Source of the DNA: Bergeyella cardium | Lineage (GTDB): Bacteria; Bacteroidota; Bacteroidia; Flavobacteriales; Weeksellaceae | DNA: 64,000 bases | Assembly (NCBI RefSeq): GCF_003614945.1 | Contig: NZ_QYCZ01000001.1 | Span: forward strand, 80,001 to 144,000 | Reading direction: 5' to 3' | Part shown: in pieces, positions 1-64,000 of the stretch | Position numbering within the stretch: the stretch's first letter is position 1 | Layout of the letters: every line of letters begins with the position of its first letter | The notes under the pieces: generated by a model | Databases searched by the model: none | What the model was told of the DNA's origin: nothing | What the model saw: the letters and a program-made list of their open reading frames with translations, nothing else | Translations under genes and position numbers: made by a program

Positions 1-2020
1 TTGTAGCGCCTCGGCTAAGGTCATTCACAGGCTTTTTAAGCCCTTGAAGCATTGGACCGATGGCAAGAGCTCCCGTTTCTCTCTGTACTGCTTTGTAGGT
101 ATTATTCCCCGTATTCAAATCTGGGAAGATGAGCACATTTGCTTGCCCAGCTACTGGAGAATTAGGCATTTTCTGTGAGCCCACCTTTGGATCTACCGCA
201 GCATCGTACTGAATAGGACCTTCTACGAGGAGATCTGGTCTCTGCTCTTTCACAATGGCAGTTGCAGAGCGTACTTTATCTACATCGGCACCACTTCCAG
301 AGTTTCCAGAGGAGTAGGAGAGAAGGGCTACTTTTGGCTCTATACCGAATGCTTTAGCAGAATCTGCAGAGGTAATGGCAATCTCTGCAAGCTGCTCTGC
401 CGTAGGGTTTGGCACTATGGCACAGTCGCCATATACCAGCACTCTGTCTGGGAGGAGCATAAAGAATACGGAGGATACGGTATTCACTCCCGCTTTTGTT
501 TTTACGAACTGTAGCGATGGGAGAATGGTGTGTGCCGTAGTATTTACAGCACCAGATACCATACCGTCGGCATCGCCTAAGAAGACCATCATTGTTCCGA
601 AGTAGGAAACATCGAGCATTAGGTCTTTTGCTTGGGAGAGCTCCAAACCTTTTGCTTTTCTCAGTTCGTAGAGTTTCTCGTAATAGTCTTTATATTTCGG
701 GCTTTCAATAGGGTTAATGATGGATATTCTGTCATTATTCCACTTCAATCCGAGTTCATTTACTCTTCTCAATATGCCGTCTCGCTCTCCTAAGATGGTG
801 AGTGTTGCCAGCTCATCACTTGCGAGTTGAGAGGCAGCGGTAAGGATTCTGTCGTCTGTACCTTCTGGGAGTACAATATGTTTCTGTGCTTTTTTAGCAG
901 CTTTTACCATATTGTATTGGAACATCCTTGGTGTAAGGGTGTCAGATTTAAAGGAGGAAATCCTTGTGTTGAGGTCAGAAATATCGGTGTGCTTATCGAA
1001 GAGCTGTAGGCAGAGTTTGATTTTCTCTTCACTTTCTGGATAGATTCTCGACCGTATATTCCCAATGATATTTGCCGTTTCGTAGGTTCCCGTCTGAGCG
1101 TGGATAATAGGAACACCAATGCTGGTTCCCTCGATGATTTTACTAATCGCCTCTTCTGGCTCAAAGCCACCATAGAGCACAATACCCGCTACTCTTGGGT
1201 AGTTGGTAGAGAAGCTCGCTGCAAGTGTCCCCACGATAAGGTCTGAGCGGTCTGCTGGTATTACTGCAATACAATTTTCGGTAAGGCGAGGCAGGAAATT
1301 GTGCAATCTCATCCCTCCAACGATGGTCTTTTGAGCGATTACATTTACATTTTTGTCTTCGTAGAGGAAGTCGGCATTAAGGGCATTGGCTATTTCCTTT
1401 AATGTTGGTTTTTCCAGAATTTCTTCCTGTGGAATGATGGTGAAATGTATGTTTTTAAATTCTCTTTCGAGGGTTTGTTTGGTTTCAGAAGTATGATTTT
1501 CGGCTTTGTTAATGAAAAGTCCGAGTACTTTTATCTCATTTTCCAGTAGGGTATTCAGCTCCACTCTGGTATGGCTAAGGAGGGCTTCTTCTGTGGTGAA
1601 GCTGTCTTTTACTACAGCTAAGGCAGGGGTGTTGAGCGAGCGAATGATGGAAATATCAAAATTAAAGTCAAAAGTGCTGGACTCCTTCGCAAGGTCTACC
1701 CCTTCTACAAGAACGAAGTCAAACCGCTCTTCCAAAGCCTTATATTTATTAATAATCGTATCATAGACCTCAGAGATTTTACCCTGATTTTTCAGTGTAA
1801 TTGCCTGGTCTCGCGTAAAGGCAAATGCCTCTTCGTATTTCATATTCAGGTTAAACTGAGAAATCATCGTAGAGATATGATTGTCATCTGCTCGTTCCAG
1901 AATAGGTTTAAAGTAAGCCACATTAGGCGTATTTCTGATAATGGTTTGCATTATTCCAAGACTCACGAGAATCTTGCCGCTGTAGCTATCAGGAGTGATG
2001 ATATAGATGGACTTATTCAT
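1..2020 (-). CDS. pta: Phosphate acetyltransferase, 3' end beyond window
   Basis: Converts acetyl-CoA and phosphate to acetyl phosphate and CoA in the cytoplasm, normally paired with acetate kinase. The visible ~673 codons start at the ATG complementary to 2018-2020 (MNKSIYIITPDSYSGK). The N-terminal third is the P-loop/BioD-like regulatory domain of long Pta proteins (reads LVEGVD near residues 110-115), followed by a DRTGG-like middle and the catalytic PTA domain; the last visible residues include GALAIGPMLQGL and KPVNDLSRG, a family signature near the C-terminus. Long Pta proteins have about 690-700 residues, so only about 20 are missing off the left edge. The gene would read leftward, probably into ackA, which cannot be seen. 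Upstream there is a TACTTTTA sequence resembling a weak -7 box. Confidence 0.95.
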   Translation of the reverse strand, partial: MNKSIYIITPDSYSGKILVSLGIMQTIIRNTPNVAYFKPILERADDNHISTMISQFNLNMKYEEAFAFTRDQAITLKNQGKISEVYDTIINKYKALEERFDFVLVEGVDLAKESSTFDFNFDISIIRSLNTPALAVVKDSFTTEEALLSHTRVELNTLLENEIKVLGLFINKAENHTSETKQTLEREFKNIHFTIIPQEEILEKPTLKEIANALNADFLYEDKNVNVIAQKTIVGGMRLHNFLPRLTENCIAVIPADRSDLIVGTLAASFSTNYPRVAGIVLYGGFEPEEAISKIIEGTSIGVPIIHAQTGTYETANIIGNIRSRIYPESEEKIKLCLQLFDKHTDISDLNTRISSFKSDTLTPRMFQYNMVKAAKKAQKHIVLPEGTDDRILTAASQLASDELATLTILGERDGILRRVNELGLKWNNDRISIINPIESPKYKDYYEKLYELRKAKGLELSQAKDLMLDVSYFGTMMVFLGDADGMVSGAVNTTAHTILPSLQFVKTKAGVNTVSSVFFMLLPDRVLVYGDCAIVPNPTAEQLAEIAITSADSAKAFGIEPKVALLSYSSGNSGSGADVDKVRSATAIVKEQRPDLLVEGPIQYDAAVDPKVGSQKMPNSPVAGQANVLIFPDLNTGNNTYKAVQRETGALAIGPMLQGLKKPVNDLSRGAT

Positions 2021-2271
2021 TTTGATATGAGGTTATTATAGGGTTAATAATTAAAATAATGGCGTAAAAGTAAACATTTTTATGAGAATAATAAAGACTG
2101 ATGCGTATTTTATTATAATAATTGTATTTTTCTATTAAATAGGGTGTATTTAAAATTTGATAATGGGATAGATAATTGGTGATTTCAGTAGGTCTGTACT
2201 ATTTTTTTAGATATGATTAAATTTTTTTGTGGGGGACAATCCAGTTTTTATTGAATGTAGATTTCTATGAT
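2021..2271. other. AT-rich intergenic region
   Basis: Gap between the pta start and the terminator of the first subtilase gene. It should hold the pta promoter (minus strand); a TACTTTTA sequence lies about 45 bases upstream of the pta ATG but does not match the full TAnnTTTG consensus. No credible reading frame or RNA gene is seen. Confidence 0.5.
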
Positions 2272-2309
2272 TAGAAAAAGCGGGCTAATAATTCATTAAC
2301 CCGCTTTCA
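2272..2309 (-). terminator. Intrinsic terminator of subtilase gene 1
   Basis: A 13-bp stem pairs 2277-2289 with 2295-2307 (AAAGCGGGCTAAT / ATTAACCCGCTTT) and is followed on the minus strand by a run of T. The same terminator, and the ~40 bases between stop codon and stem, recur after the paralogue at 17211-17250, so the duplicated unit includes its 3' end. Confidence 0.85.
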
Positions 2310-2335
2310 AATGATTAAGCTATGAAAAACTTACC

Positions 2336-5300
2336 TTACTGAACGATGAGCTTAGCCGTTTGCTTCTCGCCTTTGTTGTTGGTGAGGTGCAATAGATATA
2401 CTCCTTTCGGATACTGAGTAAGGTTGAGATCTGCTCTGCTACCGCTATACTCCTTCTTGAAGATCAGCTTGCCTGAGAGGTCATACACTTGCGCTTCAAG
2501 GGAAGAAGTACCGCTACCCAGCTCGATGATAAATCTACCATCAGATGGGTTTGGATAGATTTTCAGACCGCCTTTCACCACTTCGGAAGAAGAGAGATCG
2601 GAGATGGTAATGCTTACGCTCACCTTATCAGACTTCTTACCATCGGAGTACACCGCATATACATCGTAGGTATAAGAACCTGTTTGGGTAAGAGTATCGG
2701 TATGCTTCAAGGTATTGATATCAGTGATATCGGTGAGTTTTACATTATTTCTCACGATTTCGTAGCCTTTAAGGGTGGGGAGATTGAGAACGCCCATCTC
2801 GGTAGGCAGCCCTTGAGAATTGACAGTAAGCAGCTCATCAGGCTTAGTATCGAGGATAAGAATATCTTCATTGGCATTGTTCTTCAAATCTGAGATAGGC
2901 ACTGATGCCGACTGCTTTTTATTGGCCAGAGGAGTTTTGTCGGCGCTTACTCTGTCTCTATACCCCACTTGGATGTCGTCTAAAGCAAAGTAGAAACCTT
3001 TATCCTCTTTTTGGGTTCTGTGGTGGAATGCCACAAAGAAGTCCTGAGCGGTGTGTTGCTTAATGTCCACCGTGTTCTGCTTGAAGTCGCCACTTGTATA
3101 GCCTGCATCAAACTTATAGACGATGCTTCCAGTGTTTTTGATTTCATCAATGGTTGGGGCATTACCAGAAGTAGGAGCAGGGACTACATAGACATCATAC
3201 CTCTCTTTGAAGAAGTGCTTCTCGTAGTATTTGAGGACTTCTGCACCGCTCTTGATTTTTGGAGTAATGAGCCAGTCATCCACAGTAATGTCGCCAGTTT
3301 TACCAGAGGAGAAGTTTGCCACACCTTTCTGCCCAGAGTTAGGGTATTTAGTTGTTATTTCCCAGCTATTGCCATCTCTATTGGCATCTATCACTGTGAT
3401 ATCAGCAGGCATATCCAGCTCAAAACCTTCGGTATAAATGGGAGCAATGAGCGGTCTTACCCATTTCAAATCAACCGTATTATTTCGCTGGGTAGCGGTA
3501 AGGTGAGTAACCTTATTCAGCACTTTGGAGATGCTTATTTTCTGCTTCACTGTATTTGCATTATGAGGGGAGGTTGCCTTTAATGATATTGTATAATCTC
3601 CTTCTTTATTGAATTTGAGTATAGGGCTGGAGGAGGTGGTAGAAGTTCCGTTGATAAACTCAGCGTCTTCGCTTGGGCTTACAGTCCATTCAAACTCGGT
3701 AGGAAGAGGGTCTCCTGTGGATTGATTGATGAGTACAATGCCCTCACCTGCGTATGCCCTCGAATTAGAAGGGGTAAATACGGCTTTCGTAGGGGTATTC
3801 TTAATGGTAATAAGTGCTGTTTTTTGTATAGAATCTTCACCTGAAGTATTTTTGGCTTTTAAGGTTACAGAGTACGCTTTCTCTTCTATAAATCTCACTT
3901 TCGGGTGCTCGGAAGTACTAGCAGTACCGTCTTTATACTCTATTGTATTCGGGCTGAATGACCATTCATAAGTGGCAGGCTGCGAAGGAGCATTTGCTGT
4001 TTGGTTTAGTAGCTCTATAGTTTCGTAGGAATTGGCTTTCGTTTTACTCGGTTTGAAGTCTGCATCTGGCTTGCCTTCGGAGCGCCTTACAAGGATGTCA
4101 TCTATACCAATAGCATAGGAGGATTTATCGGCATCTACCTTATTGTGGAAACCGAAATAGATAATCCCGTCTTGAGTTGGAGTAAATTCTCTAATGACTT
4201 GTTGGTACTCCAAATCTTCGGAGGCGATGAGCTTCTCACCGAGCTGATTTGTCATAGAAGTCTTATCTGGCTGTGCTCCATAGAATACTTTGAGGGATTC
4301 TTCTGCATCTTTATTGAGCTTTCGGAGGTAGAATCTCAGTCGGTAGGGCTTGCCACCTTTTACTTTTATTGGGTTGGAGAATAGCCAGTCGTCCGCTCCT
4401 TTAGTACTGTTAGGGAAATTCACTCCAAAGCTCTTGCCTGTTCTTGCTAATTTAATATCTGGATATACTCGCCAGGTTCTTCCGTTTCCATCTGTATCTT
4501 CTACTGTCCAACCGCTCTTTTCTAATTCTTCCTCAAAGCCGTAGGAATAGGATTCTCCTACATTCTCTACCGTTGCAATAATACCGTAGGCTTTTGCAGA
4601 TACAGCGTTGTTTATAGCGACTTCATCACCTGTAAATTCTACTTCTGCCTCTATGCTATAGTTCACAAATGATTTGGATAAATTTACATTGAACGATTTG
4701 CTAAGTGTTGCTCCTTTAGCAATTTCTTCCAATGCTACTTCTCCTGTGTGCTCTACTGCATCAGTATCTGCATTGACGAGTTTGTATTTAAGTTTAGCTC
4801 CTGTTGCAGATGTACTTCCTAAGTTCTCTACCTCTACCGTTACTGGTGTTTGGTCAGTATAGTCCTTCGCTTGTGGCAAGGATACAGATTTTAAGGCTAA
4901 GTCATTTGCAACACCTGTATTAATTCCCGTTGCGATAAGAGAAAAGTCTTGAGAAGTTGCTGGGACGAGTTTTCCATCATTATCATTCTTTCTTAGGCTT
5001 CCTTTATGGCTTACGGTAATAGTGTATTCCTGACCAGCAACTGGGTTTTCTATTACCACTTGCTCTACATTGTCTTTTACATTATTTCCTTTTGTAGCAG
5101 CGTTGGCTGGATTTTCCACATCCAATACCCAAGGGAAGAAAGTGGTTGCTCCATCAGAGATACGGAGGTCTAAGTCATTTACCAAGACAGATTCTCTGTT
5201 GTTTAATACATAATCTGGAAGTTTTTCTACTACGGCATCATCCCAAACAATGGTTACAATAAGTGGAGTATTCCCCAGAGCAGTGAGCTTAAGTGTGTAA

Positions 5301-6715
5301 GGAGTATTGTTATTTAAAGTAGCTTCTTCTACTTTTGAGTACTTGTCTTTTGTTGATAATACCTCTGCGGCTTTATATGCATTGAGAAGCCCCCAACCGA
5401 ATTGATAATCTGGACCAGGGTGCTTACCTGCCTCGTTCGCTGTATGAATTGCCAATGCTTTTAGGGTAGCAGATTTCATAAACGAACGGTACAATTTATT
5501 ATGATGCTCTTGTAATAAGGCAAGAGAGCCCGTTACATTTGGAGACGCCATTGAGGTACCATTTAAAGAGGTGTATTGGTCATCGCCTGTGGAGTTGGTA
5601 GAATATACACCTACACCTATACCTGCTAAATCTGGCTTGATACGACCATCATCGGTAGGACCGAAAGCTGAGAAGCTCGCTGCTTTTACATCACTTGGCT
5701 GTTTGTAACCTCCCGGTATTTTATGGGCTGCTGCGATAATGAGTCCATTTTTACTCGTTCCTCCGTTGGCAATACAATCAAAGCCACTTGCACCTCCGTT
5801 CTTTTGTCGGGTTTTGGTAGAGCGAACCCAAACGATGCGCTGATTTTCTTTCCTTCTTACATAATGAACTCCGCCAGGCTCTGGCCCGCCTCCTCTTGGG
5901 TTACCTGCTGCTTTTAGGAAGAGGTAGTACGGAGCGTTTCTCGAAATCAAGTCCCATTTTGCGTCTTTTTCTCCATAATGACCATAGCCTATGAATTCGG
6001 TTTCATCTTCCTCACCGAACCAGTGCCAGCCTGTAAATCCTGACCAGTTGCCTTGCTGATAGCCCGCTGTAGTACCATAGGAATGGTTAGAGAGAAGGGC
6101 TCCATTAGTTGCAGCGTCTGACATTTCTTTAGAATCATCCGTCCAATCATAGGCAATAAGCTCTGCTTTTGGAGCCATTCCTTTGGCTTGCTTATCTATA
6201 CCGCTGGCGATCATCGTACCCGCCACATGGGTAGAGTGGCTATTAGGGAATTTAGAGGAATCTCCCATTTTAGCTCTTCCACCAAACTCTTGATGGGAAA
6301 TTCTCACCGCTCCCGCATCCCACTCGCGAAGGGTAATACCATCTCCTTGGAGGTTAAACGCAGGGCTGTTTTGCAGGATGCTGGTGTAGACAGATTCGGC
6401 AGCCCCTACATTATCTGTTATATAATAGAAGGGCAGTCCATTATGATTGAAGCCTTGTAGCTGATACAGCTTGCCATCCACTTCCCCTGTGAAAGGGATA
6501 TTGAGCTCTTTTGCTTTGGATTGAAGCCTTGCCGTGCTCATCTCTTCTTTTTGAATACGGCTACTGAGCTGGCTGAGGGCTTTTAGATCGGTTTTGCCTT
6601 GAATGGCTCTTATTTCCTCTGCATTCTGAGCGAATACTGCTGAAGCAAATAAGTAGCAGAGTGCTATGGGTAAGTTTCGTGCAAGCACTCCTACTTTAAA
6701 TATAGATTTAGTCAT
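2336..6715 (-). CDS. Secreted S8 subtilase with PKD and adhesin domains, T9SS cargo
   Basis: Predicted 1459-residue secreted serine protease. A signal peptide (residues 1-29, cut near VFAQ/NA) is followed by a propeptide-like stretch and an S8 subtilisin domain (~110-460) with catalytic D133 (EWDAG), H160 (NSHSTHVAGT), oxyanion N272 (AAGNP) and S388 (NGTSMASP). After it come a jelly-roll/P-like domain (~470-590), a CARDB-like segment, a MAM/cleaved-adhesin-like domain (around GFEEELEKSGW and DDWLFSNP), two PKD-like domains, a second adhesin-like domain (DDWLITPKI), an Fn3-like segment and a type A T9SS sorting domain (KIYPNPSDGRF to the terminal AKLIVQ). It is therefore expected to cross the outer membrane by T9SS and be anchored or released. 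A paralogue lies inverted at 12807-17183. The native substrate cannot be told from sequence. Confidence 0.93.
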   Translation of the reverse strand: MTKSIFKVGVLARNLPIALCYLFASAVFAQNAEEIRAIQGKTDLKALSQLSSRIQKEEMSTARLQSKAKELNIPFTGEVDGKLYQLQGFNHNGLPFYYITDNVGAAESVYTSILQNSPAFNLQGDGITLREWDAGAVRISHQEFGGRAKMGDSSKFPNSHSTHVAGTMIASGIDKQAKGMAPKAELIAYDWTDDSKEMSDAATNGALLSNHSYGTTAGYQQGNWSGFTGWHWFGEEDETEFIGYGHYGEKDAKWDLISRNAPYYLFLKAAGNPRGGGPEPGGVHYVRRKENQRIVWVRSTKTRQKNGGASGFDCIANGGTSKNGLIIAAAHKIPGGYKQPSDVKAASFSAFGPTDDGRIKPDLAGIGVGVYSTNSTGDDQYTSLNGTSMASPNVTGSLALLQEHHNKLYRSFMKSATLKALAIHTANEAGKHPGPDYQFGWGLLNAYKAAEVLSTKDKYSKVEEATLNNNTPYTLKLTALGNTPLIVTIVWDDAVVEKLPDYVLNNRESVLVNDLDLRISDGATTFFPWVLDVENPANAATKGNNVKDNVEQVVIENPVAGQEYTITVSHKGSLRKNDNDGKLVPATSQDFSLIATGINTGVANDLALKSVSLPQAKDYTDQTPVTVEVENLGSTSATGAKLKYKLVNADTDAVEHTGEVALEEIAKGATLSKSFNVNLSKSFVNYSIEAEVEFTGDEVAINNAVSAKAYGIIATVENVGESYSYGFEEELEKSGWTVEDTDGNGRTWRVYPDIKLARTGKSFGVNFPNSTKGADDWLFSNPIKVKGGKPYRLRFYLRKLNKDAEESLKVFYGAQPDKTSMTNQLGEKLIASEDLEYQQVIREFTPTQDGIIYFGFHNKVDADKSSYAIGIDDILVRRSEGKPDADFKPSKTKANSYETIELLNQTANAPSQPATYEWSFSPNTIEYKDGTASTSEHPKVRFIEEKAYSVTLKAKNTSGEDSIQKTALITIKNTPTKAVFTPSNSRAYAGEGIVLINQSTGDPLPTEFEWTVSPSEDAEFINGTSTTSSSPILKFNKEGDYTISLKATSPHNANTVKQKISISKVLNKVTHLTATQRNNTVDLKWVRPLIAPIYTEGFELDMPADITVIDANRDGNSWEITTKYPNSGQKGVANFSSGKTGDITVDDWLITPKIKSGAEVLKYYEKHFFKERYDVYVVPAPTSGNAPTIDEIKNTGSIVYKFDAGYTSGDFKQNTVDIKQHTAQDFFVAFHHRTQKEDKGFYFALDDIQVGYRDRVSADKTPLANKKQSASVPISDLKNNANEDILILDTKPDELLTVNSQGLPTEMGVLNLPTLKGYEIVRNNVKLTDITDINTLKHTDTLTQTGSYTYDVYAVYSDGKKSDKVSVSITISDLSSSEVVKGGLKIYPNPSDGRFIIELGSGTSSLEAQVYDLSGKLIFKKEYSGSRADLNLTQYPKGVYLLHLTNNKGEKQTAKLIVQ

Positions 6716-6742
6716 TATTATTTTGATTTAAAATAAACTGAG

Positions 6743-6750
6743 CAATACTA
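6743..6750 (-). promoter_or_regulatory. Candidate -7 element of subtilase gene 1
   Basis: On the minus strand reads TAGTATTG, one base off TAnnTTTG, 27 bases before the ATG. The same element and most of the leader that follows it precede the paralogue at 12773-12780, which supports function. No clear -33 TTG was found. Confidence 0.45.
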
Positions 6751-6920
6751 CGGATTTTTTAATTAAATACCAAAACCTAATGTTGGGGATTGATGTTGAA
6801 TATTACTGTGCTTCCTAAACCTGAAAAAGAGTATTTCTATCTCCTAATTTGCAAACAAGGTATTTACAATTAAGACAATAAATCTTCTCAGTGGCAAGAT
6901 CCGCAAGCGATAATAAATAA

Positions 6921-6950
6921 AGCAGTACAGAAATTCTATACTGCTTTTTA
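6921..6950 (-). terminator. Terminator downstream of psd
   Basis: Inverted repeat 6921-6930 / 6936-6945 (AGCAGTACAG / CTATACTGCT, one G-U pair) with T-rich flanks in both directions. It follows the psd stop codon and separates psd from the subtilase promoter. Confidence 0.7.
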
Positions 6951-6964
6951 TGCTTTTATGGAGC

Positions 6965-7621
6965 TTAATGGTCTTTCAATTGTGCGATGGTGTCTAGTCC
7001 ACCCTTAGTAGTATCACCTATCTTACAGAGAATTTGAGTATCAAGGGGGAGGAATACATCCATTCGGGAACCGAATTTAATGAATCCGAACTCGTGCCCT
7101 GCTTTAGCATCATCACCTACATTCGTATAGAAGACGATTCTTCTGGCTATATAGCCCGCAATCTGGCGAAAAACTATTTTGTGATGAGTCTGAGTCTCTA
7201 CCGCCACAGTAGTTCTCTCATTATCGGTGGAGGACTTTTCATTCCAAGCCATCAGGTATTTGCCTTTGTGGTATTTCTTGTAAATCACCTTACCTGTAAC
7301 AGGGTATCGGCAGATATGAACATTAAGCGGAGACATAAAAATGGAAACCTGTATGCATTTTTCTTTAAGAAATTCTGTTTCCTCCACTTCTTTTATCATT
7401 ACCACCTTACCATCTACAGGGGCTATTACTTCTGTTTTGTACTCACCAATTTGTCTATTGGGTACTCGAAAGAACCACAAAACAAGAGCATAAAGCACCA
7501 AAAAGGGTAAAGTGATAAGCCAAGCCCAAGCACTTAAAAATAGAGTGCTGAGGATATACACCGCTAATACAATCACCGTAGCCAATACAATACTACCTTT
7601 TCCTTCTCTATGTAATTTCAT
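6965..7621 (-). CDS. psd: Phosphatidylserine decarboxylase proenzyme
   Basis: Makes phosphatidylethanolamine from phosphatidylserine at the inner membrane. The 218-residue protein has two N-terminal membrane segments (about 10-30 and 32-52), then the catalytic core with APVDGKV (67-73), MSPLNVHICRYP (96-107) and the self-cleavage site FGS (S185), whose serine would become the pyruvoyl cofactor. It is a short, single-domain Psd as usual in Bacteroidota. It starts 6 bases after the cdsA stop, so the two phospholipid genes are co-transcribed and a terminator follows at 6921-6950. Confidence 0.95.
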   Translation of the reverse strand: MKLHREGKGSIVLATVIVLAVYILSTLFLSAWAWLITLPFLVLYALVLWFFRVPNRQIGEYKTEVIAPVDGKVVMIKEVEETEFLKEKCIQVSIFMSPLNVHICRYPVTGKVIYKKYHKGKYLMAWNEKSSTDNERTTVAVETQTHHKIVFRQIAGYIARRIVFYTNVGDDAKAGHEFGFIKFGSRMDVFLPLDTQILCKIGDTTKGGLDTIAQLKDH

Positions 7622-7627
7622 AATTAA

Positions 7628-8491
7628 TTATAAAAGTTTATCTAAAATAAAGTACAAATATAGAACAGGAGCACAAATCATAAAACTGTCGAGCCTGTCG
7701 AGTATCCCACCGTGTCCGGGAATAATGTTTCCACTATCTTTCACATTAAAGGTTCGCTTGAGCTGGCTTTCCACTAAATCACCCATCGGAGCGAATACAG
7801 CGACGAGGAAGCCTACAACCATCCAATTCCCCCGAAGATAGCCAAACTTCTGCTCAATAAAGTAAGAGAAGATCAGTGTAAGCAATACCCCTCCTGCAAA
7901 GCCTTCCCAAGTTTTTTTAGGGGAGATGGTGGGTGCCATTTTGTGCTTGCCGAATAGCCTTCCAGAGAGGTAGGCAAAGGAATCACTACTCCAAATCAAT
8001 ATGAAAAGAAATAAAGGTTCGAGACTGAAAGTGTTCTCACTATTATAATAAGGCAAAGCTAAGGCATAACCGAAAGTAAGAGGAACATAGATTAGGGTAA
8101 AAATGAGCTTCCCGCTTTCAAAGTCCAGTTCGCTTTTAAACCTGAACAGTGTAATGACAGCAATGAGAATAAGGGAAAGTCCTAAGATTTCAGATAGATT
8201 AAACTCAAATGAAAACCCGTGGTAGAAGTATTTCTTGGAAAATCTATACAAGATAAGTATTGCAATGGGGAAAACGGCAAGCCTCTCCCAGCCTTTCCTA
8301 AACTCCATTATTCTAACACACTCCCATAAACCCACGAGGATAAAGAAAACAATAAGCCCGTAATACAGCTGATACTGCTGTACAGGAAAAATATTTTGTA
8401 GTAATTCTGAACCCATAGGATGAGTGCAAAACACCACAACTAAACAATAAAGCAATCCGAAAACAATCCTCTGAAAAAAGTTTTTATCCAA
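7628..8491 (-). CDS. cdsA: Phosphatidate cytidylyltransferase
   Basis: Makes CDP-diacylglycerol from phosphatidic acid and CTP, the precursor for the phosphatidylserine that Psd uses next door. The protein (287 residues) has about eight membrane segments and the CdsA signature in the C-terminal part (KDSGNIIPGHGGILDRLDS), plus SPKKTWEG before it. The start appears to be TTG (complement of 8489-8491): an in-frame stop lies 18 bases upstream and the first ATG (residue 26) would remove part of the first membrane segment. It lies 11 bases after the LUD-protein stop, in the order LUD-cdsA-psd. Confidence 0.93.
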   Translation of the reverse strand: MDKNFFQRIVFGLLYCLVVVFCTHPMGSELLQNIFPVQQYQLYYGLIVFFILVGLWECVRIMEFRKGWERLAVFPIAILILYRFSKKYFYHGFSFEFNLSEILGLSLILIAVITLFRFKSELDFESGKLIFTLIYVPLTFGYALALPYYNSENTFSLEPLFLFILIWSSDSFAYLSGRLFGKHKMAPTISPKKTWEGFAGGVLLTLIFSYFIEQKFGYLRGNWMVVGFLVAVFAPMGDLVESQLKRTFNVKDSGNIIPGHGGILDRLDSFMICAPVLYLYFILDKLL

Positions 8492-8502
8492 AATACTAAG
8501 TT

Positions 8503-9087
8503 TTAATCTTCAAGTAATAATAGGAAGAGTTTGGTATGATTCGCCTCTGTACCTCCTAACTTAGACTGGCTACCACTGATGGAAGTAAGGTTTTTTAGCA
8601 TAGTTTTTCGGCGTTTTATCTTCATCATTGCCATATTAAGATCAGGAACAATCTGAGAGACATTTGCCATAATAATCACCTTCTTTGGTAACCGAGAGGA
8701 ATGATAATGTAAAATATTATTATACGAAAGCATTATACTTCCATTATGTGCTATAAGATATTCGCAAGTGATGAGTGCAGCATCGTTATTTAGCGTTAGC
8801 TCAGTTGATTGTGGTACATTAAGTACAGATAGAAAATTCTTTAAGTCTTCATCGCAGCAGAATACAGATTTCAAGTCTTCGTTCTTTATAATTTGATTGA
8901 GGATGCCGAGTGCTTCTGCTTCATCTACACAATAAGAAAATATACCGCCAGAATGACTAAAAAGCTGGGCAAACTTGTAGTCCATATCAGCATGTTTTAG
9001 CTCATCCCCCAATCTTACAAGATTAAGCTCATCATCTTCTTCCTGCTTTGGAGTAAATAGTTTTAGTATATTTCTAATTAATCTCAA
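8503..9087 (-). CDS. LUD-domain (LutC/YkgG-like) protein
   Basis: 194 residues resembling the LUD (formerly DUF162) domain of LutC/YkgG proteins; recognisable parts are TCEYLIAHNGSIML and PDLNMAMMKIK. Relatives take part in lactate utilisation complexes, but in Flavobacteriia this single-domain form commonly sits between ftsH and cdsA, away from lutA/lutB, so its real role is unknown. The start is apparently TTG (complement of 9085-9087): an in-frame TAG lies just upstream and the next ATG would remove 34 residues that look like a normal N-terminus. A TACTTTTG box at 9111-9118 fits transcription starting about 18 bases before this TTG. Confidence 0.8.
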   Translation of the reverse strand: MRLIRNILKLFTPKQEEDDELNLVRLGDELKHADMDYKFAQLFSHSGGIFSYCVDEAEALGILNQIIKNEDLKSVFCCDEDLKNFLSVLNVPQSTELTLNNDAALITCEYLIAHNGSIMLSYNNILHYHSSRLPKKVIIMANVSQIVPDLNMAMMKIKRRKTMLKNLTSISGSQSKLGGTEANHTKLFLLLLED

Positions 9088-9110
9088 GGTTAGCTAACTG
9101 ATTTTGTAGA

Positions 9111-9118
9111 CAAAAGTA
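9111..9118 (-). promoter_or_regulatory. -7 element of LUD-cdsA-psd
   Basis: Minus strand reads TACTTTTG, a perfect TAnnTTTG box. It lies after the ftsH terminator and 24 bases before the LUD start, so the phospholipid genes probably have their own promoter. Confidence 0.6.
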
Positions 9119-9183
9119 TAAAAATTATATAACTAAATGAAAAATGTAAGAATAATTTTTAAAAACAGACGAATTTCTCTAAT

Positions 9184-9226
9184 AAAAAAATGAGTTTGAA
9201 GATAATCTCCAAACTCGTTTAGTAAT
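9184..9226 (-). terminator. Terminator downstream of ftsH
   Basis: Stem formed by GAGTTTG (9192-9198) and CAAACTC (9220-9226), extendable inward with one mismatch, followed on the minus strand by seven T. It lies just after the ftsH stop codon. Confidence 0.75.
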
Positions 9227-9235
9227 ATTAAACCT

Positions 9236-11206
9236 TTAATTTTCCAATTTTATTTCTTCTGCTTCTTGCGTGCTGTCTTGTTCTTTATTGAGCTCCTCTT
9301 GGAGGGGTTGCTCTGTAAGTTCGGGGTCCCAAGCACGCTTTCCAAAAATCTCTTCGAGGTCTTCGCGGAAGATCACTTCTTTCTCCAAGAGCTTATTGGC
9401 AAGGATATCAAGTTTGTCCTTATTATCAGTTAAGATGCTTATCGCCCTTTGGTATTGGTTTTCTATAATGGACTTAATCTCTGCATCTATCTTTGTTGCT
9501 GTTTCTTCGGAATAAGGTCTATTGAAACTGTAATCCGACTGGCCGGAGCTGTCATAATAAGATATATTACCGATATTCTCGCTAAGTCCGTAGATGGTTA
9601 CCATAGCTTGCGCCTGCTTGGTTACCCTTTCCAAATCTGATAGGGCTCCTGTAGATATATTATTAAATATCACTTGCTCTGCTGCTCTACCACCGAGGGT
9701 AGCACACATTTCATCGAGCATTTGTTCGGTAGTGGTAAGCTGTCGCTCTTCTGGTAGATACCAAGCAGCACCTAACGAGCGTCCTCTTGGCACAATAGTC
9801 ACTTTAAGAAGTGGAGCAGCGTGCTCAAGAAGCCAAGATACAGTAGCGTGCCCTGCTTCGTGGTAAGCAACTCTTTTCTTTTCGGAGAGTTTAATTGCTT
9901 TATTTTTTTTCTCCAATCCTCCGATAATTCTATCTACAGCATCTAAGAAATCTTGTTTAGTAACGGACTCTCTTCCGTTTCTGGCAGCGATGAGAGCAGC
10001 TTCATTACATACATTTGCGATATCAGCACCGCTGAAGCCAGGGGTTTGTTTTGCTAGGAATTCTCTATCTACGGAGTCATCGATTTTTATGTTTTTAAGG
10101 TGTACCTCAAAGATTTCTCTTCTCTCGTGAAGTTCTGGCAGATCCACATAGATAGAGCGGTCGAATCTTCCAGCTCGGAGCAAGGCTTTATCCAATATAT
10201 CTGCTCTATTGGTTGCTGCCATTACAATCACATTGGTATCTGTGCCAAAGCCATCCATTTCGGTGAGGAGTTGGTTGAGGGTATTTTCTCTCTCGTCATT
10301 ACCTCCAGTAAAGTTTTTTCCACCTCTGGCTCTACCGATAGCATCTATTTCATCTATGAAAATAATCGCTGGAGATTTGGCTTTTGCCTGTGCAAATAAA
10401 TCCCTCACCCGAGATGCTCCTACACCGACGAACATCTCTACAAAATCGGAACCTGAGAGGGAGAAGAAAGGTACTTGTGCCTCTCCTGCTACGGCTTTTG
10501 CCAATAGGGTTTTACCTGTACCTGGAGGGCCTACGAGGAGCATTCCTTTTGGGATTTTACCTCCGAGTTTGGTATATTTATCTGCATTTTTTAGGAAATC
10601 TACTACCTCTTGTACCTCTTCCTTAGCGCCTTCCAAACCTGCTACATCTTTAAAGGTAATTTGCATTTTATCTTTTTCATCAAAGAGCTTAGCTCTTGAT
10701 TTTCCGATGGAGAACATTCCACCTCCAGAACCGCCATTCATTCTCCTAAATATAAAGTAATAGAATATACCCAATAGACCTACCCACATAAGTATAGGGA
10801 GGAGGATTTCCACCAATGGATTTCTCTCTTTGCTAAAATCCATTTTTGTTTGTACTTCGGGGTTTGATGCTTTTACTTTTTTAAACTCGTCTTGGAAGGA
10901 CTTTATATCACCAAAAGTAAAGTCATAATCAGGAACAACTCTAGTTGTAAGACCATCTAATGGGTTCATAGATGGCTTATTATTGGTGATGTGCTCGACT
11001 TTTGCTTCTTTGGTTAAGAATACTTCAGCTTTATCGGTATCTTTATAAACGACAACTTTGCTTACTTTGCCTTCTTTTAATTTCTGAAAAAAGGTATCTT
11101 CATCTATCCTCTTAGCATCAGCTCCTCCAAACGAAGGCTGGAAAAAAATATACAATATACCTATAATGACAATTGGAAAAAACCAATTAAATCCTTTGCT
11201 ATTCAT
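9236..11206 (-). CDS. ftsH: ATP-dependent zinc metalloprotease FtsH
   Basis: Membrane-bound AAA+ protease that degrades misfolded or regulatory inner-membrane and cytosolic proteins. The 656 residues show two membrane segments (8-23 and 133-152) around a periplasmic domain, Walker A GPPGTGKT (226-233), Walker B IIFIDEID (281-288), the second region of homology (RAGRFDR), and zinc site HEAGH (449-453). The C-terminus is acidic and Glu/Gln-rich. It follows rsfS by 25 bases and has its own terminator downstream. In some bacteria FtsH controls the balance between lipopolysaccharide and phospholipid synthesis; the adjacent cdsA-psd makes a link tempting, but that is only inference. Confidence 0.97.
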   Translation of the reverse strand: MNSKGFNWFFPIVIIGILYIFFQPSFGGADAKRIDEDTFFQKLKEGKVSKVVVYKDTDKAEVFLTKEAKVEHITNNKPSMNPLDGLTTRVVPDYDFTFGDIKSFQDEFKKVKASNPEVQTKMDFSKERNPLVEILLPILMWVGLLGIFYYFIFRRMNGGSGGGMFSIGKSRAKLFDEKDKMQITFKDVAGLEGAKEEVQEVVDFLKNADKYTKLGGKIPKGMLLVGPPGTGKTLLAKAVAGEAQVPFFSLSGSDFVEMFVGVGASRVRDLFAQAKAKSPAIIFIDEIDAIGRARGGKNFTGGNDERENTLNQLLTEMDGFGTDTNVIVMAATNRADILDKALLRAGRFDRSIYVDLPELHERREIFEVHLKNIKIDDSVDREFLAKQTPGFSGADIANVCNEAALIAARNGRESVTKQDFLDAVDRIIGGLEKKNKAIKLSEKKRVAYHEAGHATVSWLLEHAAPLLKVTIVPRGRSLGAAWYLPEERQLTTTEQMLDEMCATLGGRAAEQVIFNNISTGALSDLERVTKQAQAMVTIYGLSENIGNISYYDSSGQSDYSFNRPYSEETATKIDAEIKSIIENQYQRAISILTDNKDKLDILANKLLEKEVIFREDLEEIFGKRAWDPELTEQPLQEELNKEQDSTQEAEEIKLEN

Positions 11207-11231
11207 TATCTTTTATTTCAATGATTATTGC

Positions 11232-11600
11232 TTAGTCTAAATTCTGTATTTCTGTAATTTTGGCATCTCCCCAAAGCTCTTCTATCTCGTAATAATCGCG
11301 TATATGCTTCTGGAAAATATGTACGACAACAGACACATAATCTACCAAAATCCAAAGTGCATTATCTGCCCCCTCCACATGCCAAGGTCTATCTTTTAAC
11401 TCATTACGAACTTTTTTTTCTATACTCCCGGCTATGGCAGATACTTGAGTATTAGAGTTTCCACTGCATATAATGAAAGTCTCAGTTACTGAGTTTTCAA
11501 TAGTAGAAAGGTCAAAGATCTTAATATCTTCACCTTTTGTATCTTGTATTGCCTCTACAATCTTGTCTATTAATAATTGTTTTTCTGTTAGTTTATTCAT
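11232..11600 (-). CDS. rsfS: Ribosomal silencing factor RsfS
   Basis: Binds ribosomal protein L14 (uL14) and blocks 30S-50S joining when nutrients are short. The 122-residue protein has the family signatures DIKIFDLS, ETFIICSGNSN, and RPWHVEGADNALWILVDYVSVVVHIF spread over residues 25-105. First gene of the rsfS-ftsH unit, divergent from birA with an 89-base gap holding its TAAATTTG -7 box (11623-11630). Confidence 0.95.
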   Translation of the reverse strand: MNKLTEKQLLIDKIVEAIQDTKGEDIKIFDLSTIENSVTETFIICSGNSNTQVSAIAGSIEKKVRNELKDRPWHVEGADNALWILVDYVSVVVHIFQKHIRDYYEIEELWGDAKITEIQNLD

Positions 11601-11622
11601 CTAAAATTAGGGTATAATCGTG

Positions 11623-11630
11623 CAAATTTA
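11623..11630 (-). promoter_or_regulatory. -7 element of rsfS-ftsH
   Basis: Minus strand reads TAAATTTG, matching TAnnTTTG, 22 bases upstream of the rsfS ATG. No convincing -33 TTG at the usual distance. Confidence 0.6.
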
Positions 11631-11689
11631 TTGTTTTTTTCTGTATTAATGTTTAGGTTTGGCATCTCAATATTATAAATATTTCTTAA

Positions 11690-12403
11690 ATGTATCCTCT
11701 CTTCTATCTATCAGAAAGCTTAGAATCTACCAATGAAGCCATCCTGAATTATCATACTCCCAGCCGACCAAATATCGCAATTTATACATTTAATCAGATA
11801 AATGGAAAAGGGCAGTATGGCAATACTTGGAAGATGCCCAAAGACCAAAATATAGCCTACTCTCTACTAATAGATGCGAGCTTAATCCCAATAGGGGGCA
11901 ATTTTGTCAATTTTTATACCGCTGTTATTATTCGGGATTTTCTTGACAATTTGTCAGATGAGGAAGTCTTTATCAAGTGGCCTAATGATATTATTATCAA
12001 TAGAAAAAAAGTAGTAGGGATTCTTATAGAGCAAATAAAAATTGATGGTAAGAGTTTTTATATTATCGGTATAGGGATTAATGTTCTACAGCGGGATTTT
12101 TCAGAGCTAACCAAAGCAGGCTCAATACTTACACAAACCCATCAAAGGTTTAATCTCACCTCATTATCTGAAAATTTTCATTTCTATTTTACAAAACATA
12201 TCACTCATCAGCCTTCATACAACATCTTGGAAAGATATAATCACCACCTCTTCTGCCGAAATTCTGTAGCTCTTTTTTCTAAAAGTAATATCAGACAAAA
12301 TGGCATTATTCAATATGCTGATGAGAAAGGTTTTCTTCATATTCTCCTCGAAAAAGATGGGCTCCAAAAATTCTTTCATAAAGAAATAGAAATGCTTTAT
12401 TAA
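11690..12403 (+). CDS. birA: Biotin--[acetyl-CoA-carboxylase] ligase
   Basis: Activates biotin with ATP and attaches it to the carrier lysine of biotin-dependent carboxylases. 237 residues, the short catalytic form without the N-terminal DNA-binding domain, so it should not act as a repressor. Motifs: ESTNEA near residue 11, the biotinyl-AMP loop NGKGQYGNTW (~38-47, the GRGRxGRxW equivalent), KWPNDIIINRKKVVGIL (~102-118). Divergent from rsfS; followed by a long AT-rich gap. Confidence 0.93.
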   Translation: MYPLFYLSESLESTNEAILNYHTPSRPNIAIYTFNQINGKGQYGNTWKMPKDQNIAYSLLIDASLIPIGGNFVNFYTAVIIRDFLDNLSDEEVFIKWPNDIIINRKKVVGILIEQIKIDGKSFYIIGIGINVLQRDFSELTKAGSILTQTHQRFNLTSLSENFHFYFTKHITHQPSYNILERYNHHLFCRNSVALFSKSNIRQNGIIQYADEKGFLHILLEKDGLQKFFHKEIEMLY

Positions 12404-12772
12404 CTTTAGAATTAATAGCTCAAGTCTGTTTTTGGTAATTTCAAAACTGTGTTTATACTGAAAAAAGTGCTTTTCTAAGCAGAAAATACAAATAAATTTT
12501 TATAATTTATAATGGCGATATTTTTATAATATCATAAAGATTGACAATGTGATTGAGGTATAAATATCACAATTTAACACTTATTTGAATGAATATTTAT
12601 TGTTATATGGCTAATATAATGTATATAATTAAAAAATATCATCTATGAATTTTGTATATAATTAAAATGTATGTGTTTTGTGGTATAATTAATTTTATTG
12701 CATAAAATAATCGTTAATTGTATTAAAAATTTATTAAAATAAATAAAATTTTGTAGTATTAAAAATATTGTG
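12404..12772. other. Long AT-rich intergenic region upstream of subtilase 2
   Basis: About 370 bases, strongly AT-rich, with short inverted repeats (for example GATATT..AATATC near 12513-12534) and many TATAATTA-like stretches. No credible reading frame. It should hold a birA terminator and the upstream control region of the second subtilase gene; the direct repeat GTAGTATT near its right end may be part of the promoter. Confidence 0.4.
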
Positions 12773-12780
12773 TAGTATTG
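12773..12780 (+). promoter_or_regulatory. Candidate -7 element of subtilase gene 2
   Basis: TAGTATTG, one base off TAnnTTTG, 26 bases before the ATG at 12807. The element and the following leader (CAGTT..ATTTTAAAT..AATAATGA) match the leader of the inverted paralogue (6716-6750). Confidence 0.45.
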
Positions 12781-12806
12781 TCCAGTTAATTTTAAATGAA
12801 TTAATA

Positions 12807-15800
12807 ATGAGAAAGTCTACATTAGAGTTCGGGTCATTTACCCGAAAATTGCCAGTAGCATTATGTTACTTATTTGCTACGGCAGTGTTTGCACAGAATG
12901 CCCAAGAGGTAAAGGTTCTTCAAAGCAAGACGAACCTAAAAGGATTGAATTTATTAGGCAAGCAATTCCGCAAAGGAACGCTAAGCAGAGCGCAGCTGGA
13001 GTCCAGAGCAAAGGAGATGAACATTCCGTTCACCACCGAGTTTGGAGGTAAGTTTTACCAGTTGCAAGGTTTTAACGCTAAGGGCTTCCCTTTGTACTAT
13101 GTAACGAGCAATGCTGGAGCAGCAGAAGGTACGGGAGTTACAAGGCTTCAGACGAGCCCAGGATTGGAACTTCAAGGAGAAGGTATTGTTCTCCGTGAGT
13201 GGGATGGAGGAGCTGTAAGGCTTACCCACCAGGAATTTGGAGGAAGAGCCAAAATGGGTGATACCTCTACACGGCTTAATAGCCACTCTACCCATGTGGC
13301 GGGGACAATGGTTGCCAGTGGAGTAGATAAGAAAGCGAAAGGAATGGCACCAAAAGCAGAGCTTATCGCCTATGACTGGAATGATGATGAGGATGAAATG
13401 ACAACAGCTGCAACTAACGGGGCACTTCTTTCAAATCACTCTTATGGTTATTTAGGAGGTTTTGAGTATGGTAACTGGTCAGGAGCTACAGGTTGGCACT
13501 GGTTAGGAACTGATGATGATACAGAATATGTAGGCTATGGACATTATGGAGAAACGGATGCTCAATGGGATTTAATCTCAAAAAATGCTCCTTATTACTT
13601 GGCGGTAAAAGCAGCAGGTAACCCAAGAGGAGATGGTCCTGAACCTGGTGGAGCACACTATGTAAGAAAATTAGAGAATGGTAAATTAGTATGGGCAAAA
13701 TCTACAAAAGTTCGCCAAAAGAATGGGGGAGCCAATGGTTTTGATTGTATTAACCACGGAGCAACGGGTAAGAATGGGCTTATTATCGCAGCGGCTCATA
13801 AAATCCCAGGTGGCTACAAACAGCCAAGTGATGTAAAAGCAGCGAGTTTCTCAGCTTTCGGTCCTACCGATGATGGTCGTATCAAGCCAGATTTAGCAGG
13901 TATAGGTGTAGGTGTATATTCTACAACATCAACAGGTGATGACCAATATACCTCTTTGAGCGGTACCTCAATGGCGTCTCCAAATGTAACGGGCTCTCTT
14001 GCCTTATTACAAGAGCATCATAATAAATTGTACCGTTCGTTTATGAAATCTGCCACTCTAAAAGCATTGGCAATTCATACAGCGAACGAGGCAGGTGAGC
14101 ATCCTGGTCCAGATTATCAATTCGGTTGGGGACTTCTCAATGCCTTTAAAGCTGCAGAAGTATTATCCACCAAAGATAAATACTCAAAAGTAGAAGAGGT
14201 TACCTTAAATAATAATGGCACTTATACCCTAAAACTCACGGCAACAGGAAGTGCACCATTAGTTGTAACCATTGTTTGGGATGATGCCGTAGTAGAAAAA
14301 CTTCCAGATGCTACGCTTAACAACAGAGAATCCGTATTGGTAAATGACTTGGATTTACGAGTATCCGATGGAGCAACCACTTTCTTCCCTTGGAAATTAG
14401 ATGTAAATAATCCAGCGAACGCTGCTACCAAAGGCGATAATACCAAAGACAATGTAGAGCAGGTAGTGATAGAAAACCCGGTAGCAGGCAAGGAATATAC
14501 CATCACCGTAAGCCATAAGGGTGACCTGAAAAAGAACGATGACCAGGGTAAATTAGTTCCTGCAGCTTCTCAAGACTTCTCTCTTATTGCAACGGGAATT
14601 AACAATGGTGTATCAAAAGACTTGGCATTAAAATCCGTATCCTTACCACCAGCTAAGGAGTATACAAACCAAACGCCAGTAACGGTAGAGGTAGAGAACT
14701 TAGGAAGTGCATCTGCAACAGGAGCTAAACTTAAATACAAACTCGTAAATGTAGACAATGGTAATGCCGTAGAGCATACAGGAGAAGTAGCATTAGAAGA
14801 AGTAGCACAAGGAAAGACGCTTAGCAAGTCGTTTAATGTAGATTTATCCAAATCTTTTGTGAATTACAATATAGAGGTAGAAGTAGAATTAGCAGGAGAT
14901 GAGGTAGCAATGAACAACACCGCTTCTACAAGTGCATACGGTATAGTAGCCTCTGTATTAGAAGATGGGGATAAACACGCCGTTGGTTTCGAAGAAGAGA
15001 GTTTAGAGAAAATCGGTTGGACTGTGAAAGATGTAGATGGAAAAGGAAGAACCTGGATGAAGTATACAGATGCAGACTTAGCAAATACAGGAAAGAGCTT
15101 TGCGGTGAACTTCCCTAATAGAACAAAAGGTACAGACGACTGGTTATTCTCCAACCCTATCAAGGTGAAAGCAGGTAAGCTCTATATGCTGGAGCTCTAC
15201 GCAGGTAGATTCCAGAATGATGAAGAAAATCTTGAATTCTTCTATGGTGATAGCCCGGAAGTATCAGCAATGACCAATAAGTTAGGAGATAAATTAACCC
15301 TTGCTCCAAGTTATAATAAAGTAAATAGAGAATTTACTCCTACAAAAGATGGCGTCATTTATTTAGGCTTCCACAATAAGATGGACGCCGATAAGGCCTC
15401 TTATGCTGTAGCAGTAGATGATGTATTGGTAAGATTTGCAGAAGGGAAACCATCAGCAGACTTTACAGTGGCTAAACCAAGAGTTAATTCTTATGAGACA
15501 GTTCAGCTTAATAATAATACAACAACTGCCTCTACTCAGCCAGCGACTTATGAATGGTCATTCAGCCCGAATACAGTAGAGTATAAAGACGGTACAACAA
15601 GCACATCTAAAGATCCGAAAGTAAGATTTACAGAAGAGAAACAGTATTCAGTAACATTGAAGGCAACGAATTCTTCAGGTAATGATGTTAAGGAGAAAAA
15701 AGACTTTATCACTGTTAAGAATACTCCATCTCAAGCTAAATTTATCACTTCAGGAAATTCAATCTTTGAAACTGAAACGGTAGCATTTACTAATAAATCT

Positions 15801-17183
15801 ACTGGTGATCCGCTTCCTACATCATTTGAATGGACGGTAACGCCAAGTGATAATACAGAATTTGTAAGTGGTACTACTTCTACATCTAATAACCCAGTAG
15901 TTAAGTTTAATAAATCCGGAGACTATAAAGTTTCCCTAAAAGCAACTTCTCCACAAAACGAAACCACTGCTGAGGTAGATATAAAAGTAGCAGGAGTACA
16001 TAATTCCGTGAAAGATCTTTCAGCTACTCAAGAGAATAACAAGGTAAATCTCAAGTGGGTAAGACCTAATATGAACCCTTCCTATACCGAAGGATTTGAA
16101 TCCGGAAAAATACCTACCGAGATGACAGTCTATGACAATAATGCAGATAAAATGAGCTGGATGATTTCTGCTTTTAATAAAGCAAGTGGAAATTATGGAC
16201 TACTCAATTATGGTTGGTACTTCAGAAGTATGGATGTAGATGACTGGATCGTAACTCCTAAAATAAAAGGAGGAGCAGAAGTGCTTAAATATTTTGTGAA
16301 ACACGACTATGTAGAAAGATATGATGTGTATGTAGTGAAAGCACCAGCTTCTGGTAAAGCACCAACGATAGATGAAATCAAAGCAACAGGTGAAATTGTT
16401 TACAAGTTTGATGGAACTGAAAAAACTAAAGGTACATTTGTTGAAAGAGAAGTTGATATCAAAGAACACTCTAAGGATGACTTCTTCGTAGTGTTCCACC
16501 ACAGAACTACAAAAGATGATGACGCTCTTCTCCTTGCATTAGATGATATCCAAATAGGATATAAAGATAATGTAAGCTCTGATAAGACAGTAGCTGCAAA
16601 ACCATCTGATGAAGCATCTGTTGACTTGAAGCAAGTAGTAAGAGAAGGTACTAAGATTCTGAAATCTGGTGATTTTGAAGATCCATACAAAGCAGAAGCA
16701 CGAGAGCAAGTGCCAGTAGAGTTTGGAGCTACAGACCTTCCTAAACTTGAGAAGTATGAGATTGTGAGAAACAATGTGAAGCTCACCGATATCAATGACT
16801 ATAACACATTGAAACACACAGATAATCTTACACAGACTGGTACTTATACCTACGATGTATACGCTGTGTACTCTGATGGTAAGAAGTCTGATAAGGCAAG
16901 TGTAACGATTGTTGTAGATAACCTTTCTGCTTCAGAGGTAGTGAAAGGTGGTCTGAAAATCTATCCAAACCCATCTGATGGTAGATTTACTATCGAGCTT
17001 GGTAGTGGAACTTCTTCAGTTCAAGCACAGGTTTATGACCTTTCAGGTAAGCTACTCTTCAAGAAGGATTATAGCGGCAGTAGGGCTGATCTCGACCTTA
17101 CTCAGTATCCGAAAGGAGTATATCTATTGCACCTCACCAATAACAAAGGCGAGAAGCAAACGGCTAAGCTCATCGTTCAGTAA
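12807..17183 (+). CDS. Secreted S8 subtilase with PKD and adhesin domains, T9SS cargo (paralogue)
   Basis: A 1458-residue paralogue of the 2336-6715 gene with the same architecture: signal peptide (cut near VFAQ/NA), S8 domain with catalytic D143, H170 (NSHSTHVAGT) and S398 (SGTSMASP), P-like domain, CARDB-like segment, cleaved-adhesin-like domain, two PKD-like domains, second adhesin-like domain, Fn3-like segment, and a T9SS type A sorting domain almost identical to that of the paralogue (KIYPNPSDGRF..AKLIVQ). I chose the ATG at 12807 (MRKSTLEFGSF) because it aligns with the paralogue's start; the upstream ATG at 12768 would overlap the -7 element and add 13 residues ahead of the signal peptide. 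The protease domain and the last ~110 residues are most alike; the middle adhesin region is most diverged. Expected at the cell surface or released. Confidence 0.93.
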   Translation: MRKSTLEFGSFTRKLPVALCYLFATAVFAQNAQEVKVLQSKTNLKGLNLLGKQFRKGTLSRAQLESRAKEMNIPFTTEFGGKFYQLQGFNAKGFPLYYVTSNAGAAEGTGVTRLQTSPGLELQGEGIVLREWDGGAVRLTHQEFGGRAKMGDTSTRLNSHSTHVAGTMVASGVDKKAKGMAPKAELIAYDWNDDEDEMTTAATNGALLSNHSYGYLGGFEYGNWSGATGWHWLGTDDDTEYVGYGHYGETDAQWDLISKNAPYYLAVKAAGNPRGDGPEPGGAHYVRKLENGKLVWAKSTKVRQKNGGANGFDCINHGATGKNGLIIAAAHKIPGGYKQPSDVKAASFSAFGPTDDGRIKPDLAGIGVGVYSTTSTGDDQYTSLSGTSMASPNVTGSLALLQEHHNKLYRSFMKSATLKALAIHTANEAGEHPGPDYQFGWGLLNAFKAAEVLSTKDKYSKVEEVTLNNNGTYTLKLTATGSAPLVVTIVWDDAVVEKLPDATLNNRESVLVNDLDLRVSDGATTFFPWKLDVNNPANAATKGDNTKDNVEQVVIENPVAGKEYTITVSHKGDLKKNDDQGKLVPAASQDFSLIATGINNGVSKDLALKSVSLPPAKEYTNQTPVTVEVENLGSASATGAKLKYKLVNVDNGNAVEHTGEVALEEVAQGKTLSKSFNVDLSKSFVNYNIEVEVELAGDEVAMNNTASTSAYGIVASVLEDGDKHAVGFEEESLEKIGWTVKDVDGKGRTWMKYTDADLANTGKSFAVNFPNRTKGTDDWLFSNPIKVKAGKLYMLELYAGRFQNDEENLEFFYGDSPEVSAMTNKLGDKLTLAPSYNKVNREFTPTKDGVIYLGFHNKMDADKASYAVAVDDVLVRFAEGKPSADFTVAKPRVNSYETVQLNNNTTTASTQPATYEWSFSPNTVEYKDGTTSTSKDPKVRFTEEKQYSVTLKATNSSGNDVKEKKDFITVKNTPSQAKFITSGNSIFETETVAFTNKSTGDPLPTSFEWTVTPSDNTEFVSGTTSTSNNPVVKFNKSGDYKVSLKATSPQNETTAEVDIKVAGVHNSVKDLSATQENNKVNLKWVRPNMNPSYTEGFESGKIPTEMTVYDNNADKMSWMISAFNKASGNYGLLNYGWYFRSMDVDDWIVTPKIKGGAEVLKYFVKHDYVERYDVYVVKAPASGKAPTIDEIKATGEIVYKFDGTEKTKGTFVEREVDIKEHSKDDFFVVFHHRTTKDDDALLLALDDIQIGYKDNVSSDKTVAAKPSDEASVDLKQVVREGTKILKSGDFEDPYKAEAREQVPVEFGATDLPKLEKYEIVRNNVKLTDINDYNTLKHTDNLTQTGTYTYDVYAVYSDGKKSDKASVTIVVDNLSASEVVKGGLKIYPNPSDGRFTIELGSGTSSVQAQVYDLSGKLLFKKDYSGSRADLDLTQYPKGVYLLHLTNNKGEKQTAKLIVQ

Positions 17184-17210
17184 GGTAAGTTTTTCATAGC
17201 TTAATCATTT

Positions 17211-17250
17211 GAAAGCGGGTTAATATTCATTAACCCGCTTTTTATTTTTA
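17211..17250 (+). terminator. Intrinsic terminator of subtilase gene 2
   Basis: 13-bp perfect stem 17212-17224 / 17229-17241 (AAAGCGGGTTAAT / ATTAACCCGCTTT) followed by TTTTATTTTTA. Nearly the same as the terminator at 2272-2309. Confidence 0.9.
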
Positions 17251-17325
17251 ATGGTAAATTTATCTATCATCCTATTTGATAGAAGGGGAGGAGGGCTACT
17301 GGTGAGGAAATTTATTTTTTTACTC

Positions 17326-17333
17326 TACATTTG
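17326..17333 (+). promoter_or_regulatory. kup: -7 element of kup
   Basis: TACATTTG, perfect TAnnTTTG, 24 bases before the kup ATG at 17358. The box overlaps an in-frame TTG at 17331, which therefore cannot be the translation start. Confidence 0.65.
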
Positions 17334-17357
17334 CATCTTGATTTCATAAAAGAACTT

Positions 17358-19346
17358 ATGTCGGGAAATAATTCCACTCAGCATCTTGATACAAGTAAGC
17401 TCACGCTCATTGGCCTTTTGGTATCTATGGGCATCGTTTTCGGAGATATTGGTACTTCTCCGCTCTATGTAATGAAGGCGATTATTAATGCCCGCTTGGA
17501 GACGGCGGCTATGCCTTTGGATGAGTATATAGAGGGTGCGCTCTCGTGCATTATCTGGACGCTTACCTTGCAGACGACCATAAAGTATGTAGCGATTGCC
17601 CTGAGGGCAGATAACAAAGGCGAGGGCGGGATACTTTCCCTCTACTCCCTTGTGAAGCGGATGAAGCGCAAGCATCTTTATCTCTTTGCGATTATTGGGG
17701 CTTCTACTTTGGTTGCGGATAGTGTGATAACGCCATCGCTTACGGTAATATCGGCTATCGAGGGGCTTAAAATCTATAATCCCGATACTCCTGTGGTGCT
17801 TTATACCTGTTTTATACTCTTTATCGTATTCTTTGTGCAGCAGTTTGGCACGAGCAAAATAGGGAAGTTCTTCGGCCCTGTGATGATTATTTGGTTTCTG
17901 GCATTGGGAATTTTCGGGGCTAATCATATTATGGGCAATTTATCCATTCTTAAATCCTTTAACCCCATCTATGCATATAATCTCATCTCCCATTCTCCGA
18001 GTGCGATTGTGGTGATGGGGGCGGTATTCCTTTGTACTACGGGTGCAGAGGCGATGTATTCAGATCTGGGGCATTGTGGGAAGCAGAACATCCGTGTGAG
18101 CTGGATTTTTGTGAAGGCAATGCTTATCCTGAACTATCTGGGGCAAGGTGCGTGGCTGCTCGATAATCATTTAAAGGTGCGTGAGGGAATTAATCCATTC
18201 TTTGGGATAATGCCAGATTATATGGTATTCCCAGGTGTGCTGCTCGCTACGATGGCAGCGATTATTGCCAGCCAGGCAGTAATCACGGGGGCATTCACGA
18301 TGTTTTCTGAGGCAATGTCGGTTGCCTTTTGGCCTAATCAGCAGATTGAATACCCGAGTGGGGTAAAAGGGCAAATGTATATTCCGAGAATCAATTGGGG
18401 GCTAATGGCGCTTTGCTTCATCATCGTGCTCTACTTTCAGGAGTCTCACAAGATGGAGTCTGCCTACGGGCTTACCATTACCATTACGATGCTGATGACT
18501 TCTACGCTGCTCATCTTTTGGCTTAAAAAGAAACGAGTAAAGAAATGGCTCATCATCGTCTTTGCCATTACTTATCTCTCGATAGAGCTGGGCTTTTTCT
18601 ATGCGAATATCATCAAGTTCTTAGATGGAGGCTGGATTACGATTGCCCTTAGCGGGTTTATGATGGTGTGTATGTATGCGTGGTTTAATGGGAGAAAGAT
18701 TAAGGCAAAATTCCTGAAATATGTGAAGTTTGAGAAGTATGTCCCCGTCATAAAAGATATGAAACTGGATGAGACCATCCCTAAATATGCTACTAATTTG
18801 GCTTTTCTTAGCCGTGCTAAAAGGGAGGACGAGATAGAGGCAAAAATCATCTATTCCATTATAAGGAAGCAACCGAAAAGGGCAGACCATTACTTTATTT
18901 TAAATATCATTAACCAAGAAGACCCTTATACATTTAAGTATTATGTAGATGAAATAATGCCGAGTACGATATATAAAATTAACTTCCTCCTCGGGTTTAA
19001 GGTAGATAGGAGGATTAATGACTATTTTGACCAAGTGCTGAAAGACTTGATGGAGGCCGAAGAAATCCCATCGAGGAGCGGTTTCCCATCATTGAGGCAG
19101 CATAATGTACCCCCAGATCTGAAGTATGTGATTATAGATAATACTTATATTAATGACAATCTCCTCACCCTGAAAGAGAAGATTATTCTCAATATCTATA
19201 GTTTTGTACGGTATATCGGCAGTGATGATTTCAAGGCGTGGGGGGTATCTCCTCACAATGTAGTGGTAGAATCTGCTCCTCTGCTCGACCAAGAGATTGT
19301 AACAAAAAAACTCGAGCAAATCGAGTTTAGAAGGTATCATGCGTAA
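17358..19346 (+). CDS. kup: KUP-family potassium uptake transporter
   Basis: Potassium-proton symporter of the inner membrane. 662 residues with about 12 membrane segments over the first ~440 residues and a cytoplasmic C-terminal domain. The first segment carries the family signature GIVFGDIGTSPLYV; others include GGILSLYSLV and FLCTTGAEAMYSDLGHCG. Start set at ATG 17358 (MSGNNST), not the TTG 27 bases upstream, which lies in the promoter box. It is monocistronic, convergent with asnS-rpoN. Confidence 0.95.
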   Translation: MSGNNSTQHLDTSKLTLIGLLVSMGIVFGDIGTSPLYVMKAIINARLETAAMPLDEYIEGALSCIIWTLTLQTTIKYVAIALRADNKGEGGILSLYSLVKRMKRKHLYLFAIIGASTLVADSVITPSLTVISAIEGLKIYNPDTPVVLYTCFILFIVFFVQQFGTSKIGKFFGPVMIIWFLALGIFGANHIMGNLSILKSFNPIYAYNLISHSPSAIVVMGAVFLCTTGAEAMYSDLGHCGKQNIRVSWIFVKAMLILNYLGQGAWLLDNHLKVREGINPFFGIMPDYMVFPGVLLATMAAIIASQAVITGAFTMFSEAMSVAFWPNQQIEYPSGVKGQMYIPRINWGLMALCFIIVLYFQESHKMESAYGLTITITMLMTSTLLIFWLKKKRVKKWLIIVFAITYLSIELGFFYANIIKFLDGGWITIALSGFMMVCMYAWFNGRKIKAKFLKYVKFEKYVPVIKDMKLDETIPKYATNLAFLSRAKREDEIEAKIIYSIIRKQPKRADHYFILNIINQEDPYTFKYYVDEIMPSTIYKINFLLGFKVDRRINDYFDQVLKDLMEAEEIPSRSGFPSLRQHNVPPDLKYVIIDNTYINDNLLTLKEKIILNIYSFVRYIGSDDFKAWGVSPHNVVVESAPLLDQEIVTKKLEQIEFRRYHA

Positions 19347-19381
19347 AGGCTAATTGCTAATAGCCAGTTGCTAGAAACCGA
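19347..19381. repeat. Short intergenic repeat sequence
   Basis: Between the kup and rpoN stop codons. Contains GGCTAATTGCTAATAGCCAG, words that recur at 60640-60680 (GCTAATTGC and AATAGCCAG). Probably a member of a dispersed intergenic repeat family. Confidence 0.4.
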
Positions 19382-20863
19382 TTAGAGTTCTTTTCTAAGC
19401 CTTGCTACAGGTATATTGAGCTGCTCACGATACTTGGCAATTGTTCTTCTGGCGATATTATAACCTTTTTCTTTCAAGATGATTACAAGAGCATCGTCTG
19501 TATAAGGTTTTTTCTTGTCCTCTTTTGCAATAGCTTCGAGCAGGTGTGTTTTTATTTCTTTTGTAGAGACTTCTTCTCCATCGTCATTTATAAGGCTGTC
19601 TGAGAAGAGGTCTTTAAGAAAAACAATTCCATTGGGTGTATCCGCATATTTACTCCTCACCACTCTTGAAATCGTAGAGATGTCAAACCCTGTTTTATCG
19701 GCTACATCTTTTAGAATCATTGGTTTTAATGATTTATCATCTCCTGTAATAAAGAATTCTTTTTGTAGCTCTGTAATGGCTTTGATGGTTTGTAATAGTG
19801 TGTTTTGTCGCTGATTTACCGCGTCTATATACCACTTAGCAGCATCGAGTTTTTGCTTGATGAAAAGCGCTGCCTGTCTATGCTCGGCAGAGTCTTTATT
19901 ATGCGAGTAGGTAGAGAGGATATCTTTATACTCATCAGATACACGGAGGGTGGGTGCGTTTTTACTGTTGAGAAGAGGAACTACCTGTACATTTCCCTCG
20001 TTATCTTCATCGAGTTGGATAGTAAAATCGGGGATAATCTCCTGATTGATGGTGATGGTCTGGGTATCAAAATTTCCTGCAACTCTCGGTGAGAGTTTTG
20101 AAATCTCATCAAGGGCATCTTTCAGTTCTTCTTCAGAGATGCCGTATTTGTTCATTATTTTGGAGTAATGCCTATTGGTAAGGGCATCAAATTGATTTCT
20201 CAGGATATCTGCTGCAAGGGAAACCGCTTTATTACTGCTGATTTTTTTCTCTATTTGCAGTAGCAAGCATTCTTGGAGATTTCTGGCTGCTACACCTGGT
20301 GGGTCGAGTTTCTGTACATAGTTCTCCAGTATATTTTCTACCTTTTCTTGGGTAGTGTATATCCCTTGCGAGAAGGCAAGATCATCTACCAAGGACTTTA
20401 CTTCCCGTCTTAGATAGCCATCCTCAGGGTTTAGATTTCCTATGATATAGTGTGCGATGTTGAGGTCTTCTTCAGAGAGGTCTGCCATACCTATTTGCTC
20501 CATCAGATAGTCGTAGAGGGTTTGTCCTTCAGTGAGGAGGCTTTGGTTATCAAATTCTTCGTCATCTGGGGAGTAGTTGCTGGCTGCTGTTTTATAGCTT
20601 GGCTCATCATCAAAGAGGTATTCATCTACATCAAAGTCGGTTTCTATGGATTCACTTCCTTCACTTTCAAGTTCTTCATCGGCTGCTTCGTATTCATCTT
20701 CATTATCATCGTCGGAGACTTTTTCAAGGGCAGGATTTTCTTCCAGCTCTCGTTCTAAGTCCTGTTCAAAGTCAAGGGTATGAAGCTGGATGAGCTTCAT
20801 TAGTTGAATTTGCTGAGGAGCAAGTCTTTGACCTAATTTTAATTGAAGATTTTGTTTCAGCAT
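19382..20863 (-). CDS. rpoN: RNA polymerase sigma-54 factor
   Basis: Alternative sigma factor that needs enhancer-binding AAA+ activators. 493 residues: Gln/Leu-rich region I (residues 1-45, LGQRLAPQQIQLMKLIQL), a very acidic region II (~50-110), the core-binding and helix-turn-helix region, and the RpoN box near the C-terminus (ARRTIAKYRE). 51 bases downstream of asnS on the same strand and probably co-transcribed with it. No sigma-54 promoter (GG-N10-GC) or activator gene was noticed in the window. Confidence 0.96.
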   Translation of the reverse strand: MLKQNLQLKLGQRLAPQQIQLMKLIQLHTLDFEQDLERELEENPALEKVSDDDNEDEYEAADEELESEGSESIETDFDVDEYLFDDEPSYKTAASNYSPDDEEFDNQSLLTEGQTLYDYLMEQIGMADLSEEDLNIAHYIIGNLNPEDGYLRREVKSLVDDLAFSQGIYTTQEKVENILENYVQKLDPPGVAARNLQECLLLQIEKKISSNKAVSLAADILRNQFDALTNRHYSKIMNKYGISEEELKDALDEISKLSPRVAGNFDTQTITINQEIIPDFTIQLDEDNEGNVQVVPLLNSKNAPTLRVSDEYKDILSTYSHNKDSAEHRQAALFIKQKLDAAKWYIDAVNQRQNTLLQTIKAITELQKEFFITGDDKSLKPMILKDVADKTGFDISTISRVVRSKYADTPNGIVFLKDLFSDSLINDDGEEVSTKEIKTHLLEAIAKEDKKKPYTDDALVIILKEKGYNIARRTIAKYREQLNIPVARLRKEL

Positions 20864-20914
20864 AATTTGTTTTATTTATTTTGGCAAGGCTGATGAATTC
20901 CACATATTTAAAAC

Positions 20915-22363
20915 TTAAAACTCTGCATTTTTTGGTGTTCTTGGGAAAGGGATTACATCTCGGATATTCGTCATTCCCGTGATGAAGAGCACAAGCCTTT
21001 CAAGTCCCAAGCCGAAACCTGCGTGTGGTACAGAGCCAAATTTTCGGGTATCAAGGTACCACCAAAGTTCTTTTTCATCTACATTCATCTCCTTCATTTT
21101 TTGGATGAGTACATCATATCTCGCTTCTCTTTCGGAGCCACCGATAATCTCCCCGATTCCTGGGAAAAGTACATCCATTGCTCCTACGGTTTTACCATCT
21201 TCATTGAGTTTCATATAAAACGCCTTGATTTCCTTAGGATAATCAAAGAGTACCACAGGGCATTCAAAGTGTTTCTCTACGAGATAGCGCTCGTGTTCAG
21301 ACTGGAGATCTGCCCCCCAAGCCTCAATAGGGAATTGAAACTTGCCTTTCTTGTTTTCCTTAGACGCGAGTAAAATCTCAATAGCCTCAGTATAGGAAAC
21401 CCGTTTAAATCGTTTGGAAACCACATTTTGAAGTTTCTCTATAAGTCCTTCTTTGGCTCTCTCTCTTTCGGGTTTTTGTTTTTGCTCTTCTGCAAATCGT
21501 TTGTCAAGGAATTCTAAATCATCTTTGCAATTGTCTAATACATAATTGATAACGAATTTCAGGAAGTCTTCCGCAAGGTCTATATTATCCTCTAAGTTGT
21601 TAAAGGCTACTTCTGGTTCTATCATCCAAAACTCTGCAAGGTGCCTTGTAGTATTGGAATTTTCAGCTCTAAAAGTTGGTCCGAAAGTATAAATCCTACC
21701 CAATCCCATAGCGGCTGTTTCGCCTTCGAGCTGCCCAGAAACCGTCAGGTTGGTTTTCCTTCCGAAGAAATCTTGGGTATAATCAATCTCGCCATTTTCA
21801 TCTTTTGGGAGGTTGTTCAGATCAAAATTTGTAACGGAGAACATCTCACCAGCACCTTCTGCATCGGCTCCTGTGATGATAGGAGTATTAATATAGAAGA
21901 ACTGGTTTTGATTAAAGAACTGATGAATAGCAAATGAAATAGCACTCCTCACTCTAAACACAGCACCAAAAAGATTGGTTCTAAAACGGAGATGCGCCTG
22001 CTCTCTGAGTACTTCAAGAGAGTGTTTTTTAGGTTGAAGAACAGTTTTTTCTAATTCCTCACTGAAATTGTCCCCTAAAACGGTGATTTTTTTTGCTAAG
22101 ATCTCTATGCTCTGCCCCGCTCCTTGGCTTTCTATAACCTCACCTTCTATTTTGAGGGAAGAGGCGGTCTTAATATTTTTAATAAGCTCTTCATCAAACT
22201 GCTCAAAATCTACTACTATTTGAAGATTAAGTATAGTAGAACCGTCATTAAGAGCTATAAATCTGTTGGAGCGAAAAGCTCTTACCCATCCTTGAACAGT
22301 GATATTGTGATGAAGAAATCTCTTATAATCCGATAAAATATCTTTAATCGTGTGTTTTTTCAT
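20915..22363 (-). CDS. asnS: Asparagine--tRNA ligase
   Basis: Class IIb aminoacyl-tRNA synthetase. 482 residues: OB-fold anticodon-binding domain at the N-terminus ([20 protein letters not shown], residues 22-41), then the catalytic domain with motif 2 ([20 protein letters not shown]) and motif 3 ([20 protein letters not shown]) leading to [10 protein letters not shown] at the end. The wording matches AsnRS rather than AspRS or LysRS. A TACATTTG box at 22381-22388 precedes it. Confidence 0.97.
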
Positions 22364-22380
22364 TGTCTAAAAATATGCTG

Positions 22381-22388
22381 CAAATGTA
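22381..22388 (-). promoter_or_regulatory. -7 element of asnS-rpoN
   Basis: Minus strand TACATTTG, 17 bases upstream of the asnS ATG. Confidence 0.6.
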
Positions 22389-22426
22389 ATAAAATACCCT
22401 TTATTCATTAGGAAGTAGTACGGGTT

Positions 22427-22849
22427 TTATTTCTTTTTTCTGTCGTAGAGTACTTCAGTGATTTTACCTCCTACCCAAGAAAAAGGAAAGAAGGTGAGGA
22501 AGATACATATCTTGTAAAAAGTAGGGTGATGGGGGAAGATAATAATATCCAGCATCGCAAAGAATAACAGGATGAAGCCTATCAGAAGTGCATAGGCTAC
22601 TTTGGCATATTTTACGATGATGGCAGTAGCTACGCCCCCCACTATGGCAGAGATACCCGATAAAAAAAGCAGGTAGGCAAAGAAGCCGGTATCTCCTTTC
22701 CTTGTTTCTAAGAAGTTTTCCCAGTTCTGAAAGGGGGAGAAATGCTCGTAAGTAACCCATTCAGAGTTGAGCCTAATCCCCAAGCTGATAACGATACCCG
22801 AAACTAAAAGTCCAACAAATACTCCTAATGTATTCCTAAGAAAGTTCAT
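22427..22849 (-). CDS. Small inner-membrane protein, function unknown
   Basis: 140 residues from ATG (complement of 22847-22849, MNFLRNTLGVFVG); a TTG 18 bases upstream is less likely. Four hydrophobic segments: about 5-25, 53-75, 80-100 and 105-125, ending in a basic tail (DRKKK). I do not recognise a family. It lies 33 bases after ridA and is probably co-transcribed with it. Confidence 0.7.
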   Translation of the reverse strand: MNFLRNTLGVFVGLLVSGIVISLGIRLNSEWVTYEHFSPFQNWENFLETRKGDTGFFAYLLFLSGISAIVGGVATAIIVKYAKVAYALLIGFILLFFAMLDIIIFPHHPTFYKICIFLTFFPFSWVGGKITEVLYDRKKK

Positions 22850-22882
22850 TTCCAAAAATTTATTCAATAGCTCAATTGAGCA

Positions 22883-23260
22883 CTATTGATGTGCAATCAT
22901 AGAGATTTCCACCTCTACATTTTTAGGGAGGTAAGACACTTGAACCGTTTCCCTTGCAGGATAGAACCCCTCTTCCAAATATGAAGCATAAACCCCATTC
23001 ATTACGGAAAAGTCCTCCATATTTTTAAGGTATATCGTAGTTTTTACTACATTTTTAAAAGTCATTCCTGCTTCTTTTAAGATGGCTTCAAGATTTCTCA
23101 TTACTTGATGTGTTGCCTTCTCTATCCCTTCTATAATTCTCCCTGTTTCTGGGTCTGCGGGCATTTGTCCAGAGATATATAATATCCCGTTTGCCATATT
23201 TGCTTGTGCATAAGGTCCAATTGCCGCTGGGGCTTTTTCTGTAGAAATAATAGTCTTCAT
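22883..23260 (-). CDS. ridA: RidA family reactive enamine/imine deaminase
   Basis: Hydrolyses 2-aminoacrylate and similar reactive enamines released by PLP enzymes. 125 residues, the usual RidA length, starting at ATG 23260 (MKTIISTEKAPAAIGPYAQA). Family signatures: GPYAQA, SGQMPADPETG, and the C-terminal ARETVQVSYLPKNVEVEI, whose Arg binds the substrate carboxylate. The 10 extra residues possible from an upstream ATG do not look like RidA. The -7 box TATATTTG lies at 23290-23297. Confidence 0.93.
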   Translation of the reverse strand: MKTIISTEKAPAAIGPYAQANMANGILYISGQMPADPETGRIIEGIEKATHQVMRNLEAILKEAGMTFKNVVKTTIYLKNMEDFSVMNGVYASYLEEGFYPARETVQVSYLPKNVEVEISMIAHQ

Positions 23261-23289
23261 ATACTTAAAATATGATGTATAAAATCTCA

Positions 23290-23297
23290 CAAATATA
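23290..23297 (-). promoter_or_regulatory. -7 element of ridA
   Basis: Minus strand TATATTTG, a perfect TAnnTTTG match, 29 bases upstream of the RidA ATG. Confidence 0.6.
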
Positions 23298-23382
23298 ATA
23301 TTAACTCACAAACTGGCAAAACCGATAGCATTGGTTAAACAAGTATATCACTAAAAAATAATACATTTTTTTAAAAAAAAAT

Positions 23383-23412
23383 TTGGAGGTTTCGAAAAAA
23401 GATATATCTTTG
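23383..23412 (+). promoter_or_regulatory. Promoter of rpsT and tRNA-Glu
   Basis: TTG (23383-23385), 19-base spacer, TATCTTTG (23405-23412): a complete Bacteroidota -33/-7 promoter, 22 bases before the rpsT ATG. Confidence 0.85.
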
Positions 23413-23434
23413 CACCCACAATTGAGACAGAGAT

Positions 23435-23689
23435 ATGGCAAATCATAAATCAGCATTAAAAAGAATCAGACAAAACGCAGTAAAAAGAATGCGTAACAGA
23501 TACTATCATAAGACTGCAAGAACAGCTATGAAAGTATTAAGAAATGAAGAGGATAAAGCAGTGGCTCAAGAACAATTACCTAAGGTGATTTCTTTATTAG
23601 ACAAGTTGGCTAAGAAGAATATTATTCATAAGAATAAAGCAGCTAACTTAAAAAGCAAGCTTACAAAGCATGTAAATAAATTAGCTTAA
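23435..23689 (+). CDS. rpsT: 30S ribosomal protein S20
   Basis: 84-residue basic helical protein binding 16S rRNA. N-terminus MANHKSALKRIRQNAVKR and C-terminal half IHKNKAANLKSKLTK are standard bS20. It has its own strong promoter, and tRNA-Glu starts 10 bases after its stop codon, so both probably share one transcript. Confidence 0.97.
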   Translation: MANHKSALKRIRQNAVKRMRNRYYHKTARTAMKVLRNEEDKAVAQEQLPKVISLLDKLAKKNIIHKNKAANLKSKLTKHVNKLA

Positions 23690-23699
23690 TTATAAAGCT

Positions 23700-23771
23700 G
23701 GCCCGTTCGTCTATCGGTTAGGACTCAAGATTTTCATTCTTGCAAGAGGGGTTCGATTCCCCTACGGGCTA
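23700..23771 (+). tRNA. tRNA-Glu (anticodon UUC)
   Basis: Acceptor arms GGCCCGT / ACGGGCT (first pair G-U), D-arm around TCGGTTAGGAC, anticodon arm CAAGA-TTTTCAT-TCTTG giving anticodon TTC, T-arm GGGG-TTCGATT-CCCC, discriminator A. CCA is not encoded. Confidence 0.95.
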
Positions 23772-23774
23772 CAA

Positions 23775-23805
23775 AAGGAGAAACTTATTTAAGTTTCTCC
23801 TTTTT
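23775..23805. terminator. Bidirectional terminator after tRNA-Glu / apbE
   Basis: GGAGAAACTT (23778-23787) pairs with AAGTTTCTCC (23791-23800), with T-run on the plus strand (TTTTTGTTTT) and T-rich on the minus strand. It ends both the rpsT-tRNA transcript and the opposing apbE operon. Confidence 0.85.
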
Positions 23806-23823
23806 GTTTTGGGTGGTTGCTCG

Positions 23824-24789
23824 CTATTGGTCAAATCCAGTACTTTGAGTAATATTACCATTATCCTCTATGATAAGATATTGATAGCTGGGAAATTTTT
23901 TAAGGAGGCGGAGCCCTTTTTCTTTGCCCAGAACCATTACGGAGGTGCTGAGCCCATTGGCAGTTTCTGCATTTTCTCCTGTGATGGTTACACTGGTGAG
24001 CCCTGTGGAGGGATAACCTGTTTTAGGATTGATGATATGGGAATAGCGTTTGCCACCAAATTCTACAAATTTTTGGTAATCCCCAGAGGTTACGATAGCT
24101 GTGTTTCGGAGTTTTAGAACTTTGAGGACTTCACCAGACTGGAAAGGGTCAGCAATACCTACTGTCCAAGCACTACCATTGGGTTGAGTTCCCCAGAGGG
24201 CAATATCCCCAGAGGCATTAATGATGCCAGCCTGTACGCCAAGTTGCTGCATTAGGGCTTTGGTCTTATCGGCGGAGTAGCTCTTTCCTGTAGCTCCAAA
24301 ACCTATTTTCATCCCTTTATTTTTTAGGAAAATGGTAGATTTTTTTCGGTTGATAATAATATTTTTATAGCCCACATTTCTTATTGAGGCTTTCACCTGT
24401 TGAGGAGTGGGTGGAGTATCCATAGAATCATCAAACCGCCAGATTTTATCCATTGCAGCGATACTAATATCAAATGCTCCATCTGTAATTTTGGAGAACC
24501 AAAGTGCCCTTTCAGTAAGTTTGATAACTTCTGGGCTCACTTTTACTGGGCGAATTCCTGCATTTTTATTCACCTCTGAAATCTCTGTGGAGGCTCGCCA
24601 TTCCGAGATGAGGTTTTCTATTCGAGAGATTTCGGCAATGGCAATATTTATTTTCTCCTCTGCAGCGGTAGAGTCTTTATCTACGATGGTAATATCAAAC
24701 CTGCTGCCCATTAGTATTACGGTTCTGTGCCTTGCGGTTTGGGCATAGGTGATTTGCAGGGCGAGTAAAAAGATAGCGAGGGTCTTCAT
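23824..24789 (-). CDS. apbE: FAD:protein FMN transferase, exported
   Basis: Uses FAD to attach FMN covalently to a Ser/Thr of extracytoplasmic target proteins. 321 residues with an N-terminal signal peptide (residues 1-16, ITYA/Q), HRTVILMGSRFDI near the start, the flavin-binding Gly-rich segment (GFGATGKSYSADKT), and the family blocks SGDYQKF, YSHIINPKTGYP and NGLSTSVMVLG. In Escherichia coli-type ApbE the metal site lies in the last blocks. It begins 3 bases after the stop of the PepSY reductase gene and is the last gene of the operon; a DUF2271 protein in the same operon carries a TGAS motif and is a candidate target. Confidence 0.93.
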   Translation of the reverse strand: MKTLAIFLLALQITYAQTARHRTVILMGSRFDITIVDKDSTAAEEKINIAIAEISRIENLISEWRASTEISEVNKNAGIRPVKVSPEVIKLTERALWFSKITDGAFDISIAAMDKIWRFDDSMDTPPTPQQVKASIRNVGYKNIIINRKKSTIFLKNKGMKIGFGATGKSYSADKTKALMQQLGVQAGIINASGDIALWGTQPNGSAWTVGIADPFQSGEVLKVLKLRNTAIVTSGDYQKFVEFGGKRYSHIINPKTGYPSTGLTSVTITGENAETANGLSTSVMVLGKEKGLRLLKKFPSYQYLIIEDNGNITQSTGFDQ

Positions 24790-24792
24790 TAT

Positions 24793-27000
24793 TTAATAGC
24801 AATCACTTAGAATTCTGGAATTGTGTTTATATCTTTCAAGGCTTGGGAGCTGATGCCTTTCGCAGACTTCAGTGAGGTAGGCTTCTACATCGGCGAGCAT
24901 AGAAAGCGCTCCACAAATCATAATAACACCATCGGATTTCAGGATTTGAACCAAAAATTCTTCATCTTCACGGATGAGGTCGGTTACCCGCTGAGGCTTT
25001 TCACCTCGAGAATATCCAACGGTGAAGCTATGCAAGTTTCCTTTTTGGATGAGGCTTTTTGCCGTTTCTTCTATCTGTTGAGTATTTGCATTTCTAAATC
25101 TAAAGCCGCAGTAGAGATGTTTCTTTACACCTGGATGTTGCTCACTCATCATTCCGAGGAAAGGTGCAGTACCTGTACCATTAGCAATCATCACTACATC
25201 GCTTGTGTCTTCTGGGAAGTGGAAGGCAAGGTTCTCTACCACTTTTGCTTTTATGGTTTGCCCCAGTGGTAATCTATACAAATACTGAGAGCCGAGCCCA
25301 TTTTCGTGTAGCTTTACGAAGAGCTGAATGCTATTGCCCTTTTTTCCGATGGAGTAGAGCCTTTCTCTGCTGTCGTTTGCAGGATATACAGTGAGAATAT
25401 CTCCAGATTGGAATGCTCTCTTGCGGAATTGAGGCTTAAGGGAGATGGAGAAGGTTTGATTATCTTCATCAAGAGGGGTTTTCTCCACTACTTTGAATTT
25501 TTTAAGTCCAGAAATCTTAGCATTATAGAATGAAGGAGAGGTCATCAGTGGGGTAGAGGTCTTTTCATTCCAGAGCTTCACCCATTCTACGAGTTCATCG
25601 GCAGATTTATCATTCACCAAATGTAGGGGGATACTTCTTTCTGCCCATTCTTGTGAGGAGAGGAGAGCATCTATCTTTTTAGCAAATCCACAGAAGTTGG
25701 AGTATGTTCTCGAACCGAAGCCCACAACAGAAAACAGGGTATTGGGGTTTTGCTTAATGTCGTTAGCGAGTAAAGTCTCAAATTTTTCAGCATTGGCAGG
25801 GGCATCTCCATCACCATAAGTGGAGGTGAAGATAAGGATGTGCTCCGCTTTTGGGAAATACTGATAGTTATTAAGATATGAGAGAAAGACTTTTTTGCCA
25901 CTTGTGAGGAGCTGCTGTTGCACTTTATTGGCAAAGCCTAATGTAGTTCCGTTTTCTGAACCTACGAGGATAATGCAGTCTGCATCTTGGGCTTTGAACT
26001 TATTCTTCACCTTGGACGCGGTTCTTTTTAGGGTGATAGCAAAGCCTGTGTAGATAAATACAAGAATGTTAAGCGTAGCAATTGCCAACACGATTGCCCA
26101 CCAGAGATTGGTTCGCCCCGTATGTAAGTTCAGGCTGAGATTGGCTAAAAGTACAGCGGAGGGATAGAGGGTTTCCTTAGTGATTTCACCAGAAAAAGCA
26201 TTTACTTCTAATTCTTTGGACTTTAATTTTAATATAAAGACCTCGTCTGGGTCGTCATCTGAGAAGGGAAATTCTATTTTTTGTACCTCGCTGAGCTTGG
26301 TCTGCCTGAAAACTTCAAAATCGGCGATGTTTTTTTGTGTATCGGTGTGTTTTGCTTCATAGGTTTGGGTGATTTCTTTTTGTTCGGGGATGATTTTAAA
26401 CCTTTTCAGAAATAAATAAGTCCCCGTAAGCGATACTACGAAGATGGGAACTAAGAACCACCTCCCCGCTGAGGTGTGTAGGAATTGCGAGAGCGAGTCT
26501 TTGTGTATTTTAGCAAAGAAACCGAAGAATCCTTTTTGTCTTTTGATAATCATTATGGTGCCTGTAAGGCTAATCATCAGGAGGAGAGCTGCCATTATCC
26601 CTACTATAAATCGTCCTTTTTCGTGGAGAAGAAGCGAGCGGTGAATCCCTTTTACTTCCTGTATAAATGGGCTTTTTTTAAGGGGCTTGCCAAGTATTTT
26701 CCCATTGTTTGGGTTGATGATGGCTTTTACTGCATTGCCGTCTTCATCAAAACCATCGATGCTTACGAAATGGTTAGGATCTATGCTCATCTCTGTAATC
26801 TCAGGGTAGTTTTTTTTGAGTACAGGCAGCGTTTTGGCAAGGCTAAGCTCTTCAAAATTCTCTACTTTATAAGGGTATTGGGTTTTATTGATAATGATAT
26901 TCCCCGCTAAAATAACGCCTGTAATTGAGATCACGAGTAAGAATACCGACGAAATAATCGCAAGGATAAGGTGTGCTTTTCTCCAGATGGATGATGTCAT
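24793..27000 (-). CDS. PepSY transmembrane / flavodoxin / FAD-NADPH reductase fusion
   Basis: 735 residues that should carry electrons from cytosolic NAD(P)H into or across the inner membrane. Residues 1-325 form a PepSY_TM region with membrane helices at about 10-32, 132-152, 180-200 and 297-322 and histidines near them (H9, H120, H126, H175, H293) that could bind haem. Residues 340-480 are flavodoxin-like (SENGTTLGFANKV, TSTYGDGDAP). Residues 490-735 are an NADPH-cytochrome reductase/CysJ-like FAD domain (RLYSIGKKG; NGTGTAPFLGMM at ~607-618; CGFRFRN) ending in the SDCY tail. Similar fusions are annotated as ferric or sulfite reductases, but the acceptor here is unknown. Its ATG overlaps the stop of an upstream mini-ORF (ATGA) and apbE starts 3 bases after its end. 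Confidence 0.88.
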   Translation of the reverse strand: MTSSIWRKAHLILAIISSVFLLVISITGVILAGNIIINKTQYPYKVENFEELSLAKTLPVLKKNYPEITEMSIDPNHFVSIDGFDEDGNAVKAIINPNNGKILGKPLKKSPFIQEVKGIHRSLLLHEKGRFIVGIMAALLLMISLTGTIMIIKRQKGFFGFFAKIHKDSLSQFLHTSAGRWFLVPIFVVSLTGTYLFLKRFKIIPEQKEITQTYEAKHTDTQKNIADFEVFRQTKLSEVQKIEFPFSDDDPDEVFILKLKSKELEVNAFSGEITKETLYPSAVLLANLSLNLHTGRTNLWWAIVLAIATLNILVFIYTGFAITLKRTASKVKNKFKAQDADCIILVGSENGTTLGFANKVQQQLLTSGKKVFLSYLNNYQYFPKAEHILIFTSTYGDGDAPANAEKFETLLANDIKQNPNTLFSVVGFGSRTYSNFCGFAKKIDALLSSQEWAERSIPLHLVNDKSADELVEWVKLWNEKTSTPLMTSPSFYNAKISGLKKFKVVEKTPLDEDNQTFSISLKPQFRKRAFQSGDILTVYPANDSRERLYSIGKKGNSIQLFVKLHENGLGSQYLYRLPLGQTIKAKVVENLAFHFPEDTSDVVMIANGTGTAPFLGMMSEQHPGVKKHLYCGFRFRNANTQQIEETAKSLIQKGNLHSFTVGYSRGEKPQRVTDLIREDEEFLVQILKSDGVIMICGALSMLADVEAYLTEVCERHQLPSLERYKHNSRILSDCY

Positions 27001-27074
27001 TTTATTTTTTTAATAGATAATAATGCGTGTATAAATAGAAAAATCAGGGAGAAGACTTTTTTGGATGATTTCAT
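26997..27074 (-). CDS. 25-residue hydrophobic mini-protein candidate
   Basis: ATG at 27074-27072 opens a 25-codon frame: MKSSKKVFSLIFLFIHALLS followed by IKKIK. Two positive ends flank a ~15-residue hydrophobic core, as in a single-pass membrane peptide or an uncleaved signal. Its TGA overlaps the ATG of the PepSY reductase (ATGA), the classic layout for translational coupling, and it lies 49 bases after the DUF2271 stop. It may be a real subunit, a leader peptide for coupling, or chance; there is no homology evidence. Confidence 0.4.
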   Translation of the reverse strand: MKSSKKVFSLIFLFIHALLSIKKIK

Positions 27075-27123
27075 CGCTGGTGCAATCTCCCCGATTGGTA
27101 GGTGGGTGCCTTTTGTATGGTGG

Positions 27124-27606
27124 TTAGAGTTTGTTCAGTTTTACGGTACGCACATAGCCTTTGCCGCTTACTTTTTTAGAAAAATCAGCTTGAGTAAGGG
27201 GGATTACAGCGTCTTCCGTATGGTATTTTGCGTGTTCTACGGCAGATTCTATCCTGAGTTTATAGCCTTTATCAAAGACAGAATCATCTATATTGAGAAC
27301 GGTAGTGCTCCTATCGCCTGCACCTACGGAAGCCCCCGTAATCGCACTGAGCTGCTCGGGTTTTTGGTTCTGAGCTTTAAACCACTCTTTGAGCCCTTTG
27401 TACCATTTCTTATTATCTCCCATTACGGCGAGGGTTTTTTCGTATTCTCCATTAGGATTGATGAGAGAGACTACGAGGTAAGCATTTTCTCCATCGTAAT
27501 TGGTCATTTGGAGCATTAGTTTGTACTTGCTGCTCTGTGCCTGTGCTTGAATGCTAAACAAGAGCGCAAAAAATCCGAATAAAAAACTTTGTTTTAAAAA
27601 TCTCAT
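27124..27606 (-). CDS. Exported DUF2271 protein, candidate flavinylation target
   Basis: 160 residues: signal peptide (1-23, QAQA/QS), then a DUF2271-type domain with NAYLVVSLINPNGEYEKTL, W69, and AITGASVGAGDRS (88-100). T90-G-A-S93 resembles the Dxx(S/T)GA(T/S) motif that ApbE modifies, with Ser at the usual Asp position (S87). DUF2271 proteins often lie beside PepSY-membrane proteins and ApbE, as here. I infer a periplasmic flavoprotein or redox partner of the PepSY reductase; modification is unproved. 30 bases separate it from the ankyrin gene upstream. Confidence 0.8.
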   Translation of the reverse strand: MRFLKQSFLFGFFALLFSIQAQAQSSKYKLMLQMTNYDGENAYLVVSLINPNGEYEKTLAVMGDNKKWYKGLKEWFKAQNQKPEQLSAITGASVGAGDRSTTVLNIDDSVFDKGYKLRIESAVEHAKYHTEDAVIPLTQADFSKKVSGKGYVRTVKLNKL

Positions 27607-27636
27607 AAAAATTTAATTTATAATTATTGATTCAAT

Positions 27637-29130
27637 TTATTTTAAAAAGCTGAGGTCTATATTCTGATGAGTGAGGGCTTCATTATCCTTAGCGATGTCA
27701 TAAGCCGTTTCGTCTAGGTCTGTTTTAATTTTTTTATCAGCCCCAAGCGAGATGAGGTATTTCAGAATCTGATCATCCTTTGCCACTAATGCTGCCTTGT
27801 GCAGTGCGGTGAGCCCATCATTATTCTTCGCATTAATATCTGCTTTTATAGGCGAAAGGCTTCGGATGAAGTCCAAGTTATTCTTAGCCGCTGCGATATG
27901 ATAAACCGTGCTCCCATCTCTGAAGGGCTGGGCAAAATTAAGACCTTTTTCTTGTAGGAGGAGGAGCTTCGGAAGGAAATCTTTATCGGCTTGCCTACCT
28001 TTTTTTGGTACTCGGAACGAATCCACGAGCACAAAAGCAAGGCTATTCCCCTTCGCATCAGTAGTGCGGAGGCTTGCACCCTTTTGGAGGAGGAAATTTA
28101 CGATTTCTGTGCTCCCCGTTTTTACGGCATTCAGTAGGGCGGTCTCTCCATTCGCATTTTTAGCATTGATGTCTCGGCAATAAGGGAAAAGCTGTTTCAC
28201 GATGCTAAGACTTTTACCACCGCAGACCAGCATAAAGGCGGTGTTTCCGTTTTTATCTTTTCGTGAGGCATCTGCTCCGCTTGATAAAAGGTAGTTGATC
28301 ACTTCCTCCTGCTTAGGCTTCCTCGCTACGATGTGGAGCAAGGTCTCTCCTTGTGCATTCGTGATTTTGGGGTCTAATTTCAGCTCACCGATAAGGTAGA
28401 GGTAGGGCTGCACACCATTCGTTACCTTATGTGCCCCTTCGGCTACGGCGAGCAGGGCAGAGGAGTCGTATTTTACCCCTCGTTTTACGAGCGTTCTCAG
28501 GTTTTCTACATTATCACCGACCAATGCCGCGTAGTAGAATGCACCTCGCCCCTTTTTGTCCTCTACTTGGAGGCTAAGCCCTTTGGAGATGAGCTCATCG
28601 GTTATTTTGAGCCCCTTATCCTGTCCAATGCAGAGCAGAAGCAGATCGGCATCCTCAAGCTGCGGGTATTTTTGGCGGATATCAAACCTATTTTTAATAT
28701 AAAGTTCTAATATTTCTGGGGTAATATTCCCACCTCTACAAGCATAAACTAAGGGATTTGCCCCTTTATCATCTAAGGCATTCAGGTTGGCTCCTTTTTT
28801 TATCAGGTGCTTTACTACCTCGTAGAGTTTAGCATTGGTTGCCCAGTGCAGGTAAGTTCTCTCATGGAAGAATTTCTTTTCTATATCCACCCCTTTTTGG
28901 TCAGTGAGGTATTTGATGACCTCTGGGCTTGCTTTCGCCATTATAGCCGCAAAAATAGGGTCGCTCGCGCCTTCGGTATTTTTAAAGTCAAAGCCTTTGC
29001 GCACCTCTTTCTTTACTTCTTTTAGGCTTGGTGCGCCTTCCCAGAATTTAGCCTCCGAAAGAGGAGATTTTTGCTGGGCAGAAATCAGCATCCCAGCGCA
29101 AAAGAATGATGAAATGATGAACTTTTTCAT
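27637..29130 (-). CDS. Exported ankyrin-repeat protein
   Basis: 497 residues: signal peptide (about 1-18, LISA/QQ), then about ten ankyrin repeats from residue ~45 to the end, recognisable by TYLHWATNAKLYEVVKHLIK, NGETALLNAVKTGSTEIVNF, and GLTALHKAALVAKDDQILKY. There is no other domain, so it is probably a periplasmic scaffold. First gene of the operon with DUF2271, PepSY reductase and ApbE; a role in organising that redox system is inference from context only. -7 box TATATTTG at 29156-29163. Confidence 0.88.
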   Translation of the reverse strand: MKKFIISSFFCAGMLISAQQKSPLSEAKFWEGAPSLKEVKKEVRKGFDFKNTEGASDPIFAAIMAKASPEVIKYLTDQKGVDIEKKFFHERTYLHWATNAKLYEVVKHLIKKGANLNALDDKGANPLVYACRGGNITPEILELYIKNRFDIRQKYPQLEDADLLLLCIGQDKGLKITDELISKGLSLQVEDKKGRGAFYYAALVGDNVENLRTLVKRGVKYDSSALLAVAEGAHKVTNGVQPYLYLIGELKLDPKITNAQGETLLHIVARKPKQEEVINYLLSSGADASRKDKNGNTAFMLVCGGKSLSIVKQLFPYCRDINAKNANGETALLNAVKTGSTEIVNFLLQKGASLRTTDAKGNSLAFVLVDSFRVPKKGRQADKDFLPKLLLLQEKGLNFAQPFRDGSTVYHIAAAKNNLDFIRSLSPIKADINAKNNDGLTALHKAALVAKDDQILKYLISLGADKKIKTDLDETAYDIAKDNEALTHQNIDLSFLK

Positions 29131-29155
29131 AAAGCGGTATTTTATATTTTGCTTG

Positions 29156-29163
29156 CAAATATA
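29156..29163 (-). promoter_or_regulatory. -7 element of the ankyrin-DUF2271-PepSY-apbE operon
   Basis: Minus strand TATATTTG, perfect TAnnTTTG, 25 bases upstream of the ankyrin gene ATG. No clear -33 box; no Fur-like palindrome recognised nearby. Confidence 0.6.
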
Positions 29164-29400
29164 GAGAACAAAAACCTGATAAGTGCCATTTATTTATAGA
29201 TGGTCTTAATTAAAATTTCTGAATAATGAATTGAATAGATTGGAATGTCCTCTTTGCAAAACAATCCTTTGGATAAGGAGAAGAGAGAATAGTTAAAATG
29301 CTACAGCTTCGAGCTATTGAATGTGTCTAATTATCCATAGAATGCATATCATTAATAAGTGGGGTAGATCAACTAAGTAGTGGGATTGGTATAAAAATAC

Positions 29401-29408
29401 TACCTTTG
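29401..29408 (+). promoter_or_regulatory. -7 element of rsmI
   Basis: TACCTTTG, perfect TAnnTTTG, 18 bases before the ATG at 29427. It overlaps an in-frame TTG at 29406, ruling that codon out as the start. Confidence 0.6.
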
Positions 29409-29426
29409 GTCACAAATTTTGATGAG

Positions 29427-30101
29427 ATGCAGGGTATTCTTTATTTCGTACCTACACCTGTTGGGAATTTAGAAGATATGACTTTCAGAGCGATAAAAAC
29501 GCTGAAAGAAGCAGATTATATCCTCTGCGAAGATACCCGCACTTCGGGAGTTCTCTTGAAGCATTTTGAGATTTCAAAACCGCTGAAATCTTATCATTTG
29601 CATAATGAGCATCAATCCACCCAAAAAATTATAGACGATTTAATGAATGGGCAGCGCATCGCGATGATTACCGATGCGGGTACTCCTGGGATTTCAGACC
29701 CAGGCTACCTCCTTGCAAAAGCCTGTGCAGATAACGATATCGAGATGATATGCCTGCCCGGAGCTACGGCTTTTGTTCCCGCTTTGGTGGTATCGGGCTT
29801 GCCCAACCACGATTTTTATTTCGCGGGCTTCCTCCCTCAGAAAAAAGGGAGGCAAACCAAACTGAAACAGCTCGCAGAGGAGAAAAAAACCATCGTTCTC
29901 TACGAAAGTCCCCATAAAATCAACACAACTTTGGAGCAAATACAGGAATTTTTCGGCGAAAATACGAGGATAAGCCTTAGCCGAGAGATTTCTAAGAAGT
30001 TTGAAGAGACAAAAAGAGGTACAATCGCCGAACTGATCGCATTTTCCAAGTCTAAAACCCTCAAAGGAGAAATCGTTCTGGTGATTAATAACAGTATTTG
30101 A
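29427..30101 (+). CDS. rsmI: 16S rRNA (cytidine(1402)-2'-O)-methyltransferase
   Basis: SAM-dependent 2'-O methylation of C1402 in the ribosomal decoding centre. 224 residues of tetrapyrrole-methylase fold: LYFVPTPVGNLEDMTFRA at the N-terminus, ILCEDTRTS, MITDAGTPGISDPG and LPGATAFVPALVVSGL. Start placed at ATG 29427 (MQGILYF), because the upstream TTG lies in the promoter box. The length is somewhat shorter than E. coli RsmI (286), which is common in Bacteroidota. fabG follows after 27 bases. Confidence 0.94.
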   Translation: MQGILYFVPTPVGNLEDMTFRAIKTLKEADYILCEDTRTSGVLLKHFEISKPLKSYHLHNEHQSTQKIIDDLMNGQRIAMITDAGTPGISDPGYLLAKACADNDIEMICLPGATAFVPALVVSGLPNHDFYFAGFLPQKKGRQTKLKQLAEEKKTIVLYESPHKINTTLEQIQEFFGENTRISLSREISKKFEETKRGTIAELIAFSKSKTLKGEIVLVINNSI

Positions 30102-30128
30102 TTTGAAATTTATAAACTATAACATAAA

Positions 30129-30872
30129 ATGAAACAATTAGAAGGAAAAGTTGCCATTATTACAGGAGCAACGAGAGGCATCGGGAAGGGCATCGCCGAA
30201 GTTTTTGCGAAAGAAGGAGCTAAAATAGCTTTTACCTACGCTGGCTCGGTAGATAAAGCTCAATCCCTCGAAAAAGAGCTTTCTGCGCTTACCAAGATTA
30301 AAGGTTATCAGTCTGACGCCTCCGATTTTGATGCCGCACAAAAGCTGGTAGATGAGGTTCTCACAGAATTTGGCCAGATCGATATCGTGGTGAATAATGC
30401 AGGGATTACTCGGGATAATCTCCTTCTCAGAATGGGGAAAGAAGATTGGGATACGATTATAAAAGTAAACCTTGACTCTGTATTTAATCTCACAAAAGCG
30501 GTTATAAAACCAATGATGAAGGCTAAATCTGGTGCTATTATCAATATGACTTCCGTAGTGGGCGTGAAAGGAAATGCGGGGCAAGCAAATTATGCGGCAT
30601 CAAAGGCGGGAGTTATTGGCTTTACAAAATCTGTGGCATTAGAGCTCGGCTCGAGGAATATCCGCTGTAATGCTATCGCACCAGGTTTCATAGAAACAGA
30701 AATGACTGCCGTTCTTGATGAAAAAGTAGTGCAGGGCTGGAGAGATGCCATCCCTCTAAAACGAGGAGGCCAGCCAGAAGATATTGCGAATGCTTGTGTA
30801 TTCCTCGCAAGCGATAAATCTTCTTATATTACAGGGCAAGTGCTTAATGTAGATGGAGGTATGCTTACCTAA
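30129..30872 (+). CDS. fabG: 3-oxoacyl-[acyl-carrier-protein] reductase
   Basis: NADPH-dependent reduction of beta-ketoacyl-ACP in fatty acid elongation. 247 residues, classical short-chain dehydrogenase: cofactor motif TGATRGIG (13-20), NNAG (89-92), catalytic S142, Y155 and K159 (YAASK), and the C-terminal YITGQVLNVDGGM. Full length matches FabG closely. No other fab genes lie beside it, so another SDR role cannot be fully ruled out, but the match to FabG is strong. Confidence 0.93.
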   Translation: MKQLEGKVAIITGATRGIGKGIAEVFAKEGAKIAFTYAGSVDKAQSLEKELSALTKIKGYQSDASDFDAAQKLVDEVLTEFGQIDIVVNNAGITRDNLLLRMGKEDWDTIIKVNLDSVFNLTKAVIKPMMKAKSGAIINMTSVVGVKGNAGQANYAASKAGVIGFTKSVALELGSRNIRCNAIAPGFIETEMTAVLDEKVVQGWRDAIPLKRGGQPEDIANACVFLASDKSSYITGQVLNVDGGMLT

Positions 30873-30899
30873 ATAAGAAAAAAAATAATGAGACTTTAA

Positions 30900-30932
30900 G
30901 GCAATTGGTTTTACCAGTTGCTTTTTATTTTA
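30900..30932 (+). terminator. Terminator downstream of fabG
   Basis: GCAATTGGT (30901-30909) pairs with ACCAGTTGC (30913-30921) with one G-U pair, followed by TTTTTATTTTA. Confidence 0.85.
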
Positions 30933-31051
30933 TGCTTGTAATGCGTTGATTTTTAGATTTTGAAAATCTATATTATATGATGATTAAAATTTTTAGCCGG
31001 ATATTCGTCTTTAAAAAGCTGTTGATTTTCAAAATATTTTACTGCTAAAAT

Positions 31052-31081
31052 TTGGAGATAAGAAAATATTTTATACATTTG
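31052..31081 (+). promoter_or_regulatory. Promoter of the ribosomal protein cluster
   Basis: TTG (31052-31054), 19-base spacer, TACATTTG (31074-31081): perfect Bacteroidota promoter. Transcription should start near 31088, leaving a ~90-base leader before rplC. The rest of the 30933-31051 gap is AT-rich with nothing recognised. Confidence 0.85.
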
Positions 31082-31178
31082 CGCACTCATTTTAGGGGTG
31101 TAGTGTGCTTGTTTGAGAACTAAAACCTTAAAATGCTGGAGAATAAAAAGATAATTTTTATATATATTTTTATAAACA

Positions 31179-31805
31179 ATGTCAGGTATTATTGGAAAAA
31201 AAATCGGGATGACTTCCCTTTTTGACGAGAACGGAAAAAATATTCCGTGTACCGTTATTCAGGCGGGTCCTTGCTCGGTTTTACAAGTCAGAACCTTAGA
31301 AAAAGACGGCTATAAAGCTGTTCAGTTAGGTTTCGATGACAAGAGTGAGAAGAATGTCGGTAAGGCATTGGCTGGTCATTTTAAAAAGGCTGGTTCTACA
31401 CCTAAGGCAAAGTTGGCAGAATTCTATCACGAATTCGTAGATACTTTGAATGTAGGTGATGAAGTGAAAGTGAATCTTTTTGCTGAAGGAGAGTATGTAG
31501 ATGTTACAGGTACTTCTAAAGGTAAAGGATTTCAGGGGGTAGTGAAAAGACACGGCTTTGGTGGTGTTATGCAAGCAACTCACGGTCAGCATAACAGGCT
31601 AAGAGCTCCTGGTTCTATCGGTGCGGGTTCAGACCCATCAAGAGTATTCAAGGGGATGAGAATGGCTGGAAGAATGGGAGGTAAGCAAGTGACTGTTCAA
31701 AACCTTCAAGTGTTAAAAGTAGATGAAGAACAAAATCTTTTAGTTGTAAAAGGTGCTGTTCCGGGAGCTAAAAATTCTTATGTAATTATCAGAAAATGGA
31801 ACTAG
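31179..31805 (+). CDS. rplC: 50S ribosomal protein L3
   Basis: 208-residue uL3, an early assembly protein near the peptidyl-transferase centre. [18 protein letters not shown] at the N-terminus and [19 protein letters not shown] in the middle are diagnostic. It opens this cluster: rpsJ (S10), which usually precedes it in Flavobacteriia, is absent here. Its stop overlaps the rplD start by 10 bases. Confidence 0.98.
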
Positions 31806-32425
31806 TAGTATTAAATACACAAGGAAAGGAAACCGGAAGAAAAGTAACTCTTGATGAATCAATTTTCGGAATTGAGCCTAATCAGCACGCGGTTTACCTA
31901 GAAGTGAAACAATACCTTGCAGCACAAAGACAAGGTACTCATAAGTCTAAAGAAAGAAGTGAAATAACCGCTTCTACTAAAAAACTTAAAAAACAAAAAG
32001 GATCTGGTTCTGCAAGATATGGTGATATTAAATCGCCAGTATTTAAAGGTGGAGGTAGAGTATTCGGACCTAAACCAAGAGATTACAGATTTAAATTAAA
32101 TAAAGCTGTTAAGAGATTAGCTAAGAAATCTGTTCTTTCTCAGAAATTGAGAGATAACAGCATTAAAGTTTTGGAAGATGTGCAGTTTGCTGCTCCTAAA
32201 ACAAAGGATTTCATCAATGTATTAAATGCATTAGAGCTTAATGGTAAGAAATCTTTGTTTATCCTTCCAGAGGCTAATAAGAATGTATATTTATCTTCAA
32301 GAAACTTGCCTAAGACTAAGGTGTTAAATTATAATGAGATTTCTTCTTATGATTTAATCAATGCAGGTGAGATTGTTTTCTTAGAAGGTGCAGTAGATAA
32401 ATTTCAAGAAAACTTAAAGAAATAA
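31796..32425 (+). CDS. rplD: 50S ribosomal protein L4
   Basis: 209-residue uL4, with the long basic loop reaching the exit tunnel ([20 protein letters not shown]). It overlaps rplC by 10 bases. In E. coli L4 represses the S10 operon; no equivalent leader structure was recognised here. Confidence 0.98.
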
Positions 32426-32430
32426 ATCGT

Positions 32431-32718
32431 ATGTCAGTAATTATCAAACCAGTTATTTCAGAAAAAGCTAACTATCTTACAGATCTTAGAGGGGCTTATT
32501 CTTTCTTGGTAGATACTAAGGCGAATAAGATCGAAATTAAGAGAGCGATAGAAGAGGCTTATGGAGTGAAAGTAGCAGATGTAAGGACGATGATTTATGC
32601 ACCGAAAGTTTCTGCTAAGTATACAAAAAAAGGACTTCAAATCGGTAAGACAAATAAGCTGAAAAAGGCTGTTGTTACTCTTGCAGAGGGAGAAGTTATC
32701 GATATTTTTTCAGTATAA
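32431..32718 (+). CDS. rplW: 50S ribosomal protein L23
   Basis: 95-residue uL23 at the tunnel exit, docking site for trigger factor and SRP. IIKPVISEKANYL and KANKIEIKRAIEEAYGVKV are family signatures. 5 bases after rplD. Confidence 0.98.
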   Translation: MSVIIKPVISEKANYLTDLRGAYSFLVDTKANKIEIKRAIEEAYGVKVADVRTMIYAPKVSAKYTKKGLQIGKTNKLKKAVVTLAEGEVIDIFSV

Positions 32719-32726
32719 AATAAGTT

Positions 32727-32758
32727 TTAAGCAGTAAGTGAAATCGCTTATTGCTTAA
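32727..32758 (+). other. Hairpin between rplW and rplB
   Basis: TTAAGCAGTAAG (32727-32738) pairs with CTTATTGCTTAA (32747-32758), 12 bp with one G-U, loop of 8. It lacks a following T-run, so it is not a standard terminator; it may be an RNA processing or protection site within the long transcript. Confidence 0.45.
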
Positions 32759-32801
32759 TCTATTAAGTGTAAATAAATAATTTAATAATTAATAAATAGT
32801 A

Positions 32802-33623
32802 ATGTCTGTTAGAAAATTAAAACCTATCACCCCGGGACAGAGATTCAGAATTGTAAACAATTTTGAGGAAATTACTACTAACAAACCAGAGAAATCTTTG
32901 GTTGTAGGTATTAAAAAGTCAGGTGGGCGTAACAACACGGGTAAAATGACGATGCGTTACACCGGAGGTGGACACAAAAGGAAATACAGAATTATTGACT
33001 TCAAGAGAAACAAATTCAATGTTGAAGCTGAGGTTAAATCTGTAGAGTACGATCCAAACAGAACTGCTTTTATTGCTCTTCTTGAGTATGCAGATGGAGA
33101 AAAGAGATACATCATCGCTCCAAATGGTATTAAAGTAGGTCAGAAAGTAGTTTCAGGAGAAAATGTAGAGCCTAATGTAGGTAATGCAATGAAGTTGAAA
33201 AACATTCCATTAGGGACTGTTATTTCTTGTGTAGAAATGAGACCTGGTCAAGGAGCAATCCTCGCAAGAAGTGCAGGCTCTTCTGCTCAATTAACTTCAA
33301 GAGATGGTAAATATGCTATCATAAAGCTGCCTTCTGGAGAATCAAGAATGATTTTAGTAGAATGTGTAGCTATGATTGGTTCTGTATCTAATGGTGACCA
33401 CCAGCTTACAGTATCTGGTAAAGCAGGTAGAAGCAGATGGTTAGGCAGAAGACCAAGAACAAGAGCAGTAGTAATGAACCCTGTGGATCACCCAATGGGT
33501 GGTGGTGAAGGTAGAGCTTCCGGAGGTCACCCAAGATCTAGAAACGGTAAACCAGCTAAAGGTTATAAAACCAGAAAGAAAAATAAAGTGTCTAACCGTT
33601 ATATCGTATCTAAAAGAAAATAA
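32802..33623 (+). CDS. rplB: 50S ribosomal protein L2
   Basis: 273-residue uL2, needed for subunit joining and peptidyl transfer. [13 protein letters not shown] at the N-terminus, [15 protein letters not shown], and the conserved [19 protein letters not shown] loop near the C-terminus are present. 83 bases after rplW, with the 32727-32758 hairpin in between. Confidence 0.98.
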
Positions 33624-33625
33624 TT

Positions 33626-33904
33626 ATGGCAAGATCACTTAAAAAAGGTCCTTTCATTCATTATAAATTAGAGAAAAAGGTTCAGGCAAATATAGAGTCT
33701 GGTAAAAAAACGGTAATTAAAACTTGGTCTAGAGCATCTATGATTTCTCCAGACTTTGTAGGACAAACCATCGCTGTACACAATGGGAAAACTTTCGTTC
33801 CTGTTTATATTACAGAAAATATGGTGGGTCATAAGTTAGGTGAATTTTCTCCGACAAGGTCTTTTAGAGGACACGCGGGTAATAAAAATAAAGGAAGCAG
33901 ATAA
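33626..33904 (+). CDS. rpsS: 30S ribosomal protein S19
   Basis: 92-residue uS19 of the 30S head. [17 protein letters not shown] and [16 protein letters not shown] are characteristic. Starts 2 bases after rplB; its stop overlaps the rplV ATG by one base. Confidence 0.98.
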
Positions 33905-34302
33905 TGGGATCAAGAAAACAAGATAGTGCAATCGCAAGAAAAGAAGCAAACAAAGATGTTGTAAAGGCTTCATTGAACAATTGTCCATCTTCTCCGAGAA
34001 AAATGAGACTTGTTGCTGATATTATTAGAGGAGAAAAAGTAGATAAAGCACTTTATATCCTGAAATATTCTAAGAAAGAGGCTTCTAATAAATTAGAAAA
34101 ACTCCTTCTTTCTGCTATTGCCAACTGGCAAGTGAAAAATGAGGGAGCTGATATTGAAGAAGCAAACCTTATTGTAAAAGAAATATATGTGGATAGTGCA
34201 AGACAATTGAAGAGACTAAGACCAGCTCCACAAGGAAGAGGTTATAGAATCAGAAAAAGATCAAACCACGTAACAATAATCTTAGGTAATAAAGAAAATT
34301 AA
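33904..34302 (+). CDS. rplV: 50S ribosomal protein L22
   Basis: 132-residue uL22, whose beta-hairpin lines the exit tunnel; [20 protein letters not shown] and the tail [20 protein letters not shown] are diagnostic. One-base overlap with rpsS. Confidence 0.98.
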
Positions 34303-34310
34303 TTCAAGGT

Positions 34311-35030
34311 ATGGGACAGAAGACAAATCCAATTGGTAATAGATTAGGTATCATCAGAGGATGGGATTCTAACTGGTTTGGAGGTAATGACTATGGAGAT
34401 AAAATAGCAGAAGACTACAAAATCAGAAGATACCTTGAAGCGAGATTATCTAAAGGTGGTATTTCAAGAATCTTTATAGAAAGAACTCTTAAATTAGTTA
34501 CAGTAACTATTACTACAGCAAGACCAGGGCTTATCATCGGTAAGGGCGGTCAAGAGGTTGATAAATTAAAAGAAGAATTGAAGAAACTTACTGAAAAAGA
34601 AGTTCAAATCAATATCTTCGAAATTAAGAGACCTGAACTTGATGCTGTATTAGTAGCTGATAGTATTGCTAAGCAAATTGAAAACAGAATTTCTTATAGA
34701 AGAGCTGTTAAAATGGCGATAGCAAGCACAATGAGAGTAGGAGCAGAAGGAATAAAAGTTATGATTTCTGGTCGTTTAAATGGTGCTGAAATGGCAAGAA
34801 GCGAATCTTTCAAAGAAGGAAGAATCCCATTGTCTACTTTCAGAGCAGATATAGACTATCACTGGGCAGAAGCTCACACTACTTATGGTAGATTAGGTGT
34901 AAAAGTTTGGATTATGAAAGGAGAAGTTTATGGTAAAAGAGAATTATCTCCACTCGTAGGACAACAAAAGAAATCTGCATCAAGAGGTGGTGATAGAGAT
35001 AACAGAAGACCAAGAAGAAATAATAAATAA
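34311..35030 (+). CDS. rpsC: 30S ribosomal protein S3
   Basis: 239-residue uS3 at the mRNA entry site, with an N-terminal KH domain ([16 protein letters not shown]) and C-terminal [12 protein letters not shown] and [13 protein letters not shown]. The tail is basic (Arg/Lys/Asn-rich). Confidence 0.98.
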
Positions 35031-35130
35031 TTAAAAATTTTAGATTAGACATTTTTAATTTTAAATTACCGTTACTTTTTTAAAATAGAAAATCTAAAAT
35101 CTAAAATAGGAAATCTAAAATTTAGAAATT
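35031..35130 (+). repeat. AATCTAAAAT repeats between rpsC and rplP
   Basis: 100 AT-rich bases breaking an otherwise tight operon. AATCTAAAAT-like words recur three times (about 35090-35122) and their complement (ATTTTAGATT, 35037-35046) occurs at the start, giving an inverted repeat of about 12 bp spanning 35035-35123. No T-run terminator and no clear promoter. Confidence 0.55.
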
Positions 35131-35556
35131 ATGTTACAACCAAAAAGAACCAAGTTCCGACGAGTTCATAAAATGAAGATGAAAGGTAATGCTAATAGAG
35201 GTGCTCAATTAGCTTACGGAACATTCGGAATTAAAGCCATTGAAGGAGCTTGGATTACTGCAAGACAAATCGAGGCAGCTCGTATCGCGGCTACCAGATA
35301 TATGAAAAGGGAAGGACAGCTATGGATTAAAATATTCCCAGATAAACCGATTACTAAAAAACCAGCCGAAGTAAGGATGGGTAAAGGTAAAGGTGCTGTG
35401 GAATACTGGGTAGCTGTAGTAAAACCAGGAAGAATAATGTTTGAAGTAGGTGGAGTGCCTTACGAAGTAGCAAAAGAAGCTCTTAGACTTGCTGCTCAAA
35501 AACTTCCAGTGGTAACCAAGTTTGTAGTAGCTAATGATTTTGTTAAACCTCAATAA
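35131..35556 (+). CDS. rplP: 50S ribosomal protein L16
   Basis: 141-residue uL16 that helps place the A-site t[22 protein letters not shown] and [18 protein letters not shown] are diagnostic. The residue equivalent to E. coli Arg81 hydroxylated by YcfD lies in this second motif region. Confidence 0.98.
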
Positions 35557-35566
35557 TCTTTGAATA

Positions 35567-35752
35567 ATGAAAAGTACTGAAATTAAAAATTTAAGTGTAG
35601 AGGATCTTCAAAATAAATTGGCAGAAGTTCAAGCTCAGTATCAGAAACTGACTTTGGCTCATAGAATTAGCCCAATTGAAAATCCTATTCAAATCAGAGA
35701 TTTGAGAAGAACAATTGCAAGAATAAAAACGGAGTTAACTAACAAACAATAA
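35567..35752 (+). CDS. rpmC: 50S ribosomal protein L29
   Basis: 61-residue uL29, two-helix protein at the tunnel exit. IKNLSVEDLQNKLAEVQAQY and NPIQIRDLRRTIARIKTEL match the family. Confidence 0.97.
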   Translation: MKSTEIKNLSVEDLQNKLAEVQAQYQKLTLAHRISPIENPIQIRDLRRTIARIKTELTNKQ

Positions 35753-35764
35753 TTTCATTTTACA

Positions 35765-36019
35765 ATGGAAAGAAATTTAAGAAAAGAAAGAATTGGAGTT
35801 GTTTCCAGCAATAAAATGGAAAAGACCATTGTTGTTAGTGAGACAACGAGAGTGAAACATCCGCTGTACGGTAAATTCGTTTTGAAAACGAAAAAATATA
35901 CTGCACATGATGAGAATAATGAGTGCAACGAAGGAGATACTGTTCTTATCCAAGAAACAAGACCTTTGAGCAAAAATAAAAGATGGAGATTAGTAAGAAT
36001 CATTGAAAAAGCTAAGTAA
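35765..36019 (+). CDS. rpsQ: 30S ribosomal protein S17
   Basis: 84-residue uS17, OB-fold primary 16S rRNA binder. [19 protein letters not shown] and the [19 protein letters not shown] block are characteristic. One-base overlap with rplN. Confidence 0.98.
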
Positions 36020-36387
36020 TGTTACAAACAGAATCAAGATTAAAAGTTGCTGATAATACAGGTGCAAAAGAGGTACTTGTAATCAGAGTTCTCGGAGGTA
36101 CGAGAAGAAGATATGCTTCAGTTGGTGATAAAATCGTAGTGACTATCAAAGATGCAACACCATCAGGAAATGCTAAAAAAGGTCAGGTTTCTAAAGCTGT
36201 TGTAGTGAGAACTAAAAAAGCAGTTAGAAGAAAAGATGGTTCTTACATCTCTTTTGATGACAATGCTTGTGTTCTTTTAAATGCAGCTGGAGAAATGAGA
36301 GGAACTCGTGTTTTCGGACCAGTTGCTCGTGAGTTAAGAGATAAAGAGTATATGAAAATCATTTCATTAGCTCCTGAAGTACTTTAA
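36019..36387 (+). CDS. rplN: 50S ribosomal protein L14
   Basis: 122-residue uL14, start [19 protein letters not shown], end [13 protein letters not shown]. It is the binding partner of RsfS, encoded at 11232-11600. Confidence 0.98.
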
Positions 36388-36406
36388 TTTTTAAAATCTA
36401 AAAGAA

Positions 36407-36751
36407 ATGGCAAAAGTTAAAATTAAAAGAGGAGATAATGTAATCGTTACTACTGGTAAAAATAAAGGTAGTAAAGGTGAAGTTATTGAAGTGATAAGAA
36501 AAGAAGGTCAAGATCCAAGAGTGATCATAGCAGGTGTAAATATCGTGAAAAAACACGTAAAACCATCCGCTCAAAATCCTCAAGGTGGTATTATAGAGAG
36601 AGAGGCTTCTCTACATATTTCTAATGTAGCTTTGGTCGACAAAGACGGTAAAATCGTTAAAGTTGGCTTTAAGAGAGTAGAAGTAGAGAGAAATGGTAAG
36701 AAGAAAACGAGAAGCGTTAGAATCTCTAAGGCTACAGGTGAAACCTTATAA
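36407..36751 (+). CDS. rplX: 50S ribosomal protein L24
   Basis: 114-residue uL24, assembly initiator with an N-terminal KOW motif (KIKRGDNVIVTTGKNKGSKG), followed by NIVKKHVKPSAQNPQGGI. Confidence 0.98.
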   Translation: MAKVKIKRGDNVIVTTGKNKGSKGEVIEVIRKEGQDPRVIIAGVNIVKKHVKPSAQNPQGGIIEREASLHISNVALVDKDGKIVKVGFKRVEVERNGKKKTRSVRISKATGETL

Positions 36752-36762
36752 AGTAGAAAACA

Positions 36763-37314
36763 ATGACGTATATAGCAAGACCAAAGAAAGCGTATAAAGA
36801 GAAAATTGTTCCAGCAATGATGGAAGAATTTGGCTACAAGTCTATTATGCAGGTTCCTAAATTAGAGAAAATCGTTGTTTCTCAAGGTTTGGGTGCTGCT
36901 ACAGCAGATAAGAAAATTGTAGATTATGCTGTAGAAGAGCTTACTGCAATTACAGGTCAGAAAGCCGTTGGAACCGTTTCTAAGAAAGACGAGGCTTCTT
37001 TTAAATTGAGAAAAGGAATGCCAATCGGAGCAAGAGTTACCCTAAGAGCTGACAGAATGTATGAGTTCTTGGATAGATTAACTTCTTCTGCTCTTCCAAG
37101 AATTAGAGATTTTAACGGTATCAAAGCAGATGGATTCGATGGAAGAGGAAATTATAACCTCGGTATTACTGAGCAAATCATTTTCCCTGAAATCGTAATC
37201 GATAAAGTGAAAAAAATTCAAGGGATGGACATCACTTTTGTAACATCAGCAAAGACTGATAAAGAAGCAAAAGCATTATTAACTCACTTCGGTTTACCAT
37301 TTAAAAAGAACTAA
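36763..37314 (+). CDS. rplE: 50S ribosomal protein L5
   Basis: 183-residue uL5, binds 5S rRNA and contacts P-site t[19 protein letters not shown] and [19 protein letters not shown] are signatures. Confidence 0.98.
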
Positions 37315-37317
37315 GAA

Positions 37318-37587
37318 ATGGCAAAAGAATCAATGAAAGCGCGTGAGCGCAAAAGAGAAGCATTAGTTGCTAAATATGCTGCAAAAAGACAGGCTCTTAA
37401 AGAAGCTGGCGATTATGAAGCATTACAAAAACTTCCTAAAAATGCGTCTCCAGTGAGACTACACAATAGATGTAAACTTACAGGTAGACCAAGAGGTTAT
37501 ATGAGAACTTTTGGTATTTCCAGAGTAACTTTTAGAGAAATGGCGAACCAAGGTCTTATACCGGGAGTTAAAAAAGCAAGTTGGTAA
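37318..37587 (+). CDS. rpsN: 30S ribosomal protein S14, zinc-free form
   Basis: 89-residue uS14 of the long, zinc-independent type: it ends [20 protein letters not shown] and has only one Cys (in [12 protein letters not shown]) instead of the two CxxC pairs of the short zinc form. It lies 3 bases after rplE. Confidence 0.97.
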
Positions 37588-37614
37588 TAATTAAAATTTA
37601 ATAACGATAATTAA

Positions 37615-37681
37615 GTTTAAAGGCAAATGGATGATGATATCATCTCTGCTTAGATTGATAAAATTGTCTTTTTGCCTTTGA
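37615..37681 (+). promoter_or_regulatory. Structured intergenic element upstream of rpsH
   Basis: In the 132-base gap between rpsN and rpsH, AAAGGCAAA (37619-37627) pairs perfectly with TTTGCCTTT (37671-37679), enclosing the palindrome GATGATATCATC (37633-37644) and a second unpaired-looking stretch. It resembles a leader or autoregulatory RNA, perhaps for S8 binding, but I could not match the known S8 site. Confidence 0.4.
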
Positions 37682-37719
37682 AAACTGATTATTTTTGACC
37701 AATAATTAATAAATAAAGA

Positions 37720-38118
37720 ATGTTAACAGATCCAATTTCAGATTTCCTGACTAGAGTAAGGAACGCACAAAGCGCAGGCCACAAAGTGGTGGAAATTCCT
37801 GCATCAAAAATTAAAAAGGAGATTACGAAAATCCTGTTTGATCAAGGCTATATCTTAAACTACAAGTTTGAAGATAATAGTGTTCAAGGGACAATCAAAA
37901 TCGCTTTGAAGTATGATAAAAAAACTGGAAAACCTGTGATTAAGAAGATTCAAAGAGCTTCTAGACCAGGTCTAAGACAATACGCTGGAGCTACTGAGCT
38001 GCCAAGAGTATTAAACGGTTTGGGTATCGCTATCATCTCTACATCTAAAGGTGTAATGACTGATAAAAAAGCGAGAGAAGAGAAAGTAGGAGGTGAAGTA
38101 ATCTGCTATGTATATTAA
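37720..38118 (+). CDS. rpsH: 30S ribosomal protein S8
   Basis: 132-residue uS8, binds helix 21 of 16S rRNA and in E. coli represses the spc operon. [18 protein letters not shown] and the C-terminal [19 protein letters not shown] are typical. A structured gap precedes it. Confidence 0.98.
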
Positions 38119-38135
38119 CCATTAATTAAAGGAAA

Positions 38136-38681
38136 ATGTCAAGAATTGGTAAAGCAATTATAACAATTCCTGCTGGTGTTACTATTACAGAAAATCAAAG
38201 TGTAGTAACAGTAAAAGGTCCAAAAGGAGAATTATCTCAGGAGCTTACAGGAGGGATTACGATTGAGCAAAAAGATGGAGTACTTACAGTAAACAGACCA
38301 TCTGATTCTAAACAGCATAAAGCACTTCACGGTCTTTATAGAGCTTTGATAAACAATATGATTGTTGGAACTCATCAAGGCTTCGAGAAAAAATTAGAAC
38401 TTGTGGGTGTAGGGTATAGAGCATCTCATTCAGGTCAGAAACTTGAATTAGCTCTTGGTTTCTCTCACGGTATCGTGGTAGAACTACCAAAAGAGATTGC
38501 TGTAAATACAGAAACTGAGAAAGGTAAAAATCCAATCATTACTTTAACATCGCATGATAAACAGCTTCTAGGAATGGTGGCTGCGAAGATCCGTTCATTT
38601 AGAAAACCAGAGCCATATAAAGGTAAAGGTGTGAGATTCGTAGGTGAAGTTATTAGAAGAAAAGCTGGTAAATCTGCATAA
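38136..38681 (+). CDS. rplF: 50S ribosomal protein L6
   Basis: 181-residue uL6 beside the factor-binding site. [16 protein letters not shown] and the tail [20 protein letters not shown] are diagnostic. Confidence 0.98.
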
Positions 38682-38695
38682 TAAATTTTAAGACA

Positions 38696-39049
38696 ATGGC
38701 ACTAAATAAATTAGAAAAAAGAAATAGAATTAAAAGAAGAGTGAGAGGGAAAATCTCTGGCTCTGCAGAATTGCCAAGATTATCTGTATACAAAAGTAAT
38801 AAAGAGATTTATGCTCAGTTAATCGATGATCAAAGCGGTAAGACTTTGGTATCTGCATCTTCAAGAGAGAAGGGAGTAGATGCTAAAGGTACTAAGACTG
38901 AAGTTTCTGCTACTGTAGGTAAAGCTATTGCTCAGAAAGCAAAAGCTGCGGGCATTGAGAAAGTGGTATTCGATAGAAATGGTTTCGTATATCACGGAAG
39001 AATCAAAGCTCTAGCTGATGGTGCAAGAGAAGGTGGTCTTCAATTCTAA
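38696..39049 (+). CDS. rplR: 50S ribosomal protein L18
   Basis: 117-residue uL18, 5S rRNA binder. [20 protein letters not shown] and [20 protein letters not shown] are family blocks. Confidence 0.98.
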
Positions 39050-39069
39050 TCAAAAAATTTCGGAAAATT

Positions 39070-39591
39070 ATGTTAGGACTAGATAATATAGAAAAAGTAA
39101 AACCGGGAGGATTAGAGTTAAAAGATCGTCTCGTAGCTGTAAATAGAGTAACGAAAGTAACCAAAGGTGGTAGAGCATTCGGATTTTCTGCTATCGTAGT
39201 AGTAGGAGATGAAAATGGGGTAATTGGTTTTGGTTTAGGTAAATCTAAAGAAGTTGCATCTGCAATTGCAAAAGCAGTAGAAGATGCTAAGAAAAACTTG
39301 GTTAGAGTGCCAGTAATGAACCATACTATACCTCACCAGACTTCTGCAAGATACGGTGGTGCGGATATATTCCTTAGACCAGCTTCCCACGGTACTGGGC
39401 TTATTGCTGGTGGTGCTGTAAGGGCTGTATTAGAATCCGCAGGTATCCACGATATTCTTTCAAAATCTAAAGGTTCATCTAACCCGCATAATGTGGTTAA
39501 AGCTACATTCAAAGCGTTATTAGATATTAGAAGACCTGAAGAGATTGCAAGATTGAGAGGTATTTCTTTAAGCAAAGTATTTAACGGTTAA
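39070..39591 (+). CDS. rpsE: 30S ribosomal protein S5
   Basis: 173-residue uS5 with the double-stranded RNA-binding N-domain ([20 protein letters not shown]) and SASRYGGAD-type core seen here as [15 protein letters not shown]. Works in decoding fidelity. Confidence 0.98.
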
Positions 39592-39604
39592 AAAATTCAC
39601 AACA

Positions 39605-39781
39605 ATGGCAACTATTAAAGTAAAACAAGTTAAGAGCGCTATTGGGAGAACAAAAACCCAAAAAAGAACGCTTGAAGCATTAGGATTTAGAAAACTTCAC
39701 CAGGTTGTAGAGCACGAAGCTACACCCGCTATACTCGGGATGATAGCAACTGTAGCACACTTAGTAGAAGTTCAAAAATAA
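39605..39781 (+). CDS. rpmD: 50S ribosomal protein L30
   Basis: A 58-residue frame from ATG 39605 to TAA 39779-39781: MATIKVKQVKSAIGRTKTQK, then LEALGFRKLHQVVEHEATP. This is uL30 in its usual spc-operon place between rpsE and rplO. Confidence 0.96.
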   Translation: MATIKVKQVKSAIGRTKTQKRTLEALGFRKLHQVVEHEATPAILGMIATVAHLVEVQK

Positions 39782-39848
39782 ATTACAGGTAGAGATTAGT
39801 ATAATCCATTATTCTAATCTCTCCTTAATCATATTAATTAAATAAATA

Positions 39849-40298
39849 ATGAATTTAAATAATATACAGCCAGCAAAAGGCTCTACTCATAACTCTAAAA
39901 GAGTAGGTAGAGGACAAGGAAGTGGAAAAGGTGGTACTTCTACAAAAGGGCACAAAGGTCAGAAATCAAGATCTGGTTATTCTGAAAAAATCGGATTTGA
40001 GGGTGGTCAAATGCCTTTGCAGAGAAGATTGCCTAAATTCGGCTTCAAAAATGTAAATAGAAAAGAATATAGAGGTGTAAACTTAGATACTATCCAGACC
40101 CTGATCGATACTAAAAATATCTCTGGAGATATTACAAAAGAAGTTTTAGTAGAAAATGGATTAGCATCTAAAAATGAACTTGTGAAAATTTTAGGTAGAG
40201 GAGAGCTTAAATCTTCAGTATCTATTACTGCTGACAAGTTTACTAAATCTGCTGAGGAATTAATTTCCAAAGCTGGAGGTAAAGCAATTACTCTATAA
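39849..40298 (+). CDS. rplO: 50S ribosomal protein L15
   Basis: 149-residue uL15; Gly/Lys-rich N-terminal extension with GRGQGSGKGGTSTKGHKGQK and FEGGQMPLQRRLPKFGF. 67 bases after rpmD and 15 before secY. Confidence 0.98.
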   Translation: MNLNNIQPAKGSTHNSKRVGRGQGSGKGGTSTKGHKGQKSRSGYSEKIGFEGGQMPLQRRLPKFGFKNVNRKEYRGVNLDTIQTLIDTKNISGDITKEVLVENGLASKNELVKILGRGELKSSVSITADKFTKSAEELISKAGGKAITL

Positions 40299-40313
40299 AA
40301 ATAAAAACTGAAT

Positions 40314-41696
40314 ATGAAAGTAGGATTTATACAGACCTTAAAAAACATTTGGAGCCTGAAAGAACTGAGAGATAAAATACTCTTTACTTTGGGTATTATA
40401 TTGGTGTATAGATTTGCTTCATATATTTCACTGCCTGCTATTAATATGGCAGAGGTGGGTAGTTTATTGGAACAATACAGAAACCAAGGAGGTGGCGGAC
40501 AAGGAGCTGGCCTTCTTGGTTTGCTTTCATCTTTTACTGGTGGGGCTTTTAGCCGTGCATCCATTATGGCATTGGGAATTATGCCTTATATTTCGGCATC
40601 GATTATAGTGCAACTAATGGGAATGGCGATCCCTTATCTTCAAAAACTACAGAAAGATGGAGAGAGCGGTAGAAATACTTTGAACCAGATTACAAGATGG
40701 CTTACAATTGCCGTGTGCTTAGTACAGGCACCATCTTATCTTACTTCAATTACACAGTATTTCTTACCATATAACCAGTTTGCACAAGCATATTATGTTG
40801 ATCCAAATACATTTATGTTTTGGTTCCCAAGCATAGTAATCTTGGTAGCAGGTTCGCTCTTCGCTATGTGGTTAGGTGAGAAGATAACAGATAAAGGCAT
40901 TGGAAATGGTATTTCTATCCTCATTATGGTTGGTATTTTAGCAGATTTCCCTGCAGCATTCTTGCAGGAATTCTCTACTCAAACAGGTAAAGGAGGATTA
41001 GGAAATGTAATGATTCTTGTTGAAGTTCTATTCTGGATGTTGGTAGTTTTACTTGCAATTGTACTTTCAGTTGTGGTTAGAAAAATCCCTATCCAGTATG
41101 TGAGCAGAGCACACGCAAGAGGTGGAGCTACTCGTAACTTAACACAAGGAGCAAGACAGTGGATACCATTAAAAGTAAATGCAGCAGGGGTAATGCCAAT
41201 TATCTTTGCACAGGCATTGATGTTTGTTCCAGGGCTATTGACGAATATTGATGAAACGAATCAGTTTTTCGCAGGATTCAAAAATGTATTCAGTTGGCAG
41301 TATAATGTGCTGTTTGCCATACTTATTATTATCTTTACATTCTTCTACACAGCAATTACGATTCCAGTAAATCAAATGGCTGATGACCTTAAGAAAAATG
41401 GAGGATTAATACCAAAAGTAAGACCTGGTAAAGACACAGCAGATTATCTTGATGATATTTTATCAAAAATTACTTTGCCGGGATCAATATTTTTGGCTAT
41501 ATTTGCCGTCCTTCCCGCATTAGTGTATGGATCTCTTGTACAGACAGACAGATTTGCGCTGTTTTTTGGAGGAACATCACTACTGATTATGGTAGGGGTA
41601 ATTATGGATACCGTTCAGCAGATTAATACTTATTTGTTGAATCATCATTATGATGGCTTAACGCAATCAAAATTATCAAGAACAACCGGGCTATAA
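40314..41696 (+). CDS. secY: Protein translocase subunit SecY
   Basis: Central pore of the Sec translocon in the inner membrane. 460 residues with ten membrane helices. Seen: [15 protein letters not shown] (helix 2-plug region), [15 protein letters not shown], and the cytosolic loop with [16 protein letters not shown] that binds SecA and ribosomes. An extra Gly-rich stretch ([12 protein letters not shown]) lies in the first periplasmic loop, usual in Bacteroidota. It is the route for the T9SS cargo, ApbE and the other exported proteins seen here. Confidence 0.98.
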
Positions 41697-41698
41697 TT

Positions 41699-41914
41699 AT
41701 GGCAAAACAGAAACATATTGAACAGGATGGCGTAATAGTAGAAGCTCTTTCTAATGCTATGTTCCGCGTAGAATTAGAAAATGGGCATATACTTATAGCT
41801 CATATCTCTGGTAAGATGAGAATGCACTATATTAAATTGCTACCTGGAGATAAAGTAAGACTTGAAATGTCCCCTTATGACTTGACTAAGGGTAGAATTA
41901 CATTTAGATATTAA
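41699..41914 (+). CDS. infA: Translation initiation factor IF-1
   Basis: 71-residue OB-fold protein that occupies the A site during initiation. [20 protein letters not shown] and [20 protein letters not shown] are diagnostic. 2 bases after secY. Confidence 0.98.
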
Positions 41915-41934
41915 CGCTTATAAAGCAAAAAGAA

Positions 41935-42051
41935 ATGAAAGTTAGAGCATCTATTAAAAAAAGAAGTGCTGATTGCAAAATTGTACGAAGAAAAGGAGTA
42001 CTGTTTGTAATCAACAAGAAAAACCCAAAATTTAAACAAAGACAAGGTTAA
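41935..42051 (+). CDS. rpmJ: 50S ribosomal protein L36, zinc-free form
   Basis: 38 residues from ATG 41935 to TAA 42049-42051: [20 protein letters not shown] and ending KQRQG. Only one of the usual Cys/Cys/Cys/His zinc ligands remains (C14; the other positions are S11, N27 and F33), so it is the C-minus type that does not need zinc. Confidence 0.96.
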
Positions 42052-42061
42052 GAATTAAATT

Positions 42062-42439
42062 ATGGCGAGAATTGCAGGTATTGATTTACCAAAAAACAAA
42101 AGAGGTGTTATCGGTTTAACTTATATTTTCGGAATCGGAAGAAGTACCGCTTCTGAAATTCTTAAGGCTACCGGTATCAGCGAGGACAAGAAAGTCAATG
42201 AATGGAATGACGATGACTTGGCAGCAATTAGAACGTATATCTCCGAAAATGTGAAAGTAGAAGGAGAGCTTCGTTCAGAAATTCAACTAAACATTAAGCG
42301 ATTAATGGATATTGGTTGCCAACGAGGAATACGTCACAGACTAGGATTACCTTTAAGAGGCCAAAGAACGAAAAACAATTCTAGAACCCGTAAAGGAAGA
42401 AGAAAAACTGTTGCTAATAAGAAAAAAGCAAGTAAATAA
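42062..42439 (+). CDS. rpsM: 30S ribosomal protein S13
   Basis: 125-residue uS13 of the 30S head, contacts P-site t[23 protein letters not shown] and [20 protein letters not shown] are signatures. Confidence 0.98.
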
Positions 42440-42451
42440 TCGTTAAGAATT

Positions 42452-42841
42452 ATGGCAAAACAAACAAAAACAGTTAAAAAAAGAAAAGTAAAAGTAGAGG
42501 CTATTGGAGAAGCACATATCCAGGCATCTTTTAATAATATTATTATTTCTTTGACAAATAAAAATGGAGAGGTAATCTCTTGGGCTTCCGCTGGTAAAAT
42601 GGGGTTCAGAGGTTCTAAAAAGAATACTCCTTTTGCAGCTCAAATGGCAGCTGAAAATTGTGCAGCAGTAGCTCACGAAGCTGGTCTTAGAAGAGTAAAA
42701 GTATTTGTGAAAGGTCCAGGTGCAGGTAGAGAATCTGCTATCCGTTCTATTCACAATTCTGGAATTGAAGTGAGTGAAATCATTGATGTGACTCCTATGC
42801 CACACAATGGATGTAGACCACCAAAAAGAAGAAGAGTTTAA
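42452..42841 (+). CDS. rpsK: 30S ribosomal protein S11
   Basis: 129-residue uS11 of the platform. [20 protein letters not shown] and the C-terminal [18 protein letters not shown] are diagnostic. Confidence 0.98.
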
Positions 42842-42859
42842 TTTTTAGAATTTACCATT

Positions 42860-43468
42860 ATGGCTAGATATATTGGACCTAAAACTAAGATTGCTAGAAA
42901 ATTTGGTGCAGCAATCTATGGCGATGATAAAAACTTCGAAAGAAGAAGAAACCAACCACCAGGACAACACGGACCTAACAAAAGAAGAGGTGCAAAACGC
43001 TCCGAATACGCAGTGCAGTTAGCAGAAAAACAAAAAGCTAAATACACTTATGGTATCCTCGAGAGACAATTCGCAAACCTCTTTACTAAGGCTGATAGAA
43101 GTAAAGGAGTAACAGGTGAAGTTCTTTTACAATTATGCGAATCAAGATTGGATAATGTAGTGTATAGATTCGGTTTTGCTAAAACCAGAGCCGCTGCAAG
43201 ACAATTGGTTTCCCATAGACACATCACTGTAAACGGAGAAGTTGTAAATATCCCTTCTTACTTGCTAAAAGCTGGTGATGTGGTTGCTGTAAGAGAGAAA
43301 TCTAAATCACTCGATGTAGTAGCTGATGCCTTGGCTTCAAGAGTAAACTACGAGTGGTTACAATTTAATGACGAGAAAAAAGAAGGTACTTTTGTATCCG
43401 TCCCTGAGAGAATTCAAATCCCAGAAGATATAAAAGAACAACTTATCGTCGAACTTTACTCTAAATAA
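42860..43468 (+). CDS. rpsD: 30S ribosomal protein S4, zinc-free form
   Basis: 202-residue uS4, assembly initiator. The N-terminus ([20 protein letters not shown]) lacks the Cys cluster found in zinc-binding S4. The S4 RNA-binding domain follows ([20 protein letters not shown]). Confidence 0.98.
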
Positions 43469-43500
43469 TTTTATAATTAAATTTTTGCTCAACCAACAAT

Positions 43501-44496
43501 ATGGCAATTTTACAATTCATCAAACCCGATAAAGTAATCCTCCTTAATTCAGATAATTTTAAAGGTCAGTTTGAGTTCAGACCTTTAGAACCTGGTTTCG
43601 GCCTTACTATCGGTAATGCATTGAGAAGAGTGCTTCTTTCTTCTCTGGAAGGATATGCTATTTCATCTATCAAAATTGAAGGTGTAGAGCACGAATTTTC
43701 AACAATTCCAGGAGTTATTGAAGATGTAACTGAAATTATCCTAAACTTGAAACAAGTAAGGTTTAAAGCAAAAGCTGAAAACCAAGCTAATGAACAAGTT
43801 TCTGTGAAAGTCTCAGGTAAGAATACGGTAACAGCTGGCGATTTAGCTAAGTCAATAAGCGGTTTCGAGGTTTTAAACTCAGACCATATTATCTGCAACT
43901 TAGATAAGAATGTATCATTTGAGATAACTTTCAATATTGAAAAAGGTAGAGGATATGTACCATCAGAGCAGAATAAATCTAATAATGCTCCTATCGGAAC
44001 TATCGCTATTGACTCTATCTTTACACCGATAAAGAAAGTGAAATATACAGTTGAAAACTATCGTGTAGAGCAAAAAACAGACTACGAAAAACTCGTACTG
44101 GATATAGAAACCGATGGTTCTATTTCTCCTCAAAAAGCACTTACAGAGGCTTCCAAGATATTGATATATCACTTTATGCTATTCTCAGACGAGAGAATTA
44201 CATTAGAGACAGAAGCCGTGAAAGCATCCATCCAGTATGATGAAGAAACTCTACATACAAGACAACTACTCAAGTCTAAACTTTCAGATATGGATCTCTC
44301 AGTGAGAGCCCTAAACTGCCTGAAAGCAGCAGAAGTAGAAACTCTTGGTGAGCTGGTTTCTTATAGTAAGTCTGATCTTATGAAATTTAGAAATTTCGGT
44401 AAGAAATCTTTAACAGAATTGGAAGAGTTAGTACACTCTAAAGGTCTTAACTTCGGTTTTGACGTAGCAAAATATAAATTAGACGCTGATAATTAA
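43501..44496 (+). CDS. rpoA: RNA polymerase subunit alpha
   Basis: 331 residues: N-terminal dimerisation domain ([20 protein letters not shown], residues ~25-45) and C-terminal DNA-contacting domain ([20 protein letters not shown]), joined by a linker near residue 240. Alpha operon order rpsM-rpsK-rpsD-rpoA-rplQ is standard. Confidence 0.98.
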
Positions 44497-44502
44497 TAAA
44501 AA

Positions 44503-44991
44503 ATGAGACACGGTAAAAAATTCAATCACTTAGGAAGAACTGCTTCTCACAGAAGCGCACTCCTTTCTAATCTCGCTTGTTCTCTTATCGAGCATAAAAG
44601 AATCAACACTACTGTTGCTAAAGCTAAAGCTTTAAGAGTATTCGTTGAACCCATTCTTACTAAAGCTAAAGAAGATACTACACATAACAGAAGAACAGTA
44701 TTCTCTTACCTGCAAAATAAATATGCAGTAAGCGAGCTCTTCAGAACTATCGCTCCAAAAATTGCAGAAAGAAACGGAGGCTATACCCGAATCATCAAAA
44801 CAGGATTTAGACCTGGCGATGCCGCAGATACTGCAATTATCGAGCTTGTAGACTTTAACGAGCTTTACAACCCTAAAGCTGAAGAGAAAAAAGCAACAAG
44901 AAGAAGTAGAAGATCTACTAAAAAAGCTATAGATGCACCCGCTGCAGAAGAAGCAAAAGTAGAAGCTACTGAAGAAAAGACTGAAGAATAA
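44503..44991 (+). CDS. rplQ: 50S ribosomal protein L17
   Basis: 162-residue bL17. [20 protein letters not shown] is diagnostic; the C-terminal ~45 residues are a Lys/Glu/Ala-rich extension beyond the ~120-residue E. coli form, common in Bacteroidota. Last gene of the cluster, ended by the terminator at 45011-45043. Confidence 0.97.
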
Positions 44992-45010
44992 TTTTTTCAG
45001 TATATAACCT

Positions 45011-45043
45011 AAAAAAGCCATTCAATCGAATGGCTTTTTTTAT
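45011..45043. terminator. Bidirectional terminator, rplQ / maf
   Basis: AAAAAAGCCATTC (45011-45023) pairs perfectly with GAATGGCTTTTTT (45028-45040), loop AATC region, with T-runs on both strands. It serves the converging rplQ and maf transcripts. Confidence 0.93.
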
Positions 45044-45600
45044 TTGGTGAGCTTGTTTAGTTCCTTATAAATCAGGTGGGTTGGTAGCCCCATAATGGTA
45101 TAGTAGCTCCCCGAGATTTTATTTATTTTCGCCATCCCTATCCAGTCCTGTATCCCGTAGCTCCCTGCCTTATCCAGCGGTTTAAACTCATTGATATAGA
45201 AATCGATTTCCTCACTGCTGATAGGCATAAATTCTACTTCGGCTTTATCCGTAAGGGTGGTGGTTTTTGTGCTGGTTTTTAAGGTAATTCCCGTATAGAC
45301 TTCGTGGGTGTTCCCAGAGAGTTTTTTTAGCATCTGGGCGGCTTCTTGTTTATCTCTGGGTTTTCCTAATATTTGGCCGCTACAGCTCACAATAGTATCT
45401 GCGGTGAGGAGGATTTCGCCCGAGCGCAGGTGAGTGTAGCTGTTGGCTTTTTTTAATGAAAGGTAAGCGGCTACTTCACAAATGGGGAGCTGGGAGGGGT
45501 AAGACTCATCGCAATGGATTGAGACGACCTCGAAGGGGAATCCCAAGCATTGGAGGAGTTCTTTCCTTCGGGGGGATTGGGATGCGAGCAGGAGTTTCAT
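45040..45600 (-). CDS. maf: Maf-like nucleoside triphosphate pyrophosphatase
   Basis: House-cleaning enzyme that hydrolyses dTTP/UTP or modified nucleotides. 186 residues: LLASQSPRRKELL at residues 3-15 (the SxSPRR phosphate-binding motif), DESYP, ADTIVS (68-73, catalytic Asp region), LGKPRDKQEA, and YGIQDWIGM near the C-terminus. The start directly abuts the kdsC stop. Whether it prefers dTTP/UTP (YhdE-like) or m7GTP (YceF-like) is not clear, though AGSYGIQ favours the YhdE type. Confidence 0.93.
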   Translation of the reverse strand: MKLLLASQSPRRKELLQCLGFPFEVVSIHCDESYPSQLPICEVAAYLSLKKANSYTHLRSGEILLTADTIVSCSGQILGKPRDKQEAAQMLKKLSGNTHEVYTGITLKTSTKTTTLTDKAEVEFMPISSEEIDFYINEFKPLDKAGSYGIQDWIGMAKINKISGSYYTIMGLPTHLIYKELNKLTK

Positions 45601-46122
45601 TTATATGGATGGGGTTTCATCGGTTACATCCCAGTGGCCCTGGGCTTTCAGTACTTGTTCTATCACATCGCGCACGGCGCCCGAACCTCCTTTTATGGGA
45701 CTGATATAATCCGCTATTTTTTTTATTTCGGGTACGGCGTTCGGTGGGCAGGCAGCGATGTGGCTCTGCTTGAGCATTTCTCTATCAGGGATGTCATCAC
45801 CCATTGAGAGTATTTCTTCGTCTTTCAGATTATAAATTGCTTTGAAATGCTCTAAATCTTTTATCTTGTCCTTAGACTTTGGGTAGTAATCCACCACTCC
45901 CAAGTATGAGAATCGGTACTTTACCATCGGGTCGCTCCCTCCTGTGATGATTCCTACTTTGTATCCTTGCTTCAGGGCTTTTATTACGGCGTAGCCATCT
46001 AAGGAGCTCATTGCTCTGCACATATTTTCGCCTGGGAGGAGGTATACCGTACCGTCGGTGAATACTCCATCTACATCAAAAACGAATGCCTTGATGTCTT
46101 TTAGTTTTTCTTTATAGTTCAT
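45601..46122 (-). CDS. kdsC: 3-deoxy-D-manno-octulosonate 8-phosphate phosphatase (KdsC-like HAD)
   Basis: Removes phosphate from KDO-8-P in lipopolysaccharide core synthesis. 173 residues, capless HAD fold: FVFDVDGVFTDG (13-24; nucleophile D16 and acid/base D18), IITGG (motif II), K124-region and GDDIPDREML (motif III). C-terminal GGSGAVRDVIEQVLKAQGHW is typical of KdsC. 0 bases before maf and 51 after mutS. Confidence 0.9.
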   Translation of the reverse strand: MNYKEKLKDIKAFVFDVDGVFTDGTVYLLPGENMCRAMSSLDGYAVIKALKQGYKVGIITGGSDPMVKYRFSYLGVVDYYPKSKDKIKDLEHFKAIYNLKDEEILSMGDDIPDREMLKQSHIAACPPNAVPEIKKIADYISPIKGGSGAVRDVIEQVLKAQGHWDVTDETPSI

Positions 46123-46173
46123 TTATTATTATTTTTTGTTTGTGTAGTGTCCATTGTATTTTGGAGGGGAGAG

Positions 46174-48756
46174 TTAAGCGCTGACCATTTCTTTTATCAG
46201 GTTGAGTTTCATCAGTGCTTCGATGGGGGTGAGGGCATTGATATTGATTTTGTTGAGCTCATCGCGGATGCTTTCCAGCGTAGGGTCGTCCAATTGGAAG
46301 AAGGAAAGCTGGAGGTTCTTTTCGGTGGTTTGTTTAATCTTTTTAGACGCCTTTTGGCTACGGCTGCTCTCCAAGGTTTCCAATATTTCATTGGCGCGGT
46401 TAATCACTTTGGAAGGCATACCCGCCAGCTTCGCCACGTGGATACCGAAGCTGTGCTCGCTACCGCCTGCGATGAGCTTTCGGAGGAAGATAATGTTCCC
46501 TTTATTCTCTTGGATGGAGATGTGGAAATTTTTAATCCTCTCAAAAGATGCTGCCATTTCATTGAGCTCGTGGTAGTGGGTGGCGAAGAGGGTTTTGGGC
46601 TTTGTGGGGTGCTGGTGCAGATACTCGGCAATCGCCCAAGCGATAGATACCCCGTCGTAGGTGGAAGTTCCCCTCCCGATTTCGTCGAGGAGGATGAGGC
46701 TGCGCTCGGAGATGTTGTTTAAGATATTCGCGGCCTCGTTCATCTCCACCATAAAGGTAGATTCTCCAGCGGAGATATTGTCGGAGGCACCTACTCGGGT
46801 GAAGATTTTATCGAGCACTCCAATTTCGGCAGATTTTGCGGGCACGAAGCTGCCTGTTTGTGCCATCAGTGCGATGATTGCCGTCTGCCTTAGGATGGCG
46901 GATTTACCTGCCATATTCGGGCCTGTAACCATTAGGATTTGCTGGCTATCTCTATCCAAATAAATATCATTGGGGATGTATTTCTCGCCTAAGGGGAGGG
47001 TGTTTTCAATAATCGGGTGCCTTGCTTCTTTCAGGTTGATGGCGTATCCATCGTTTAATGAAGGTTTGGTATAGCCTTCGACAGTGGCGAGGTCGGAGAA
47101 TGCCGTTGCGATATCGAGCTGGGCAGTGATTTGGCTGTTTTCCTGTATGAGGTCTATATATTTCATCGCTTCGTAGCAGGTTTCTTTGTAGAGCTGCTGC
47201 TCGAGTATGGAAATTTTTTCTTCTGCCCCCAAGATTTGCTCTTCGTAGTCTTTGAGCTCTTCGGTGATGTAGCGCTCTGCATTTACGAGGGTTTGCTTAC
47301 GAATCCAGTCTGCGGGTACTTTGTCCTTATGGGTGTTTCTCACTTCTATATAGTAGCCGAAGACATTATTAAAGCTGATTTTAAGGCTTGAAATCCCTGT
47401 TCGTTCTATCTCTCGGTTGCACATTTCTTCCAGATAGTCCTTTCCTTTGTTTTGAAGGCTTCTGAGGGCATCCAGCTCGGTATTTACTCCAGATTTTATT
47501 ACATTTCCTTTGGCGATGCTTATGGGGAGCTCTTCATTAAGGTGGCTTTCTAAATAGGAGATGAGCTCGGAGAGTTCGTTAAGGGGTTTTATCCAAGCGA
47601 GGAGGTCGTGCTTAGGGCTGAGGAGCTCTTTTATCTTTCTAATATTGATAAGGCTCTGCCTCAAGTGCCCGAATTCTTTTGGACTAATGCGTTCGGAGGC
47701 GAGTTTTCCCATCAGCCTATCAAGGTCCGAGAGGCTTTTTAGAAGCTCTAAGATTTCAAACTTTAATGCGTCTTCTTTATTAAAAAAGTCTACGAGATGT
47801 AGCCTCCGTTCTATATCATTTACGGTTTTAAGGGGGAGGATGAGCCTCCTTCTGAGGAGCCGTGCCCCCATAGGAGTTGCTGTACGGTCTATGATGTCCA
47901 GCAGGCTTTTCCCTTCTTTGGAGGTTGGGTAGATGATTTCCAGATTTCTTAGTGTAAAGCCATCCATCAGCAGGTATTCGTCATCTGGAATTTTTTTTAT
48001 GTTGATGATGTGTGCCAGCAGGTTGTGGTGTGTATCTTCTATCAGATAGGCGAGGATAGCTCCTGCGGCGGTTATTGCCAGTGGCATATCTTCTATACCG
48101 AAACCTTTTAAGGATTGGGTTTTGAACTGCTGGGTGAGTTTTTCCTTGGCATAGTTGTACTGAAATGCCCAGTCTTCCAGTTTAAAGGTTGCCCTGTTTT
48201 TCAGTTGTTCGGGTAGAGCTTGTGTTCGTTGGTAGATGATTTCGCTTGGGTCAAAGCTGTGGACAATATGGATGAGCTTCTCAAGATTGCCTTCGCTTAC
48301 CAAGAATTCACCTGTGGAGACATCTATCAGTGCGATGCCAAATTTTTCCTTTTCCCTGTGCAAGGATAGCAGGAAGTTGTTTTTCTTTGAGCTAAGGACT
48401 TGGTCATTAAAGGTTACTCCAGGGGTTACAAGTTCTGTTACCCCTCGTTTTACGATACCTTTTACCATTTTGGGGTCTTCTAATTGGTCGCATACGGCTA
48501 CCCTCAGCCCTGCTCTTACGAGTTTTGGCAAATAAGAATCTAAGGAATGATGTGGAAAACCTGCCAGTTCTGTATGTGAACTGCCATTATTCCTTTTGGT
48601 GAGGACAATGCCCAGTACCTCTGCCGTTCGCACTGCATCACTTCCAAAGGTTTCATAAAAGTCTCCCACTCTAAACAGTAGTATTGCGTCTGGGTATTTT
48701 GCTTTTATCGTATTGTACTGCTGCATTAGTGGGGTTTCTTTGCTCTTTTTTGCCAT
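46174..48756 (-). CDS. mutS: DNA mismatch repair protein MutS
   Basis: Recognises base mismatches and recruits MutL. 860 residues: N-terminal mismatch-binding domain with FRVGDFYETFGSDA (the Phe-x-Glu reader), connector, lever and clamp, and C-terminal ATPase with Walker A TGPNMAGKSA (~610), LILLDEIGRGTSTYDG (Walker B) and LFATHYHEL. First gene of mutS-kdsC-maf, with a TATTTTTG box at 48774-48781. Confidence 0.98.
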   Translation of the reverse strand: MAKKSKETPLMQQYNTIKAKYPDAILLFRVGDFYETFGSDAVRTAEVLGIVLTKRNNGSSHTELAGFPHHSLDSYLPKLVRAGLRVAVCDQLEDPKMVKGIVKRGVTELVTPGVTFNDQVLSSKKNNFLLSLHREKEKFGIALIDVSTGEFLVSEGNLEKLIHIVHSFDPSEIIYQRTQALPEQLKNRATFKLEDWAFQYNYAKEKLTQQFKTQSLKGFGIEDMPLAITAAGAILAYLIEDTHHNLLAHIINIKKIPDDEYLLMDGFTLRNLEIIYPTSKEGKSLLDIIDRTATPMGARLLRRRLILPLKTVNDIERRLHLVDFFNKEDALKFEILELLKSLSDLDRLMGKLASERISPKEFGHLRQSLINIRKIKELLSPKHDLLAWIKPLNELSELISYLESHLNEELPISIAKGNVIKSGVNTELDALRSLQNKGKDYLEEMCNREIERTGISSLKISFNNVFGYYIEVRNTHKDKVPADWIRKQTLVNAERYITEELKDYEEQILGAEEKISILEQQLYKETCYEAMKYIDLIQENSQITAQLDIATAFSDLATVEGYTKPSLNDGYAINLKEARHPIIENTLPLGEKYIPNDIYLDRDSQQILMVTGPNMAGKSAILRQTAIIALMAQTGSFVPAKSAEIGVLDKIFTRVGASDNISAGESTFMVEMNEAANILNNISERSLILLDEIGRGTSTYDGVSIAWAIAEYLHQHPTKPKTLFATHYHELNEMAASFERIKNFHISIQENKGNIIFLRKLIAGGSEHSFGIHVAKLAGMPSKVINRANEILETLESSRSQKASKKIKQTTEKNLQLSFFQLDDPTLESIRDELNKININALTPIEALMKLNLIKEMVSA

Positions 48757-48773
48757 AATTTTTTATTGATGAG

Positions 48774-48781
48774 CAAAAATA
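48774..48781 (-). promoter_or_regulatory. -7 element of mutS
   Basis: Minus strand TATTTTTG, matching TAnnTTTG, 17 bases upstream of the mutS ATG. Confidence 0.5.
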
Positions 48782-49018
48782 AGGAATAATCTCATAGCCT
48801 TACGCTTTGTATGATGACAGGGTATTGTTTTATAACTATTTTACCTATAATTTACCCCCTTGGAAGGGGTGAAGAATAAGATTATTCTACCTTTAAAAAT
48901 GGCTTTTCTTCCTTAAAGCAAAAGAAAAATATTTTTCTATCAAGAAGGAGGATATGCAGGAGTATTTTTAAGTTTCAGGGGAGTTTGTTATATGGTTTCT
49001 AATTAATTAGAGACCTCT
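48782..49018. other. Intergenic region between divergent mutS and the Crp/Fnr gene
   Basis: AT-rich spacer of the 309-base divergent gap, with a short inverted repeat CCCCTTGGAAGGGG (48856-48869). No credible gene. Possible operator sites for the regulator at its right end cannot be named. Confidence 0.4.
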
Positions 49019-49047
49019 TTGTCTTAATTAAAAAAAACTTATATTTG
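49019..49047 (+). promoter_or_regulatory. Promoter of the Crp/Fnr-panB-rluA operon
   Basis: TTG (49019-49021), 18-base spacer, TATATTTG (49040-49047); ATG of the regulator at 49066. The in-frame TTG at 49045 falls inside the -7 box and is not a start. Confidence 0.75.
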
Positions 49048-49065
49048 CTGATAAATATCATATCT

Positions 49066-49776
49066 ATGTCAGTAGAGAAATATAATCATATCGAAGCAAG
49101 CCTCCATAAGGCACTTGATACAGAAGGACTGAGAGACAGATTGCCGAAAGAGTATTTTGATAGACTACTACGCTCACGGAAGTTTATAACTTTCCGAAAG
49201 GGAGATACGATGTTTGATGATGGAGATAATGCTAAGGGAGTTTATATTATAGAAAAAGGTATTGCTAAACTCTCCAAGTCTGGAGTTTATGGCAAAGACC
49301 AAATCCTCAGGTTTATAAAGGAAGGAGATCTTGTAGGCTATCGCTCACTTCTTTGCCATGAGGCATTTCAGGCAAAAGCAGAGGCTATGACCAGTGTAGA
49401 GACCTACTTTATCCCTGCTGAGACCTTTCTCCTTATACTGGAACACGATTCTAAACTTGCCTATGCAATGCTTCAAAAAATAGCTTATGAGCTGGGAGAA
49501 TCTTCCAATACCATTACACTACTGGCACAGAAAACCGTAAGAGAGCGGCTTGCAGAAATCCTCCTCCTCCTCGAAGACCGTCTTGGCACAGACCCTGAAG
49601 GATACATAAAAATAGCCCTCACCCGAGAGGAAATAGCGAACCTTATCGGTACAGCAACAGAGAGTGCCATTAGACTCATCTCCGAATTTAAAGCCGATAG
49701 ATTGATAGAGGTAGAAGGGAGGAATATTAAGGTTTTAGATCGCTCAAAGCTGATGAAACTTGGGCATTGTAACTAA
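49066..49776 (+). CDS. Crp/Fnr family transcription regulator
   Basis: 236 residues: N-terminal cyclic-nucleotide-binding-type beta-barrel (about 25-140; GDTMFDDGDNAKGVYIIEKG) and C-terminal winged helix (about 155-230; LTREEIANLIGTATESAIRL). No N-terminal Cys cluster for an Fe-S centre, so it is not an FNR-type oxygen sensor. Its ligand and targets are unknown. It starts at ATG 49066 (MSVEKYNH). panB follows after 18 bases, so it may be co-transcribed with pantothenate synthesis. Confidence 0.9.
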   Translation: MSVEKYNHIEASLHKALDTEGLRDRLPKEYFDRLLRSRKFITFRKGDTMFDDGDNAKGVYIIEKGIAKLSKSGVYGKDQILRFIKEGDLVGYRSLLCHEAFQAKAEAMTSVETYFIPAETFLLILEHDSKLAYAMLQKIAYELGESSNTITLLAQKTVRERLAEILLLLEDRLGTDPEGYIKIALTREEIANLIGTATESAIRLISEFKADRLIEVEGRNIKVLDRSKLMKLGHCN

Positions 49777-49794
49777 AAGAAAAAAGGAAGCTAA

Positions 49795-50610
49795 ATGTCA
49801 ACCTACTCAGAAATAAAAAAAGTAACCACAGAGACTCTAAGAAAGATGAAGTTTGAAGGTGAGAAAATCACAATGCTCACCTCGTATGACTTTACCACTG
49901 CTAAAATGGTAGATGCAGGAGGGGTAGATGCTATTCTTGTAGGAGACTCTGCCTCTAATGTAATGGCAGGGCACGAAACTACACTCCCGATTACCTTGGA
50001 TCAGATGATTTATCACACTCAATCCGTAGTGAGAGGCGTAAGTAGAGCATTAGTAGTGGCAGATTTACCTTTTGGGACTTATCAATCCAATGCCGAGAAA
50101 GCTCTCGAGTCTGCCGTGAGGATGATGAAAGAAGGCGGAGCACACGCCATAAAAATCGAAGGAGGTAAGGAGATAGAAGACTCCATACAAAAGATTGTAA
50201 ATGCAGGAATCCCCGTAATGGGGCACCTGGGGCTTACTCCACAGTCCATCTACCAGTTCGGTACCTATAAAGTAAGAGCAAAAGAAGAGCAGGAAGCAGA
50301 GAAACTCATCTCCGATGCAAAACTCCTCGAGAAGCTCGGATGCTTTGCTATTGTATTAGAGAAAATCCCGGCAGAACTGGCAAAAAAAGTCTCCAAAAGT
50401 CTTACGATACCTACTATTGGTATAGGCGCTGGGGCAGATTGTGACGGTCAGGTGCTCGTCTATCACGATATGGTGGGGATGAATCAAGGCTTCTCACCTA
50501 AATTCTTAAGACGCTATCTTAATCTCTACTCCGAAATTACAGGAGCCGTTTCCCAATATGTAAAAGATGTAAAGGGAAAAGATTTTCCCAACTCAAACGA
50601 AAGCTACTAA
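49795..50610 (+). CDS. panB: 3-methyl-2-oxobutanoate hydroxymethyltransferase
   Basis: Adds a hydroxymethyl group from methylene-THF to ketoisovalerate in pantothenate synthesis. 271 residues, TIM barrel. Seen: [47 protein letters not shown] and [39 protein letters not shown]. No other pan genes lie in the window. Confidence 0.97.
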
Positions 50611-50613
50611 CCG

Positions 50614-51297
50614 ATGCAAGACCAGATTCTGTATGAGGATAACCACCTTTTGATTATCAACAAACGGGCTGGGCAGCTCGTGCAAGGAGATAAAACAGGT
50701 GATGAATCTCTCTTGGAAACCCTAAAGCATTTTATCAAAGAGCGAGACCATAAACCAGGGAATGTATTCCTCGGCTTGGTTCATCGTATAGACAGACCTA
50801 CTTCGGGCTTGGTGATTTATGCTAAAACCTCAAAGGCACTCTCTCGCCTTACTCAGATGATAAAAAACAGAGAGATAAAGAAAACCTATTGGGCTATTGT
50901 GCCTAAGGAAATCGTCCCTAAAAGCCAGAGGCTGGTGCATTACCTCAAAAAAAATGAGAAAAATAACAAGGCAATTGTCTTTACAAAGCCTACGGATGGG
51001 GCTAAGAAAGCCGTACTTACCTATACCATTATAAAAGTATTGGATAATTACCAGCTCTTGGAGGTAGATTTAGAGACGGGCAGGCATCATCAGATTCGGG
51101 CACAGCTCTCAAAGATAGGCTTGCCAATTAAAGGAGATTTAAAGTATGGTGCACCGCGCTCAAACCAAGATGGAGGAATCTCTCTACACGCCAGAAAACT
51201 GGAGTTTATTCACCCCGTAACCCGAGAGCGTATAGAAATCACGGCTCCCGTACCTCAGCAAGATACCGTTTGGAGTGCGTGTGAGGAGGGGAAATAA
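50614..51297 (+). CDS. RluA-family pseudouridine synthase
   Basis: Isomerises uridine to pseudouridine in rRNA or tRNA. 227 residues, catalytic domain only, without an N-terminal S4 domain: HRIDRPTSGLVIYAKT (57-72, catalytic D60), LETGRHHQIRAQLSKIGLPI and GGISLHARKLEF. The exact target (RluA-, RluC- or TruC-like) cannot be fixed. 3 bases after panB. Confidence 0.93.
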   Translation: MQDQILYEDNHLLIINKRAGQLVQGDKTGDESLLETLKHFIKERDHKPGNVFLGLVHRIDRPTSGLVIYAKTSKALSRLTQMIKNREIKKTYWAIVPKEIVPKSQRLVHYLKKNEKNNKAIVFTKPTDGAKKAVLTYTIIKVLDNYQLLEVDLETGRHHQIRAQLSKIGLPIKGDLKYGAPRSNQDGGISLHARKLEFIHPVTRERIEITAPVPQQDTVWSACEEGK

Positions 51298-51299
51298 AA

Positions 51300-51326
51300 A
51301 AAAAGAGGCAATTCATTTACCTCTTA
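51300..51326 (-). terminator. Terminator of the small membrane protein gene
   Basis: AAGAGG (51303-51308) pairs with CCTCTT (51320-51325); on the minus strand it is followed by nine T. It overlaps the stop codon of the 51324-51620 gene. Confidence 0.75.
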
Positions 51327-51620
51327 AATAGTATTACCTGAATTAGAATGAGTATCAGAGAGATTTGCTGCCTGCTTTTCCAGTTTTTCTTTTTCCTTTT
51401 GCAGTGCTTTAAATTCCTTTTCTTTCTGAGCGGTTTTTATCGCTACACCTTTGGAAACATAGCCTACTACACCTCCAATGATAAGCCCAATACCAATTCC
51501 ACAAATAATCCCCATTAGGATAGCGGATTCAAAAAGGTCTCGTACTTTAAAGTCGGCAATATAAAAAAATCCAGTAGCCACAGCTAAAAGGATTACTCCA
51601 ATGATTAATAAACTTCGCAT
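51324..51620 (-). CDS. Small membrane protein with coiled-coil tail
   Basis: 98 residues: two hydrophobic segments (about 4-22 and 33-53, the second Gly-rich with a GxxxG-like GIGIGLIIGG), then a Lys/Glu-rich coiled coil (about 60-88, KEKEFKALQKEKEKLEKQ) and a Ser/Asn tail. Family not recognised. Co-directional with the M48 gene and separated from its start side by 36 bases. Confidence 0.65.
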   Translation of the reverse strand: MRSLLIIGVILLAVATGFFYIADFKVRDLFESAILMGIICGIGIGLIIGGVVGYVSKGVAIKTAQKEKEFKALQKEKEKLEKQAANLSDTHSNSGNTI

Positions 51621-51656
51621 AGATTTAAATTTTAGGCGTCAAATGTATTAAAATAT

Positions 51657-52463
51657 TTATTTACCTCCTGCTTGTTTGTAATAATTCAATGCTCGAGGCA
51701 AGTGCCTTGTGATATCTGCTCTTCGGCTTTCGGGGTGGGGGTGGGTAGAGAGAAACTCTGGATTTCTCTGTCCGCTGGATTGTGCCTCCATTCTCTCCCA
51801 GAAGGGGAGTGCTTGCCTTGGGTCATAGCCTGCCATTGCCATTAGGTAAAGCCCTATTTCATCGGCTTCTAATTCCTGACTACGACCGTACTTTAGAAGT
51901 ACCATCTGCGAGCCCAGAGGATAGGCCTCTTGGAATACCCTTGCCCATTGAGCATCTGAGATAGCACTACCGAGAATCGCTCCACCATACTGAGCTACCA
52001 TTGCTTGAGATATTCTCTCATTACCGTGCCCTGCAAGTGCGTGGGCAATTTCGTGCCCCATTACTACTGCCATTCCTGTTTCATTTTTTGTTACAGGAAG
52101 TATCCCAGTATATACCGCTACTTTGCCGCCAGGCATACACCAGGCATTTACCTGCTTATCCTCTATGAGGTTAAATTCCCAGGCATAAGATGCTAAATCC
52201 TGCTCCCTTCCTATACTTCTGTAATAGGCGTGGGCAGCATTCCTTATCCTTTGTCCTACAGCTTTTACCTGCCTTGCTGCAGAGGTATTATTAATCACTT
52301 TGCTCTTGTTGAGTGTAGCTCTGTATTGGCTAAAAGAGCTCGCTTGTATCTCTGGGTTGAGAGAAGTTAGCTGAAAGGATTTTCTACCTGTAATAGGGTT
52401 AGTAGTACAGCCGAGTAAAGATAGGGACACTAGCCCTGCTGAAATATATGCTGAAATTTTCAT
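51657..52463 (-). CDS. M48 family zinc metallopeptidase, lipoprotein
   Basis: 268 residues from ATG 52463 (MKISAYISAG). Lipoprotein signal with lipobox LLGC (C19), then an M48 domain with the zinc site HEIAHALAGHG (H137, E138, H141), a downstream Glu ligand in LEADEIGLYLMAMAGYDPRQ and STHPHPESR near the end. Resembles the BepA/LoiP/YggG group, which assist or degrade outer-membrane proteins from the periplasm; the exact role is inferred. An 11-residue extension from an upstream ATG would bury the signal and is unlikely. Confidence 0.92.
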   Translation of the reverse strand: MKISAYISAGLVSLSLLGCTTNPITGRKSFQLTSLNPEIQASSFSQYRATLNKSKVINNTSAARQVKAVGQRIRNAAHAYYRSIGREQDLASYAWEFNLIEDKQVNAWCMPGGKVAVYTGILPVTKNETGMAVVMGHEIAHALAGHGNERISQAMVAQYGGAILGSAISDAQWARVFQEAYPLGSQMVLLKYGRSQELEADEIGLYLMAMAGYDPRQALPFWERMEAQSSGQRNPEFLSTHPHPESRRADITRHLPRALNYYKQAGGK

Positions 52464-52572
52464 AATGATGCTATTAAATGCCGTGTAGATTTGCAATTAG
52501 TATTCCAAATGTGCCGTGATTTGCATAGATTTTGATGATAAGCTCCCTGTTTAATAATAAAAACTTCTCCCA

Positions 52573-53100
52573 ATGAAAAAGTTCGTTTTGGTTTACTTTG
52601 GATTTTTAGTGGTTTTAAGCTCTTGTGCTTCTAAACGCTATGTAGAATCAGGGGTTTTATCTCAGATGATTGCAGAAGACCGTTTCTCTTTTGTGGCAGA
52701 GAAGGCTACGCCTATGGATTATTCGGCGGTAAATAATGCCTCTGCATCTATCCCTGGAGCAGTCCCTATGAGGATTTTAGATTTATCAGGGCAGGGCTAT
52801 ACATTAGAGGTGCAGAAAGATGCCCTCTTCGTACATCTTCCCTATTTCGGGAGGGCGTATAACCTCTCCTATGGTGGTAGAGATGCCGGTTTTAATTTTG
52901 AATCCAAGGATTTTTATATGACGAAAACCGATAGAGGCAAGCGCGGTATGCTCTATACCTTTGATGTGAAGGATCAGCCTTCAGTAAAAAGGATGAGCCT
53001 TGAAATTTTCTCTAATGGCAGGGCATATCTTTCTATAAGTTCATCTGATCGCCAGCCGATTTCCTACGACGGTTTTGTAACCAAAGTAGAAGAGAAATAG
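52573..53100 (+). CDS. DUF4251 family lipoprotein
   Basis: 175 residues. Lipobox VLSSC at C18, then a DUF4251-type beta domain: ILDLSGQGYTLEVQKDALFV, LPYFGRAYN, DAGFNFESKDF and RMSLEIFSNGRAYLSISSSD. Function unknown; such lipoproteins are widespread in Bacteroidota. Single gene, divergent from the M48 gene. Confidence 0.88.
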   Translation: MKKFVLVYFGFLVVLSSCASKRYVESGVLSQMIAEDRFSFVAEKATPMDYSAVNNASASIPGAVPMRILDLSGQGYTLEVQKDALFVHLPYFGRAYNLSYGGRDAGFNFESKDFYMTKTDRGKRGMLYTFDVKDQPSVKRMSLEIFSNGRAYLSISSSDRQPISYDGFVTKVEEK

Positions 53101-53106
53101 CCCTCA

Positions 53107-54129
53107 CTAAAACAATTCCCCTGGGTGAGAAGGCTTGGAAAGGTTGAGGTGCTTATACGCTTTCTCGGTAACCTCCCTACCGCGAGGGGTACGGATGATA
53201 AACCCCTCCTGAATCAGGTAAGGCTCATATACCTCCTCTAAGGTCTCGGGGTTCTCCCCAATCGAAGTCGCCAATGCGGAGATGCCCACAGGCTTACCTT
53301 TAAAGTTCTCTATCATCACCCGCATAATTTTATTATCCATATCGTCCAGTCCGTATTCATCTACATTGAGTGAGTTGAGTGCGTACTTGGCGATTTCTAT
53401 TTCTATCTTGCCATTCCCCTTTATCTCGGCAAAGTCCCTCACTCTTCGCAGCAGGGCATTGGCTATTCTTGGGGTTCCTCGGCTTCGTCTGGCGATTTCT
53501 ATGGCTGCATTTTCATCAATCGGAACTCCTAAAACCCTTGCTGTTCGCTGTATAATGCTACTCAGGAGCTCTATGTTGTAATACTCCAACCTGCTTTGGA
53601 TGCCGAATCTTGCGAGCATCGGTTTGGTAAGCATTCCGCTTCTGGTCGTAGCTCCGATAAGGGTAAAGGGATTGAGCCCTATTTGTACCGAGCGGGCATT
53701 AGGGCCTGTCTCGAGCATTATATCGATTTTATAATCTTCCATTGCCGAGTACAGATACTCCTCCACGATGGGCGAGAGCCGATGTATCTCGTCGATGAAA
53801 AGCACATCATTTTCTTCCAGATTGGTCAATATCCCTGCGAGGCTACCAGGCTTATCCAGCACGGGACCTGAGGTTACCTTACAATTCACCCCCAGTTCAT
53901 TGGCGATAATATGCGAGAGGGTGGTTTTCCCCAGCCCTGGTGGGCCGTGAAGCAGGGTATGGTCAAGGGCACTCCCTCTTTTCTTTGCAGCGGCAACGAA
54001 TACTTCCAAGTTCTCAAGCGTCTTTCTCTGCCCCGCAAAATCGCTGAACGATTGCGGACGAATCCTCTCCTCCATATCCAAGTCCTGAGGCGAAAAATTC
54101 TCCTTATCTGGATGTAAAAAATCTGGCAT
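53107..54129 (-). CDS. ruvB: Holliday junction branch migration ATPase RuvB
   Basis: Hexameric motor that works with RuvA at Holliday junctions. 340 residues: Walker A GPPGLGKT (62-69), Walker B VLFIDEIH, sensor GATTRSGML, and C-terminal winged helix with [16 protein letters not shown]. The -7 box TATATTTG (54149-54156) lies right beside a 17-bp inverted repeat (54171-54224). It converges with the DUF4251 gene over a 6-base gap. Confidence 0.98.
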
Positions 54130-54148
54130 TTTCTCTAATTTTTCCCGA

Positions 54149-54156
54149 CAAATATA
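54149..54156 (-). promoter_or_regulatory. -7 element of ruvB
   Basis: Minus strand TATATTTG, 19 bases before the ruvB ATG. The -33 region falls inside the 54171-54224 inverted repeat. Confidence 0.6.
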
Positions 54157-54162
54157 CTAAAA

Positions 54163-54232
54163 AGGCAGTAGGCTTTAGGCAGTAAGCAGTAGGCGATGTG
54201 TGGTTAGGCTTACTGCCTAAAGCCTAAAGCAA
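54163..54232. repeat. Intergenic inverted repeat (17-bp perfect stem)
   Basis: GGCTTTAGGCAGTAAGC (54171-54187) is the exact complement of GCTTACTGCCTAAAGCC (54208-54224), with a 20-base spacer. Words such as ACTGCCTAAAGC recur at 60682-60702. Looks like a dispersed intergenic repeat unit. Confidence 0.75.
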
Positions 54233-54237
54233 AAAAG

Positions 54238-54268
54238 TACAGCCTCTTTAAAGGCTGTATTTTTTATT
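54238..54268. terminator. Bidirectional terminator
   Basis: TACAGCCT (54238-54245) pairs with AGGCTGTA (54252-54259) with T-runs on both strands (TTTTTTATTTA; TTTTTT on the minus side). On the minus strand it would end transcripts from the GH3-ccoI operon that read through the repeat array. Confidence 0.8.
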
Positions 54269-54282
54269 TATAGGTCTATCAC

Positions 54283-54420
54283 CCGAGAGAGCGAGTCACC
54301 CTCGCCTGAGAGAGCGAGCCACCCTCGCCTGAGAGAGCGAGCCATCCTCGCCCGAGAGAGCGAGTCACCCTCGCCCGAGAGAGCGAGTCACCCTCGCCTG
54401 AGAGAGCGAGCCCGTCTCGC
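54283..54420. repeat. GC-rich 23-bp tandem repeat, six hairpin-forming units
   Basis: Six uninterrupted 23-base units (54283, 54306, 54329, 54352, 54375, 54398), consensus CYGAGAGAGCGAGYCACC then CTCGC. Each holds the dyad GCGAG-N5-CTCGC; the last unit is directly followed by TTTTTTAATT. The composition is far more GC-rich than the surroundings. No spacers, so not CRISPR. Confidence 0.9.
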
Positions 54421-54484
54421 TTTTTTAATTGCCCCAAGAGGATAGTAATATACAGTTTTAGCAGACCTATCATAGCCCCTCGTG

Positions 54485-56881
54485 CTAATGAGAGCGCCAC
54501 CTGCGATATGCTGCGGCGTGGGAGGCGAGGGCAGTAAAGGAAACTACAGTAATGGAGCTTATGGGCATTAGAATGGCAGCAATGAGAGGGGAGAGGTTGC
54601 CAGAAACAGCAAAGCCAAGCCCTATAATATTATAGAGAAAACTGATGACGAACATTGCTTTGATGATGTTCATCGCGTCTTTGGTCAGGGTGATGTAGTT
54701 TCTTAGGTGTGGGAGAACCTGCCCGCTCATAATAACATCGGAGGAGGGGGTAAAGGCATTGGTATCATCGGCTATAGCGATTCCTACGCTGCTTTGTTTT
54801 AGGGCTCCTGCATCGTTTAGCCCATCGCCCAGCATTGCGACTTTGCGCCCTTGCTCTTGCAGCTGTTGGATGAAGCTGAGCTTGTCCTCAGGGCTTTGAT
54901 TAAAGGATAATCCAGAGATATTCGGTGCTTTCTCGCGAAGGGTTTGCTCTTCGGAGGCATTATCACCGCTGAGGATATAGATTTTGTAGTCTTTTAGGTC
55001 TGAAAACATCTGTGAAATCCCTTTTCTGTATTCGTTTTTAAAGAGGTATTTGCCGAGAAATTCATTATCTCTTCGGATATAGACGGCGGTTTCTATTTCG
55101 GAGGCGGTTTCTCCTATGAATTGAGCAGAGCCGATGAGGTATTGATGGCTTCGTATAGTGGCAGAATAGCCTTTTCCAGAGGTTTCCTGGTAGTTCTCCA
55201 CAGGGAAATATTCATCGGGGATATTCAGAAACTCATAGAGTGATTTGGAAAGCGGATGGTTGGAGTTCTTTAATAGGGTTTTGATATTTTGAGCATCAAA
55301 TTCCGAGAGGGCTTTGCCTTTGTACTCTATCTGAGATTTCTTAGTCTGGGTAATGGTTCCTGTTTTATCAAAAACGAGGGTATCTATCTTTGAGAGTTTT
55401 TCTATGGTCAATGTATCTTTTACATAGAATTTATGCCGCCCGAGTATTCTCATTATATGCCCCAAAGTAAAGGGTGCCGACAGGGCTAAGGCACACGGAC
55501 AGGCGATGATGAGAATGGCGGAAACTACTTGGAACATCTTCTCGAAATCTACTTGGCTCCAATAGACTCCTGCAATGAGCGTAATGGCGAGGATAACGAA
55601 GGTGAAGTACTTGCTTACGCGGTTGGTGAGGTTATCCAATCCCGTTTCTGCTTTCTTGAAAGCTTCTTTGTTCCAAAGCTGAGTCAGGTAGCTCTGATCT
55701 ACGCTTTTTATCACTTCAAGTTCGAGGATGGAGCCGATTTGTTTTCCTCCAGCAAAGATTTTATCTCCTGCCTTTTTAGGAATGGTGGCGCTCTCTCCCG
55801 TGATGAAGGAGTTGTCTATATTCCCTTCGCCCTGTATCAGTATAGAATCTACTGGGATAATCTCTTGGTTTCTCACCATAATCCTGTCGCCTACCTTCAG
55901 TTGAGAGAGGAGGATGTTTTCCTGCTTGCCCCCAGCTTCTATTTTGGTAACGGCAATGGGGTAGAAGGATTTATAATCCCTGTCGTAGGAGAGGGAAGAG
56001 TAGGTGCGCTTCTGGAAAATCTTTCCAAGGAGCATAAAGAACAGCAGTCCGCAAAGGGTATCAAAGTAGCCAGGACCAAAGTCTGTAAGCATCTCATAGA
56101 TACTCCTGCCGTAGAGCACCAGAATGCCGAGTACGATAGGTACATCGATATTGACGATTTTGTTTTTTAGCCCGAAGTAGGCAGATTTAAAGTAATCTGA
56201 AGCAGAATAAAACACTACGGGAGTGGAGAGCAGGAAGACCATCCATCGGAACAGGTGTTTGTAGCTGTCCATCCAAAGGTCATTGGTACCTAAAATCTCT
56301 TGTGCGTATTCTGGGAAGCTGAAAAACATTCCATTCCCGAAAGCGAAGCCTGCTATGGCAAATTTTATCAGCAGGGATTTATCCAAGGATTCCTCCTTTT
56401 TGTCGGCTGTTTCTAGGTTGATGGCAGGCTTATACCCAAGGTTGGTAAGGAACTTTGCGAGCTCGCTTAGTTTGAGTTCATTGTGATTAAAAGATACTTG
56501 AAGGTTCTTCCTCGTGAAATTAACTTGCGAGTACTTGATATGAGGGTTCAGGCTACTCAAGCTCTCTAAAAGCCAGATGCAGGAGGAGCAATGGATAACG
56601 GGAATCTTAAAGGTAACGAGTGTAGTCTCCCCCTCAGAGAAGTCGGTTACTTTGCTGAATATTTCTGGGGTATCGAGGTAGTCAAACTGCGAGAGATTGT
56701 CATCTGGTCGTATTCCCGACTGTTTGTTCAGGGTATAGAAGTTCTCTAAATGGTTTAGGTTTAAGATTTCGTAGACGGATTTGCAACCATTGCAACAAAA
56801 GGCTTTCTCATCGAAGAAGATTTTTTCTTTATCAATCTCCTGTCCGCAGTGGTAGCAGTGCTGTTGTGAGGTCTCGCCCAT
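54485..56881 (-). CDS. ccoI: Copper-translocating P-type ATPase, CcoI/FixI type
   Basis: Supplies copper for cbb3-type cytochrome oxidase assembly. 798 residues. N-terminal Cys cluster (C9, C12, C29, C30, C33: CYHCG..CCNGCKSVYEIL), then an HMA domain with CSSCIW (C98, C101; Trp after the second Cys is typical of CcoI), eight membrane helices, the ion site CPCALALS, phosphorylation site DKTGTIT, and GDGLNDAGAL in the hinge. ccoS and ccoNOP, usually just downstream in Flavobacteriia, are not there; the repeat array follows instead. It starts 3 bases after the GH3 stop. Confidence 0.93.
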   Translation of the reverse strand: MGETSQQHCYHCGQEIDKEKIFFDEKAFCCNGCKSVYEILNLNHLENFYTLNKQSGIRPDDNLSQFDYLDTPEIFSKVTDFSEGETTLVTFKIPVIHCSSCIWLLESLSSLNPHIKYSQVNFTRKNLQVSFNHNELKLSELAKFLTNLGYKPAINLETADKKEESLDKSLLIKFAIAGFAFGNGMFFSFPEYAQEILGTNDLWMDSYKHLFRWMVFLLSTPVVFYSASDYFKSAYFGLKNKIVNIDVPIVLGILVLYGRSIYEMLTDFGPGYFDTLCGLLFFMLLGKIFQKRTYSSLSYDRDYKSFYPIAVTKIEAGGKQENILLSQLKVGDRIMVRNQEIIPVDSILIQGEGNIDNSFITGESATIPKKAGDKIFAGGKQIGSILELEVIKSVDQSYLTQLWNKEAFKKAETGLDNLTNRVSKYFTFVILAITLIAGVYWSQVDFEKMFQVVSAILIIACPCALALSAPFTLGHIMRILGRHKFYVKDTLTIEKLSKIDTLVFDKTGTITQTKKSQIEYKGKALSEFDAQNIKTLLKNSNHPLSKSLYEFLNIPDEYFPVENYQETSGKGYSATIRSHQYLIGSAQFIGETASEIETAVYIRRDNEFLGKYLFKNEYRKGISQMFSDLKDYKIYILSGDNASEEQTLREKAPNISGLSFNQSPEDKLSFIQQLQEQGRKVAMLGDGLNDAGALKQSSVGIAIADDTNAFTPSSDVIMSGQVLPHLRNYITLTKDAMNIIKAMFVISFLYNIIGLGFAVSGNLSPLIAAILMPISSITVVSFTALASHAAAYRRWRSH

Positions 56882-56884
56882 AGG

Positions 56885-58399
56885 TTATCGGTTCATTTCA
56901 AGGAGGGGTTCTATGTATTCTCTTTCATTGCTGAGGCGTGGTACTTTGTTTTGCCCCCCGAGCTTGTTTCGGGAAGACATCCACTCGAAGAAGAGGTTGG
57001 GCTTGGCTTTATGAATAATGGGTTCCCTTAGGGTCATATTATTGTATCGCTTCGCTTCGTAGTCGGAGTTGAGGTCTTTTAATGCAGAATCAAATTCTTG
57101 CTTAAAGGCATTGAAGTCTTCAGGCTCATCATTAAACTCAAAAATCCATTCGTGGGCACCTTTGGAGTTTCCTTCCATAAAGACGGGAGCACCTGTATAG
57201 TCCTTCACACTGGAATGGGTCTTCTTGCAGGCGATTTCTATGGCGGTTTCTACATTATCAATCATCAGCTCCTCACCGAATACATTGATGTGATGCTTAG
57301 TCCTGCCAGAGATTTTTATTCGGTAAGGCTCGGTAGAGGTGAAATAAACCGTATCTCCGATGAGGTATCTCCACAGCCCACCATTGGTAGTGATGAGCAT
57401 TGCGTAATTTATCCCTTTTTCTACTTCTCCTATGGTATAGGTTCTTGGGTTTGCTTTCCCGAAGTCTTCCATTTTTATAAATTCATAGAAGATTCCATAG
57501 TCTAGCATAAGGAGGAGCTCATCTGAGCCGTGCCTGTCCTGTATCCCAAAGAAGCCTTCGGAGGCATTGTATATCTCGTAGTAGTTAATCTCTCTCCCGA
57601 TAATCTGCTTATATTGTTCTCGGTAGGGCTTGAAGCTAATCCCTCCGTGGAAGAATACTTCAAGGTTTTGCCATAACTCCCCGATATTTTCTTTGCCAGA
57701 TTCCTCTAATACCCTTTGCAGGAGAACCATCATCCAGCTCGGTACGCCAGAGAGACTACCTACATCAGCGGTGAGTACTTCGGAGACTATGGCTTTCATC
57801 TTGGTTTCCCATTCGGACATTAGGGAGACTTTCTTGCTCGGTACAGTGGTGATTTCTACCCAAAATGGGAGGTTGTCTATCAGGATGGCAGAGAGGTCTC
57901 CGTACTTGGTGTCAAAGTTTTCATACATCTCGGAGCTGCCGCCAAGTCTCAGGTTTTTGTTGGAGAATAATTGATTCTCTGGGTGGTTATTAGCGTAGAT
58001 AGATACGAGGTCTTTCCCCGCTTTATAGTGGCAGTCGTTAAGGCTTTCTTCCGTAATGGGGATGAATTTACTCTTAGCGTTTGTAGTGCCAGATGATTTT
58101 GCAAACCAGCGAATGCCTCCTTGCCAGATAACATCTTTCTCTCCCTGCCTTGCCCGCTCTATATAGGGCTCAAAGTCTTCGTAGCTTACGATGGGCACTT
58201 GCTTCTGGAAGTCGCTGATGGAATTAATATCCTTAAACCCGAATTCCCTGCCATAAACTGTGTCTTTGGCTTTTAGTAATTGCAGGAATAATACAGCTTC
58301 CTGAGTCTGTACGGGCTCTTTGATAAACTGCTCAATCTGGTCTATTCTCTTTTTGATAAACCAGTTTACTACTGAATTAAAAAGTGTTTTGGCTGGCAT
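56885..58399 (-). CDS. GH3 family protein (acyl-amido synthetase-like)
   Basis: 504 residues from ATG 58399 (MPAKTLFNSVVNWFIKKRID), the N-terminus usual for bacterial GH3 homologues. Members are adenylate-forming enzymes related to plant GH3 proteins, which join acyl acids to amino acids; the bacterial substrate is unknown. Seen: FAKSSGTTNAKSKFIPITEE (phosphate-binding loop, about residues 83-102), YNASEGFFGIQD, GLWRYLIGDTVYF and GRTKHHINVFGEELM. A longer frame to 58474 exists, but a TACCTTTG -7 box at 58404-58411 makes the shorter start better. ccoI follows after 3 bases. Confidence 0.85.
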   Translation of the reverse strand: MPAKTLFNSVVNWFIKKRIDQIEQFIKEPVQTQEAVLFLQLLKAKDTVYGREFGFKDINSISDFQKQVPIVSYEDFEPYIERARQGEKDVIWQGGIRWFAKSSGTTNAKSKFIPITEESLNDCHYKAGKDLVSIYANNHPENQLFSNKNLRLGGSSEMYENFDTKYGDLSAILIDNLPFWVEITTVPSKKVSLMSEWETKMKAIVSEVLTADVGSLSGVPSWMMVLLQRVLEESGKENIGELWQNLEVFFHGGISFKPYREQYKQIIGREINYYEIYNASEGFFGIQDRHGSDELLLMLDYGIFYEFIKMEDFGKANPRTYTIGEVEKGINYAMLITTNGGLWRYLIGDTVYFTSTEPYRIKISGRTKHHINVFGEELMIDNVETAIEIACKKTHSSVKDYTGAPVFMEGNSKGAHEWIFEFNDEPEDFNAFKQEFDSALKDLNSDYEAKRYNNMTLREPIIHKAKPNLFFEWMSSRNKLGGQNKVPRLSNEREYIEPLLEMNR

Positions 58400-58403
58400 A
58401 GGA

Positions 58404-58411
58404 CAAAGGTA
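58404..58411 (-). promoter_or_regulatory. -7 element very close to the GH3 start
   Basis: Minus strand TACCTTTG, perfect TAnnTTTG, ending only 4 bases before the ATG at 58399. Transcription would then begin at or next to the start codon. Confidence 0.45.
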
Positions 58412-58569
58412 ATAATTTTTTGTAGAAAGCCTCTTTTTGTGTGGGATAATGGTCAATCTGTCATTATCTGTCATCTCAATTGCGAATAAAGTCTTAAATA
58501 TGCCATTAGCCTTGTTAAACTTTGGTTAAAGTGGTAACATTTTTCAATGATGCTTTACTTATTTAGCAT

Positions 58570-58577
58570 TAAATTTG
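58570..58577 (+). promoter_or_regulatory. -7 element of htrA-like gene
   Basis: TAAATTTG, matching TAnnTTTG, 49 bases upstream of the ATG at 58627. No TTG at the canonical -33 distance. Confidence 0.5.
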
Positions 58578-58626
58578 TGGGGTAATTAAATGAATAAAGT
58601 AGATTAAAGTATAATATTAAAAACAG

Positions 58627-60168
58627 ATGAATATGAATAAAACAGTAAAATCAATTCTATCCTACGCAGTGGTAGGAGTAGTTTCAGGAGCTACTACTTT
58701 TGGAGCTATTAAGGCTTTTGATAATGGGAATTCAGATAATGATTACTCTTACTTCGCACCGAAGGATAATAGCGGAGCACAGTTTGTGGGTATGAATAGT
58801 GCTGCAGTGGCAGATGACTTTGTAAAGGCAGCCAAAACTACCGTACCAGCAGTTGTAACCATTAAGAATTATAAGAGCAGAGTTTCTGGCAGAGTACAGA
58901 ATCAGGATTTGTTTGATTTCTTCTTTGGAGACCCGTTTGGGAATAATAACAGTAGGCAGAGACAGCAGCAGCAAGCACCAGACAATATGCCTTCGGGTAT
59001 GGGCTCTGGGGTTATTATCTCTCCTGATGGATACATCATCTCAAATAACCATGTGGTAGCAGGAGCTAATAAACTGGAAGTAGTCCTTAGCAATAAGAAA
59101 TCCTATATCGCAACCCTTGTGGGCACAGACCCAAATACAGACATCTCCCTCTTGAAGATTGAAGAGAAAGGTCTTCCCTACCTGAATTTTGCCAATTCAG
59201 ATGCTGTGGAAGTTGGGCAGTGGGTGCTTGCTGTGGGTAATCCACTAGGGCTAAACTCTACCGTTACCGCGGGGATTATCTCTGCAAAGGGTAGAGGTAT
59301 TGGTCTCTTAGGTTCTAACGGAGAGGCGTCCAATCCTATTGAAAACTTCCTGCAGACCGATGCTGCTATTAACCCAGGCAACTCGGGAGGTGCGCTGGTA
59401 AATGCCAATGGTGACCTTATCGGGATTAATTCAGCGATTTCTTCAACCAACGGATACTATCAAGGTTATGGCTTTGCAGTGCCTTCTAACCTTGCAAGGA
59501 AGATTGTGGAAGATATCAAGAAGTTTGGAATTGTTCAGAGAGGCTTTCTCGGCGTTGGTGTTATAGACCTTTCTGATGAGCAGCAAATCGCTGCATATAA
59601 CAGACAGGAGAAGACCAATATAAAATCAGGTTCTGGTGTGTATATACGAAGCGTTTCCTCTAAGAGTGGAGCAGAAGATGCAGGCTTAAAAATTGGCGAT
59701 GTCATCAAAAAGATTGATAATTCCAATATCCTTGGCTACTCAGACCTTTCTGGAGCTGTTGGTAGCAAGAGACCAGGTGATAAAGTTCAAGTAACTTTTG
59801 TAAGAAATGGTAAGGAAACTACCGTAACCGTAACTCTGAAAGACCAGAAAGGAGGGACTTCCACAAGGAGAAAGGCAGACCTCAGCGTAACTGAGAAAAT
59901 TGGTGCCGAGTTTGAGCCCCTTAGCGAGAGATTCAAAACTGCGTATGGGCTCAACTCAGGAGTAGTTGCCAAGAATGTAACCCAAGGTGGAGAGATGGCA
60001 AAGATAGGTGTGGTAGATGACTATATCATTATAGAGATTAATGGCAAGCCCGTAAGTTCTCAGAAAGATGTAGAGAAAATCCTCGATAAGCATACGGGTA
60101 ATGTACAGGTGAAGTTCGTAGATGACTACGGGCGTATCTACACCAAAGGCTTTAAAATGCCAAACTAA
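58627..60168 (+). CDS. HtrA/DegP-type periplasmic serine protease
   Basis: Periplasmic protease/chaperone that handles misfolded envelope proteins. 513 residues: N-terminal membrane anchor or signal (about 6-28), trypsin-like domain with H142 (ISNNHVV), D172 (NTDISLLKI) and S253 (NPGNSGGALV), then two PDZ domains (about 295-400 and 415-510; RGFLGVGVIDLSD starts the first). The second ATG at 58633 is an alternative start. The cleavage site after the anchor is not clear. Monocistronic with a large hairpin downstream. Confidence 0.94.
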   Translation: MNMNKTVKSILSYAVVGVVSGATTFGAIKAFDNGNSDNDYSYFAPKDNSGAQFVGMNSAAVADDFVKAAKTTVPAVVTIKNYKSRVSGRVQNQDLFDFFFGDPFGNNNSRQRQQQQAPDNMPSGMGSGVIISPDGYIISNNHVVAGANKLEVVLSNKKSYIATLVGTDPNTDISLLKIEEKGLPYLNFANSDAVEVGQWVLAVGNPLGLNSTVTAGIISAKGRGIGLLGSNGEASNPIENFLQTDAAINPGNSGGALVNANGDLIGINSAISSTNGYYQGYGFAVPSNLARKIVEDIKKFGIVQRGFLGVGVIDLSDEQQIAAYNRQEKTNIKSGSGVYIRSVSSKSGAEDAGLKIGDVIKKIDNSNILGYSDLSGAVGSKRPGDKVQVTFVRNGKETTVTVTLKDQKGGTSTRRKADLSVTEKIGAEFEPLSERFKTAYGLNSGVVAKNVTQGGEMAKIGVVDDYIIIEINGKPVSSQKDVEKILDKHTGNVQVKFVDDYGRIYTKGFKMPN

Positions 60169-60188
60169 AACAAGAGTATCATAAACCA

Positions 60189-60240
60189 AACAAACTGTTT
60201 CAGCATCTTTAGAGAGAAAGATAAGCTGAAACAGTTTGTT
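60189..60240 (+). terminator. Long hairpin downstream of htrA-like gene
   Basis: AACAAACTGTTTCAGC (60189-60204) is the perfect complement of GCTGAAACAGTTTGTT (60225-60240), extended inward by ATCTTT/AAAGAT (60205-60210 / 60217-60222) with a 2-base bulge. It lacks a T-run, so termination is likely but not certain; it may instead protect the 3' end. Confidence 0.6.
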
Positions 60241-60262
60241 ATTAGCTTCAAAAACCATAGAA

Positions 60263-60598
60263 ATGAATATAGAAGAATTCCGAGATTTCTGTCTTTCTCT
60301 ACCCCTCGCAACCGAAGATATGCCTTTTGGAGATGGGGTTCTTACCTTCCGCATACACAAGAAAATCTTTGCACTGGTCTCGCTTGCAGGGGCACCTACA
60401 AAAGTAAATCTCAAATGCGACCCTCAAAGAGCTCTTGAGCTCCGAGAAACCTACCCTGAAATAACGCCAGGCTACCATATGAATAAAAAACACTGGAATA
60501 CCCTTCTTATAGAAAGCCTCTCCCAAGACCTTGTAAAAGAATTAATCCTACATTCTTATCACCTTGTAGGTGGCACCCACTGCGTGGGGAGCACTTAG
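60263..60598 (+). CDS. MmcQ/YjbR family protein
   Basis: 111 residues from ATG 60263 (MNIEEFRDFCLSLPLATEDM), a typical MmcQ/YjbR N-terminus; PFGDGVLTFRIHKKIFALV and PGYHMNKKHWNTLL follow. The fold resembles CyaY and a DNA-binding role has been suggested for YjbR; the true function is unknown. An upstream ATG at 60236 would start inside the hairpin and is less likely. Confidence 0.88.
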   Translation: MNIEEFRDFCLSLPLATEDMPFGDGVLTFRIHKKIFALVSLAGAPTKVNLKCDPQRALELRETYPEITPGYHMNKKHWNTLLIESLSQDLVKELILHSYHLVGGTHCVGST

Positions 60599-60599
60599 C

Positions 60600-60716
60600 C
60601 CGTAGCCAGTCGGGCACTTACCACAAACTAACCACCCATAGCTAGTAGCTAAAAGCCAATAGCCAGAAGCTAATTGCCGCCTACTGCCTACTGCCTAAAG
60701 CTTACGGCTAAATGAT
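60600..60716. repeat. Intergenic repeat-rich stretch
   Basis: Rich in AGCTAGTAGCTAAAAGCC-like words, then CCTACTGCCTACTGCCTAAA. Shares GCTAATTGC and AATAGCCAG with 19347-19381 and ACTGCCTAAAGC with 54212-54223. No reading frame. Confidence 0.5.
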
Positions 60717-60724
60717 TATCTTTG
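60717..60724 (+). promoter_or_regulatory. -7 element of the ACC-deaminase-like gene
   Basis: TATCTTTG, perfect TAnnTTTG, 15 bases before the ATG at 60740. It overlaps an in-frame TTG at 60722, which is therefore not the start. Confidence 0.6.
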
Positions 60725-60739
60725 CTCAACTATTTTTCT

Positions 60740-61645
60740 ATGCAGCACCTGAGTTTTAAAATTCCGATTCTAAGAATCCCTTATTCTAGCAGGGTAGAGC
60801 TTTATATCAAGCGAGAGGACCTTACGCACCCAGAGATTTCGGGTAATAAATACTGGAAACTTTTTTATAATATCCGAAAGTATAGGGAGAGGCAGGTTGC
60901 AGAGCCTTTGCTCGTAACCTTTGGTGGGGCTTTTTCCAATCATATTGCGGCTACGGCGGCTGTGGGGCGAGAGATGGGTATGAAGACTTTGGGGATTATT
61001 CGTGGCGATGAGCTTATAAATAAATGGCAGACGAACCCCACCCTTGCCAAAGCCTTTGAGGATGGGATGCGCTTTGAGTTCGTAACCCGAGAGGCGTACC
61101 GAGACAAGCAGAAGCTCTCGGAAGTCTTCCAGAAGAAGTTCCCCGATGCCCTCATCATCCCTGAAGGGGGCTCTAGCAGCCTTGCCGTAGAGGGAGTGCA
61201 GTTTATGCTCGATGAGCGCACAAAAGAATTTGATTATCTTTGCACGGCTGTGGGAACAGGGGGCACGCTCGCAGGACTTTCCAAATTTGCAGAGGCACAT
61301 CAGACGGCATTAGGCTTTAAAGCTGTGAACGATGATACCGAGCCCCGTATTGCAAACTGGTCGGGCAGGAATAATTTTCAAGTATTTGATGCCTCAGGCA
61401 GAGGATATGGAAAGGTTACTGATGAGCTTATCTCTTTCATTAATGATTTTTCGCAGAGGTTTGGCGTACAGCTTGACCCTTGCTATACAGGCAAAATGAT
61501 GAAGATGCTCACCGAGAAGATAGATGAGGGCTTCTTCCCCGAAGGGGCGAAGATATTGGCATTTCATACTGGTGGCTTGCAAGGAATAGATGGGATGAAT
61601 GAGCAACGAGCCCAAAAAGGAAAACCCATTATTATAAAAATATAA
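60740..61645 (+). CDS. ACC deaminase / D-cysteine desulfhydrase family PLP enzyme
   Basis: 301 residues, fold type II PLP enzyme. ISGNKYWK holds the PLP lysine (K37); FGGAFSNHIAATAAVGREMG (about 75-94) is the phosphate/substrate region; AVGTGGTLAGL binds phosphate. The family includes 1-aminocyclopropane-1-carboxylate deaminase and D-cysteine desulfhydrase, and the two cannot be told apart here. Start at ATG 60740 (MQHLSFKIPIL). The glucosaminidase gene follows after 3 bases. Confidence 0.88.
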   Translation: MQHLSFKIPILRIPYSSRVELYIKREDLTHPEISGNKYWKLFYNIRKYRERQVAEPLLVTFGGAFSNHIAATAAVGREMGMKTLGIIRGDELINKWQTNPTLAKAFEDGMRFEFVTREAYRDKQKLSEVFQKKFPDALIIPEGGSSSLAVEGVQFMLDERTKEFDYLCTAVGTGGTLAGLSKFAEAHQTALGFKAVNDDTEPRIANWSGRNNFQVFDASGRGYGKVTDELISFINDFSQRFGVQLDPCYTGKMMKMLTEKIDEGFFPEGAKILAFHTGGLQGIDGMNEQRAQKGKPIIIKI

Positions 61646-61648
61646 ATT

Positions 61649-62677
61649 ATGAAAAGACTCTTTCTTTTAGTATCATTTTTTGTTTTATCTAAAACCTTTG
61701 GGCAGACTTGGACTACCGAAGAGCAGTACATACAGCAGTTTGCCAAATATGCCGTGGAGGAAATGGAGAAGTACAAAATCCCCGCATCTATTACCCTCGC
61801 TCAAGGGTTGCTGGAAACAGGCGGAGGGCAGAGCCGGCTGGCAAGAGAAGGGAACAATCACTTTGGGATAAAATGCAAAGCTGAATGGACGGGCAGAAGT
61901 ATGAAACATACAGATGATGCACCTAATGAATGCTTCAGAGTCTATGATAGCCCGCGGGATTCATACGAAGACCACTCGAAATTTCTCGCATTTAGGAAGC
62001 ATTATCAGAATCTCTTTAAGCTCGACCCAAAAGACTATAAAGCTTGGGCTCACGGTCTGAAAAGAGCAGGCTATGCTACCAACCCGAGATATGCCTACAT
62101 CCTCATCAGTAAAATTGAAAAGCATAAGCTCTACGAGTTTGATAATATCGCTGCAAAAGAAGTGAAATATACCCTTCAAAAGCTTTATCCAAATGTTGAT
62201 TATAAGGAAGAAGCTATTGCAGAGGCTACGCCAAAAACCAATACACCACCGAAGAAGGAAATCAATCCTTTTAATTCTTCACCCATTGCAGCTTCTCAGC
62301 CATCTATAAAGAAAGAGAAAACCGCAGACAGGGATCTTCTTGCTACAATTTCAGTAAAGAATCATCCTAATGGTGACAGGAAATACATCATCATCCCTGA
62401 AGATACAACGCTGGATTTTATCTCTGAGAAGTTTGGACTAAGAAAAGCAAGGCTTATTAAATATAATGAACTCGGCACAGACCTCCTTAGAAAGAATGAT
62501 ATTATCTTCCTTGAGAGTAAAGCAGGCTCGGGGAATATTAAAACCTATAAATCCAAGGGGGAAACAATGCATCAGATAGCGCAGAAGTTTGCCATTAAAC
62601 TGAAAAAACTTTACAGAAAGAATGATATGGAGTACGGTTCTCAGCCCAAATACGGTCAGATTATCAAACTGAAATAA
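61649..62677 (+). CDS. Exported glucosaminidase with LysM domain
   Basis: 342 residues: signal peptide (1-18, TFGQ), GH73 endo-beta-N-acetylglucosaminidase domain (about 24-165; catalytic E56 in AQGLLETGGG, NNHFGIKC, AWAHGLKRAGYATNPRYAYI), a Pro/Lys/Ser-rich linker, and two LysM-like segments for peptidoglycan binding, the last one (YKSKGETMHQIAQKFAIKLK) at the C-terminus. It should cut peptidoglycan during growth or division. 26 bases upstream of hemL. Confidence 0.92.
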   Translation: MKRLFLLVSFFVLSKTFGQTWTTEEQYIQQFAKYAVEEMEKYKIPASITLAQGLLETGGGQSRLAREGNNHFGIKCKAEWTGRSMKHTDDAPNECFRVYDSPRDSYEDHSKFLAFRKHYQNLFKLDPKDYKAWAHGLKRAGYATNPRYAYILISKIEKHKLYEFDNIAAKEVKYTLQKLYPNVDYKEEAIAEATPKTNTPPKKEINPFNSSPIAASQPSIKKEKTADRDLLATISVKNHPNGDRKYIIIPEDTTLDFISEKFGLRKARLIKYNELGTDLLRKNDIIFLESKAGSGNIKTYKSKGETMHQIAQKFAIKLKKLYRKNDMEYGSQPKYGQIIKLK

Positions 62678-62703
62678 ACTTATAGATTTTTAAATTCATC
62701 ATT

Positions 62704-63993
62704 ATGTTATACCAAAGAAGTAGTGCTTTGTTTAGCGAAGCTCAGCAATATATACCAGGGGGAGTCAATTCCCCTGTTCGTGCTTTTAAGTCCGTAGGTG
62801 GCGTTCCGCTATTTATGAAAGAGGCAAAAGGGGCTTACCTCACCGATGCGGATGGCAGGCAATATATTGATTATATCAATTCTTGGGGGCCAGCCATTGT
62901 AGGGCATACCCACCCTACAGTGCTGGAAGCAGTACAAAAACAGGCAGAAAAAGGGTTTTCCTTTGGGACGCCTACCGAGCTGGAAACCGAAATTGCCAAA
63001 CTCATTATAGAGAATGTCCCGAATATCGACCAGATAAGAATGGTATCTTCAGGTACAGAAGCGTGTATGAGTGCAGTACGCCTTGCACGAGGCTTTACAG
63101 GGAGAGATAAAATTATCAAGTTTGAAGGTTGCTATCACGGGCATTCAGATGCATTTCTTATAAAAGCGGGGAGTGGTGCGGCTACCTTTGGAAACCCAAA
63201 CTCACCAGGAGTAACGCAAGGGACAGCCAAAGATACTTTGCTCGCCAGATATAATGATATAGCGCAAGTAAAGGATATTTTTAGCAAGTTCGGAGCTGAG
63301 ATTGCTGCCGTAATTGTAGAGCCCATAGCTGGGAATATGGGGTGTGTGCTTCCAGAGAACGACTTCCTTAAAGAACTTAGAAAGGTTTGTGATGAGTATT
63401 CATCTCTACTCATCTTCGATGAGGTAATGACAGGTTTCAGACTTTCATTCGGTGGAGCTCAGGAGGCATTAGGGATAGAGGCAGATTTGGTTACCTATGG
63501 TAAAGTTATTGGCGGAGGAATGCCCGTAGGAGCCTTTGCTGGGCGACAGGAAATTATGAACTGCCTCGCTCCAAAAGGTGCGGTGTATCAGGCGGGAACC
63601 CTCAGTGGGAACCCTCTGGCAATGCGTGCCGGGCTTACTACGCTTCAGCTTATTAGAGGGGATGATTCGTTCTATAACAGAATAAATCAAACAACTGAGA
63701 CTCTGGATATAGAAGTTTCCAAACTATTAACAGCCAAAGGCATAGAGCATACGATCAACAGAAAAGGCTCTATGATGTCCATTTTCTTTGGGATAAACAA
63801 GGTTTCCAACTTTGATGATGCCGCGAGGGCAGACCACACGGCATTCAATCATTTCTTTCATTACCTCTTAGAAAGGGGAATTTACCTGCCCCCAAGTGGC
63901 TTTGAGACTTGGTTTATCTCCGATGCGGTAAAGGGAGAGGAAGTCAGCAAAACCCTTGAAGCAGTGGAAAAATGGGAATATAAAAAGGATTAA
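62704..63993 (+). CDS. hemL: Glutamate-1-semialdehyde 2,1-aminomutase
   Basis: Makes 5-aminolevulinate for haem by moving the amino group within glutamate-1-semialdehyde. 429 residues, PLP fold type [20 protein letters not shown] at the N-terminus, [26 protein letters not shown], and PLP lysine K267 in [16 protein letters not shown]. Complete, stop TAA at 63991-63993. No other hem gene lies in the window. Confidence 0.97.
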
Positions 63994-64000
63994 ACCCCAC

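Follow-up and report, generated by a model that had tools for sequence, protein, structure and literature searches.

What does a gene for an exported ankyrin-repeat protein do at the head of a putative electron-transfer operon, and where would the electrons of that operon go? ORF calls and Pfam delimit a single minus-strand operon of four ORFs at positions 23824-29130 of the window (the whole 64-kb stretch of DNA analysed here; Table 1), with intergenic gaps of 30, 123 and 3 bp, in a Bergeyella cardium genome of 1.96 Mb on 3 contigs. All Pfam matches were far over the curated cut-offs (ApbE 1e-82, PepSY_TM 5e-34, DUF2271 4e-36, ankyrin repeats 6e-45), and the fusion protein also matched Flavodoxin_1, FAD_binding_6 and NAD_binding_1. 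An earlier note on this DNA had described a single four-gene minus-strand operon with signal peptides on the exported proteins; the ORFs lie where it put them, Pfam agrees with the families it named, and inspection of the sequences is consistent with the signal peptides. The operon is flanked in the window by a small ribosomal-protein-like ORF, a tRNA-Glu gene and unrelated housekeeping genes. Upstream of it, TATATTTG resembles the flavobacterial -7 element (consensus TAnnTTTG).

Table 1. Features of the operon and its borders (positions in the window), with lipoprotein genes near the operons of relatives (positions in the respective loci).
Feature	Position	Strand	Remarks
Exported ankyrin-repeat protein	27637..29130	-	497 aa; ~14 helix pairs fill the whole mature chain; Pfam Ank_2 etc.
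DUF2271 exported protein	27124..27606	-	160 aa; predicted FMN acceptor Ser93 in SAITGAS; Pfam PF10029, 3.9e-36
PepSY_TM-flavodoxin-FAD/NAD(P) reductase fusion	24793..27000	-	735 aa; Pfam and CPR/CysJ/NOS homology
Exported FAD:protein FMN transferase ApbE	23824..24789	-	321 aa; Ser235 and His251 kept, Asn278; Pfam 1.4e-82
14-bp hairpin with T-run, likely terminator	23773..23804	.	between operon and tRNA-Glu gene
tRNA-Glu gene	23700-23772		beyond hairpin at operon end
Promoter region, predicted	29131..29180	-	TATATTTG, sequence read directly from the DNA
Family c7 lipoproteins (examples)	L034:737-2068; L051:6977-8329; L068:8106-9446		six more

We think it likely that this operon encodes a PepSY-like flavinylation system that acts as a transmembrane reductase of ferric iron, probably in the form of ferrisiderophores, and is equipped with an ankyrin scaffold. 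On the cytosolic side, the FAD/NAD domain of the fusion would oxidise NADPH and hand the electrons, via the FMN of the flavodoxin, to two hemes on four membrane histidines; from these they would reach a covalent FMN that ApbE would attach to Ser93 of the periplasmic DUF2271 protein. Flavinylated DUF2271 would reduce Fe(III), freeing the iron for uptake as Fe(II), and in a Bacteroidota version of the system the ankyrin protein may be an obligate periplasmic scaffold that keeps DUF2271, perhaps with the arriving chelate as well, at the reductase.

The fusion consists of a PepSY_TM di-heme membrane domain (residues 1-326), a flavodoxin (344-476) and an FAD-/NAD(P)-binding reductase (502-706), and its C-terminal half is homologous to cytochrome P450 reductase, CysJ and NOS reductases. 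Searched against the PDB as a single sequence, the PepSY part gave no match; with a 28-sequence profile, the membrane half matched the siderophore reductase FoxB (PDB 7abw, E 1e-5), its sole confident PDB relative. Four histidines (H10, H120, H175 and H293) are invariant in 49/49 sequences of the fusion (PepSYred) and co-align with those of FoxB, which binds two hemes through such histidines, two per heme (PMC13038864; PMC11334425). Judged from this sequence pattern, the same four residues of the PepSY domain are predicted to hold transmembrane hemes, on which the earlier note was silent. The host protein shares the four heme-ligand histidines and PepSY-TM similarity with FoxB and the related HiuB and FsrB, but differs in being fused to an electron-supplying flavodoxin/NADPH reductase and in having a predicted flavinylated partner. 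Between DUF2271 and PepSY lies a hydrophobic ORF of 25 codons (26997-27074, minus strand), the stop of which overlaps the PepSY start codon (ATGA); it had no convincing counterpart in the 11 relatives tested.

The PepSY-like flavinylation class was published in 2021 by Méheust et al., who proposed iron reduction (PMC8238504). The class is defined operationally by a PepSY_TM gene (PF03929) that forms part of a flavinylation-associated cluster, which is the arrangement found here: PepSY_TM, a DUF2271 substrate and ApbE are clustered, and an NAD-binding reductase is fused as in a subset of the class (PF00175-type domains occur in a subset of 1077 in the survey, and Pfam finds PF00175 in the host fusion). 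An accessory DUF4198, which is not obligatory (1500/3220 clusters; PMC8238504), is absent from the host operon, unlike many of the published clusters. In contrast to the published system, host-type loci are always preceded by an exported ankyrin gene, carry an ApbE with Asn in place of Asp, and mostly have a target motif that lacks its Asp. Ankyrin goes unmentioned in the main texts of the 2021 paper and its 2024 follow-up (PMC11334425), no paper linking ankyrin to DUF2271 was found in the main texts of the open-access literature searched, and papers pairing 'ankyrin' with 'PepSY' or 'ApbE' look unrelated from their titles and abstracts. The ankyrin partner and the Asn-type ApbE with its altered motif appear to be unreported lineage features of this class.

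Within the family, the ankyrin gene and DUF2271 go together. At thresholds of E<=1e-3 for DUF2271 and E<=1e-20 for a full-length ankyrin ortholog, both were found in the identical 47 of 197 family genomes and neither in the other 150. The two genes were adjacent in every family case, and the ankyrin gene was directly upstream in 27/27 intact Bacteroidota DUF2271-PepSYred loci, one of them on a plasmid of Spirosoma, which belongs to another class of the phylum. It was absent from six proteobacterial plasmid loci (five with full-length fusions, one with a truncated PepSY gene), and the four Bacteroidota loci in which ApbE is fused to DUF2271 (L102, L104, L110 and L113) had neither ankyrin nor PepSYred. 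Pairwise distances of the ankyrin protein correlate with those of DUF2271 (0.87), PepSYred (0.88) and ApbE (0.70), with shared ancestry contributing to all three values. Bacteroidota operons of this type have the ankyrin protein as an obligate partner. On proteobacterial plasmids (L117, L118 and L120-L122), DUF2271-PepSY adjoins a two-component system and a soluble PepSY protein, in some cases also a VIT1/CCC1 transporter.

The AlphaFold2 model of the ankyrin protein (pLDDT 89.5, below 50 only in the signal peptide at residues 1-20) is a solenoid over the whole mature protein with no extra domain, and the Foldseek matches listed were ankyrin-repeat proteins and DARPins. A solenoid made up of repeats alone, as predicted here, would serve for docking or binding rather than catalysis; on the basis of this model, a docking scaffold is the most likely role. 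The order Ank-DUF2271-PepSYred-ApbE was kept in the 49 DUF2271-carrying relatives, the exceptions being one ApbE-less locus and two cases at contig edges; among the relatives bearing the operon are Flavobacterium taihuense, F. antarcticum and Chryseobacterium sp. Leaf180. The earlier note had let its proposal of electron transfer from NADPH to an extracytosolic flavin depend on such conservation, and the conserved order supports this proposal as the best reading of the locus.

DUF2271 has been demonstrated as an ApbE substrate, flavinylated at a TGAS-type motif, in Amantichitinum (PMC8238504). The host protein has TGAS at residues 90-93, in agreement with [S/T]GA[S/T]. The ApbE-like target motif named by the earlier note is present as SAITGAS (residues 87-93); its core is kept, but in the first position Ser replaces the Asp of D-x-x-[S/T]-G-A-[S/T]. 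This opening Asp is strictly conserved in the canonical motif, and its replacement alone is reported to have minor effects. Searches of the host genome found one ApbE, one PepSY_TM and one DUF2271 protein and no FMN_bind or DUF3570 proteins, making DUF2271 the only ApbE target among the tested classes, and we infer that it carries a covalent flavin in the host organism. A PDB fold search with DUF2271 returned nothing at E<=0.001 (model pLDDT 72; weak C2-like matches), so no function is claimed from its fold.

The motif varies with ApbE across relatives. TGAS is kept in 68/68 operons with a local ApbE. Several ApbE-less operons retain TGAT, and those of their genomes that were checked encode other ApbEs. 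In two loci without a local ApbE (L048 and L091), the motif has degraded to GET, as it also reads in the stand-alone DUF2271 of L107. L048 and L091 keep Ank-DUF2271-PepSYred with neither motif nor local ApbE, which suggests that the flavin is dispensable in some loci. The first motif position is Asp in 12/68 operons with an Asn-type ApbE (Asn in 29, Ser in 26 and Ala in 1, i.e. 56/68 without Asp) and in 11/12 other motif-bearing loci, an association (Fisher p 1e-6) that is descriptive only, as it ignores relatedness.

The host ApbE belongs to the same family as the solved ApbE/FmnB flavin transferases (PDB 7esa, 1vrm, 4ifu, 6nxi) and, aligned to them, keeps the Ser (Ser235) and His (His251) of the Asp-Ser-His triad, but it has Asn278 at the Mg-binding catalytic Asp. 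Solved ApbEs have Asp at the Mg site (T. pallidum D284, FmnB D301, V. cholerae D285), and this residue is named together with Ser and His as a conserved residue of the catalytic centre (PMC12052999, PMC8906456, PMC5655446). Asn occupies the site in 68/68 operon ApbEs (47/47 in the family and 21/21 in the phylum). ApbEs encoded elsewhere have Asp there (17/17), and these include second copies from two genomes that carry both kinds; two proteobacterial operon ApbEs that were read have Asp. The four Bacteroidota ApbE-DUF2271 fusions have Gly at the aligned position (DAGALAT).

With the catalytic Asp gone, flavin transfer by the host ApbE is not guaranteed. Alternatively, the altered enzyme may be inactive as a flavin transferase, or may instead hydrolyse FAD or carry flavin, leaving DUF2271 unflavinylated in the clade and the di-heme reductase, DUF2271 and the ankyrin protein to work without covalent flavin. 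The uniform Asn is consistent with such a loss, as are L048 and L091 and the greatly reduced or abolished activity of FmnB when its Mg ligands are changed to Ala (PMC8906456). However, TGAS is kept wherever the Asn-type ApbE is kept and lost in some loci without it, which makes this alternative unlikely in our view. Furthermore, Ser235 and His251 persist, and Asn is still able to ligate Mg. Returning to a flavinylated DUF2271, we suggest tentatively that Bacteroidota evolved their own version of the system, in which an obligate 14-repeat ankyrin solenoid may dock the flavinylated protein, and perhaps a ferrisiderophore, onto the membrane cytochrome, and in which a dedicated ApbE subfamily with Asn for the catalytic Asp, together with loss of the motif-initial Asp, may form a re-tuned enzyme-substrate pair.

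The final electron acceptor, for which the earlier note gave several candidates, is most likely ferric iron or a ferrisiderophore. In Riemerella anatipestifer CH-1, B739_0173-0177 (in order, a CirA receptor, a hypothetical protein, 'Ankyrin', 'Predicted periplasmic protein' and 'Nitric oxide synthase') all rise when iron is limiting (tabulated values 1.0-3.6; PMC5429918), and the match of this series to family loci L067-L069 is one of annotated gene order rather than of sequence. In 14/49 family loci, the operon has a TonB receptor no more than three ORFs upstream, and two of three neighbouring receptors scanned passed the siderophore-receptor cut-off. In genus g16, the operon is preceded by a receptor and DUF4374 proteins (cluster c9) that match XusB crystal structures (E 3e-23). 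This arrangement recalls the XusABC xenosiderophore system of Bacteroides, which comprises a receptor, a lipoprotein and a PepSY inner-membrane reductase, but the description of XusC, a PepSY protein of the inner membrane, does not include the host's partner set (PMC13142918). PepSY-like systems in other organisms are Fur-regulated or iron-responsive, and in Caulobacter, Fur targets the PepSY-like locus, which is needed under EDTA.

It counts against iron that the 64-kb window has no iron gene next to the operon; TonB receptors and XusB-type lipoproteins are likewise missing beside it and are seen in relatives only. An AT-rich palindrome, TTTAGAATnATTnTAAAT, is a candidate operator in the 190 bases preceding the ankyrin gene in relatives (L034, L041, L043-L046, L054 and others); it is strongly enriched, with at most two mismatches in 31/50 cases versus 0.6 expected, the motif having been picked from the same, related sequences. 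It is missing upstream of the host operon, where the best match has 5 mismatches, which also counts against iron, and it is not over-represented in the host genome (57 versus 63 in the control). The text of an Elizabethkingia iron transcriptome names none of the operon genes. A lipoprotein family of ~447 aa (c7; Table 1) lies beside a TonB receptor near the operon in nine loci. As its members had no significant Pfam match and no PDB profile match tying them to XusB, only cluster c9 is called XusB-like.

The same electron chain could instead end on copper or another periplasmic redox partner. PepSY_TM functions are diverse (Bordetella CrpH, under copper control, supports heme-copper oxidase function; PMC13038864), and the two-component systems beside the proteobacterial plasmid relatives, joined in one case by a heavy-metal exporter, would suit copper. 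We nevertheless find a non-iron acceptor quite improbable, given the iron-limitation response of the operon-matching Riemerella genes, the siderophore type of the neighbouring receptors and, in one genus, the neighbours resembling XusB. Links between exported ankyrin proteins and catalases exist in other systems, but periplasmic oxidant repair or peroxide protection, with the ankyrin protein protecting or partnering a redox enzyme as in those pairs, is very improbable here, as only the four operon families are constant among the family loci and the links to iron are stronger.

Ferric reduction by a scaffolded, flavinylated DUF2271 would give the iron-limitation genes of Bacteroidota a defined path for electrons, and supply a function-linked partner for an uncharacterised exported ankyrin family spread through a large phylum. 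The ApbE subfamily, in departing from the accepted Asp-Ser-His triad, makes the roles of the triad Asp and the motif Asp directly testable.

Elsewhere in the window, two long and similar S8-like serine protease genes lie in opposite orientation ~6 kb apart (2336-6715, minus strand; 12768-17183, plus strand), and both have a C-terminal stretch that, by inspection, resembles a type IX secretion sorting domain.
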